Positions 1 through 39,542 of a stretch of 39,542 bases of DNA are shown in pieces (the first letter of the stretch is position 1; each line of letters begins with the position of its first letter). Location: assembly GCA_944325535.1 (NCBI GenBank), contig CALVAL010000012.1:1-39542 (forward strand), given 5' to 3'. Position numbers and translations under genes: made by a program. The stretch comes from Candidatus Gastranaerophilales bacterium (GTDB lineage Bacteria; Cyanobacteriota; Vampirovibrionia; Gastranaerophilales; Gastranaerophilaceae). The notes under the pieces are model-generated. The model was not told the origin of the DNA, did no database searches, and worked only from the letters and a program-made list of their open reading frames with translations.

Positions 1-17
1 AAATAGGTTAGGTAGGT

Positions 18-650
18 ATGATTAATAATATTCAGTCTATGGACACTATGCGTCCGCAGATTCAAGTTGCAAAGCCAACAGCGTCAGTAGGTGGAATGAG
101 TATGCCGCCAATATTAGGTTTTAAAACTCCTCCTCTGAAGGAGAAAGCGATACTGCGTACAAAAAAAATTAAGCGTAGTGATAATATTGCAATTCCTGGT
201 GTTATCGATGATGATTACGTCGAGACAGTAGAAGAAATTGTGAATCTAAAAAGAGATGTCGATTCTAACTTTTTTAGTTCAGGTCAGATAATAGTGCCTG
301 TAAAACATGAAGTTAGGTATTTAAAAAACTGTTATATAATAGACTATATTCAGTCTCCGAAACAGCGGTGCGGTTTAGGCTCTGAAGCGATAAAGGCTTT
401 TGCTGAGAAAGTCATGTTTGATCCTAAAGCTCAAGGGCGTATTGTGACTTTTTCTACGCCAGTTGCCAAAGAGTCCTCTCCAGCATTGTTCTTCTATAAA
501 ATGGGTTTTCGATTTACATCTCCCATAGCAAATGAATATATGGAGGAATGTCTGAGAAAGAATGTCCCAGATATTCCGGCTCAGACTGGTATGATGTATT
601 TACCGAAAGCTCGGTTGCATAAACTATTAAGGTATGGAGAATTGTTCTAA
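18..650 (+). CDS. GNAT-like acetyltransferase domain protein
   Basis: A 210-residue soluble protein. The C-terminal half (about residues 95-175) looks like a GNAT N-acetyltransferase fold. Residues near 116-122 read RCGLGSE, matching the acetyl-CoA-binding R/Q-x-x-G-x-G/A loop. Further on, SSPALFFYKMGFRF matches the usual end of the GNAT core (A..FY...GF). Substrate unknown. The first 45 residues are low in predicted structure and contain GFKTPP, a Phe-Lys motif recurring in other small proteins of this window. The ATG follows a purine-rich AGGTAGGT. The next gene begins 1 nt after the stop, so the two are probably co-translated. Fold call is by motif; function is inference. Confidence 0.7.
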   Translation: MINNIQSMDTMRPQIQVAKPTASVGGMSMPPILGFKTPPLKEKAILRTKKIKRSDNIAIPGVIDDDYVETVEEIVNLKRDVDSNFFSSGQIIVPVKHEVRYLKNCYIIDYIQSPKQRCGLGSEAIKAFAEKVMFDPKAQGRIVTFSTPVAKESSPALFFYKMGFRFTSPIANEYMEECLRKNVPDIPAQTGMMYLPKARLHKLLRYGELF

Positions 651-651
651 A

Positions 652-933
652 ATGTTAGAAGCTCATTATACAACAGAATCTAAAGTAAATAGACCAAAAT
701 CAATGGTAGCAGAGGCTCCAGCTATGCTGCCTAAGCATAATCTATTTTCAAATAAAGAAGCTGATAAAAGAATTTATGCGATAAATTCTGATATTTATGA
801 AGGTGCAAAAAAGGAGCAAAAGAAGAATGAATTTGATAAGGCTTTATATTTTAAAATTTTTGGCGGAGTTACTTTACTTACAGCAGGTATCGCCGGTATT
901 GATAGAATCAGAAATTTCTTTAAAAAATCTTAA
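652..933 (+). CDS. small membrane-anchored hypothetical protein
   Basis: A 93-residue protein with a charged N-terminal two-thirds and one hydrophobic segment near the C-terminus (ALYFKIFGGVTLLTAGIAG), followed by a basic tail ending FFKKS. This suggests a tail-anchored membrane protein with a cytosolic N-terminus. I chose the ATG at 652 because GGAG lies about 12 nt upstream; an in-frame ATG at 634 overlaps the preceding gene and has poor spacing. Family not recognised. The tight junction with the GNAT-like gene suggests a two-gene operon. Confidence 0.6.
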   Translation: MLEAHYTTESKVNRPKSMVAEAPAMLPKHNLFSNKEADKRIYAINSDIYEGAKKEQKKNEFDKALYFKIFGGVTLLTAGIAGIDRIRNFFKKS

Positions 934-953
934 TAAGATATAAAAATTATTTA

Positions 954-962
954 TGCTAGAAT
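954..962 (+). promoter_or_regulatory. extended -10 promoter of glmS
   Basis: TGCTAGAAT is an extended -10 (TGn plus TAGAAT) in the gap before glmS. No good -35 is visible at 17 bp. The predicted leader is about 60 nt and carries a GAGG Shine-Dalgarno just before the ATG. The same TATGCTAnAAT element occurs before queA, serS and the U32 gene. Confidence 0.55.
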
Positions 963-1031
963 ATGTATAAATGGAATTGAGGTAGCTTATTACCTTAATA
1001 AAGGAGTTTTAATTTTATACGAGGATTTAAT

Positions 1032-2876
1032 ATGTGCGGAATTGTTGGATATATAGGAAAAAAAAGCGCTGTAGATATTTTGCTTGAAGGACTAACAAAC
1101 TTAGAGTATCGTGGCTATGATTCTTCAGGAATAGCTTTGAATATTGATAATAAAGTTCAGTTGTATAAGGCTGCTGGAAAATTACAAAATTTAAAAAACA
1201 TAGTAGAAAAAAATTATAGCGAGATATCTAAATCTACTATTGGAATCGGACATATCAGATGGGCTACTCATGGGGCACCTACTATTGAAAACGCACATCC
1301 TCATTCTTGTAATTGTGGTAAAGTGGCAGTAGTACATAATGGGATTATTGAAAATTATAAAGAATTAAGAGAGAAGTTGGAGAAAAATGGTTGTACATTC
1401 CGTTCTCAAACAGATACAGAGACAGTTGCACACCTTGTTGCTACAAAATATGGCGAGACTCATGATTTAACAGAAGCAGTAAGGCTTGCGACAAAAGAAA
1501 TTGAAGGAGCTTATGCGCTTTGTGTCATTCATCAAGATGTTAAAAATACAATTGTAGCTACAAGAAGAAATGCTCCTCTTGTAGTGGGTTTAGGTGATGG
1601 TGAAAATTTTGTTGCGTCAGATGTGCCAGCATTAATTCAATATACTAAAAAGGCAATGTATTTAGATGATAATCAAATCGTTACATTGACTCCTGATTCT
1701 ATAAAACTTATTGATATTGATAATAATCCATTGTCGCAAAAAGTTGAGACTTTGCCTTGGGAACCTGTTGCACTAAGTAAAATGGGATATAAGCATTTTA
1801 TGCTTAAAGAAATTCATGAACAGCCTGATGTAGTAAGAAATGTTTTATCAGGTAAACTTAGAGCTATTGATGAAAATATAACATTGAATGAAGTTACATT
1901 GGATAAAGATAAAATCAAGGATTTAAATCGTATTCAGATTGTAGCTTGTGGTACATCATTGCATGCGGCTATGGTTGGTAAATATATTATTGAAGATTTT
2001 TGTGGAATTGCAGTAGATGTAGAGCCTTCTAGTGAATATATTTATAGAAAAACAATTACTGATAAAAATACATTGGTAATTGGTGTTTCTCAATCAGGAG
2101 AAACTGCTGATACAATTACAGCTGTAAGACAAGCTAAATGCAAAGGATCTCATATCCTAATTATTACTAATAGACCAGATTCTACAATGGCACGTGAAGC
2201 TGATAGCTTAGTTCCGGTAAATGCAGGTATTGAGGTTTCTGTTGCTGCTACAAAATCTTATATGGCTCAGCTAATTTCATTCTATTTGATTGCAATTTAT
2301 ATTGCAGAAGTTAAAAATTCTATGCCAGCAAATGAATTAGCAGATTTGAAACATGAACTTATTGTTCTTCCTCAAAAAATAGAAAAAGTGCTTGCTCATA
2401 AAGAAGATATTCAAAAATGTGCGAAAGCATTTTCAAGCTCAAAGGATTTTATATTTATAGCAAGAGGTATTAATTTTCCAACTGCATTAGAGGGAGCATT
2501 AAAACTTAAAGAAATTAGTTATATTAATGCGACAGGATACACTGCTGGTGAGTTAAAACATGGTCCAATTGCTATGTTAGATGAGTCAATGCCAGTTCTT
2601 TCTATTTTAATGTCAGGAAAGGTATATGATAAAATTTTATCAAATTCTGAAGAAGCTAAAGCGCGTAATGCAAGAATGATTGCACTTACTGATTCAGAGG
2701 ATGAAAAATTAAATGAGCTTTTTGACTATATTATTAGAATTCCTGAAATTTCAGAAATTCTTTCTCCAGCATTATCAATAGTCCCTTTGCAGTTGATTGC
2801 TTATTATATTGCTGAATTCTTAGGAAAAGATGTTGATCAGCCAAGAAATCTTGCAAAATCAGTAACGGTAGAGTAA
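1032..2876 (+). CDS. glmS: glutamine-fructose-6-phosphate aminotransferase (isomerizing)
   Basis: GlmS makes glucosamine-6-phosphate from fructose-6-phosphate and glutamine, the first step towards UDP-GlcNAc for peptidoglycan and LPS. The protein starts MCGIVGYIG, so Cys2 becomes the N-terminal nucleophile of the class II glutaminase domain after Met removal. Other glutaminase signatures are EYRGYDSSGIA, HIRWATHG and the QTDTETVAHL stretch. Two SIS isomerase domains follow (about 280-600), with CGTSLHA, SQSGETADT and the conserved C-terminus DQPRNLAKSVTVE. At 614 aa it is full length for the family. A GAGG Shine-Dalgarno precedes the ATG. The stop codon directly abuts a 54-codon ORF and then ahcY, suggesting a transcription unit ending at the 4331 terminator. 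Confidence 0.97.
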   Translation: MCGIVGYIGKKSAVDILLEGLTNLEYRGYDSSGIALNIDNKVQLYKAAGKLQNLKNIVEKNYSEISKSTIGIGHIRWATHGAPTIENAHPHSCNCGKVAVVHNGIIENYKELREKLEKNGCTFRSQTDTETVAHLVATKYGETHDLTEAVRLATKEIEGAYALCVIHQDVKNTIVATRRNAPLVVGLGDGENFVASDVPALIQYTKKAMYLDDNQIVTLTPDSIKLIDIDNNPLSQKVETLPWEPVALSKMGYKHFMLKEIHEQPDVVRNVLSGKLRAIDENITLNEVTLDKDKIKDLNRIQIVACGTSLHAAMVGKYIIEDFCGIAVDVEPSSEYIYRKTITDKNTLVIGVSQSGETADTITAVRQAKCKGSHILIITNRPDSTMAREADSLVPVNAGIEVSVAATKSYMAQLISFYLIAIYIAEVKNSMPANELADLKHELIVLPQKIEKVLAHKEDIQKCAKAFSSSKDFIFIARGINFPTALEGALKLKEISYINATGYTAGELKHGPIAMLDESMPVLSILMSGKVYDKILSNSEEAKARNARMIALTDSEDEKLNELFDYIIRIPEISEILSPALSIVPLQLIAYYIAEFLGKDVDQPRNLAKSVTVE

Positions 2877-4318
<1,442 letters not shown>

Positions 4319-4330
4319 TAAAACTTGAAA

Positions 4331-4359
4331 ATGGAGTTCCTTAAGGAGCTCCATTTTTT
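4331..4359. terminator. hairpin terminator between convergent genes
   Basis: ATGGAGTTCC and its reverse complement form a stem of about 10 bp around a TTAA loop (one G-U pair), followed on the + strand by six T. It terminates the glmS-ahcY unit. It sits between convergent genes and reaches the 3' end of the minus-strand gene; on the minus strand the tail is a weaker TTTTC. Confidence 0.9.
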
Positions 4360-5269
4360 ACATAACAGCAATTTTTTGTACGAATTTTGATATTTTGTTT
4401 AGTTTTTTTCTAATAATATTTTCTTTTTCTTCTGATGGGATAGCGCTTATTAATTTAATTCTTGGACTTAGTCCTTTACTTTGTTTTAGAATATCTATTT
4501 CTTGAATTTCTATATTTTCAAATTTGAAATTGAAAGGAATAGTTTTGACTTTTTTTGTTGGTGTTTGTTTAAAATTTAGTTTGTGGAAATATTGATGTAA
4601 TACATCAAGTTGATAATCGGAAATGTTTAAATCATCATATGGAAAAAGCATAATTTTTTCTTTACCACTTAGCTTTTTATTTAAATTAATTTCCCCCTTG
4701 CATTTTGTTAAGTAGGAATTTGCATCTTCTGTTATTCCAGCCCAGTTATCTACTATTATAGATTGGTTATTAGGAGAAATTAAATGTTCTATAGAAATTG
4801 GTTCTGAAGGGAGTTTTTCTATATAATCTTTAGGCTTTTTAATATTTATTCCGACAACTAGATGGTCCATATTTTTTATGATTCCAGTATCTTTATTATA
4901 AGCGTGTATGGAATATAATTGAATATTTTTATATCCATTTAATTTTAACGCAATAGCTGTTAATATAGCTTGTTCATTGCAATTTGCTATTTTTGTTTTT
5001 TCAACTCCTTTTATAATTTTTATAATACGTTCTATTTTACTATTAGAATTAGTGTAATAATTTCTGAGTTTATTTATATATGCGGATATAAATGTTAAAA
5101 ATTGTTGATTTTGTTTAGTTTTATCTTTTACTGAAAAACGTTTTAGTGCAGTGTTTGAAAGTGTGGGATATTCCAGATGAACTCTTCGAGCAATAGTATC
5201 AATTTCTCGAGTAAATAAATTTTTAGAAGTAAAAGTTGGTTGAAATTTTGTATTACAAACTATATCCAT
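4358..5269 (-). CDS. hypothetical protein with candidate Cys-His-Asp (transglutaminase-like) triad
   Basis: A 303-residue soluble protein without a signal peptide. The central region reads like a papain/transglutaminase-fold core. ANCNEQAILTAIALKL places Cys97 at a helix start. MDHLVVGIN places His136 at a strand. IIVDNWAGIT places Asp174 and Trp176 on the next strand. The Cys-(about 40)-His-(about 40)-Asp order and spacing fit the transglutaminase-like superfamily, which includes proteases, deamidases and effectors. Substrate unknown. The N-terminus carries FQPTFTSKNLF, similar to the motif in other small proteins here. It lies 59 bp downstream of pflA, with its own -10 candidate. Fold assignment is inference; it could be a degenerate, non-catalytic relative. 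Confidence 0.55.
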   Translation of the reverse strand: MDIVCNTKFQPTFTSKNLFTREIDTIARRVHLEYPTLSNTALKRFSVKDKTKQNQQFLTFISAYINKLRNYYTNSNSKIERIIKIIKGVEKTKIANCNEQAILTAIALKLNGYKNIQLYSIHAYNKDTGIIKNMDHLVVGINIKKPKDYIEKLPSEPISIEHLISPNNQSIIVDNWAGITEDANSYLTKCKGEINLNKKLSGKEKIMLFPYDDLNISDYQLDVLHQYFHKLNFKQTPTKKVKTIPFNFKFENIEIQEIDILKQSKGLSPRIKLISAIPSEEKENIIRKKLNKISKFVQKIAVM

Positions 5270-5305
5270 ACTTTCTTAAAGCTTGGAAAAAAAATTTTTT
5301 GCTAG

Positions 5306-5311
5306 ATTATA
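5306..5311 (-). promoter_or_regulatory. -10 element upstream of the Cys-His-Asp protein gene
   Basis: On the minus strand TATAAT lies in the 59-bp gap after pflA and would give a leader of about 30 nt. The Shine-Dalgarno is weak (AAGAAAG). No clear -35. Confidence 0.4.
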
Positions 5312-5328
5312 ATTATAGAAATATCTAT

Positions 5329-6075
5329 TTATTTATTTATTTTTTTTGCTTTGTAAGCTTTCAAAATTGTAGTTCTAGCATCTATAGCTTGATCTTTTGT
5401 TAAAGGTGGAATCCCTTTTAGTGGATAATCAATTCCTAAATTTTCGTATTTTGGAATTGCCATATCATGGTAAGGTAGTACATCTAATGCTGCAATATTA
5501 CTTAATGTCGCAAGAAATTCTCCTAATTTTGTTAAGTATTCTTCTTTATAAGTAATATTTGGCACAACAACATGTCTTACCCACATAGGTTTTTTTATGT
5601 CAGATAGATATTTAGCAAATTCTAGAATGTTTTTATTAGAATGTCCTGTTAATTTTTTATGTTCATCATCGTCTATATGTTTAATATCTAATAATACTAA
5701 ACTTGTATATTTTAATAACTCATCTATTTTAGTGGTATCATTTTTGTTAAATAAAAGTCCAGATGTATCAAGAGCTGTATGAATATTTTTTTCTCTTGCT
5801 TTTTTAAATAGTTCTGTGATGAAATCAATTTGACAGAGAGGCTCTCCTCCAGTAACAGTAATTCCACCAGAACAGAATTCTTTTACTCCTTCATATTGCG
5901 CTATTATTTCATTTACAGACATTTTATTATTTTCTTTAAAATCCCAAGTGTCAGGGTTGTGACAATATTGGCATCTTAGTGGACAGCCCTGTGTGAAAAC
6001 TACAAATCTAATACCAGGACCATCAACGGTTCCACAGCTTTCTATTGAGTGAATATTTCCATATATTTCTGACAT
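5329..6075 (-). CDS. pflA: pyruvate formate-lyase-activating enzyme (radical SAM)
   Basis: PflA installs the glycyl radical on pyruvate formate-lyase, enabling anaerobic cleavage of pyruvate to acetyl-CoA and formate. The 248-residue protein has the radical-SAM CxxxCxxC motif at Cys31, Cys35 and Cys38 (GCPLRCQYCHNPDTW). It is preceded by the family signature SCGTVDGPGIRFVVFTQG and followed by the GGEPL strand. Length matches the family. GGAGG lies about 10 nt before the ATG. No pyruvate formate-lyase gene is in the window, so the partner must be elsewhere. It is transcribed divergently from the TPR gene. Implies a strictly or facultatively anaerobic fermentative metabolism. Confidence 0.94.
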   Translation of the reverse strand: MSEIYGNIHSIESCGTVDGPGIRFVVFTQGCPLRCQYCHNPDTWDFKENNKMSVNEIIAQYEGVKEFCSGGITVTGGEPLCQIDFITELFKKAREKNIHTALDTSGLLFNKNDTTKIDELLKYTSLVLLDIKHIDDDEHKKLTGHSNKNILEFAKYLSDIKKPMWVRHVVVPNITYKEEYLTKLGEFLATLSNIAALDVLPYHDMAIPKYENLGIDYPLKGIPPLTKDQAIDARTTILKAYKAKKINK

Positions 6076-6135
6076 AGTTAATTTGCCTCCGTATTTAATT
6101 CTAGTATAAAAAGAATGTTTCTACAAAACATTAAT

Positions 6136-6164
6136 TTGATAAAAATAAAATTTTTTTTTATAAT
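6136..6164 (+). promoter_or_regulatory. sigma70-type promoter giving a leaderless mRNA
   Basis: TTGATA, 17-bp spacer, TATAAT: near-consensus. The -10 ends only 6 nt before the ATG at 6171, so transcription should start at or within 1-2 nt of the start codon. No Shine-Dalgarno exists in those 6 nt (CTTGGT). Confidence 0.75.
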
Positions 6165-6170
6165 CTTGGT

Positions 6171-6746
6171 ATGAGAAGACTTTTATTGATATTAGCATTA
6201 TTTTTATGTTCTATAACGGTTTTTGCATCAGAAGATTTGTCAAAACAAGCTACAGCTTTTTATAGTGATAATAATTACCAAAAGACTATGGATTTAATTT
6301 TGCAAATTGATGAAAAAGATCGTTCTGCAAAAGATTGGCTTATTTTGGGAAATATATTAGATGATAAGGGAGAGAAAGATAATGCTATTTTTATGTATCA
6401 AAAGGCTTTAAGCGTTGATAAGAAATTCTACAAAGCATATTATAATCTTGCTAATAATTATTTAGAAAATAATCAATTTAATATGGCAGTAGATAACTAT
6501 AAAAAAGCTGCTTCTTTAAATAAAGAAAATCCTTACATTTTTTATAATTTAGCTTGTGCTTATATAAAACTTGGAGAAATAAAAAAAGCTAAAACAAATT
6601 TAAATAAAGCTATTATGTTAAAATCAGATGTTCCGGAATTTCATTATAATTTAGCTTATGTATATAAAAATCTTGGCAAAGAAAAACTTGCACAGACTTA
6701 CTTAGATAATTATAATAAACTTTCAGGAAATTCTACACTAAAGTAA
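6171..6746 (+). CDS. secreted/periplasmic TPR protein
   Basis: A 191-residue protein with a signal peptide (MRRLLLILALFLCSITVFA, cleavage probably before SED). About four tetratricopeptide repeats follow, seen in NAIFMYQKALSVDKKFYKAYYNLANNYL, the NMAVDNYKKAASLN repeat, and KAKTNLNKAIMLK. It probably acts as a protein-protein scaffold in the periplasm; no partner can be named. Its promoter predicts a leaderless mRNA. Its last 14 bases overlap the 3' end of the convergent minus-strand TPR gene. Confidence 0.85.
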   Translation: MRRLLLILALFLCSITVFASEDLSKQATAFYSDNNYQKTMDLILQIDEKDRSAKDWLILGNILDDKGEKDNAIFMYQKALSVDKKFYKAYYNLANNYLENNQFNMAVDNYKKAASLNKENPYIFYNLACAYIKLGEIKKAKTNLNKAIMLKSDVPEFHYNLAYVYKNLGKEKLAQTYLDNYNKLSGNSTLK

Positions 6747-7506
6747 AAGAGTTTTCTTTAGAGAAATATTTTGCTCTGAGTTCATTAATCCTACTTTTAG
6801 CAAAAATAGCATCTTCAGAAAATTGTTTAAGCTCTAGGAATTTTTTGTAATATCTTATTGCATCTTTATATTTTCCAAGTTTATCAAAACTCATTGCGAT
6901 ACCTAAATATGCCTTATAATAGTCTGGATTTCGTTTTATTAATTGGAAAAACGTTTTAGATGCCTCTATAAAATCACCCATTCCCATAAGCATTGCAGCT
7001 TTATTATAATAAGCTTTTAAAAATTCAGGGTTAGTCTCTATGAGTTTATTATAAATCATTAAAGATAAATCCGCTTCATCTACAAGCTCATGAGCAATAG
7101 CAAGCTGGATTTGAGCTTCAAGATTTTCTCTATTGATTAAAATAGCTTTAATCAAATATTCAATAGCTTTTGCAGGTTCTCCAGATGATAAATAACAAAT
7201 CCCTAATTCAAAAAAATAATTATCATTGCTATCATCAATTTTAATTAATTTGAGTAATGTGTTAATAGCTTTTTTGTATTCTTTTAAATATTTGTAGGAA
7301 AGGGCTAGGCCTAAATAAGCTTTTGTTTCTGTCCTGTCTAAGATAATTGCTTGTAAATAAGCTTGAACAGATTCTCTATACATTTTAGAAAATCTTAAAG
7401 CATCTGCTTTAACACAAAAACTATATGCACGAGATTGCTTAGGTATTGAAACTTTTTCAACAACCTTTGCTAAATTATCTGAATCTATTCCAGCATTAAT
7501 TTGCAT
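6733..7506 (-). CDS. cytosolic TPR-repeat protein
   Basis: A 257-residue protein built almost entirely of about six TPR units, for example AYLQAIILDRTETKAYLGLA, AIEYLIKAILINRENLEAQI and AIRYYKKFLELKQFSEDAIF. No signal peptide, so a cytosolic scaffold is likely. I chose the ATG at 7506 (MQINAGID) because GGGAGAGG lies just upstream; an in-frame ATG 14 codons earlier lacks a Shine-Dalgarno. It is convergent with, and overlaps by 14 bp, the secreted TPR gene, with no hairpin between them. Specific role unknown. Confidence 0.82.
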   Translation of the reverse strand: MQINAGIDSDNLAKVVEKVSIPKQSRAYSFCVKADALRFSKMYRESVQAYLQAIILDRTETKAYLGLALSYKYLKEYKKAINTLLKLIKIDDSNDNYFFELGICYLSSGEPAKAIEYLIKAILINRENLEAQIQLAIAHELVDEADLSLMIYNKLIETNPEFLKAYYNKAAMLMGMGDFIEASKTFFQLIKRNPDYYKAYLGIAMSFDKLGKYKDAIRYYKKFLELKQFSEDAIFAKSRINELRAKYFSKENSFTLV

Positions 7507-7560
7507 ATTCCTCTCCCTACTATATGCTACACTTTTTATAAAAATCATTAAACGACCAAA

Positions 7561-7580
7561 TGGTTAATATTTCTTAACCA
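7561..7580. promoter_or_regulatory. inverted repeat, possible operator
   Basis: TGGTTAA-6 nt-TTAACCA: perfect 7-bp arms in the divergent gap between the TPR gene and the decarboxylase gene. No T-run follows, so it is not an obvious terminator. The position suits an operator, but this is unproven. Confidence 0.35.
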
Positions 7581-7632
7581 AAAGATTGATATTTTAGCAA
7601 TTTTTATTTTTTTTAGGTATTATATTATGAGT

Positions 7633-7648
7633 AATTTGTGTACAAATT
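7633..7648. promoter_or_regulatory. dyad in the 5' region of the decarboxylase gene
   Basis: AATTTGT-GT-ACAAATT: 7-bp arms, 16-31 nt upstream of the GTG start. It contains GTGTACAAAT, a 10-mer also found inside the palindrome upstream of yidC. Possible operator. Confidence 0.35.
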
Positions 7649-7663
7649 TTGAAGGAAAGATTA

Positions 7664-9109
7664 GTGACAGACGAATTAAGACAAAAATTATCAACACAAC
7701 AAGAAGTTGAAATAGGGATAAAAGCCCCGATAGTAGAAGCTTTAAGACTAGCTTATGAAAATCCGACATATCAATTTCATATTCCAGGACATACAAAAGG
7801 AAAAGCTATTTTTAAGGATTTTAGAAATTTAGTTGGTGATAAAGTTCTAAATGTAGATACAACAGATGAGTTTGATAATTTAGGGACATTGCATCCTGCA
7901 ACAGGCCCTATTAAAGAAGCTCAAGAACTAGCAGCTGAAGCTTTTGGTGCTAAAAAAACATTTTTCCTTTTAAATGGTTCCACTGCTGGGAATTTAGCAC
8001 TAGCAATGGCACTTACTAAAAAAGGACAAAAAATTCTTGTAAATAGAAATTGTCATCGTTCTGTCTTAACAGGATTAATGATATCAGGAGCCGAGCCTGT
8101 ATGGATTTGTCCTAATAAAATTGAAGACTGGTCTGTATGGGGTAATATTTCAGCAGATCAAATAGAAGAAATTCTTAGCTCTAATAATGATATTTCTATG
8201 GTGTGGATAACAAATCCTACTTATGAAGGAGTTGTTTCTGATATTAAATCAATAAGTTCAGTATGTAAAAAGCACGGTATTCCTCTAATTGTTGATGAAG
8301 CTCATGGATGTTTATGGAATTTTAATAAACATTTGCCAGAGACAGCTTTAAAATTAGGAGCTGATGCAGTTGTACATTCTTTGCACAAAACCGGTGGTAG
8401 CATGAGCCAAAGCTCTATGTTACATATTTCAAAGGATTCAATAATTGATGAGGTAGCTGTAGAAAAAGCATTAAAACTTTTACATACAACAAGTCCATCA
8501 TTATTATTATTAGCAAGTCTTGATGCCGCAAGAGCTAATTTACAGTCTAAAAAAGGTCAAAAACTTTTAGATAAGGCTGTAGAAAATGCAAAATATTTAA
8601 GAAAAAGATTGGATTCTATCCCTAATTTACATCAGCTAAAAGGTGATTTTGGTTACAAAACTGATGTAACAAAAGTATTTATAAGAATTGATGGATTATC
8701 AGGTAAAAGATTAGAATCTATTTTAGAGATTGATTTTAATATAGAAGTAGAATCAGCTTCGGATATTGGTGTATTGATTTTATGTAATTTAGGTAATAAA
8801 CGTTCTGATTTCAAATATTTGGCAGATGCATTAGAAAAAATTGCAGCTAATCATTATCAAGATATCTATTATCTAGAAAAACGAAAACATATGCCAATGC
8901 TTGAGCCTAAAATTATAATAAGCTTAAGAGATGCATTTTATGCAGAAAAGGAAAGAATTCCTAAATCAGAAGCAATAGGTAGAGTATCAGCTGAAGTAGT
9001 CGCAGAATGTCCTCCTGGAATTTCTATTTTACTCCCTGGAGAATTGATTACAGAAGAACATTTACCATATCTTAATGACTATGATACATTAGAAGTTGTA
9101 AAAGCTTAG
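7664..9109 (+). CDS. PLP-dependent Orn/Lys/Arg decarboxylase family protein
   Basis: A fold-type I PLP enzyme of the Orn/Lys/Arg decarboxylase family, probably arginine or lysine decarboxylase feeding polyamine synthesis. Seen: FHIPGHTKGKA at the N-terminus, NGSTAGNLA for the phosphate pocket, VDEAHGCLW with the PLP-pyridine Asp, and SLHKTGGSMSQSSMLH with the Schiff-base Lys (about residue 242 from the GTG). The C-terminal domain ends with ECPPGISILLPGELI, typical of the family. I prefer the GTG at 7664 because GAAGGAAAG lies at good spacing; a TTG 5 codons upstream overlaps that Shine-Dalgarno. At 481 aa it is the short form without the wing domain. Substrate cannot be fixed from sequence. 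The next gene starts 16 bp downstream. Confidence 0.87.
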   Translation: MTDELRQKLSTQQEVEIGIKAPIVEALRLAYENPTYQFHIPGHTKGKAIFKDFRNLVGDKVLNVDTTDEFDNLGTLHPATGPIKEAQELAAEAFGAKKTFFLLNGSTAGNLALAMALTKKGQKILVNRNCHRSVLTGLMISGAEPVWICPNKIEDWSVWGNISADQIEEILSSNNDISMVWITNPTYEGVVSDIKSISSVCKKHGIPLIVDEAHGCLWNFNKHLPETALKLGADAVVHSLHKTGGSMSQSSMLHISKDSIIDEVAVEKALKLLHTTSPSLLLLASLDAARANLQSKKGQKLLDKAVENAKYLRKRLDSIPNLHQLKGDFGYKTDVTKVFIRIDGLSGKRLESILEIDFNIEVESASDIGVLILCNLGNKRSDFKYLADALEKIAANHYQDIYYLEKRKHMPMLEPKIIISLRDAFYAEKERIPKSEAIGRVSAEVVAECPPGISILLPGELITEEHLPYLNDYDTLEVVKA

Positions 9110-9125
9110 AATTAGGAATTATATT

Positions 9126-9551
9126 TTGGCAAGAAAAAAACATCAGTCAAAAATTATTCATTTTGTTGTGACATTAATTTTGATGGCAACTGGTATTTAT
9201 TATTTGGGGCTTAATTATGTTCCTCAAAAATGGTATGAAACACAAATGATGGCTCCGAATCAAAATGAAGCTTATTATGTTAATCAGTGGTGTACCTCTG
9301 ATTTTGGACGAAAAGAAGCTGTTCTGTGGGATTTAACTAGGGTAGATTGTCTTAGTAAAGACTATGCTATAGAATTTGATTTTGCAAAAAAATGGGCAGA
9401 GTCAGCTGGACAAGCTCTCTATTATTCAAAAATGACGAAAAAAGCGCCGGCTGTAGTATTGATTTTGAATAGTCTGACTGACTATAGGTATGTAAAAAGA
9501 ATTGAAAGAATAGATCCAAATATAAAGATATTTCTAATAAAAGCTTATTAG
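9126..9551 (+). CDS. membrane-anchored PD-(D/E)XK-like protein
   Basis: A 141-residue protein with one N-terminal hydrophobic segment (IIHFVVTLILMATGIYYLGL) acting as signal or anchor. The compact domain after it has TRVDCLSKDYAIEFDFAKKW and GQALYY. Asp74, then Glu83-x-Asp85 with Lys88/89, followed by Gln96-x3-Tyr100, resembles the PD-(D/E)XK nuclease core plus the RecB-type QxxxY motif. An exported or membrane-tethered domain of this kind is unusual; the true activity is unknown. The start is TTG with AGGA 8 nt upstream. It follows the decarboxylase gene by 16 bp and may share its mRNA. Confidence 0.6.
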   Translation: MARKKHQSKIIHFVVTLILMATGIYYLGLNYVPQKWYETQMMAPNQNEAYYVNQWCTSDFGRKEAVLWDLTRVDCLSKDYAIEFDFAKKWAESAGQALYYSKMTKKAPAVVLILNSLTDYRYVKRIERIDPNIKIFLIKAY

Positions 9552-9555
9552 AATA

Positions 9556-9879
9556 CTATTTTCCCATATTTTTTTCATTATATTCTTTAAACATTTTGCT
9601 TAATAATTTTTCTTCAGGGGATTTTTTTCTAAAAAGATTTAAAAACCATATTTTCATTATATTAAAACCTATTTTAGAAAATAAAGGTGCATTTTTAATT
9701 GTAGGAGATTTTGTCTTTGAGACATATTCAAAATTATCAACAGCTAATTTAGAAAACTCATCTACGGATTTTTTATATTCTTTATAATTACCTAGTAAAG
9801 TATTGTATGTAACATCACTTCTTAATTGCCTCAACTTGTCTGTTACAAGTTTTGCTCTATCAAATGTAACTTTTGCCAT
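9556..9879 (-). CDS. small helical hypothetical protein
   Basis: A 107-residue, lysine-rich, mostly helical protein (MAKVTFDRAKLVTDKLRQL at the start). A short hydrophobic patch (FSKIGFNIMKIWFLNLF) near residue 80 might touch the membrane. Start chosen at the ATG with AAGGAG about 10 nt upstream; an upstream in-frame ATG has none. It has its own strong promoter directly downstream of the serS terminator. No family recognised. Confidence 0.6.
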   Translation of the reverse strand: MAKVTFDRAKLVTDKLRQLRSDVTYNTLLGNYKEYKKSVDEFSKLAVDNFEYVSKTKSPTIKNAPLFSKIGFNIMKIWFLNLFRKKSPEEKLLSKMFKEYNEKNMGK

Positions 9880-9908
9880 ATATTTTCGACTCCTTAAGTG
9901 TAGAAAAA

Positions 9909-9937
9909 ATTCTATCATATTTTATTTATAGAGTCAA
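9909..9937 (-). promoter_or_regulatory. strong promoter of the 107-aa protein gene
   Basis: Minus strand: TTGACT, 17-bp spacer, TAGAAT, with TG one base before the -10. It begins 1 nt after the T-run of the serS terminator. One of the best promoter matches in the window. Confidence 0.75.
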
Positions 9938-9938
9938 T

Positions 9939-9960
9939 AAAAAAGAGGGCTTATGCCCTC
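9939..9960 (-). terminator. serS intrinsic terminator
   Basis: Minus strand: GAGGGC-ATAA-GCCCTC followed by TTTTTT, 4 nt after the serS stop codon. Confidence 0.9.
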
Positions 9961-9964
9961 TTTT

Positions 9965-11227
9965 TTATATTTTATCAAATCCTGTGTATTTCCTTAAAAC
10001 TTCAGGAATAATAATTGTTCCATCTTCTTGTTGGAAATTCTCTACAATAGCCGCGAAAGTTCTTCCAACCGCCAAGCCTGAACCGTTTAGAGTATGAACG
10101 AAACGAACTTTTCCGTCTTTATCACGATATCTTATGTTTGCTCTTCTAGCTTGGTAATCTCCAAAATTAGAGCAGCTAGAAATTTCTTTATAAGTATTAT
10201 AAGAAGGTAGCCATACTTCTAAGTCAAAACATTTATTTGCACTAAATCCGATATCAGCTGTGCATAATGCAACTCTTCTATATGGAAGACCTAATTTTTC
10301 TAAGCAGATTTCAGCGTTTCTTGTTAATTTTTCATGCTCTTCTTTGCTTGTCTCTGGAGTTGTTAATTTTACCATTTCTACTTTATTGAATTGGTGTACT
10401 CTAATTAGACCTCTTGTATCTTTACCAGCAGAGCCTGCTTCACGTCTAAAACAAGGTGTATATGCTGTCATATATTTAGGTAAATCATCTTCACTAAGAA
10501 TTTCACCTGAGTAGATATTTGTAACAGGAACTTCTGCTGTTGGTATTAAATACAAGTCTTCATCTACGCACTTATACATATCTTCTGCAAATTTAGGCAA
10601 CTGTCCTGTTCCAGTCATAGTTGCAGCGTTTGCCATAAATGGAGGTAGGATTTCTTCATATCCGTGCTCTTCTGTATGTAAATCTAAAAAGAATTGTATA
10701 ATTGCACGTTCTAATCTTGCACCTTTTCCACGATATAGAGTGAATCTTGATTGAGAAATTTTTACACCTCTTTCAAAATCTACAATACCTTTTTCTTCGC
10801 ATAAATCCCAATGGGCTTTTGGAGTGAATGAAAATTTAGTTGGCTCACCCCAAGTACTTACTGTAGGATTATCATCTTCTGATTGACCTATTGGAGTAGT
10901 CTCATCAGGAATATTTGGAGTTCTTAAAAGTAAATCTCTTTGAGCGTTGTCTAATTCAACTTGCTTTTCTTCTAATTCTTTTATTTCATCGCCTAATTTT
11001 CTAACATCTTCTTGGATAGCGTCAGTATTTTCTCCATTCTTTTTCATCATCCCGATTTTTTGTGATTCGTTTTTTCTTTTTGCTCTTAATTCATCAGCTT
11101 GAGCTTGAATTTTTCTTCTTTCAGCATCTATTTCTATCACCTTATCAATAGATAATTCTGGATTTCTTCTTTTTAATAGCTCATTAATTTTTTCAGGATT
11201 TTCTCTGATTAATTTAATATCTAACAT
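9965..11227 (-). CDS. serS: serine-tRNA ligase
   Basis: Charges tRNA-Ser (and tRNA-Sec where present). A class II synthetase of 420 aa, the normal length. The N-terminal antiparallel coiled coil that grips the tRNA long arm spans about residues 25-100 (rich in K/E/R/Q). The catalytic domain has TAEVPVTN (serine pocket), motif 2 [19 protein letters not shown], and motif 3 [13 protein letters not shown] near the C-terminus. I chose the ATG of [10 protein letters not shown] because GAGGTGG precedes it; a GTG 3 codons upstream is part of that Shine-Dalgarno. No T-box is visible in the roughly 30-nt leader. Confidence 0.96.
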
Positions 11228-11263
11228 TCTATCCACCTCGTTTCATACTAAATATCTATTTCA

Positions 11264-11272
11264 AGTTTAGCA
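11264..11272 (-). promoter_or_regulatory. extended -10 of serS
   Basis: Minus strand TGCTAAACT (TGn plus TAAACT), inside TTTATGCTAAAC, one of the TATGCTAnA(a/c)T elements of this window. Predicted leader about 30 nt. Confidence 0.45.
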
Positions 11273-11346
11273 TAAAAATAAAATAGTAATGAGCTATGAT
11301 AAGATTTTTAAGTGCTTATTTTATTTTTACTGCGAATTATAAAATT

Positions 11347-12390
11347 TTAATTTATGAACATACAATCGCCATAGCTGTAGAAGCGATATTTTTCTTTAAT
11401 TGCTTCTGCATATGCTTCAAATATAAAATCTTTTCCTGCTAAAGCACTTACTAGCATCAACAATGTTGATTTTGGTAAGTGGAAATTTGTAATCAATTTA
11501 TCTACAACTTTAAACTCGTATGGAGGGTAAATAAATAGTTCAGAAGCAGATTTGCAAGCCTTTATTTCTCCAAATTGTTGGAACGCTGTCTCAAGAGTTC
11601 TTACAGTAGTTGTACCTACTGCTATTAACTTTTTCCCTTCTGACTTTGCTTTATTTATTAAATTAGCAGTTTCTTCACTTATTTCAAAAGCTTCAGAATC
11701 CATTTTATGATCCAAAACGTTTTCACATTTTACAGGTCTAAATGTTCCTATTCCCACATTTAAAGTTACATATCCAATTTGAACACCTTTATTTTTTAAT
11801 TTTTCTAAAATCTCTTGAGTAAAATGCAATCCAGCTGTAGGTGCTGCAACTGAGCCTTCATCTTTAGCATATACTGTCTGATATCTCTCAAAATCTAATT
11901 TTTTCAAAGCTTCATTAGACATTTTTCTTTCGATATATGGTGGAAGTGGAATATTTCCGACTCTATGTAAGATTTCAAAAATATCACCTTCATAAATCAT
12001 TTTAACAAGCCATTTACCATCATCAGGTAACGATTCTAATACTTCGCATGAGAGCTCATCAGAAATTTTTACAATAGTTCCAACTTTTACTCTTTTAGAA
12101 GGCTTTATTAATACTTCCCAATTATGATTATCTTTTTCTTTTAATAAAAATACCTCAATTTTTGCACCGGTATCTTTATATCCATATAATCTTGCAGGAA
12201 TAACTTTTGTATTATTCAATATCAAAATACAATTATCATCAATCAAATCTACAATGTCATAAAAATGTTTGTGCAAAATTTTATGCTCACTAGGGTTAAG
12301 TACAAGCATTTTTGAATTTTCACGCTTATCGCTAGGTCTTTGAGCTATTAATTCTTCCGGCAATTGATAATCAAATTCTGATAATAACAT
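11347..12390 (-). CDS. queA: tRNA preQ1(34) S-adenosylmethionine ribosyltransferase-isomerase
   Basis: QueA transfers and isomerises the ribosyl moiety of SAM onto preQ1 at position 34 of tRNAs, making epoxyqueuosine. The 347-residue protein shows the family start (FDYQLPEELIAQRP), AAPTAGLHFTQEIL, LNVGIGTFRPV, and the C-terminal TNFHLPKSTLLMLVSALAG. Full length. A GAGGATT Shine-Dalgarno precedes the ATG. No other queuosine gene is in the window. The promoter overlaps the downstream flank of the preceding gene's terminator. Confidence 0.96.
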   Translation of the reverse strand: MLLSEFDYQLPEELIAQRPSDKRENSKMLVLNPSEHKILHKHFYDIVDLIDDNCILILNNTKVIPARLYGYKDTGAKIEVFLLKEKDNHNWEVLIKPSKRVKVGTIVKISDELSCEVLESLPDDGKWLVKMIYEGDIFEILHRVGNIPLPPYIERKMSNEALKKLDFERYQTVYAKDEGSVAAPTAGLHFTQEILEKLKNKGVQIGYVTLNVGIGTFRPVKCENVLDHKMDSEAFEISEETANLINKAKSEGKKLIAVGTTTVRTLETAFQQFGEIKACKSASELFIYPPYEFKVVDKLITNFHLPKSTLLMLVSALAGKDFIFEAYAEAIKEKYRFYSYGDCMFIN

Positions 12391-12409
12391 TTTTTAATCC
12401 TCTTTTTTA

Positions 12410-12418
12410 ATTTTAGCA
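12410..12418 (-). promoter_or_regulatory. extended -10 of queA
   Basis: Minus strand TGCTAAAAT (TGn plus TAAAAT) within TTTATGCTAAAATT. The leader is about 15 nt, enough for the GAGG Shine-Dalgarno but too short for a preQ1 riboswitch. Confidence 0.55.
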
Positions 12419-12432
12419 TAAAGTAAATAAAA

Positions 12433-12464
12433 GGTGGCATTGGATAAATTTATCCAATGCCACC
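12433..12464 (-). terminator. terminator of the 160-aa protein gene
   Basis: A perfect 32-nt inverted repeat (arms GGTGGCATTGGATAAA and its complement), followed on the minus strand by TTTTATTT. It lies 17 nt beyond the stop codon and just before the queA promoter. Unusually long and GC-rich for the region. Confidence 0.85.
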
Positions 12465-12481
12465 TTTACTAATTATTTATA

Positions 12482-12964
12482 CTATTCAAAAAAACTGTTA
12501 TTTTTAAGTTGTTCTTTAATATTTCTTTGAGCTTGTTTTAATTTTTCTACTTTTGTAAATTCTAACTCTTTTTTACTTATAAAATCATCATAAGATGACT
12601 TTTCTATCATCTGACATAATTTTTGCGTTGCATCTTTTAAATCTCGATCTGATGCTGCAACAAAACCAGATTTTTTAGAAAATAATTGAAATAGTTTATT
12701 CTTTGCTTTATATGAAACTTTCATAATTGCCTCTATAGGTTGATTTCCAAATGGTCCATAATATGTATCAGTTGTAAATGTTATAGTTCCATCATGTTTT
12801 TCAAAAAATTCTTTTACTCCCTTACTATTTTTTAAAGCTTTTGTTAAAGATTCTTGAGGAACAATCTCATCAACAAACATCTTTTTAAATTTTATATTTT
12901 TTAAAGCTTTAAAATTTAAATTTTGAACATTTGAATTTGTTGTTTGAAATTTGTCAATTTGCAT
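12482..12964 (-). CDS. hypothetical protein with N-terminal FKAL motif
   Basis: A 160-residue soluble protein with no signal peptide or membrane segment. The N-terminus is Asn/Gln-rich and disordered-looking (MQIDKFQTTNSNVQNLNFKA), then a mixed alpha/beta domain with GTITFTTDTYYGPFGNQ, and a basic helical C-terminus. The NFKAL element resembles the N-terminal Phe-Lys motif of other small proteins in this window. Clear AAGGAG Shine-Dalgarno and a strong terminator show it is a real independent gene. Family and function not recognised. Confidence 0.65.
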   Translation of the reverse strand: MQIDKFQTTNSNVQNLNFKALKNIKFKKMFVDEIVPQESLTKALKNSKGVKEFFEKHDGTITFTTDTYYGPFGNQPIEAIMKVSYKAKNKLFQLFSKKSGFVAASDRDLKDATQKLCQMIEKSSYDDFISKKELEFTKVEKLKQAQRNIKEQLKNNSFFE

Positions 12965-12999
12965 ATTATTTACTCCTTAAATTTTAATACATTTATTCT

Positions 13000-13030
13000 A
13001 AAACTCGTAAAAATAAAATTTGCGAGTTTT
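13000..13030 (-). terminator. hairpin after the HTH gene
   Basis: A 12-bp stem (AAAACTCG core, one G-T wobble) with a 7-nt loop, 18 nt beyond the stop codon of the minus-strand HTH gene. The following T-run is short (TTTTAG), so termination strength is uncertain. Confidence 0.6.
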
Positions 13031-13048
13031 AATAAATTTTTGAAAATA

Positions 13049-13261
13049 TTAATTAGATTTTTTATTTATTTCAATTTCATAGCCTAAAAGGTCTGCAATA
13101 GTTTTTACCTCATCATATCTAAAAGAACTCAAAGAAATTTTATGTAGTAAACTTTGTTGAGTATAATGTTTACCTGTTTTTTCGACTAATAATTGTGCAA
13201 GAGCTTTTGCTGTAAGTCTTTCTCTCATCATCATTATTTTTACCTGTTCTTTAGAATTCAT
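13049..13261 (-). CDS. small helix-turn-helix regulator
   Basis: A 70-residue protein consisting of one HTH domain. ERLTAKALAQLLVEKTGKHYTQQSLLHKI gives a helix-turn-helix of XRE type with the recognition helix at TQQSLLHKI. FRYDEVKTIADLLGYEIEI is the closing helix and strand typical of such small regulators. Probably a DNA-binding repressor or adapter; targets unknown, possibly neighbouring promoters. AAGGAG Shine-Dalgarno. Stands alone with its own promoter and hairpin. Confidence 0.75.
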   Translation of the reverse strand: MNSKEQVKIMMMRERLTAKALAQLLVEKTGKHYTQQSLLHKISLSSFRYDEVKTIADLLGYEIEINKKSN

Positions 13262-13282
13262 ATTAACTCCTTATTTTAAATA

Positions 13283-13312
13283 ATTATACCCCAATAAAAA
13301 AATATCCGACAA
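13283..13312 (-). promoter_or_regulatory. promoter of the HTH gene
   Basis: Minus strand: TTGTCG, 18-bp spacer, TATAAT. The -10 is perfect, the -35 four of six. Leader about 15 nt including AAGGAG. Confidence 0.6.
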
Positions 13313-13316
13313 TTAA

Positions 13317-13350
13317 TAAAACAACTCCCAATCAATTTACTGGAAGTTGT
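13317..13350 (-). terminator. yidC terminator
   Basis: Minus strand: ACAACTTCC pairs with GGGAGTTGT (one G-U), followed by TTTTATT. It lies 23 nt past the yidC stop codon. Confidence 0.75.
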
Positions 13351-13373
13351 TCTATACTATTTTTATTTAAAAG

Positions 13374-14456
13374 TTATTTTTCTTGGATTTTTTTAGCATT
13401 AGCTAAATCAATATCATCAACTTTATTAGCTTTCTTTTCATCCTCTGCTTCAAGCTGTTTATTAATAATAACAGTCTGAATTACTTGGAAAATATTACTT
13501 GAAATCAAGTATAAAAGTACACCGGCAGGGATTGGAATAATTATGAATGTGAATGTAAGCATAATAGGCATAAACGTATTCATAGATTTTTGCATAGCCT
13601 TTTGAGCTTCATCCTGTTCTGCATTCTTATTCATTGCCATCATTGCTTTTTGTGAGAATATCATTGTTACTGCAAATAAAGCAATAAGCAATAAAACGTC
13701 ATAATGGAATGATTGTTTTACTTCTTTTGTAGGAATAGAGCTAATTAAAATACCGTCTTTTCTTACAAAAGTCATTTTTTCTGTTTCTTTTGTCTGAACA
13801 TCTGTTACATTGATTTCAGCTTTTTCAATCTGATCTAGCTGGCTAAATTTCAAATTCAAGCTATCTAAGCTTACTTTGAAATCAGCAGTTTCTCCAGGTA
13901 CTAATTCACCTTGTAATTCTACCGCCTTAGTAGGTTTTTCTATTTTGACATTTTCAAGAGGCTCATCAACACCTTTTAAATAAACTTTTGCACTCTTTCC
14001 TGCCATAAAAGTATCATATTTTGATACCCCTAAAGTTCCATCTTGTGAAATTCCTGCAGAGGTTTTTAATGTAGCATCTAGTCTTTTGATAAATAAAAAC
14101 TGTGAATCTCCTGCCATTTGAATAAATTGAGGGCTCATCAAAGTTGAATATAATAAAATAAATATAGGCATTTGTATAAGAAGCGGAAAACAACCAGCCA
14201 TTGGATTAAATTTGTGCTCCTTATAAAATTCCATCATTTTTTGTTGCATAACCTGAGGGTTACTTTTATATCTTTCTTGGATAGCTTTCATTTTTGGCTG
14301 CAACATTTGCATAGTTCTCATAGAACGTTGTTGAGAAAGACCTAAAGGCCACATTGCAGCTCTTACAATTATTGTTAATAAAATAATCCCGATACCATAG
14401 CTTCCAGCAATAGAAAGCATTTTTAAAACATCAATGGTTAGTGTAGTAAAATCCAT
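13374..14456 (-). CDS. yidC: membrane protein insertase YidC/Oxa1/Alb3 family
   Basis: Inserts and folds inner-membrane proteins, alone or with SecYEG. From the chosen ATG (MDFTTL, preceded by GGGAAGAG) the protein is 360 aa. It has the five-helix core: TM1 about 17-33 ending in conserved Arg32 (ILLTIIVRAAMWPLGLSQQR), a cytosolic hairpin 45-85, TM2 about 89-106 (GCFPLLIQMPIFILLYSTL), TM3 about 251-268, and TM4/TM5 about 297-330 (PAGVLLYLISSNIFQVIQT). It lacks the large N-terminal domain of E. coli YidC. It carries an extra, beta-looking domain of about 115 residues (about 130-248) between TM2 and TM3 on the extracytoplasmic side. As I recall, cyanobacterial YidC has an extra domain in the same loop. 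Confidence 0.94.
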   Translation of the reverse strand: MDFTTLTIDVLKMLSIAGSYGIGIILLTIIVRAAMWPLGLSQQRSMRTMQMLQPKMKAIQERYKSNPQVMQQKMMEFYKEHKFNPMAGCFPLLIQMPIFILLYSTLMSPQFIQMAGDSQFLFIKRLDATLKTSAGISQDGTLGVSKYDTFMAGKSAKVYLKGVDEPLENVKIEKPTKAVELQGELVPGETADFKVSLDSLNLKFSQLDQIEKAEINVTDVQTKETEKMTFVRKDGILISSIPTKEVKQSFHYDVLLLIALFAVTMIFSQKAMMAMNKNAEQDEAQKAMQKSMNTFMPIMLTFTFIIIPIPAGVLLYLISSNIFQVIQTVIINKQLEAEDEKKANKVDDIDLANAKKIQEK

Positions 14457-14486
14457 ATTCTCTTCCCTAAATTGTCTAGTACTATT

Positions 14487-14506
14487 AAGTGTACAAATGT
14501 ACACTT
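14487..14506. promoter_or_regulatory. perfect dyad at the yidC transcription start (candidate operator)
   Basis: AAGTGTAC-AAAT-GTACACTT: 8-bp perfect arms, lying just after the predicted -10, around +1. Position and symmetry suit a repressor site. It shares GTGTACAAAT with the dyad before the decarboxylase gene. It could instead form an mRNA 5' hairpin. Confidence 0.5.
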
Positions 14507-14509
14507 CTC

Positions 14510-14538
14510 AAAATACTTTAAATATACCCCATAGTCAA
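14510..14538 (-). promoter_or_regulatory. yidC promoter
   Basis: Minus strand: TTGACT, 17-bp spacer, TATTTT. Predicted start near 14503, leader about 47 nt. An alternative TATAAT further upstream has no usable -35. Confidence 0.5.
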
Positions 14539-14595
14539 TATTAACAAAGGTATTATAAACAATTCTTTACTTTTATCTTTTTTTTCAAAAGAAAA

Positions 14596-14611
14596 CCGAG
14601 CTTTCGCTCGG
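14596..14611 (-). terminator. terminator of the GH13 gene
   Basis: Minus strand: CCGAGC-GAAA-GCTCGG, a stable GNRA-type loop, followed by TTTTCTTTT. About 100 nt beyond the stop codon. Confidence 0.85.
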
Positions 14612-14623
14612 TGAATCCCTATA

Positions 14624-14653
14624 TTACTTAATCGTAGTTTACTTAATCGTAAT
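14624..14653. repeat. two tandem copies of a 15-bp unit
   Basis: TTACTTAATCGTAGT is followed directly by TTACTTAATCGTAAT (14 of 15 identical). It lies between the GH13 gene's stop and its terminator, so it would be in the 3' UTR. No function evident. Confidence 0.6.
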
Positions 14654-14714
14654 TTATACTCCTAGGGGCAAATATAATTTTCTATTGAAATTTATATTTC
14701 CCGTTTGTTAAAAA

Positions 14715-16991
14715 CTATTTGATTACTGTGAAGAATTTAAATTCTCCTGGCATCAACTTTCCAAAAGAAAGAGAATTAGTAGCGGCTACAAATTTTTCTT
14801 CGATGTAGTCAACTCCATCAAATCTGAATTCTGACACTATTGAATAATCACAAGATAATTCTATAGTTTTGTCAAAGACTTCTCTTCCTTCTACGATTTC
14901 CGACCAAGAATTTCCGTTTTCTTCTTTTAAGAATTTTTCAGTTGGCGAGTGATAATTAGCTACAACAAGAATTGAATTCTTTAAGCCTTCTTTTTGGATT
15001 TGCCATACTACAAAACCATCATCATCTTGTCTTATAATATGAGCTTCTCCATCAGTAATTACCGGTGTATTTTTTACAAATCTATCCAATGCATCAAATT
15101 TTGAATAGAAATCGTAATCTTTTTCTCTTTTCATAGATACTTCATTTCCGATTACATATTCCATACCACCATTTGTAAATGATTCATCTCCATCAATGTA
15201 CATAACCGGTCTTTGAGCATGACGACCTCCTGGAAGGAATTTGTATTTAAACCATTTGAACAATGCTCCTTGCTGACCTAGTTGAGCTGGATATCTGTCA
15301 ATTGCTTCAAATTCCCCATCTTGGTTATTATAAGATTTTAAAATTGATAATGGTGTAGATTTTTTTACTGACACATTATAATTTGAAAGATTTAAATTAT
15401 CTTCTGCAATTGCTTCTGGAGTTTTATAGCTTTGAGATACGATATCATTTCCCCATAGCAAATCAAAATTCATATCTTGATGGTATTCTTTGAAATAGTT
15501 ATCCCATAGCATATATTCCGCTAAAGTTGCAAAATAAGGGATTTTTTCTTTCATTGCATCATTAAGCATACCAAGTACTTTTCTTGGAGCTCTATAGCTA
15601 ATTGGAATTCCATTTTCTTCAGAGACTCTATCAACAATATGGTCGATATGGTCAACTCTAAATCCGTCGAAGTTGAATTCTTCTTGTAAATTCTTCATAT
15701 AGTCAATAAAGAATTTTATTACATCATTATTATACTTACCATTTTCAAGGCATACAAAATAATAAGGAGTTTGACAATCTAAATTTGCAAATTTAGAAAC
15801 ATCCTCACCATCATATTTGTAGTGTTTAAATGTTGGATAAGAAGCTCCTTCGCTCATTCTATCAAACACTGGAACTCCTGCTGAACACCAAGCGCCTCCA
15901 GGAGCTGGCCACATACCTTCGGAAATTAAGCCTTGAATAATTTCGCTTTGGTTAAAGATATCTTTTTCAGTCATATTTTTGCCGCGATTATTTTTTGATA
16001 GTCTATTAATAATCATGCGTGCTTTTTTATGTAATTTATCTTGAATACTTTTTTCTAACATAGAATTAGATAGGAAAATTTTAGTTTCTTTTAAATTTTC
16101 ATCAATTTCATCAAAAATTTTCTTATAGTGTTCCGTTAAATCACCATAGCTTTCGCCTTTAATATCTTTTTTGTAGATTCCACTTACGATATCTAAATCA
16201 TCTTTTGAATATTTATCAGATAAATTTTTTACTGCGCTATCTACATTTTTTATTAATTCATCAATTAGTGCATTAATATCAAACCATCTTGCACAATCAG
16301 GATTGATTAAAACAACTTTTGAGAAACGACCGGTTTGAGGAAGTATATCATAAATCACAGGGTGTCCTGCTAGCTGAGTCATTTGGATAAACATTTTTAC
16401 CTGCTCATCAGCACCTAATCCTGTTCTGTCTTTTATAACACTATCTTCCAAGCTAGGACTTACGCAACTTGCTGTTGGTAAATATGCACATTCAAATTCT
16501 CTAGGATGGAATGGTATTAGATACATTGTAGTTGAGAAAATATTATTTTCTAAATTTCCACTTGGAAGGATTAGTAATTGTCTCATCCAGTCCATGAATT
16601 TTCCACAATCTTTAGAATTATTACCATTACCTAGCCCTGCTAGGTTTGTTAGCTTGATATTATGACCTTCTTTTTGAAGCCAAGAAGAATCTTTTACATT
16701 ATTTCTTGCAAGCACGCTAGATTTTGTGAAATTAAATTCGCTATCTTTAAATACGCCATTCAATTCCCATTTAGATTCAAGTGCATATAAAACTTCTGCA
16801 TCAGTTAATTCTTCTAATGCCTTTATTTGTGGATAAGGAAGATACCCGTATTTTTTTACTGTTGAGCTTAAATATTCTTTTCTTTCGTCAGAAATATTTT
16901 CACTTGGATATAAATTTTTTAACTTAGAATAAAAATTGTTTAAATTTTCGCAAGAGCTCGCAGTCTCTTTTTTAAACAAAAAATCTAACAT
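14715..16991 (-). CDS. divergent GH13 alpha-amylase-family glucanohydrolase
   Basis: A 758-residue cytosolic protein (no signal peptide), probably acting on maltodextrin or glycogen. GH13 region II is NFDGFRVDHIDHIVD with nucleophile Asp447. Region III is ATLAEYMLW with acid/base Glu492. Region IV appears to be SYNNQDGE with Asp558, where the usual N-H-D histidine is Gln. Region I may be IYDILPQTG (Asp215), which also lacks the usual His. Regions I and II are about 225 residues apart, implying a large inserted domain that includes a helical stretch (about 245-345). A C-terminal beta domain follows (ILVVANYHSP). GGAGAG precedes the ATG. The family is clear; bond specificity is not. Confidence 0.82.
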   Translation of the reverse strand: MLDFLFKKETASSCENLNNFYSKLKNLYPSENISDERKEYLSSTVKKYGYLPYPQIKALEELTDAEVLYALESKWELNGVFKDSEFNFTKSSVLARNNVKDSSWLQKEGHNIKLTNLAGLGNGNNSKDCGKFMDWMRQLLILPSGNLENNIFSTTMYLIPFHPREFECAYLPTASCVSPSLEDSVIKDRTGLGADEQVKMFIQMTQLAGHPVIYDILPQTGRFSKVVLINPDCARWFDINALIDELIKNVDSAVKNLSDKYSKDDLDIVSGIYKKDIKGESYGDLTEHYKKIFDEIDENLKETKIFLSNSMLEKSIQDKLHKKARMIINRLSKNNRGKNMTEKDIFNQSEIIQGLISEGMWPAPGGAWCSAGVPVFDRMSEGASYPTFKHYKYDGEDVSKFANLDCQTPYYFVCLENGKYNNDVIKFFIDYMKNLQEEFNFDGFRVDHIDHIVDRVSEENGIPISYRAPRKVLGMLNDAMKEKIPYFATLAEYMLWDNYFKEYHQDMNFDLLWGNDIVSQSYKTPEAIAEDNLNLSNYNVSVKKSTPLSILKSYNNQDGEFEAIDRYPAQLGQQGALFKWFKYKFLPGGRHAQRPVMYIDGDESFTNGGMEYVIGNEVSMKREKDYDFYSKFDALDRFVKNTPVITDGEAHIIRQDDDGFVVWQIQKEGLKNSILVVANYHSPTEKFLKEENGNSWSEIVEGREVFDKTIELSCDYSIVSEFRFDGVDYIEEKFVAATNSLSFGKLMPGEFKFFTVIK

Positions 16992-17041
16992 AGGGTACTC
17001 TCCTTTATATAAAATTTGTGATTGTTCGGATTTGTATAAAA

Positions 17042-17070
17042 ATCATATCACGCATATATATTTTTTACAA
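17042..17070 (-). promoter_or_regulatory. promoter of the GH13 gene
   Basis: Minus strand: TTGTAA, 17-bp spacer, TATGAT with an extended TG (TGATATGAT). Predicted leader about 44 nt. Confidence 0.65.
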
Positions 17071-17196
17071 ACAAACAAGTATTGATTGTAAATTTTTTGT
17101 AACAAAATGTTTTGAAAAACTAAAGTTTCAGAAAAAAATGCCGTAAATATAAACATAAAGTAAGAAATTTTTATGTAAGATAAGGAGTAACAAAAA

Positions 17197-18525
17197 ATGA
17201 CCGATGTAAACCCTTTACAGAACAGCACACTAGCAGGGCAGATTGCCCAGAAGCTTGATGCTGCAGACGGAACAAAAGACGGAAAAATTGAAAAGAGTAT
17301 CTGGGACGCGTTTGCCAAAGAGCACGGCGGCAAAACGATTAAGGAATCTATTGATGTTGAATCAGCAATGAATTCAATCACTACTTATGTGGTTAAATGT
17401 GCGAAGTCGGCAGGTAAAGGTATTAATGATTTAGCTCAGGAATGGCTTAATAAAGACTATGCTCCAGCGACAGAATCAGGTACCGGAGCTGCAGAAGGTG
17501 CTTCTGCTGGGGATAAATCTGGAGAAGCCGGTGCTGCCCAAGGAGCAGCCGGTGGTTCAGAATCGCCAAAAGACACCCCTGCTAAAGAAGCAAAAGCAAA
17601 AGAAATGGGCTTGAGAGCAACATATAATGACAATTTCTATTATAGTGAAAAAGAAAAAGAACATTATAAGTGGGATAGTGAAAAACAAACATTTATAAAA
17701 TATCCAAATATTGCATATATGGCAAAAGACGGGACATACAGACGCGCATACAAAAACAGCGATGGCTCGATAAGGAGTATTAATTACTCAAAAGACGGCT
17801 ATCCTACAAAGATGGAAGCAAGAACTGGCGAAAACAAGGTATATCAAAACAGAGATTATGCCGCAAAGAAACTTGGCTTAAGAGAGACAAACGGCACAAA
17901 ATCAGATGGAATATACTATGATGAACAAACAAAAATGCATTATAAATGGAATCCTAAGAGTCACGCGTTTGAAGCTCTGAAAGGTGTAAGCTATGTTGGT
18001 ATTGACGGACAAACATATGAGGGTAAATATAAATCTAAAATAACAACTGATAAGTATGGCATAAAAACAGAAGTTGTTACCACATCAGATGGTAAAACCC
18101 ACAAAGCTGTTAACGCTTCTGGAGTTTCGTTTGATTACAGCGGACTACCTAAGGACGCTAAAGTACAAAAAGTATTCAAAGATTCAAATAATTTCCTTAT
18201 AGAAGTCGCCAACATGAACCCGAAACCGAAGATATATTCCGCAAATTTTGAAGAATGTGATTGGAAAAAAGCAGAGCTTCCTGATGGCAGTTGGATTGAA
18301 GTCTATTATGATAAAAATGGTGAGATAACCGATATTCATATATTACATGATACAACTCCTGATAAAAGATCAGATGGTTCTACTTATGATAGAACTTATG
18401 TTGCATATACCAAAGACAAAGCTTGGTATGATACGTACAAGAATAATAGCGTTTATGAAGGTTCAATCACCTCGGGCTATGATTTTGAAAAGCTTAAAGC
18501 GCTCGTGAAAACGATATTTGGATAA
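17197..18525 (+). CDS. 442-aa repeat protein with EF-hand-like N-terminus
   Basis: Not recognised. The N-terminal helical domain (1-88) contains DAADGTKDGKIEKSIWDAF, resembling a degenerate EF-hand loop (Asp24, Asp28, Gly29, Ile31). Residues 88-135 are an Ala/Gly/Glu-rich linker. Two related modules follow: about 134-189 (AKEMGLRATYND, FYYSEKEKEHYKWDSE, KDGTYRRAYK) and about 223-280 (AKKLGLRETNGT, IYYDEQTKMHYKWNPK, DGQTYEGKYK). A C-terminal beta-rich domain has YxxDGxxxT-type repeats. No classical signal peptide. Codons are clearly more GC-rich than neighbours, especially in the first 450 bp. AAGGAG lies 10 nt before the ATG. Strong terminator downstream. A surface or secreted protein is possible but unproven. 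Confidence 0.72.
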   Translation: MTDVNPLQNSTLAGQIAQKLDAADGTKDGKIEKSIWDAFAKEHGGKTIKESIDVESAMNSITTYVVKCAKSAGKGINDLAQEWLNKDYAPATESGTGAAEGASAGDKSGEAGAAQGAAGGSESPKDTPAKEAKAKEMGLRATYNDNFYYSEKEKEHYKWDSEKQTFIKYPNIAYMAKDGTYRRAYKNSDGSIRSINYSKDGYPTKMEARTGENKVYQNRDYAAKKLGLRETNGTKSDGIYYDEQTKMHYKWNPKSHAFEALKGVSYVGIDGQTYEGKYKSKITTDKYGIKTEVVTTSDGKTHKAVNASGVSFDYSGLPKDAKVQKVFKDSNNFLIEVANMNPKPKIYSANFEECDWKKAELPDGSWIEVYYDKNGEITDIHILHDTTPDKRSDGSTYDRTYVAYTKDKAWYDTYKNNSVYEGSITSGYDFEKLKALVKTIFG

Positions 18526-18530
18526 ATTTA

Positions 18531-18562
18531 ATCCTCGGCTGATAAATCAGCCGGGGATTTTT
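18531..18562 (+). terminator. strong intrinsic terminator after the 442-aa gene
   Basis: ATCCTCGGCTGAT and its complement form a stem of about 12 bp (one G-U), followed by TTTTT. It separates this gene from rpsB-tsf. Confidence 0.92.
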
Positions 18563-18602
18563 GTAACATCTGTAACAACACTGCTTGCCTCAATTACATG
18601 TT

Positions 18603-18741
18603 TATAATATGATTTTATTGGTTGTATGACTCGATAGGTATAACCCTAGTCTATAAATAGCGTAATTCATTTAACTATCACTATAGATGGAATTATACAG
18701 CCCGTAGTAAAACAAGTTAGAAAAAAAAGGAGACACAAAAG
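18603..18741 (+). promoter_or_regulatory. rpsB promoter -10 and structured leader
   Basis: TATAAT at 18603-18608 starts a leader of about 125 nt. Two hairpins can be drawn. One is GAC/TAGG pairing with CCTA/GTC (18628-18651). The other is GTAATTC with GAATTAT (18662-18668 with 18690-18696, one G-U), enclosing CTAT/ATAG. GGAGACAC then precedes the ATG. Ribosomal protein operons are commonly autoregulated through such leaders (S2 in several phyla), so this may be an S2-binding site; that part is inference. The -35 is poor. Confidence 0.45.
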
Positions 18742-19503
18742 ATGTCAGTAGCATCACTTATTGAACTTTTAGAAGCTGGAGTTCACTTCGGACACCAAAC
18801 ACAACATTGGAATCCAAAAATGAAACCATATATTTATGGTGCAAGAAATGGTATTTATATTCTTGATTTAAGAAAAACTACCGATTTATTAGATGCAGCT
18901 TATGAAGCAGTTAGAGAATATGCAGCAAAAGGAAGAAATGTTCTTTTTGTTGGTACTAAAAAACAAGCAGCTGAAGTTGTTGCTGAAGAAGCTACAAGAG
19001 CAGGTGCTTACTATATTAACAGAAGATGGTTAGGCGGTATGCTTACTAACTTTGAAACAATCAGAGGCAGAGTTAATAAATTAAGAGAATTAGAAGATTT
19101 CATTAACTCAGGTCACGCTGAAAAATTACCTAAAAAAGAACAAGCTCAATTAAACAGACAATTAGCAAAATTAAGCAAAACTTTAGGCGGTATTAAAGAA
19201 ATGCGTGGTCTACCTGATATTATCTTTGTAGTAGACCAAGCAAAAGAAGATATCGCAATTGCAGAAGCTAACAAGTTAAATATTCCTGTAATCTGCTTGG
19301 CTGATACAAATGCTAATCCTGATGGAATTAACTACATCATCCCTGGTAACGATGATGCTATTCGTTCTATCAAATTAATTGCTTCTAAACTTGCTGATGC
19401 AGTATTAGAAGGAAAACAATTAAAAGAAAACAATGCTAATACAAAGAAAATTGAATCTATAACAGCAGCTGATGCTGGTGTAGAAGAAGTAGCATCTGTA
19501 TAA
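18742..19503 (+). CDS. rpsB: 30S ribosomal protein S2
   Basis: S2 bridges the head and body of the small subunit and helps recruit S1. The 253-residue protein begins [20 protein letters not shown] with the signature [19 protein letters not shown]. It continues with [25 protein letters not shown] and the C-terminal [26 protein letters not shown]. Complete. AAGGAG lies at good spacing before the ATG. Forms the usual rpsB-tsf pair; the pyrH and frr genes that often follow are absent. Confidence 0.98.
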
Positions 19504-19579
19504 TTACAACAAAAAAGAATGGTAATTAATGACTGTAACTTTTTTAACTACAAATATTGAAATTGAGTTGTGATTTAGG

Positions 19580-19621
19580 AATAGTGAATAAGATAATATC
19601 TATTCACTATTCACTATTCAC
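19580..19621. repeat. heptamer tandem repeat within a hairpin, rpsB-tsf spacer
   Basis: Three head-to-tail copies of TATTCAC (19601-19621) pair with the complementary AATAGTGAATA at 19580-19590, giving a perfect 11-bp stem and 10-nt loop. The same arm could pair with copies 2-3, so two registers are possible. No T-run follows, so it is not an ordinary terminator. It could be an attenuator or an RNA-processing site between the two genes. Confidence 0.7.
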
Positions 19622-19655
19622 TCCTCACTTGTTCAAAAAATAAGGAGAATTATAA

Positions 19656-20519
19656 ATGAATATTACAGCTACAATGGTTAAAGAACTTCGTGATAAAACC
19701 GGTGCAGGCATGATGGATGCTAAAAAAGCATTAGTTGAAGTAGATGGTGATATGGAAAAAGCAATGGAAGTTTTACGTCAAAAAGGTATTGCTTCTGCTG
19801 ATAAAAAAATGGGCAGAATCGCTGCTGAAGGTAGAATAGGCTCATTCGTTTCTGATTCAGTAGGTGCAATGGTTGAAGTTAACTGTGAAACAGACTTCGT
19901 TGCTAAGAATGAAGAATTCATTGAATTAACAAATAATTTAGCAGAATTAGTTGCAACTGCTAATCCTGCAGATGTTGAAGCTTTATTAGCTACAAATTGC
20001 CCTAAATGCGGTAAAACTGTAGAAGAAGCTATTAAAGAAAAAATTGCTTCTATCGGTGAAAAAATTACTGTAAGAAGATTTGTAAGATATGAAGGTAATA
20101 CTGCAACTTACATTCACAACGGTAAAATTGGCGTTCTTCTTCAAACTAGTGCAAAAGATGAAGCTCTTGCTAAAGATATTTGCTTACATATTGCATCTTC
20201 AGCTCCTGAATTCGTTTCAAGAAAAGACATTCCTCAATCAGTAATCGATGAAGAAACTAGAATTGAAATGGGTAAAGAAGATTTAGCTAACAAACCAGAA
20301 CAAATCAGAGCTAAAATCGTTGAAGGTCGTGTAAATAAATTAATGGCTCATAGATGTTTAATCGAACAACCATTCGTTAAAAACCCTGACCAAACTATTG
20401 AACAATTAATTTCTGGTAAATTTGATATAGTTAAATTTGACAGATTTGTTCTTGGTGAAGGTCTTGAAAAAAGAAACGATAACTTTGCAGATGAAGTTAT
20501 GAGCCAATTAAACAAATAG
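19656..20519 (+). CDS. tsf: elongation factor Ts
   Basis: Nucleotide-exchange factor that recycles EF-Tu-GDP. The 287-residue protein starts with the UBA-like domain and the family signature KELRDKTGAGMMDAKKAL, followed by GRIGSFV, VEVNCETDFVAKNEEF, and the C-terminal coiled-coil region with PFVKNPDQTIEQLI. Residues 112-121 read ATNCPKCGKT, a CxxC (Cys115, Cys118) in the core, which I do not recall from common EF-Ts. TAAGGAG precedes the ATG. Ends with a strong terminator. Confidence 0.97.
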   Translation: MNITATMVKELRDKTGAGMMDAKKALVEVDGDMEKAMEVLRQKGIASADKKMGRIAAEGRIGSFVSDSVGAMVEVNCETDFVAKNEEFIELTNNLAELVATANPADVEALLATNCPKCGKTVEEAIKEKIASIGEKITVRRFVRYEGNTATYIHNGKIGVLLQTSAKDEALAKDICLHIASSAPEFVSRKDIPQSVIDEETRIEMGKEDLANKPEQIRAKIVEGRVNKLMAHRCLIEQPFVKNPDQTIEQLISGKFDIVKFDRFVLGEGLEKRNDNFADEVMSQLNK

Positions 20520-20540
20520 TTAAAACTTTTAATTAAAAGA

Positions 20541-20573
20541 AAAGAGCAAGGATTTTATCTTTGCTCTTTTTTT
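20541..20573 (+). terminator. tsf intrinsic terminator
   Basis: AAAGAGCAAGGA pairs with TCTTTGCTCTTT (12 bp, one G-T) around TTTTA, then a T-run. The T-run leads straight into the next gene's -10. Confidence 0.9.
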
Positions 20574-20574
20574 A

Positions 20575-20580
20575 TATAAT
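20575..20580 (+). promoter_or_regulatory. -10 element predicting a leaderless mRNA
   Basis: TATAAT begins 2 nt after the tsf terminator T-run and ends 6 nt before the ATG at 20587. No Shine-Dalgarno is present; GTTTTT is the only intervening sequence. No clear -35. Confidence 0.6.
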
Positions 20581-20586
20581 GTTTTT

Positions 20587-21243
20587 ATGAAAAAATTTGA
20601 TTTAGCAAGAGATGCTCTAAGATTTTTAATAAGAGAATATGAAATAAAAGAAATTTATATTCCTTATTATTTATGTGATGTTATAAGACATTCTATAATT
20701 GCAGAAAATTGTAAGCCATTATTTTATCATATCGATGATAATTTCTATCCTAGTCAAGATTTTCCATTAGATAGTTTTATTCTTTACCCAAATTATTTTG
20801 GGATTTGTGAAATAAATGTAGATGTTCTTGTAAAAAAATATCCTAAAATAATTATAGATAATGCTCATTCCTTTTATTCTGATCCAAAAGGTTTGGCAAC
20901 ATTTAATTCTGCCAGAAAATTTTTGCCGGTAGATATTGGTGCAAATCTTTGGATAGGTGATACTGAAAAGAATATTTTAAAGAAAGATTATATAAGAAGA
21001 AATAAATTTGATTTCTTCCATAGTAAATATGGAAAAGATAACCTTTTAAAAATAAGTATTACAAAAGATTGTATTCCTTTTTGTTATCCATATTTAGCGG
21101 AATCTATAGAACAGGCTGATTATTTAGTAAAGCAGCTAGAAGATGATGGCCTAACAATCTATCGTTATTGGAATAACTTACCAAGAAGCTATAATGAATA
21201 TAAATTCTATTCAAGGCTAGTTCCAATACCGCTTAATTATTAG
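20587..21243 (+). CDS. short DegT/DnrJ-type aminotransferase-like protein
   Basis: A 218-residue protein resembling the large domain of sugar aminotransferases of the DegT/DnrJ/EryC1/StrS family. EIYIPYYLCDVI and ILYPNYFGIC match the fold. IIIDNAHSFY has Asp91 and His94 where PLP-contacting residues lie. FNSARKFLPVDIGA places Lys111 at the Schiff-base position. The family is normally about 370 aa, so the N-terminal portion and the small C-terminal domain are missing or reduced. It may be a specialised or degenerate member. Predicted leaderless. The last 11 bp overlap the convergent helicase gene. Confidence 0.62.
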   Translation: MKKFDLARDALRFLIREYEIKEIYIPYYLCDVIRHSIIAENCKPLFYHIDDNFYPSQDFPLDSFILYPNYFGICEINVDVLVKKYPKIIIDNAHSFYSDPKGLATFNSARKFLPVDIGANLWIGDTEKNILKKDYIRRNKFDFFHSKYGKDNLLKISITKDCIPFCYPYLAESIEQADYLVKQLEDDGLTIYRYWNNLPRSYNEYKFYSRLVPIPLNY

Positions 21244-24200
21244 TATTAATAATTCTATCTATGCAGGCTTTTGGAGAGTATTGCCATTCACGTTTTGATA
21301 TTCTTGAAACTTTTAGTCCTGAACGTTCTATAATTGCTTGTTTTTTCATATTTGAAACTTTAGACGGTGTTTTATCTTCTATTCCATCACATTCGATTAC
21401 AAATTTATTATCGACAAGCAAGTCTGCGCTAAGTCCTGCAATATCTACTCCGCATGTGACATCATGTCCTAAATCTCTAAATGCTTGAGCAACTTCTTTT
21501 TCAAATGCGTTTTTATAAATATTTTCATCAAAATCATCTGATGCTTGAAGAGCAAATCTATTTTCATACTCTTCAACAAATCCTAAATAGCTTCTTAAAA
21601 TTCCTTCAGGTAATTCTCTAGGATTTTTAGAAATAAAGTTTATCATTTGGTTTTTAGCCCTTGTAATTGCAACATTAAACAAGTTTGGTTTTTGCAAGAA
21701 AATCAAACTCTGAGGAAAACTATTATTTGCATAAGCCCAAGATGCTAAAATAATATCTCTTTCATCACCTTGAAATGTATGAGCAGTACCAATTTCTATT
21801 TGGTGTTTTTCCATCATATGTTCTGATAAGACTTTTGATACAGAAATTTTTAGCTGTTCTACCTGAGCTCTAAATGGCGAAATTATACCAATAGTGACGG
21901 GTTTTTCAGGATTCTTTCTTTCATCCTCTACAACAATTTCGTGTAATCTTTTTACAAGAGCTTCTATTTCAGGAAGGTTTCTTGTTGCATCAAAATCGAC
22001 TTTCCCATCAGGAACAACAACTGTTTCCAATACTTTTTTAGTACTGTCATTCTTTCTCATTACTCTTATTCTTCCACCGTAGAATTCTTTATTAGAGTAA
22101 TTAATGATAGGAGGCAAGCTTCTAAAATGCTCATCCAATAATACAGGATGCATAGAATAGTAGTTTGCAAGATCGAACATAGAATTCGTTCTAAATCTCC
22201 ACATAAGCTGGTATCTGTCATTGATACCATATTGAGAAAGGAATGACTGTTCTTTTGCTTTTTCTAAGAATGATAAATGCGGTAGTTGTTTATCATCACC
22301 TACTACTACAGCTTTTTTAGCTCTATATAGAATTGGGAAACAACTAGCAATATCACATTGAGAGGCTTCATCAATAATTACTACATCAAAAAGACCTGGC
22401 TTCATTGGGAGTGAGCCTGATACTGCATAAGTTGTAACACACCAGCAAGGGAATGCTTCTAATAAAGGCTTAAAGTCTTCTGTTTCAAGCAATCTGTTTT
22501 GAAGATTTTTCTTTCTTTCTACTAAAGATTTTGAATGGACAAAAAGTCTTTGACGTTTAATTGGATCTTGCATAAGTCCTTTTAATGCTGATCTTCGTTT
22601 TGATTTTAAAATATCAATTGCAAGACGTTTTTGTTTTTTCTTAAGATTTCTTATTTGTTCAGAAAGAACATGAATATTTCCGATTGTTTGGATTTCTGTT
22701 TCTATTTTTCTTGCCTTACAAATTAATTTTGCATATTCTAATTCATTTTTAAGTACTAATAAATTTTCATTATTAACATCAAAATTATTTATTTTTAGAG
22801 CTTTTTTTAAATTTCCAATAGCAGAAATATTTTTTAGTCCTGCAAAAAATCCTGATTTTTCGAGGTTATTACTTAATAAATTGATTGAATTTTCCACCAA
22901 ATTTATTTCATCTTCTTTTAAGACATTTTTGATAAATTGAGGATTCATATGCATTGGCTTTTCAAGTTCAATTTGCTCGTTTACCCCTGTCCAATTTTCT
23001 TCGAGCTTGATTATTTTTTCAGATTTTTTTTCTAAATCAGCTATTGCTTTTAATAATTCTTCCATGTCAGAAACATCACATAGAATTGAATTTTCGGCAC
23101 CTTCATCCAAATCAACTTTATTTGCAAGCAAGTCTTGCAGCTGTATACTCAATTCTCTTTGGTAATTCAATCTTCCAGCTCTTAGTGCTAAAAATGGAGC
23201 GCCTAAATCGTTCAATCTTTCAGCTACAACATCTACTGCTTTATCCATTCTTGAAGCTACAAGAACTGTTTTTCCATTAGCAATCAAATGTGCTGCTAGA
23301 TTGACTATAGTCTGAGATTTTCCAGTTCCAGGTGGGCCAAATACTGATACTAGTCTTGCATTTTCAACATTTTTTACAACATTTAGTTGAGCATCAGATA
23401 ATGATAATGGTGTTACAGGAAAGAAATCTGCTAAAGATTTTTGTTGAGTATCAGTAGGCTTAGACTGAGTATACTCTTCATTAATCAAATTAAGAACAGT
23501 CTCTCGATAAATTCCACTTGGTTTTTCTGCTATTTGAGTAAGTTCGTGCAATACTCCGGCTGTTACTGCCGGACGTTTTGTTAAAATTATTGCACATTGA
23601 TTTGTCAAACTTATTTTATCAAGCTTTATTTGAACTTTTTTTGCGTTCTCCTCTTCCTCAATTATTTCGTCAATATTTTCAGAAGTTATTTTTGTGTTGT
23701 CATTATAAAAATCTTTTTCGATGTTATCTTCTTTTACAATATTTTCTGGGTTTAATGATACATCAATATCAGGTACTATAGATTTTAGAGTAGTCAAAAA
23801 TATATCTAATTTTTCTTGTGTAATAGGAACAGTAGGAACTACATCCAAAAGTCCTTCTAGCAATTGTTCTGTTTCATCCTCATCATCACTTTTTTTCATT
23901 AAAGCAGTAAGAGCACCAGTATTCAAAGAAATGAATTCATCTGTTAGCATACAGTTTATATTCACACCATTTCTTTCTAATCTGCAAGGTGAGTATAAAA
24001 GTGGAGTCAAGAATTCATTTTTCTTACCTGATTTATTTTTACCAACAAGGAAAATGTATCCATAAATCAAATATTTATCTTTTTGACTTGTCTCTGATTG
24101 AATCATAAGCTCCGTAAGTTTAGGGTCAGACCCTTCAAGGCGAAGATAGTCAAGACCTTGAGTGAAAAGAGTGTCTTGTTCATTAAGAAAAATCCACTTG

Positions 24201-24340
24201 TTATCCTTATCAGCTTTTAAGTTTCTAAAAGTAGAGCTTTTTACCTCTTCTCTTACACAATCGTGCAGGTATTGGCTCAATTTTTTTATAAAACTATTAT
24301 TGAATGCTGAATTAATCGCTCTTGTAGCTTCTTGTAACAT
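21233..24340 (-). CDS. SF1 (Dna2/Upf1-type) helicase fused to a PD-(D/E)XK nuclease
   Basis: A 1035-residue protein. After an unrecognised N-terminal region (1-310) come SF1B helicase motifs: Walker A GPPGTGKS (335-342), Walker B VVIIDEAS (653-660), VVVGDDKQLPH (678-688), IGIISPFRAQ, GTAHTFQGDERD (851-862) and NVAITRAK (889-896). A lysine-rich, coiled-coil-like insert fills 420-620. The C-terminal 90 residues fit a Vsr/DUF559-like endonuclease: FEKEV (Glu949), SADLLV (Asp973), VIECDG (Glu983, Asp985) and the closing EWQYSPKACIDRI. Such fusions act in DNA repair or phage defence. It stands alone with AGGGAAGAG before the ATG. No methylase or partner lies nearby. Confidence 0.85.
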   Translation of the reverse strand: MLQEATRAINSAFNNSFIKKLSQYLHDCVREEVKSSTFRNLKADKDNKWIFLNEQDTLFTQGLDYLRLEGSDPKLTELMIQSETSQKDKYLIYGYIFLVGKNKSGKKNEFLTPLLYSPCRLERNGVNINCMLTDEFISLNTGALTALMKKSDDEDETEQLLEGLLDVVPTVPITQEKLDIFLTTLKSIVPDIDVSLNPENIVKEDNIEKDFYNDNTKITSENIDEIIEEEENAKKVQIKLDKISLTNQCAIILTKRPAVTAGVLHELTQIAEKPSGIYRETVLNLINEEYTQSKPTDTQQKSLADFFPVTPLSLSDAQLNVVKNVENARLVSVFGPPGTGKSQTIVNLAAHLIANGKTVLVASRMDKAVDVVAERLNDLGAPFLALRAGRLNYQRELSIQLQDLLANKVDLDEGAENSILCDVSDMEELLKAIADLEKKSEKIIKLEENWTGVNEQIELEKPMHMNPQFIKNVLKEDEINLVENSINLLSNNLEKSGFFAGLKNISAIGNLKKALKINNFDVNNENLLVLKNELEYAKLICKARKIETEIQTIGNIHVLSEQIRNLKKKQKRLAIDILKSKRRSALKGLMQDPIKRQRLFVHSKSLVERKKNLQNRLLETEDFKPLLEAFPCWCVTTYAVSGSLPMKPGLFDVVIIDEASQCDIASCFPILYRAKKAVVVGDDKQLPHLSFLEKAKEQSFLSQYGINDRYQLMWRFRTNSMFDLANYYSMHPVLLDEHFRSLPPIINYSNKEFYGGRIRVMRKNDSTKKVLETVVVPDGKVDFDATRNLPEIEALVKRLHEIVVEDERKNPEKPVTIGIISPFRAQVEQLKISVSKVLSEHMMEKHQIEIGTAHTFQGDERDIILASWAYANNSFPQSLIFLQKPNLFNVAITRAKNQMINFISKNPRELPEGILRSYLGFVEEYENRFALQASDDFDENIYKNAFEKEVAQAFRDLGHDVTCGVDIAGLSADLLVDNKFVIECDGIEDKTPSKVSNMKKQAIIERSGLKVSRISKREWQYSPKACIDRIINTNN

Positions 24341-24373
24341 ATCTCTTCCCTCATGTACTTATATATTAAGCCA

Positions 24374-24379
24374 ATTATA
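24374..24379 (-). promoter_or_regulatory. extended -10 of the helicase-nuclease gene
   Basis: Minus strand TGGTATAAT: consensus -10 with TGn. Weak -35. Leader about 25 nt. The same TGGTATAAT occurs before the zinc-ribbon membrane protein gene. Confidence 0.55.
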
Positions 24380-24472
24380 CCACATTTTTAAATAAAATAA
24401 TACTTTTTATGTATGAGTCGAAACTCTTAAAAATATGATATTTTGATATTGGATTATAACTTGAGGTGTGAA

Positions 24473-24874
24473 ATGAAAAAATTATTGCTAACATTTATCC
24501 TGTCATTATCTACTATTACATTTGCAGCAGAGCAAGCACAAGTAAATGTTCAACAACCACTTACTGTTCCCCAAAATATTATTTTTGAGGATTGTACAAA
24601 ACTATTTGCTACAAATAAAGAAAAATTATTTTATCTAACTCTTGCATCTTTATCAGCCAATCGTTTCTTGATAGATGAGGTGCAAACTTCTAATGGGTAT
24701 GTTATTTTTACCGTGAATAAAAATCAATATCTTGCAACTATTGCAGGTGTTGATAATTCAAATTCTATTTTAAAAATTACACCTTGTAATAATGTTTATA
24801 ATTTCCCTCCTGGAATCTTAGTTAATACTTTTAAATACATAGATTTAAATTTGAATACAGAAGTTAAAGGATAA
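24473..24874 (+). CDS. secreted hypothetical protein
   Basis: A 133-residue protein with a signal peptide (MKKLLLTFILSLSTITFA, cleavage before AEQ). The mature domain is a small alpha/beta unit with VQTSNGYVIFTVNKNQYLAT and two cysteines (DCTKLF, TPCNNV). The start is the ATG with GAGGTG upstream; an upstream in-frame TTG is rejected. The next gene begins 1 nt after the stop, so they are translationally coupled. Family not recognised. Confidence 0.75.
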   Translation: MKKLLLTFILSLSTITFAAEQAQVNVQQPLTVPQNIIFEDCTKLFATNKEKLFYLTLASLSANRFLIDEVQTSNGYVIFTVNKNQYLATIAGVDNSNSILKITPCNNVYNFPPGILVNTFKYIDLNLNTEVKG

Positions 24875-24875
24875 A

Positions 24876-26138
24876 ATGGATAATACTTGTATCGTTGAAA
24901 ATTTTATAGCACGAGCAAATGACGCTTTTCCTAAAAGCTTCTCAAAAAAGCAAAGAATATGTTTTGAAAACTGCTTTAGTAGTTTGTTGCAAATTTTTAT
25001 CAAACATCTGGAGCAAAATACTGATATTATTTCTAATGATTTAAAAGAATCAATTTGTGAGCTTTTTGCAGCGCTAATTTTTCAATTTAGTTTTGAAATT
25101 TTTGAATTAAAAGATTTTGATGATGATTATGAACAAATTATGCAAAAAATCGCATTTGTAATTGATGAGGCTGTATTTCATTTATTGAAAAATGGTGTGT
25201 CTGAACAGTTAAATGTCGAAAAATGGATTGAAAAACAAGCTCGAAATGCTTTCCGGAAGGCTCTTAAGGATATTGCGGATAGAAAATTAAGTCAAATAAG
25301 AGATGAAAATATTGTAAGAAATAATGCATTTTTTTGGCAATTGATATATATAAAATATACTTCTGATAATAAGCGAATTTTTTATCCCAATTTTTTTTCA
25401 GATGGGTATTTTCTTACATCAGAAAAGCAGTTTAAGGATTATATCAATTGGGGAAATAAGTTTTTTATTTGTTGTTTATTTGTGTTTTTAATACTTTTAA
25501 AATTCAAGCTTTTAAAACTACTTATTAATTTAGGGGTTTTGAATTCACAAATTCTTATTTTTGGAATTTTGGTTTTGATTATACTAGGTATAATTTATAA
25601 TTTTGTGTCTCAAAAGGTTATTTTTAAAAATGCGATAAAGACGCATGAAAAATTTTGGGTTAATAATATTCAAACTATTGATTTTATTAAAAAACTAATT
25701 AAAGAAATTACGAGTATTTTTATTTTAGTTTGTGCTATTTTTGTTCTTGGAATTAATTGTCAAAAAGCATATTTGGGAGTTCCAATATGTTTAAGTGCAG
25801 TACTTGTTTTTTTGTTTTATTTACGCAAAAAATATGTTTTTATAAAAGCTTTTGTAAATAAGCTAGAAAAAAATGCAATAAAGAGTTATGCATTAAAAAC
25901 ATTAAATGAGTTTAAATTATATAATAAGCAAGTTAAAAATAATATAGAAATCTATATTTATGAATATATTGATTATATTTATAAAACTAAAAATCTTAAT
26001 TATATAGATATAACTAAAAATATTTATAATTTTATACGAAATTTTAATAGATTTAATAAAATGCTATATAAATTAAATATTGATGAGGCAATGCATACGC
26101 AAATAATAGAAAATAGATTTTTGCCTTATTTTTATTGA
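24876..26138 (+). CDS. hypothetical multi-pass membrane protein
   Basis: A 420-residue protein. Residues 1-185 are soluble and helical (Phe/Glu/Lys-rich). About four hydrophobic segments follow: FFICCLFVFLILLKF, SQILIFGILVLIILGII, ITSIFILVCAIFVLG and VPICLSAVLVFLFYL. A highly charged C-terminus of about 90 residues is rich in Asn, Lys, Ile and Tyr. AAAGGA overlapping the end of the preceding gene is its Shine-Dalgarno. No family recognised. Coupling to the secreted protein gene suggests the two products act together at the membrane. Confidence 0.7.
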   Translation: MDNTCIVENFIARANDAFPKSFSKKQRICFENCFSSLLQIFIKHLEQNTDIISNDLKESICELFAALIFQFSFEIFELKDFDDDYEQIMQKIAFVIDEAVFHLLKNGVSEQLNVEKWIEKQARNAFRKALKDIADRKLSQIRDENIVRNNAFFWQLIYIKYTSDNKRIFYPNFFSDGYFLTSEKQFKDYINWGNKFFICCLFVFLILLKFKLLKLLINLGVLNSQILIFGILVLIILGIIYNFVSQKVIFKNAIKTHEKFWVNNIQTIDFIKKLIKEITSIFILVCAIFVLGINCQKAYLGVPICLSAVLVFLFYLRKKYVFIKAFVNKLEKNAIKSYALKTLNEFKLYNKQVKNNIEIYIYEYIDYIYKTKNLNYIDITKNIYNFIRNFNRFNKMLYKLNIDEAMHTQIIENRFLPYFY

Positions 26139-26157
26139 AAAGAGAAAGAAAGTTATT

Positions 26158-27372
26158 ATGAAAAAAATACTTATATTTTTAATATTTATGATAGCAATTC
26201 TAGGATTTACAGCCTGTTCAATCCGCAAAGAGAATGAGCCGAAGGTTGTCACCTTTTGGACTTTACAGATGGGTGATTTTTCTGATTATATGTACAAAAT
26301 AATTAGAGAATATGAATCAACTCATCCTAATATTCAAATAAAATGGGTAGATGTTCCTTTTTCTGAGGGAGAAAAAAGAACACTAGCAGCAGTAATGACA
26401 GATAGTCCACCTGATTTAATCAATTTAAATCCTGATTTTTCTGCTCTTTTAGCTCAAAAAGGGACTTTGGAAGAAATTCCTCAAAAAGCCGTTAGTGAAT
26501 TTAATCCTGAAATAATTAATGCACTAATGTATGATGATAAATTGTATTCAATACCTTGGTATGCAACTAGTGCAATTACAATTTATAATAAAGAATTATT
26601 TGAAAAATCAGGAATTTTAAGATTACCAAAGACTTATAAAGAACTATTAGCTATTTCTGAAAAAGTAAAAACAAATAGTGGAGCTTATGCTTATCTGCCT
26701 ACTATTACAGAAAATGATACAATGATAAAAATTCTTAATAAGTATGGGATTTCTGAAATTGATGATTTTGATTCAATTCAAACTCAAAAGGTATTCAGTA
26801 TGTTCAAGAACCTTTATGAAAAAGATTTGATTCCAAAAGAGAGTATAACATTCACTCATAGAGAGGCTCTTGAACAATTTATGGCCGGTAAAATAGTATT
26901 CTTCCAAGGCGGCGCTAATTTTCTTACTATGATAAAAGAAAATGCTCCATCAATTTATGAAAAAACAGATGTATGCGAACAAATAAAAGGTCCAGTTGGA
27001 CAAAATGATTTTTCTGTTATGAATTTTGTAATCCCTAAAAAAGCAAAATATAAAAAAGAAGCACTTGATTTTTGTCTGTATTTAACAAATGCACAAAATC
27101 AACTTGACTTAGCTAAAAAAACAAATGTTATAGCTACAAATTCAAAAGCTCTGGAGGATAGCTTCTATAATGATTATTCAACTTTAGAAAATAAAGCTCG
27201 TTCAATTAGCGCAAAACAGATAAATAAAATAACTCCTCAGTTAAGACAAAGACGAGACCAAAAAGAAATTAATACTGCAATAAATTCTGCAGTACAATCA
27301 GCATTACTAAATAAAGATTCTATTGAAAATATTTTAATTAATTTGAAAAAAGAGTTAGAAGTAATAGAATAA
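26158..27372 (+). CDS. ABC-transporter sugar-binding lipoprotein (family 1)
   Basis: A 404-residue extracytoplasmic solute-binding protein of the MalE/UgpB type. It has a lipoprotein signal with Cys20 (ILGFTAC), then VVTFWTLQMGDFSDYMYKII, NIQIKWVDVPF, SPPDLINLN and IPWYATSAITIYNKELFEKSGI, the usual lobe-1/hinge sequence of this family. EQFMAGKIVFFQGG matches the second lobe. Predicted to capture an oligosaccharide or glycerol-phosphate-type ligand; the ligand cannot be read. No permease or ATPase genes are adjacent, so it is an orphan. The Shine-Dalgarno (AGAAAGAAAG) is weak. Possibly the last gene of the unit starting at 24473. Confidence 0.85.
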   Translation: MKKILIFLIFMIAILGFTACSIRKENEPKVVTFWTLQMGDFSDYMYKIIREYESTHPNIQIKWVDVPFSEGEKRTLAAVMTDSPPDLINLNPDFSALLAQKGTLEEIPQKAVSEFNPEIINALMYDDKLYSIPWYATSAITIYNKELFEKSGILRLPKTYKELLAISEKVKTNSGAYAYLPTITENDTMIKILNKYGISEIDDFDSIQTQKVFSMFKNLYEKDLIPKESITFTHREALEQFMAGKIVFFQGGANFLTMIKENAPSIYEKTDVCEQIKGPVGQNDFSVMNFVIPKKAKYKKEALDFCLYLTNAQNQLDLAKKTNVIATNSKALEDSFYNDYSTLENKARSISAKQINKITPQLRQRRDQKEINTAINSAVQSALLNKDSIENILINLKKELEVIE

Positions 27373-27390
27373 TCTATACATTTACCCTTC

Positions 27391-27419
27391 TATACATTTG
27401 CCCCTGTTTATTCTATAAT
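27391..27419 (+). promoter_or_regulatory. argS promoter
   Basis: TATACA, 17-bp spacer, TATAAT. Predicted leader about 30 nt, with GAGG before the ATG. Confidence 0.6.
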
Positions 27420-27456
27420 TCTTAATTATAAAAGAATAATTGTGAGGTTATAAATA

Positions 27457-29190
27457 ATGTTAAAAGATTTTTTTCTAAATGAAGTTAAAAACGGTATTTC
27501 AAAAGCTATTGCTGATAATAAATTAGGACAAATGGGTGAAAATGATTCTTATACCTTGATGGTAGAAAAACCTAAAAATCCTGAATTTGGTGATTTTGCA
27601 GTCAATGTATCATCTCTTGCAAGAGCTGCAAAAATTGCTCCTCCAATGATAGCTAACGCTATAGTAGAAAATCTTTCAAAAAAAGACTATTCAGTATCTG
27701 TAGTAGGTGGATTTATTAATTTCAAAATAGAAAATTCTCTTTTAGCAAATGCAATTGCAGAAATTTTAGAAAAAGGTGAGAATTATGGTAAGCCTGAAGG
27801 TGTTGATACTGAAAAAATTCTTCTTGAATATGTATCAGCTAACCCTACAGGTCCTTTCCATATCGGTCACGGACGTTGGGCTGCTATGGGAAGTGCTTTA
27901 GCTAATTTGCTTAAATTCTACGGTCATGAAGTATATCAAGAATTTTATATTAATGATGCAGGAAGCCAGATCCAAAAATTAGGTAACTCTTTAATAATAA
28001 GAGTTAAACAAGAATTAGGCGAAGATATTGATTTTCCTGCAGATGAAATTGAAAGAAAGAATTATTATCAGGGAGATTATTTAATTCCTGTTGCTAAAAA
28101 ATTCTTGGAAATCCATAAAGATATCAAGTCTGCTCAAGATGTTGATGCAATTGATTTGAGTGTATATTGTGATTTTGCAAAGGCTGAAATGGAAGCTTGT
28201 CAAAAAGCTCTTTTAGAAGACTTTAGAGTTCATTTTGACAGATTCTATTCAGAACTTGATTTACATAACTCAGGTAAAGTAGAAGCAAGCTATAAAGAGC
28301 TTATGTCCAAGGGTATGCTTTATGAAAAAGATGGTGCAATGTGGTTCAAGTCTTCTGAATTTGGTGATGACCAAGATAGAGTAATCAAAAAAGCTGATGG
28401 CTCAAATACTTATTTAACAGCTGATATTGCATATCATATTGATAAATTAAGACGTGGATACGATAGATTGATAAATATTTGGGGAGCTGACCACCATGGA
28501 TACGTTGCACGTGTTAAAGCTTCTATTGAGGCTTTAGGCTATGATCCTAATAAATTGGAAGTACTATTGGGGCAACTTGTTAATCTTGTAATTAATGGCG
28601 AAGAAGTCAGAATGGGTAAACGTAAAAATATGGTTACTCTTGATGACTTAATTGAAGAGGTCGGAATTGATGCTACAAGATACTGGATGGAAATGAGAAA
28701 TATTGATATGACACTTGATTTTGATATCGAGCTAGCTAAACGCTCTACTGATGAAAATCCGGTATTTTATGTTCAATATGCTTATGCAAGAGTATGTTCT
28801 ATTTTAAGAAATGCAATTTCTGAAAAATTGAATCCTGAAACAGGCGAAAAATCTCCAGCTCCAATGAGTGAAAGTGAAATGGATGATTTAATAAAGAACT
28901 TTGATAAGAATTTGATTCTAAAAACGGCAGATACTGCTAAATCGTTGATTTTAAAATTGGAAGAGTTTAAATCTGTGATTGTATTATCTGCTCAAAATAG
29001 AACTGTATATACAATTTGTCGTTATGTTCAAGAGCTTGCTGCAGAATTCCATTCATTCTATAACTCAAATCGTGTAATTTGCGATGATAAAGAACTAATG
29101 AAATCTAGATTAGCTTTAATGGTAGCAATCAAGACAACATTAAAGAACGCATTAGATATTTTAGCAGTATCAGCACCTGAGAGAATGTAA
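27457..29190 (+). CDS. argS: arginine-tRNA ligase
   Basis: Charges tRNA-Arg. A class I synthetase of 577 aa. The N-terminal Add-1 domain (1-110) recognises the tRNA D-loop. The HIGH motif is at 135-138 (NPTGPFHIGHGRW). AGSQIQKLG and YLTADIAYHIDKL match the ArgRS core. VRMGKRKNMVTLDDLI replaces the KMSKS loop, as is common in ArgRS. The all-helical anticodon-binding domain ends ALDILAVSAPERM, the typical ArgRS C-terminus. GAGG Shine-Dalgarno. Its own promoter lies just upstream. Confidence 0.97.
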   Translation: MLKDFFLNEVKNGISKAIADNKLGQMGENDSYTLMVEKPKNPEFGDFAVNVSSLARAAKIAPPMIANAIVENLSKKDYSVSVVGGFINFKIENSLLANAIAEILEKGENYGKPEGVDTEKILLEYVSANPTGPFHIGHGRWAAMGSALANLLKFYGHEVYQEFYINDAGSQIQKLGNSLIIRVKQELGEDIDFPADEIERKNYYQGDYLIPVAKKFLEIHKDIKSAQDVDAIDLSVYCDFAKAEMEACQKALLEDFRVHFDRFYSELDLHNSGKVEASYKELMSKGMLYEKDGAMWFKSSEFGDDQDRVIKKADGSNTYLTADIAYHIDKLRRGYDRLINIWGADHHGYVARVKASIEALGYDPNKLEVLLGQLVNLVINGEEVRMGKRKNMVTLDDLIEEVGIDATRYWMEMRNIDMTLDFDIELAKRSTDENPVFYVQYAYARVCSILRNAISEKLNPETGEKSPAPMSESEMDDLIKNFDKNLILKTADTAKSLILKLEEFKSVIVLSAQNRTVYTICRYVQELAAEFHSFYNSNRVICDDKELMKSRLALMVAIKTTLKNALDILAVSAPERM

Positions 29191-29198
29191 TATCGAAT

Positions 29199-29927
29199 AT
29201 GCTCGATATGTTTAATAATGATACTGAATATAGTAAGCTCGATATAAAAACTAAAATTGTTATTGCAATTATATGTTTATATTTTTTGATACGTTTTTTG
29301 AGTTTTGATAATACTATATTAAAAAATGTCGATATGCAGCCTTTTTCGGAACCAATACAAAAAGATGTCCAAAATGGTATAATTATCAATAAGAAAGTAA
29401 AATATGGTAATATCGAATATCAGCAAATCGCGAATTATAAAATTTATGGACGAGTATATGCGATTCAAAGCAGACCATCTAAACTACCATTAGCAATCGT
29501 TTATCCTTATGATATAACAATTTGTTTTGGAGAGTTTCAACATAAAGAAGTTTTTAAATCGATACGTGTAATGATGTCTTCTACAGTTTCATATTATTCA
29601 TATAGTGGACGTGCTTGGACAAAACATTTGTCGAAATATTTTAAAAGTCCTGCAGAGCTATTACATTGTTATATTAATAATCATATTGTTCCTGCAAATA
29701 AAAATGTTAATAAAGGACTAAAAAAATTACAGAAAAAAGATATTGTATATATTGAAGGTTACCTTGTAAAATATAAATATTCTCAAAATAATGGCAGTAT
29801 TCAGGAAGGAGTGTCAAGTACAGCTAGAAATGATAATGAAAATTCTTATCGTGGAAATAATGGCTCAGGAAGCTGTGAGCAAATTTATGTAACTCGTGTT
29901 GTTTCAAGACATGGTGATTTTCGCTAA
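29199..29927 (+). CDS. conserved hypothetical membrane-anchored protein
   Basis: A 242-residue protein with an N-terminal membrane segment (IKTKIVIAIICLYFLIRFL) and an extracytoplasmic domain. The domain shows a set of landmarks: YKIYGRVYAIQ, YPYDITICFGE, SYSGRAW, INNHIVPAN, KKDIVYIEGYLVKY and GSGSCEQIYVTRV. From memory this matches a common unnamed family, best known in proteobacteria, whose members read NMHLIPA, GDxVxLxGxLV and SLTRxDTGxGACE at the same places. Function unknown. No good Shine-Dalgarno precedes the ATG 8 nt after argS; translation may be coupled to argS, so the exact start is uncertain. Confidence 0.65.
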   Translation: MLDMFNNDTEYSKLDIKTKIVIAIICLYFLIRFLSFDNTILKNVDMQPFSEPIQKDVQNGIIINKKVKYGNIEYQQIANYKIYGRVYAIQSRPSKLPLAIVYPYDITICFGEFQHKEVFKSIRVMMSSTVSYYSYSGRAWTKHLSKYFKSPAELLHCYINNHIVPANKNVNKGLKKLQKKDIVYIEGYLVKYKYSQNNGSIQEGVSSTARNDNENSYRGNNGSGSCEQIYVTRVVSRHGDFR

Positions 29928-29929
29928 AT

Positions 29930-29957
29930 ACTAATATAGAATATTTTATATATTAGT
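29930..29957. terminator. weak AT-only inverted repeat
   Basis: ACTAATATA-10 nt-TATATTAGT: perfect 9-bp arms just after the conserved hypothetical gene. Low stability and no clear T-run. It may be a weak terminator or part of the next gene's promoter region. Confidence 0.35.
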
Positions 29958-29979
29958 TGTTATTAATGAGGATAAAAAA

Positions 29980-30630
29980 ATGCCAACAAAAGATAATCAA
30001 GCAGAAAAAATAGATATTATTGTACAAAAGCTAAAAGATGCTAAACAGCCAAAAAGTGATTTTGTGTTATTGATGGATTCATTTAAAGATCCATATCTTG
30101 TTCTTATTGCGTGTATTTTGAGCTTGAGGACAAATGACAGGATTACATATCCTGCAACTCTTCGGATGTTAGAGCTAGCAAAGACTCCTAAAGAAATGAA
30201 AGGGGTTGATGTCGAAACATTAGCAAAAGCCATTTATCCGGTTGGCTTTTATGAGAATAAGGCAAAACAAATTATTGAGCTTTCAAGACAAATTGATGAA
30301 GAATTAGGAGGAATTGTTCCTGATGAAATAGAGGAATTGATAAAATTTAAAGGTGTTGGGAGAAAAACGGCAAATCTTGTGCTTTCTTTAGGGTTCAATA
30401 AGCCTGCAATTTGTGTTGATGTGCATGTGCATAGAATCTTTAACCGCTTAGGTTATTTAAAAACTAAAAATCCAGATGAGACAGAATTTACGCTAAGAGA
30501 AAAATTACCGCAAAAATATTGGATTGATATAAATACATTGCTAGTAACACATGGTCAAAATGTGTGTAAGCCTATTAAGCCTGACTGCAAAAATTGTCCG
30601 ATTGTCGAATACTGTGCAAAAGTTTTGTGA
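29980..30630 (+). CDS. nth: endonuclease III-type DNA glycosylase/AP lyase
   Basis: Base-excision repair of oxidised pyrimidines. The 216-residue protein has the helix-hairpin-helix FKGVGRKTANLVL with catalytic Lys129. ICVDVHVHRIFNRLG contains the catalytic Asp147. The C-terminal 4Fe-4S loop has C-x6-C-x2-C-x5-C (Cys196, 203, 206, 212), exactly the Nth spacing. Residues 46-54 read ILSLRTNDR, where E. coli Nth has SAQTTD; this resembles the LSxRTxD of archaeal-type Nth enzymes. GAGGAT Shine-Dalgarno. Confidence 0.93.
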   Translation: MPTKDNQAEKIDIIVQKLKDAKQPKSDFVLLMDSFKDPYLVLIACILSLRTNDRITYPATLRMLELAKTPKEMKGVDVETLAKAIYPVGFYENKAKQIIELSRQIDEELGGIVPDEIEELIKFKGVGRKTANLVLSLGFNKPAICVDVHVHRIFNRLGYLKTKNPDETEFTLREKLPQKYWIDINTLLVTHGQNVCKPIKPDCKNCPIVEYCAKVL

Positions 30631-30632
30631 TA

Positions 30633-30641
30633 TGGTATAAT
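30633..30641 (+). promoter_or_regulatory. extended -10 of the zinc-ribbon membrane protein gene
   Basis: TGGTATAAT, consensus -10 with TGn. Leader about 17 nt containing AGAGGA. Weak -35 within the nth 3' end. Confidence 0.55.
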
Positions 30642-30663
30642 AGATATGCAATAAGAGGATTAA

Positions 30664-31278
30664 ATGAGCGAGAGTATTAATTGTCCGTTTTGTAATAATT
30701 TAATAGAATCTAATGCTGCTAAATGTCCGTTTTGTAATGCAGTATTCAAAGAACCGGAATTAAACGAAATTAAGTTTAAAGAATTTGGTCCTTTTTTGAC
30801 ATTAGAAATTATTACATTAGGTCTATTTTCTACGCTTTGGTTTTTTATTAACGGTAAAGCTATAAATAGGCTTGCTGAAAAGAAAAAAGATTGTATAAAG
30901 TTAAATTGGTTAGTCGGATTATTAGCTCTTAATTTTGGCGTGCTAATTATTTATATGTATCATAATCCTGCTTTTGTATTTATTTCTACTATTATACAGT
31001 GCTTGATTTATATTGCTTTGACTTATAGAGTGCTAAGAATTATACAAAAATATACCCAAAACACTTATGATGTAGCATTAGGTTTTAATCCTTTTTATAT
31101 GGTGATTTTTAATGTTTTTTATCTTGTACACTTTATAGATACTTACAATGATAGAGTAAGACAAGTGCATGAATATTTTGATTGGAAATCTCCGCAAGGA
31201 ATATTATTGATTGTTTTATTCCTTATCATAATCTTTATGCTTCGTTTTTATTACGAAGTCTATTCTTGGATTTTTTAG
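30664..31278 (+). CDS. zinc-ribbon DUF4234-like membrane protein
   Basis: A 204-residue protein starting with a double CxxC zinc ribbon: CPFC at 8-11 and CPFC at 21-24. Then a four-to-five-helix membrane domain whose first part, FGPFLTLEIITLGLFSTLWFFINGKAINRLA, resembles DUF4234-type domains. Further helices lie around 75-125 and 145-205. Function unknown; zinc-ribbon plus membrane domain suggests a sensor or regulatory role. Its stop codon interlocks with that of the convergent minus-strand gene (4-bp overlap). Confidence 0.72.
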   Translation: MSESINCPFCNNLIESNAAKCPFCNAVFKEPELNEIKFKEFGPFLTLEIITLGLFSTLWFFINGKAINRLAEKKKDCIKLNWLVGLLALNFGVLIIYMYHNPAFVFISTIIQCLIYIALTYRVLRIIQKYTQNTYDVALGFNPFYMVIFNVFYLVHFIDTYNDRVRQVHEYFDWKSPQGILLIVLFLIIIFMLRFYYEVYSWIF

Positions 31279-31631
31279 ACTGTAAGCTCTATAACACTTT
31301 TAAAAACTGTACAATTTGCACGATAAGCAGCTTGTGCTGATTTTATATTACATACATCATTAACGGTGTATCCATTTGCTAAAGCTGCAACCATTGCGTT
31401 ATCAAGGCTTTGTGCTGATTGAACTACATTATTCCCAACCTCAGAAAATAAATCCTCCGGCCTTATATTTTGGTAATAGTTACTCAAATCAACATTATCT
31501 GCACGATAATCATATTCTTGTTCTTTGGGAACAAAGCTATTATCGCTCATCTGTTTTGCAGATGTTGTGGCACGATTTTCAAACGATGCGGAGTAAACGG
31601 ATGATGTATCTATTGAAGAAATTGAATTCAT
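31275..31631 (-). CDS. small Ser-rich hypothetical protein
   Basis: A 118-residue protein. The first 60 residues are Ser/Asn/Tyr-rich and disordered-looking. The last 45 form a helix pair ending DVCNIKSAQAAYRANCTVFK followed by SVIELTV. This end resembles the C-terminal helix of flagellar rod/hook proteins (SAxxAYxANxxVF), but the N-terminal rod signature is absent and no flagellar gene is nearby. Function not assigned. GAGGAC lies before the ATG. It probably follows the CDF gene in the minus-strand direction. Confidence 0.55.
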   Translation of the reverse strand: MNSISSIDTSSVYSASFENRATTSAKQMSDNSFVPKEQEYDYRADNVDLSNYYQNIRPEDLFSEVGNNVVQSAQSLDNAMVAALANGYTVNDVCNIKSAQAAYRANCTVFKSVIELTV

Positions 31632-31654
31632 TTATAGTCCTCTATTTTGAGTTT

Positions 31655-31672
31655 AAACTATTTTTATAGTTT
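31655..31672. terminator. AT-rich hairpin between the CDF gene and the 118-aa gene
   Basis: AAACTAT-TTTT-ATAGTTT: perfect 7-bp arms, 24 nt past the CDF stop on the minus strand. No T-run follows. It may be a weak terminator or a processing site. Confidence 0.35.
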
Positions 31673-31695
31673 TTCAAGAGGTTTATTAAGTTTTA

Positions 31696-32559
31696 TTAAA
31701 TAGGCTCAGGGTGGATTACAATACTTGCATTTTCTATTTCGTTTTTTATTTCACATTCAATTTGGTCGCAAATGTTATGACAACACTTGATTTTCATATC
31801 TTCATTGAATAAAAGAGTCAGTTCAACTTCCTTATACTGACCTGATTTTCTTCCTTTTATATTTTTATACCCTTTTACCACCTGATTATTTTTTATAATA
31901 TTTTCAATTTTTTCAATATCTTCATCTGAAATTGAGCTGTCTAGTAAATTATTAAGAGTTTCTTTTGAAATTTCAAAACCTGCTTTAAATATTATTAGTG
32001 CAACTATTATTGCAATTATTGGGTCTAATATAGCTAATCCTGTATATTTAATTAAAATTAATCCAATAAGAACTCCTAAAGACGAGTAGATATCAGTTCT
32101 TAAATGTTCTCCATCGGCTTTTAATGATACTGAATCAGATTTTTTTGCTACATAAAATAGGTATTGACTAACTAAAAAATTTGCTAGTACTGCAAATCCC
32201 ATTGCAGCTATTCCCAATAAAGGTTCAGATTTGAGTTCATATCCATAAATTAATTTTTTTGATGATTCATAAATAATATAAATCCCTGCAAGAATAATAA
32301 GCCCACCTTCAATAAATCCTGACATATCCTCGTATTTTCCATGACCAAAAGGATGTTCTTTATCGGCAGGTTCACTAGAACGAGTAACTGCAAAAAAAGT
32401 TAGTACAGATGCTAAAAAATCTGATACAGAATGGATTGCCTCTGAAATGATACTAATGCTTCCTGATAAAATTCCGGCAACTATTTTGAATAAAAAGACC
32501 AATGTATTTGATGTAATCGATAATGCTGCTGCAAATTTTTTTTCTGTTGCGATATCCAT
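31696..32559 (-). CDS. cation diffusion facilitator (Zn2+/divalent metal exporter)
   Basis: Inner-membrane metal/H+ antiporter of the CDF family. The 287-residue protein has six TM segments. TM2 carries His43-x3-Asp47 (EAIHSVSDFLAS) and TM5 carries His152-x3-Asp156 (DGEHLRTDIYSS), the metal site. The H/D pair in both helices favours zinc. HPFGHGKYED lies in the loop after TM2. A C-terminal cytosolic domain (about 205-287) is typical, with Cys-Cys-His near 258 as a possible extra metal site. The ATG lies 2 nt after the kdsD stop, so the two are one operon. Confidence 0.92.
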   Translation of the reverse strand: MDIATEKKFAAALSITSNTLVFLFKIVAGILSGSISIISEAIHSVSDFLASVLTFFAVTRSSEPADKEHPFGHGKYEDMSGFIEGGLIILAGIYIIYESSKKLIYGYELKSEPLLGIAAMGFAVLANFLVSQYLFYVAKKSDSVSLKADGEHLRTDIYSSLGVLIGLILIKYTGLAILDPIIAIIVALIIFKAGFEISKETLNNLLDSSISDEDIEKIENIIKNNQVVKGYKNIKGRKSGQYKEVELTLLFNEDMKIKCCHNICDQIECEIKNEIENASIVIHPEPI

Positions 32560-32561
32560 AT

Positions 32562-33545
32562 TTAGGCGACTCCATTATTCAATAAATCATGAATATGAAT
32601 TACTCCTATTGGTTTTTTATCCTCAAGTACGAATAAATTAGTAATCTTTTTATCATGCATAATTTTTAATGCTTCAGCAGTTATTGCTTCAGGAGAAATT
32701 GTCTTTGGATTTCTTGTCATTACTTCATTAGCTTTTTTCTCTAAAATAGTAGGAGTAAGACATCTTCTTAAGTCTCCATCAGTAAGCATTCCTGTAAGCT
32801 CTCCTTGTTGGTTAATAAAACCTACACAGCCTAAACGCTTTGATGTCATTTCTAATAAAACAGCCTGCATATTAGAATTTTCTTCTAAAATTGGCATTTC
32901 TTCGCCAGTATGCATAAGATCTGACACTCTTTTTAGTATAGAGCCAAGTTTTCCACCTGGGTGTCTGTCATTAAAATCAGATTTTGAGAAGCCTTTGCGC
33001 TCAATCATTCCAATAGTTAAAATATCGCCTAATACTAAAGTCGCGGTAGTTGAATTAGTAGGAGCAAGCCCTAATGGACAAGCTTCGCCATTATTTGGAA
33101 GCTCTAGAACAACGTCTCCTGCTTTTCCTAAAGAACTTTCAGGATTTTTAGTGATAGCAATAAGAGTGATTCCAAAACGCTTGCAATAGTTCAAAATATC
33201 AATTAACTCACGTGATTCACCACTATTAGAAATTGCAATTACTACATCATCCTCTGTTATCATTCCCAAATCCCCGTGACTTGCTTCAGCTGGGTGTACA
33301 AAAAATGAAGGAGTGCCAGTAGAAGCAAGAGAGGCTGCAATTTTCTTTCCTATATGTCCAGATTTGCCCATTCCTGTGATTATTATTCTACCTTTTGAAT
33401 TTTGCATAAAATCAAGAGTCTTTGTCAAAGCTTCTGCACTTAAAGATTTTTCTAATTCTTTTATAGTTTCAATTTCTGATGCAATAGTTCTTTTTGCAGA
33501 TTCTCTATCTAGTTCTAATTGAGATTGTTTAATTGTATCAATCAT
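32562..33545 (-). CDS. kdsD: arabinose-5-phosphate isomerase (KdsD/KpsF/GutQ)
   Basis: Converts ribulose-5-phosphate to arabinose-5-phosphate, the first step to Kdo of LPS. The 327-residue protein has an N-terminal SIS domain (about 40-180): GRIIITGMGKSGHIGKKIAA, TPSFFVHPAEASHGDLGMI, AISNSGESRELID. Then FNDRHPGGKLGSIL and two CBS domains (about 210-325). This is the standard KdsD layout and length. It implies a Gram-negative envelope. GGAG lies about 11 nt before the ATG. First gene of the kdsD-CDF operon, divergent from the Fe-S protein gene. Confidence 0.93.
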   Translation of the reverse strand: MIDTIKQSQLELDRESAKRTIASEIETIKELEKSLSAEALTKTLDFMQNSKGRIIITGMGKSGHIGKKIAASLASTGTPSFFVHPAEASHGDLGMITEDDVVIAISNSGESRELIDILNYCKRFGITLIAITKNPESSLGKAGDVVLELPNNGEACPLGLAPTNSTTATLVLGDILTIGMIERKGFSKSDFNDRHPGGKLGSILKRVSDLMHTGEEMPILEENSNMQAVLLEMTSKRLGCVGFINQQGELTGMLTDGDLRRCLTPTILEKKANEVMTRNPKTISPEAITAEALKIMHDKKITNLFVLEDKKPIGVIHIHDLLNNGVA

Positions 33546-33632
33546 AGCTTATGACTCCAGCTTATAATATTCTTATTTTCATTAACTTGTATATTGACTG
33601 ACCAGTTCAATTACATTTACTCCTCCCCACAT

Positions 33633-33661
33633 TTTACTACAAAAATTATTTGCTTTAAAAT
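33633..33661 (+). promoter_or_regulatory. promoter predicting a leaderless mRNA
   Basis: TTTACT, 17-bp spacer, TAAAAT, then 7 nt to the ATG at 33669 with no Shine-Dalgarno. Confidence 0.5.
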
Positions 33662-33668
33662 ATTTAAT

Positions 33669-34712
33669 ATGAAAGAATTAGCTGAATATAAAGAAACTCT
33701 TCATTCTTGCTCTAAATGTGGTCTATGTCAGGCAGAATGTCCTATATATAAAATTACAGGCAATGACTGTACAGTATCACGTGGTCAATTTATAATGCTT
33801 CAGGGATTATTAAAGGGGGAGCTAAAAATGACAAAAAATCTAAATAAGTATTTAGATTTATGTCTAAAATGTGGAAAATGTTCAAAGTTTTGTCCTAGTG
33901 ATATTGATGTAGTTGATGTAATCGCTTCTGCAAAGGCTGAATATTTTAAGACCAGTAAAATAGAAAAATTGGTATCTATTTTTCAAAAAAAATTTATATT
34001 TGGAATTGGGATTAGTTTTTTAAATTTTTTTAGTAAAAAAATACAAAGCAAAAAATTTGAGAAAAAGGTTATCTATTTTGGTGGTTGTGGAAGTAAAATT
34101 AAAGGAAATGAAGCAGTTGTTAAGATATTAAATTCAATAGGGATTGAGGTTATTACTCCAGATTTTGAATGTTGTGGAATTCCTTTTTATGTAAGAGGTG
34201 ATAAGAAAACTTTTGAAGAATATAGGGATAATTTTTTATCAAAGATTTCTGAATATGAAACTTTTGATATCATTACGACTTGTGCAAGTTGTGAAAAAAC
34301 AATCAAAAGTTATTTGCCAGAAAATTATAATATTAAAAATATTTATGAATATTTAAAATCAAATAATTTACAGCTGGAACTTAAAAATAAAATTAAAGTT
34401 ACATATCATAAGCCTTGTAATATTGATAATTTCCCTGATATTTTATGGATTTTAAATAATACTAAAAATTTAGAATATGTTGAAATGGATGGATATGACG
34501 AATGTTGTGGGCTAAATGGAATTACTAAAATAAGTGAATATTCAATCTTTTCAAAAATATTTAAGAAAAAATTTGAAAATATAAAAAAGACAAAAGCAAA
34601 ATATGTATTAACCTCTTGTTTAGGTTGTGAGGCTGCCCTATTATCATATTCTTTTGGTCGATATCGAGTTGCTGATTTAGTGGACTTTTTGCATAAAAAT
34701 ATAAAAAAATAA
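33669..34712 (+). CDS. GlcF/LutA-type (Fe-S) oxidoreductase subunit
   Basis: A 347-residue cytosolic protein with two N-terminal 4Fe-4S motifs: CSKCGLCQAEC (Cys14, 17, 20, 24) and CLKCGKCSKFC (Cys65, 68, 71, 75). Two CCG cysteine-rich domains follow (ECCGIPF ... TTCASC, and DECCGLNG ... TSCLGCE). This layout matches the iron-sulfur subunit of glycolate oxidase (GlcF) and related heterodisulfide-reductase-like proteins. The partner FAD subunit (GlcD-type) is not here, so substrate and electron acceptor are open. I start at the ATG giving MKELAEYKETLHSC, the usual family start; an upstream TTG would add 25 residues unlike the family. Confidence 0.85.
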   Translation: MKELAEYKETLHSCSKCGLCQAECPIYKITGNDCTVSRGQFIMLQGLLKGELKMTKNLNKYLDLCLKCGKCSKFCPSDIDVVDVIASAKAEYFKTSKIEKLVSIFQKKFIFGIGISFLNFFSKKIQSKKFEKKVIYFGGCGSKIKGNEAVVKILNSIGIEVITPDFECCGIPFYVRGDKKTFEEYRDNFLSKISEYETFDIITTCASCEKTIKSYLPENYNIKNIYEYLKSNNLQLELKNKIKVTYHKPCNIDNFPDILWILNNTKNLEYVEMDGYDECCGLNGITKISEYSIFSKIFKKKFENIKKTKAKYVLTSCLGCEAALLSYSFGRYRVADLVDFLHKNIKK

Positions 34713-34722
34713 CTTACCAAAC

Positions 34723-34746
34723 TTTATAGACCATATGGTCTATAAA
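34723..34746. promoter_or_regulatory. perfect 24-bp palindrome upstream of the AMIN-protein gene
   Basis: Arms TTTATAGACCAT and its exact complement meet without a spacer. No T-run on either side fits a terminator. The site lies just after the Fe-S gene and 85-108 nt before the AMIN-protein ATG. It looks like a TetR-type operator by symmetry and half-site (AGACC), but no regulator is adjacent. Confidence 0.55.
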
Positions 34747-34775
34747 TGAAAATAAAATTCTAACCCGTTGATTGA

Positions 34776-34791
34776 TGGCATGGTCATGCCA
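34776..34791. promoter_or_regulatory. 16-bp palindrome, possible operator in the promoter spacer
   Basis: TGGCATG-GT-CATGCCA. It falls between a possible -35 (TTGATT, 34768) and -10 (AATCAT, 34791), where a repressor would block polymerase. The promoter itself is weak and an alternative TAATAT lies downstream. Confidence 0.4.
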
Positions 34792-34830
34792 ATCATGTAC
34801 ACTAATATCAAGGGAGAGAGAGTATATTTT

Positions 34831-35886
34831 ATGAAAAGAACGTTGTTGTTTTTAGGGATGTTTTTATCAATGCTTAGTGCAATTGCAGAAGATAATGTAT
34901 TACAGACAATTGAGATTGTGCCTGTAAAAGATACATATAATATAGTTTTGGTGTCAGATAAGGCTGTAGATGTTAAAAAGACAGTTAAAGCTCCTAATCA
35001 GATTACTTTAGATTTAAAAGATATAAGAGCTTCAAAGACTTTGAATACAGTTTATAATAACGTATCCAATGTAGATACGGTTATGGTTGAACCAAGCGGA
35101 AATGGAATAAGTATATTTTTCCAAGCAGAAAATGCTGCAGGAACAAGTGTGTCTTTTGATTCATTAGCTCCAATTCTTCCTAAGAAAAATGAAGCTCAAA
35201 ATTTGAAGTTAAGCAATCCTGTAGATAGCTATGCTCCTATTTATAACGAAGATATAGCAACAGCAAAGACTTCTCCTTTGTTTGATAAATTAAAAAACTC
35301 TTCAGCTGTAGAGGGGCTAAAAGATTCTGTTGATGAAGATACTGTATCAGATACTGCTAATAAAGTCTTCTCATTTGGATTAATTGGGCTATTACTATTT
35401 GCAGTAGTAAGATTGTTCAAACGTAAAGAACCTGATATGAAAATCGGACTTAGTCAAAGTCTTAATGAACGTGAAATTGAAATGTATAGAGGCCCTCAAC
35501 AAATCGGAAATTCTTATGTAAATGTAGAAAAACCGTTTACAACTGTTAATTATGGCTTAAATGCTTATCAAAGAGAAAATAGAAATCCATATGAAGGCGC
35601 TCAAATACATAATCCAAAGCTTAGAAATTATGTAAATCAACCTGCTGAACAACATATAGCATCAATGGTGCAACAGCCAAGACAAAATAATGTTCAAACT
35701 GCTGTTAAACCTGCTGTTAAGAAAAATACAACTCCTGTGAATACAGCTCCTGTAAATCAATCAAATCCTAATGTTGATAATTTAAAATTTTTAGAATCAA
35801 TGACTGCTATTTATGAAAAAAGTGGTCGTCACGATTTAGCAAGAGGACTTAAAGCAAGTCTTAGCAAAAATAATATACAAGCGTAA
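34831..35886 (+). CDS. AMIN-domain envelope protein
   Basis: A 351-residue protein with a signal peptide (MKRTLLFLGMFLSMLSAIA, cleavage before ED). An AMIN-like beta domain follows (about 24-115: IEIVPVKDTYNIVLVSD, PNQITLDLKDI, VEPSGNGISIFFQ). AMIN domains of PilQ and AmiC bind peptidoglycan. Then a TM helix about 181-195 (FGLIGLLLFAVVRLF) and a long Asn/Gln/Pro-rich C-terminal region ending in a helix (ESMTAIYEKSGRHDLARGLK). It therefore seems to place the AMIN domain outside and a tail inside. The ATG is chosen for the AGGGAGAGAGAG Shine-Dalgarno. Two palindromes upstream suggest regulation. Strong terminator downstream. Confidence 0.75.
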   Translation: MKRTLLFLGMFLSMLSAIAEDNVLQTIEIVPVKDTYNIVLVSDKAVDVKKTVKAPNQITLDLKDIRASKTLNTVYNNVSNVDTVMVEPSGNGISIFFQAENAAGTSVSFDSLAPILPKKNEAQNLKLSNPVDSYAPIYNEDIATAKTSPLFDKLKNSSAVEGLKDSVDEDTVSDTANKVFSFGLIGLLLFAVVRLFKRKEPDMKIGLSQSLNEREIEMYRGPQQIGNSYVNVEKPFTTVNYGLNAYQRENRNPYEGAQIHNPKLRNYVNQPAEQHIASMVQQPRQNNVQTAVKPAVKKNTTPVNTAPVNQSNPNVDNLKFLESMTAIYEKSGRHDLARGLKASLSKNNIQA

Positions 35887-35908
35887 TTTTGGAAGAGAGA
35901 GAAATTTT

Positions 35909-35936
35909 AAGGCTTACTATTTAGTAAGCCTTTTTT
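35909..35936 (+). terminator. AMIN-gene terminator
   Basis: AAGGCTTACTA-TT-TAGTAAGCCTT followed by TTTT, 22 nt past the stop codon. Confidence 0.9.
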
Positions 35937-35976
35937 GTAATAGAATATCCTTAGTTAGTTTAATAGGTAGTTTTAT

Positions 35977-37293
35977 ATGAAAATATGTTTTATTCCAATT
36001 GATAATCGACCAGTGTGTTATAATCTTGCAAAAGATATTGCAAATATTGATAATGATGTTGAATTATTTATTCCTCCTAGAGAATTTCTTGGAGACTTGA
36101 ATAAAAGTGCAGATATAAAAAGTATTTTTGAGTGGATAAAAAATTTACCAAAGACAGATTGTATGGTGCTATCACTTGATACACTTGCTTATGGAGGTCT
36201 AATTCCATCAAGAAGGATAAACGATAGCTTAGAAGAAATAAAAACTAGAATGCAGGAGCTGAGACCAATATTAGCTGATAAGAAGGTGTATGCTTTTTCT
36301 AGTATTATGAGAATTTCTAATAATAATTATAATGAGGAGGAAAAAGAATACTGGTCTGAATATGGTAAGAAAATTTTTGAATACTCATATTCTGGTGGAA
36401 AAATTAATAGTGGAGTTCCTGATTATATTTTAGAAGATTATCTTGCAACTAGAAAGCGAAATTTTGAAATTAATAAAATGTATCTTGAATGGCAAAAAGA
36501 GGGGTTATTTGAAAGCTTAATTTTTTCAAAAGATGATTGTGCAGAATTTGGACTTAACGTAGATGAAGCAAAAGAGTTGGAAAGTTTAGGCGGAAAAACA
36601 AAAACAGGTGCTGATGAAATCCCACTTATGCTTCTTGCAAGAGCTATTCAAAAGAATATAAAAGTCTATGTAGAATTTACTGAGCCGGAGTATAAAAATT
36701 CTATTTCTAATTATGAAGATGTTTCTATAGAAAAATCTGTAAAAGGCCAGCTGGAATTAGGAGGGTTTGAATATGTAAATAATTTTGAGCAAGCAGATCT
36801 TATACTTATTGTTAATAATTTTGTAAAAAAACAAGGTGAATTAGTTATGGGCTGGGATACTCCTGAAAAATATAAAAATAATCTCAAAATCCCCAATAAG
36901 CCTTATTGCATAGCAGATGTAAGATATGCTAATGGTGCTGATAATAATTTTGTTAAAGATTTACTAGAAAAAATTGATTTAACAAATTTTTATGGATATT
37001 CTGCTTGGAATACTAGTGCAAATTCTTTAGGTTCACTACTTGCTGCAGCAAAATTTAAATTCGAAGCAAATAAATACAATGAGTCAGCATTTAAAAAGTT
37101 ACAAATAATAAGATTTTTAGATGATTGGGCTTATCAAGCAAATGTGAGAGGTGAGATTTCTTATCCTGAAGATATAAAACCCAAAATGTTTTTTTATGAA
37201 AATATTTTAAAAGATTTATTTAATATAGATTTTGATACAGAATATATTTACCCTTGGAATAGAAAATTTGAAATAGAGGTTGTACTAAAATAA
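35977..37293 (+). CDS. DUF4127 family protein
   Basis: A 438-residue cytosolic protein with the family's start MKICFIPIDNRPVCYNLAKD and PPREFLGDLNKSADIKSIFEW. LSLDTLAYGGLIPSRR follows, matching the DUF4127 pattern (xDxRPVN, D.L.YGGL..SR). Family function is unknown; the conserved Asp/Arg and YGGL residues suggest an enzyme or sugar-binding fold. AGGTAG lies 9 nt before the ATG. A -10 (TAGAAT, 35941) follows the preceding terminator, so it is transcribed alone. Confidence 0.82.
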   Translation: MKICFIPIDNRPVCYNLAKDIANIDNDVELFIPPREFLGDLNKSADIKSIFEWIKNLPKTDCMVLSLDTLAYGGLIPSRRINDSLEEIKTRMQELRPILADKKVYAFSSIMRISNNNYNEEEKEYWSEYGKKIFEYSYSGGKINSGVPDYILEDYLATRKRNFEINKMYLEWQKEGLFESLIFSKDDCAEFGLNVDEAKELESLGGKTKTGADEIPLMLLARAIQKNIKVYVEFTEPEYKNSISNYEDVSIEKSVKGQLELGGFEYVNNFEQADLILIVNNFVKKQGELVMGWDTPEKYKNNLKIPNKPYCIADVRYANGADNNFVKDLLEKIDLTNFYGYSAWNTSANSLGSLLAAAKFKFEANKYNESAFKKLQIIRFLDDWAYQANVRGEISYPEDIKPKMFFYENILKDLFNIDFDTEYIYPWNRKFEIEVVLK

Positions 37294-37314
37294 TATATCT
37301 CTCCAAAATTTTTA

Positions 37315-37323
37315 TGCTAGAAT
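37315..37323 (+). promoter_or_regulatory. extended -10 predicting a leaderless mRNA (U32 gene)
   Basis: TGCTAGAAT (TGn plus TAGAAT) ends exactly 6 nt before the ATG at 37330. No Shine-Dalgarno. Identical to the extended -10 of glmS. Confidence 0.65.
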
Positions 37324-37329
37324 TTTATT

Positions 37330-38613
37330 ATGATTAGACCTGAATTATTAATGCCAGCTGGCAATATTGAAAAATTAAAATATGCAATTAAATACGGTGC
37401 TGATGCTGTATACTTAGGAGTTGTAGATTTTAGCCTTAGAGCAATGAGAAAGGGTGAATTAATCACTCTTGATAATCTTGCTTATGCAATAGATACTGCA
37501 AAAAAAATGGGTGCGAAGGCTTATTTAACATTAAATATTTTTGGATTTAATAGTGATATAAAAGCTCTTGAAGCTTGTATGGATAAAATTGTTGATTCTA
37601 AGCCTGATGCCTTAATTATAAGTGATGTAGGCATTATGAGATTGGCTAAAAAATATATGCCAAATACGGATATACACGTTAGTACTCAAGCTAATATTTT
37701 AAACTATGAGGCTGTAAGATTTTGGCAAGATATGGGAGCTACAAGAGCAATTTTAGCCAGAGAGCTTCCGATAAAAGATGTTGCAGAAATTAAGCAAAAA
37801 GTCCCTGATATGGAATTAGAATGTTTTATCCATGGTGCTCAGTGCGTATCTTTTTCAGGAAGATGTCTTTTAAGTGATTACATGACAAATGGTGAAAGAA
37901 AAGCTAATTCAGGCAATTGTTCTCAGCCTTGCAGATGGAGCTACAAGCTTGTAGAAGAGACTCGTCCAGGACAATATTATGAAATTGCCGAGAACGAAAA
38001 AGGAACTCATATTTTAAGTACAAAAGACCTTTGTCTTGTTCGTCACTTAAAAGAAATGATTGAAGCTGGTATTGACTCATTCAAAGTAGAAGGAAGAACA
38101 AAAAGTCTATATTATGTTTCAGCTGTTGCGAAAGCTTATCGAGAAGCAATAGATGCAGTATTAAGAAATCCGAATGCTGATATGCAGTCTTATTTCGAAG
38201 AATTGCTCAAGGTCGGAAATAGAGGTTATACTACAGGTTTCTATTTAGGTGAAGGATATCCGAAAGACGGATATAGTTATGATATTTCTAAAGGACTAGC
38301 TGGTGCTGATTTCCTTTGTGAGTTTTGGGGCGAAAAATATAATTCAGAAGGTATAAATACAACAGAGCTAGAGCCTCAAGCTAGTGACTGGTATAAGATT
38401 AAAACAAAAAATAAATTTAATAAAAATGAAGATATAGAAATAATTTCTCCATCTGAAAAGTTTATTACCCAAGTAATAGAGATAAAAAATATGAAAGGGG
38501 AAGAATTAGAGCTTGCAAATACAAATGATGAGCTTTTAGTAAGACTAACCCAAGCACCGAAAGAGTTTCAATATGCTCTAGCAAGAACTGTTGGAATCAA
38601 GGGTGGGGGGTAA
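37330..38613 (+). CDS. peptidase U32-family protein (TrhP/YrrO-like tRNA hydroxylation)
   Basis: A 427-residue cytosolic protein starting IRPELLMPAGNIEKLKYAIKY, the U32 opening. The U32 signature is complete: ECFIHGAQCVSFSGRCLLSD ... GERKANSGNCSQPCRWSY, with Cys172, 179, 197 and 201 as probable Fe-S ligands. The C-terminal region (GNRGYTTGFYLG ... ) matches YegQ/TrhP-type proteins, which hydroxylate U34 of tRNA using prephenate, rather than true collagenases. Length is right for that group, but the U32 subgroup cannot be fixed from sequence alone. Predicted leaderless. Confidence 0.85.
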   Translation: MIRPELLMPAGNIEKLKYAIKYGADAVYLGVVDFSLRAMRKGELITLDNLAYAIDTAKKMGAKAYLTLNIFGFNSDIKALEACMDKIVDSKPDALIISDVGIMRLAKKYMPNTDIHVSTQANILNYEAVRFWQDMGATRAILARELPIKDVAEIKQKVPDMELECFIHGAQCVSFSGRCLLSDYMTNGERKANSGNCSQPCRWSYKLVEETRPGQYYEIAENEKGTHILSTKDLCLVRHLKEMIEAGIDSFKVEGRTKSLYYVSAVAKAYREAIDAVLRNPNADMQSYFEELLKVGNRGYTTGFYLGEGYPKDGYSYDISKGLAGADFLCEFWGEKYNSEGINTTELEPQASDWYKIKTKNKFNKNEDIEIISPSEKFITQVIEIKNMKGEELELANTNDELLVRLTQAPKEFQYALARTVGIKGGG

Positions 38614-38704
38614 ATGTATTTTGGCTCTTATGTAAAACTAAAAGCCTTGTATGAATAAATATAGATGTAAATGAAATTCAAAAATGTTCTTTTGGAGATT
38701 AGAG

Positions 38705-39178
38705 ATGTTTTTAAAGCCTGACTATAACTTAAAAAATATTTATGAAATAGATTTTCAAGAATTGAAAACTAAAGGCATAAAATGCCTTATGTTTGATTTA
38801 GATAGTACAGTTATGGTCTCTAAATCTGCAAATTTTTTACCGGAGACTGTGGAATGGTTTAATACATTCCTAAAAGATTTTGAAGTAGCAATAATTTCTA
38901 ATAATAAAAGTAAAGAATATATTGAAAATGCTTCTAAAATAGCTCCTTGTAGAGTAATAGGTCATGCAAATAAGCCAAATCCTAAAGTGATGAAAGAATA
39001 TCTTGAATCTATTAGTATAGAACCCTCTTGTGCTGTAATGATTGGTGATAGACCACTTACAGATATACTTGCAGGAAAACTATTGGGTTGTAAGACTATT
39101 TTAGTAGGCTCAATTAATCCAAATGAGAATTTGCCAACGAAATTTGTAAGAGCTCTTGAAAGAAGCACTATAAGATAA
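38705..39178 (+). CDS. YqeG-family HAD phosphatase
   Basis: A 157-residue HAD-superfamily (IIIA) phosphatase. Motif I FDLDSTVM has Asp31 and Asp33. SNNKSKEYI is motif II, KPNPKVM supplies the motif III Lys, and MIGDRPLTDILAG is motif IV. The start LKPDYNLKNIYEID fits YqeG. Plant and cyanobacterial relatives dephosphorylate phosphatidylglycerophosphate, so a role in phosphatidylglycerol synthesis is plausible. The ATG at 38705 has TGGAG upstream; an earlier in-frame ATG (7 codons) does not. The 90-bp gap before it holds no recognisable gene. Confidence 0.88.
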   Translation: MFLKPDYNLKNIYEIDFQELKTKGIKCLMFDLDSTVMVSKSANFLPETVEWFNTFLKDFEVAIISNNKSKEYIENASKIAPCRVIGHANKPNPKVMKEYLESISIEPSCAVMIGDRPLTDILAGKLLGCKTILVGSINPNENLPTKFVRALERSTIR

Positions 39179-39542
39179 TTTTTTTAGTTTTGAGATTTTT
39201 TGAATTATTAAAAAATGATTAATTTTATCATGATGTATTAAATTATAATTAATAATAAAAAAGTACCCCAAAGAATAAAATAGAAAAGTTGATAAGTTGA
39301 GTAGTTTATAAGTTTAGAAGAAATTTTAGACTTTTTACTATACAAACTTATGCAAAAATTGAATATTAGAGTTCCCTTCCCCAATAGGGGAAGGCTAGGA
39401 TGGGGATAAAAATTAAGTTTAGAAGTTAAGAAAAAGTTATTATCTTTTTCTTAAAAAAATCCCCACAAAAATTAAATAGTTTAGAAAAAAATTTTTCACC
39501 TCAATCAATATTGATTAGAGGAACAAAAGACTTCTAAATTGA
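39179..39542. repeat. non-coding region dense in inverted repeats (MITE-like element candidate)
   Basis: No ORF of note on either strand. It contains CCTTCCCC-AATA-GGGGAAGG (39375-39394). An outer TGGGGAT/ATCCCCA pair (39401-39407 with 39459-39465) encloses TTAAGAAAAAG-7 nt-CTTTTTCTTAA (39426-39454). Another hairpin, CCTC-AATCAATATTGATT-AGAGG, is at 39499-39521. AGTTTAGAA occurs three times (39311, 39416, 39478), and a near-inverse CTTCTAAATT at 39531. Nested stems and bordering repeats suggest a non-autonomous mobile or intergenic palindromic element, cut by the window end. Confidence 0.5.

Follow-up and report, generated by a model that had tools for sequence, protein, structure and literature searches.

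Palindromic element at the end of the contig

The window, i.e. the whole stretch of 39,542 nt that was analysed, is the complete contig C12 of a Gastranaerophilales genome (G000; 1.99 Mb, 114 contigs), so that the end of the window is also the end of the contig. There a YqeG-like HAD phosphatase gene is followed by an AT-rich stretch, a tract of degenerate direct repeats and a palindrome-rich element (Table 1). Three hairpins had been described in the sequence-only reading, and re-inspection of the sequence located all of them: the GC-rich hairpin CCTTCCCC-AATA-GGGGAAGG, an AT-rich hairpin nested between TGGGGAT and ATCCCCA, and a third one close to the contig end. The three direct copies of AGTTTAGAA (39311, 39416 and 39478) are likewise present, with no further copy in the window, and the near-inverse motif CTTCTAAATT is located at 39531. 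Using a filter for GC-rich hairpins (stem of at least 7, loop of 3-8), only two are found in the window, 39375-39394 and 9937-9968; when its last 232 bases were shuffled 2000 times as mononucleotides, no such hairpin arose.

The folds were evaluated as single-stranded DNA against 200 dinucleotide shuffles each. All three are just moderately above chance, with z = -1.9 for the GC-rich hairpin (6 shuffles equally good), -3.2 for the AT-rich hairpin (1) and -2.0 for the third hairpin (10). The recurrence of copies described below is better evidence against chance than these folding scores.

Table 1. Features at the right end of the window (positions of the window).
Feature	Position	Strand	Basis and remarks
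YqeG-like HAD phosphatase gene	38711-39178	+	Sequence comparison; left neighbour, anchor for the comparison of relatives
AT-rich stretch, putatively promoter-like	39207-39284	+	39207-39256 common to C49
Degenerate octamer-like direct repeats AAGTTGAT, AAGTTTAG and variants	39286-39320	+	Sequence inspection; include the first AGTTTAGAA
Repeated unit of ~250 bases	39294-39542	+	Copy alignments; common to C49 and C11, C97 shares 39416-39542
Core, predicted triplex-type REP	39375-39405	+	Stem arms 39375-39382 (pyrimidine) and 39387-39394 (purine) around the loop AATA; CTA as linker; third strand GGATGGGG, in mirror order, at 39398-39405
TGGGGAT/ATCCCCA pair around the AT-rich hairpin	39401-39465	+	TGGGGAT 39401-39407, overlapping the third strand of the core; hairpin 39426-39454; ATCCCCA 39459-39465
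Third hairpin, CCTCAATCAATATTGATTAGAGG	39499-39521	+	Fold test
CTTCTAAATTGA	39531-39542	+	A second REP of triplex type, inverted, comes next in C11 and C97; C12 stops before that point

The core as a predicted intrastrand triplex repeat

The sequence-only reading had missed the sequence GGATGGGG behind the GC-rich hairpin. It mirrors the purine arm base for base in 8 of 8 triads, applying the rule that G reads G and that either A or T reads A. The core thereby comprises an 8-bp stem of GC-rich pyrimidine and purine arms, a loop of 4, the linker CTA and a mirror third strand. BoxC/PIT/TM repeats are described as built alike: in the hairpin the pyrimidine arm comes first and is joined to the purine arm by a short loop, and after a linker of three bases there follows a purine third strand in mirror order (accessible part of PMC4666352). 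Since arms, linker and third strand match this published design, the core is, as predicted from its sequence, an intrastrand triplex repeat of the BoxC/PIT/TM class.

The BoxC/PIT/TM_ECO repeats share with the core the layout, the presence in multiple copies and the frequent arrangement as inverted pairs of two types. They differ in the arm (CCCTCNCCC as opposed to CCTTCCCC) and in the linker, which is TTA or CCG for the two E. coli types and CTA here. Moreover TM_ECO sites are described as always intergenic, whereas relatives of the window repeat, which itself is intergenic, also occur in frame within genes. The same excerpted source states that most TM_ECO sites are assignable to a particular locus across 56 E. 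coli genomes, which argues for little recent movement in E. coli. It reports no triplex in vivo for these repeats, and according to its authors activities giving mobility were never found around TM_ECO sites (PMC4666352, accessible part). Unlike the repeats described there, those of the window type are tied to a DUF559 gene (see below). CGTC REPs and Rickettsia RPEs, for which the available text names no known transposase, are palindromes able to sit in frame in genes (PMC3733652). Unlike in these, a CGTC tag was not found beside the window hairpin, which is flanked by GAGTTC and CTAGGATGGGG; neither was GTAG (or GTGG).

Copies in the genome and absence in relatives

Copies elsewhere in the genome had been expected for a REP-like element, and they are found. 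Near-full copies lie on C49 (96% identity) and C11 (94%), a half copy on C97 (83%), and the core pattern has 21 matches with up to 3 mismatches at varied places of the genome, while the reversed pattern has 0. Among 57 genomes the core pattern is present in 13, all of the same genus; genome G026 contains 14 matches of a variant related to the core repeat. The element is neither single-copy nor conserved in its place: yqeG was detected in 55 of 58 genomes, 30 loci were retrieved, and the element is absent behind the gene in all 25 relatives whose downstream sequence was inspected. In the other 56 genomes none of the matches listed to the element is longer than ~77 bases. C49 stops at the same position of the element as C12, which suggests that both contigs break off there because the sequence beyond is repeated.

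Other places in the genome and in the genus show tracts similar to 39284-39328, which contains the first AGTTTAGAA. The AGTTTAGAA-bearing motifs seem to be a dispersed octamer-like repeat in their own right, to which the other two copies would belong by resemblance only. Degenerate octamer-like repeats of this kind (AAGTTTAT, AAGTTGAT, AAGTTTAG) are dispersed in intergenic stretches of the genus, for example at 39286-39320 of the window and near 52210 of C1.

Many DUF559 genes are flanked by predicted triplex repeats

The sequence-only reading had advised looking for a matching transposase. Our data point to a DUF559 nuclease instead of a classical transposase. DUF559 (PF04480, Pfam) has matches in 28 of 57 genomes including G000, where the gene on C20 is preceded by three and followed by two repeats of the window family. 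At this locus one enzyme gene thus stands between repeats of its own type, as in a REPtron. Among 135 genes in the evaluated stretches of this genome, the C20 DUF559 gene is the only one with hairpins both upstream and downstream within 300 bases; small ORFs of 100-200 aa from the window, the same genome's stretches and the yqeG and prmA loci show hairpins on both sides in 0 of 115 cases.

The survey of DUF559 comprised 169 loci, reduced to 143 by deduplication, which merged the C20 locus into its near-identical counterpart of G022. Of these, 123 belong to Gastranaerophilales and 113 of them offer at least 250 bases on both sides. As controls served 97 other genes of the same loci. An inverted repeat between the upstream and downstream flank scores above all 97 controls (maximum 29) in 94 of the 113 loci. 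GC-rich hairpins occur on both sides in 70/113 loci as compared to 0/97 controls, and on at least one side in 93/113 as compared to 14/97. One or the other, i.e. the inverted repeat above controls or hairpins on both sides, applies to 100 loci and neither to 13. Among the first 20 loci, 15 had flank hairpins (12 on both sides, 3 on one side) and 5 had none.

A third strand fits by at least 85% in 181 of 265 DUF559 flank hairpins and perfectly in 153, from 80 of the 123 loci; with shuffled tails the respective numbers are 9 and 0. The linkers are most commonly TTA, TTG, CTG and CTA, and CCG is also present. By these sequence criteria the flank hairpins appear to be largely triplex repeats. The copy in the window has no adjoining DUF559 gene, which counts against a role of DUF559 in its spread. 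A further DUF559 gene of G000 (C21:21278-21591) is split over two frames and apparently broken; a triplex-type repeat lies upstream of it.

Repeat type and DUF559 lineage

For 112 loci, forming 6206 pairs below 90% identity, the identity of the DUF559 proteins was compared with the similarity of the flank repeats. The rank correlation is 0.28 with a maximum of 0.14 in 500 permutations, and for 89 of the 112 loci the nearest DUF559 protein from another genome falls in the top tenth by repeat similarity. Pairs from the same genome score below 44 in 15 of 18 cases, hence a shared genome alone does not make the repeats alike. The repeat type tends to follow the DUF559 lineage, and shared descent of loci and flanks contributes to this covariation by inflating it. 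The repeat of the window reaches its best scores, 53 and 51, with DUF559 flanks of other genomes and, using a slightly shorter query, 44 with the C20 flank of its own genome; the median over loci is 21.

Within the genus DUF559 matches, some of them weak and partial, are present in 12 of 13 genomes with the core pattern versus 10 of 21 without it (p = 0.011). The profile search of the 57 genomes found no DUF559 match in G026 despite its 14 variant repeats.

Repeat-DUF559-repeat units in frame within housekeeping genes

Open frames of at least 250 aa enclose 31 of the 113 DUF559 loci. In most of these frames, as judged by eye, DUF559 adjoins peptides coded by the repeats, e.g. ppleggskslisgwg or tpppnplpqgage. 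Some units are internal and some C-terminal, as in HydE. Including two frames from other cyanobacteria, 11 of 33 received NCBIfam names: PrmA, HydF (2), HydE (2), MurD, PriA, IspE, TIGR03960, a RecB/PcrA-like helicase and an MpaA-like amidase. In-frame REPs as such are already known from the GTAG and CGTC families (PMC3733652, available text).

PrmA illustrates the presence and absence of such units. The gene was found in 55 of 58 genomes of the genus, and 15 of 30 retrieved loci were displayed. PrmA of G022 (91% identical over the query) is uninterrupted with 296 aa. In G000, G066, G020, G080 and G016 the frames have at least 460 aa, with an insert in the same loop, and the insert of G066 carries a visibly different DUF559. 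The frame of G000 (C61, 1590-3140 of the locus) encodes 512 aa with a DUF559 domain between repeat-coded peptides. G019 (C3:53200-54800) exhibits an in-frame insert consisting of the repeat only, YPPLEGGAKSPISGWG, at another place of the protein. A single frame with similarity to IspE and two DUF559 domains is seen on C3 of G111 (334-2064 of the locus).

DUF559 loci beyond Gastranaerophilales

Within the phylum DUF559 matches occur in 240 of 386 sampled genomes. From other cyanobacteria 20 loci were taken, 18 of which had enough flank; 14 of these 18 exceed a score of 29, the maximum of the Gastranaerophilales controls, which was used for comparison as only 2 control genes came from these cyanobacteria. 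A third strand fits in 39 of 43 of their flank hairpins.

A protein search of a plasmid collection that includes chromosome-sized records gave 50 matching records, and 14 of 40 listed were taken for diversity. Strong repeats on both sides are found in 8 of the 14: two Sphingomonas, two Deinococcus, Pseudanabaena, Novosphingobium, Sphingobium and Neisseria gonorrhoeae, where the flank repeats are direct copies. Shinella, Sinorhizobium and Photobacterium have GC-rich hairpins on one side only, and Azospirillum has one hairpin of a different kind. At the locus of E. coli KE47 no hairpin passed the filter, and TM-like motifs are recognisable by eye behind the gene; a flank hairpin was not found in Thermoactinomyces. 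Of these 14 loci, which come from other phyla and plasmids, six show a fitting third strand. In Deinococcus psychrotolerans the DUF559 gene lies between paaD and paaZ, in Sphingomonas between NAD(P) transhydrogenase genes.

YcjD of E. coli K-12 MG1655 is a DUF559 protein as well (PF04480, E = 1.4e-49). The published table lists TM_ECO number 9 at 1 351 239-1 351 204 (PMC4666352, accessible part), 167 bases behind ycjD in the gap to fabI. Degraded look-alikes accompany it there (1206-1407 of the retrieved locus). In the profile searches, the list of genomes with a DUF559 match did not include the E. coli strain that served as one of 14 controls.

Predicted nuclease fold and proposed mechanism

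The C20 protein matches PF04480 with E = 3.7e-42, and its structure is predicted with a pLDDT of 92. With high confidence the model has the predicted fold of 3hrl, a Neisseria gonorrhoeae protein matched by the DUF559 profile at 1e-32, and of the homing endonuclease I-Bth0305I (3r3p; profile E = 6.7e-4, Foldseek 1.8e-5), and more weakly that of Vsr (Foldseek 2e-2; Vsr model 4e-4, a weak match below the model cut-off). The protein would thus share fold and sequence core with the EDxHD enzymes I-Bth0305I and Vsr, the match to the latter being weak. PDB profile matches from the third onwards, with E = 0.05 and worse, were set aside as chance. Two reports mention DUF559 in their accessible text: one assigns it to the EDxHD homing endonuclease family (PMC9403480), the other to a putative repair protein that is Vsr-like (PMC12907096). 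Unlike EDxHD homing endonucleases, the C20 gene lies between triplex repeats, and an intron or intein setting was not seen.

We propose, with a probability of roughly 55%, that the core belongs to the triplex class as a non-autonomous palindromic repeat and that a DUF559 nuclease, for which the C20 gene stands here, has helped it to spread. The enzyme would recognise its cognate repeat, whether in duplex form or extruded as hairpin or triplex, and would nick or cut in the linker or close to it. A second site with the repeat might then serve as template for repair, by which the repeat is copied into the break, sometimes together with the nuclease gene between two repeats. Because the repeats can be read without stop codons, insertions inside genes could survive. 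Recognition, cutting and copying by DUF559 are steps that we infer. Against the proposal count, besides the position of the window copy, the 13 of 113 loci with neither flank feature, the variant repeats of G026 with no DUF559 match, the one-sided or missing hairpins at several loci of other phyla and plasmids, the covariation inflated by shared descent and, for E. coli, the TM_ECO sites that mostly keep to a particular locus. Vsr cuts at CTWGG. The junction of linker and following GG in these repeats, YTRGG, resembles this target, which suggests an enzyme that might read the junction.

The strongest competing reading regards DUF559 as a homing-type parasite that cuts the repeats and places its own gene between two of them, while the repeats spread otherwise, by gene conversion or replication slippage; the DUF559 linkage would then be a consequence of repeat dispersal and not its cause. 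The fold shared with I-Bth0305I and the position of the gene between inverted repeats agree with it, as do the different DUF559 types within the same PrmA loop and the repeats far outnumbering DUF559 genes and occurring without them in G026. However, it leaves the spread of the repeats unexplained, gives no account of only 1 of 13 pattern-bearing genus genomes lacking DUF559, and has to face the in-frame repeat without gene in PrmA of G019. We consider it rather unlikely.

Coming back to DUF559 as the enzyme that spreads the repeats, its role may reach further. Since repeats of this kind adjoin DUF559 genes in several bacterial groups, DUF559 is a candidate for the enzyme spreading triplex repeats. 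Tentatively, and with the balance slightly against so wide a claim, it could be the missing mobility enzyme of BoxC/PIT/TM repeats across bacteria and form a second kind of REPtron, made of a Vsr/EDxHD nuclease and a triple-helix repeat in place of an HUH transposase and a GTAG hairpin, that colonises the frames of essential genes as stop-free inserts. As in the GTAG REP/RAYT REPtrons, short dispersed palindromes flank one enzyme gene and in-frame repeats are known; in contrast to these, whose enzyme is an HUH transposase, the enzyme here is of Vsr/EDxHD type, and the repeats lack the GTAG tag and have a third strand (PMC3733652 and PMC6006769, accessible parts).

Our literature search, with most subscription papers and bioRxiv outside its scope, found no paper joining DUF559 or ycjD with triplex repeats. 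The pairing of DUF559 and triplex repeats appears to be new, the window element being a further member of a known repeat class. If true, it would suggest a function for DUF559 and explain the repeat-coded peptides within essential proteins. Tying a small, widespread enzyme family to the repeats turns the open question of their mobility into one that can be tested at the bench, with ycjD of E. coli K-12.

The ~250-base unit and other candidate movers

In C11 and C97 a second repeat of triplex type, inverted, comes after the repeated unit, in C97 one more, and then a PAPS-reductase-family gene; C43 starts with the sequence that continues the unit in C97. Moreover ~39207-39281 in the left flank resembles the leader of the family member on C76. 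These observations fit a reading of the stretch as a mere regulatory leader, duplicated together with PAPS-reductase-family genes, with the palindromes as transcription or RNA signals. This may apply to the ~250-base unit in its entirety. As an account of the core repeat it is improbable: the 21 core-pattern matches at varied places of the genome stand against five members of the gene family (few in relatives, with matches in 8 of 57 genomes), and the sequences upstream of the members on C76 and C17 do not contain the unit. The unit was probably multiplied by a separate process, within the duplicated leader of PAPS-reductase-family genes.

PAPS-reductase-family genes and a PLD-like gene with an N-terminal signal-like stretch are arranged tail to tail, overlapping or nearly so, on C11 (46-2070 of the locus), C97, C43 and C76 and in relatives. 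The PLD gene lies within the retrieved stretch in 11 of 13 strong PAPS-reductase loci. This module was considered as a mobile element itself and kept as context only, its ends not being delimited.

Of the interpretation given in the sequence-only reading, the REP-like, multi-copy part is supported and the MITE part is not. A MITE spanning all of the ~250 bases, with AGTTTAGAA and CTTCTAAATT as ends and a lost transposase, would agree with the near-inverse motifs at both ends and the several near-identical copies, but homology runs across both supposed borders: it begins at 39294 in C11 and, with one gap, at 39207 in C49, both left of the first AGTTTAGAA and at varying positions, and C11 and C97 have sequence in common beyond the last base of the window. 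Terminal inverted repeats were accordingly not found at these borders, nor was a target-site duplication (C11 is the only copy with both flanks) or a clean empty site for the unit, and octamer tracts of a similar kind occur without the element. We therefore reject the MITE, which has very little probability left.

Equally little speaks for an ordinary REP mobilised by RAYT: Y1_Tnp genes are present in 26 of 57 genomes, with one in G000, and the layout is REP/BIME-like, but GTAG is absent beside the window hairpin, and the 19 of 25 retrieved RAYT loci that were checked have a different hairpin type or none. The repeat type of the window was not seen at any of these 19 loci; 6 of them contain filter-passing hairpins (8 in total) of the type GTTGGG...CCCAAC, and a third strand fits in 0 of 8. 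Two separate enzyme/repeat systems hence seem to exist in the genus. Its RAYT-like genes have a hairpin of their own, GTTGGGC/G...C/GCCCAAC, ~50 bases upstream.
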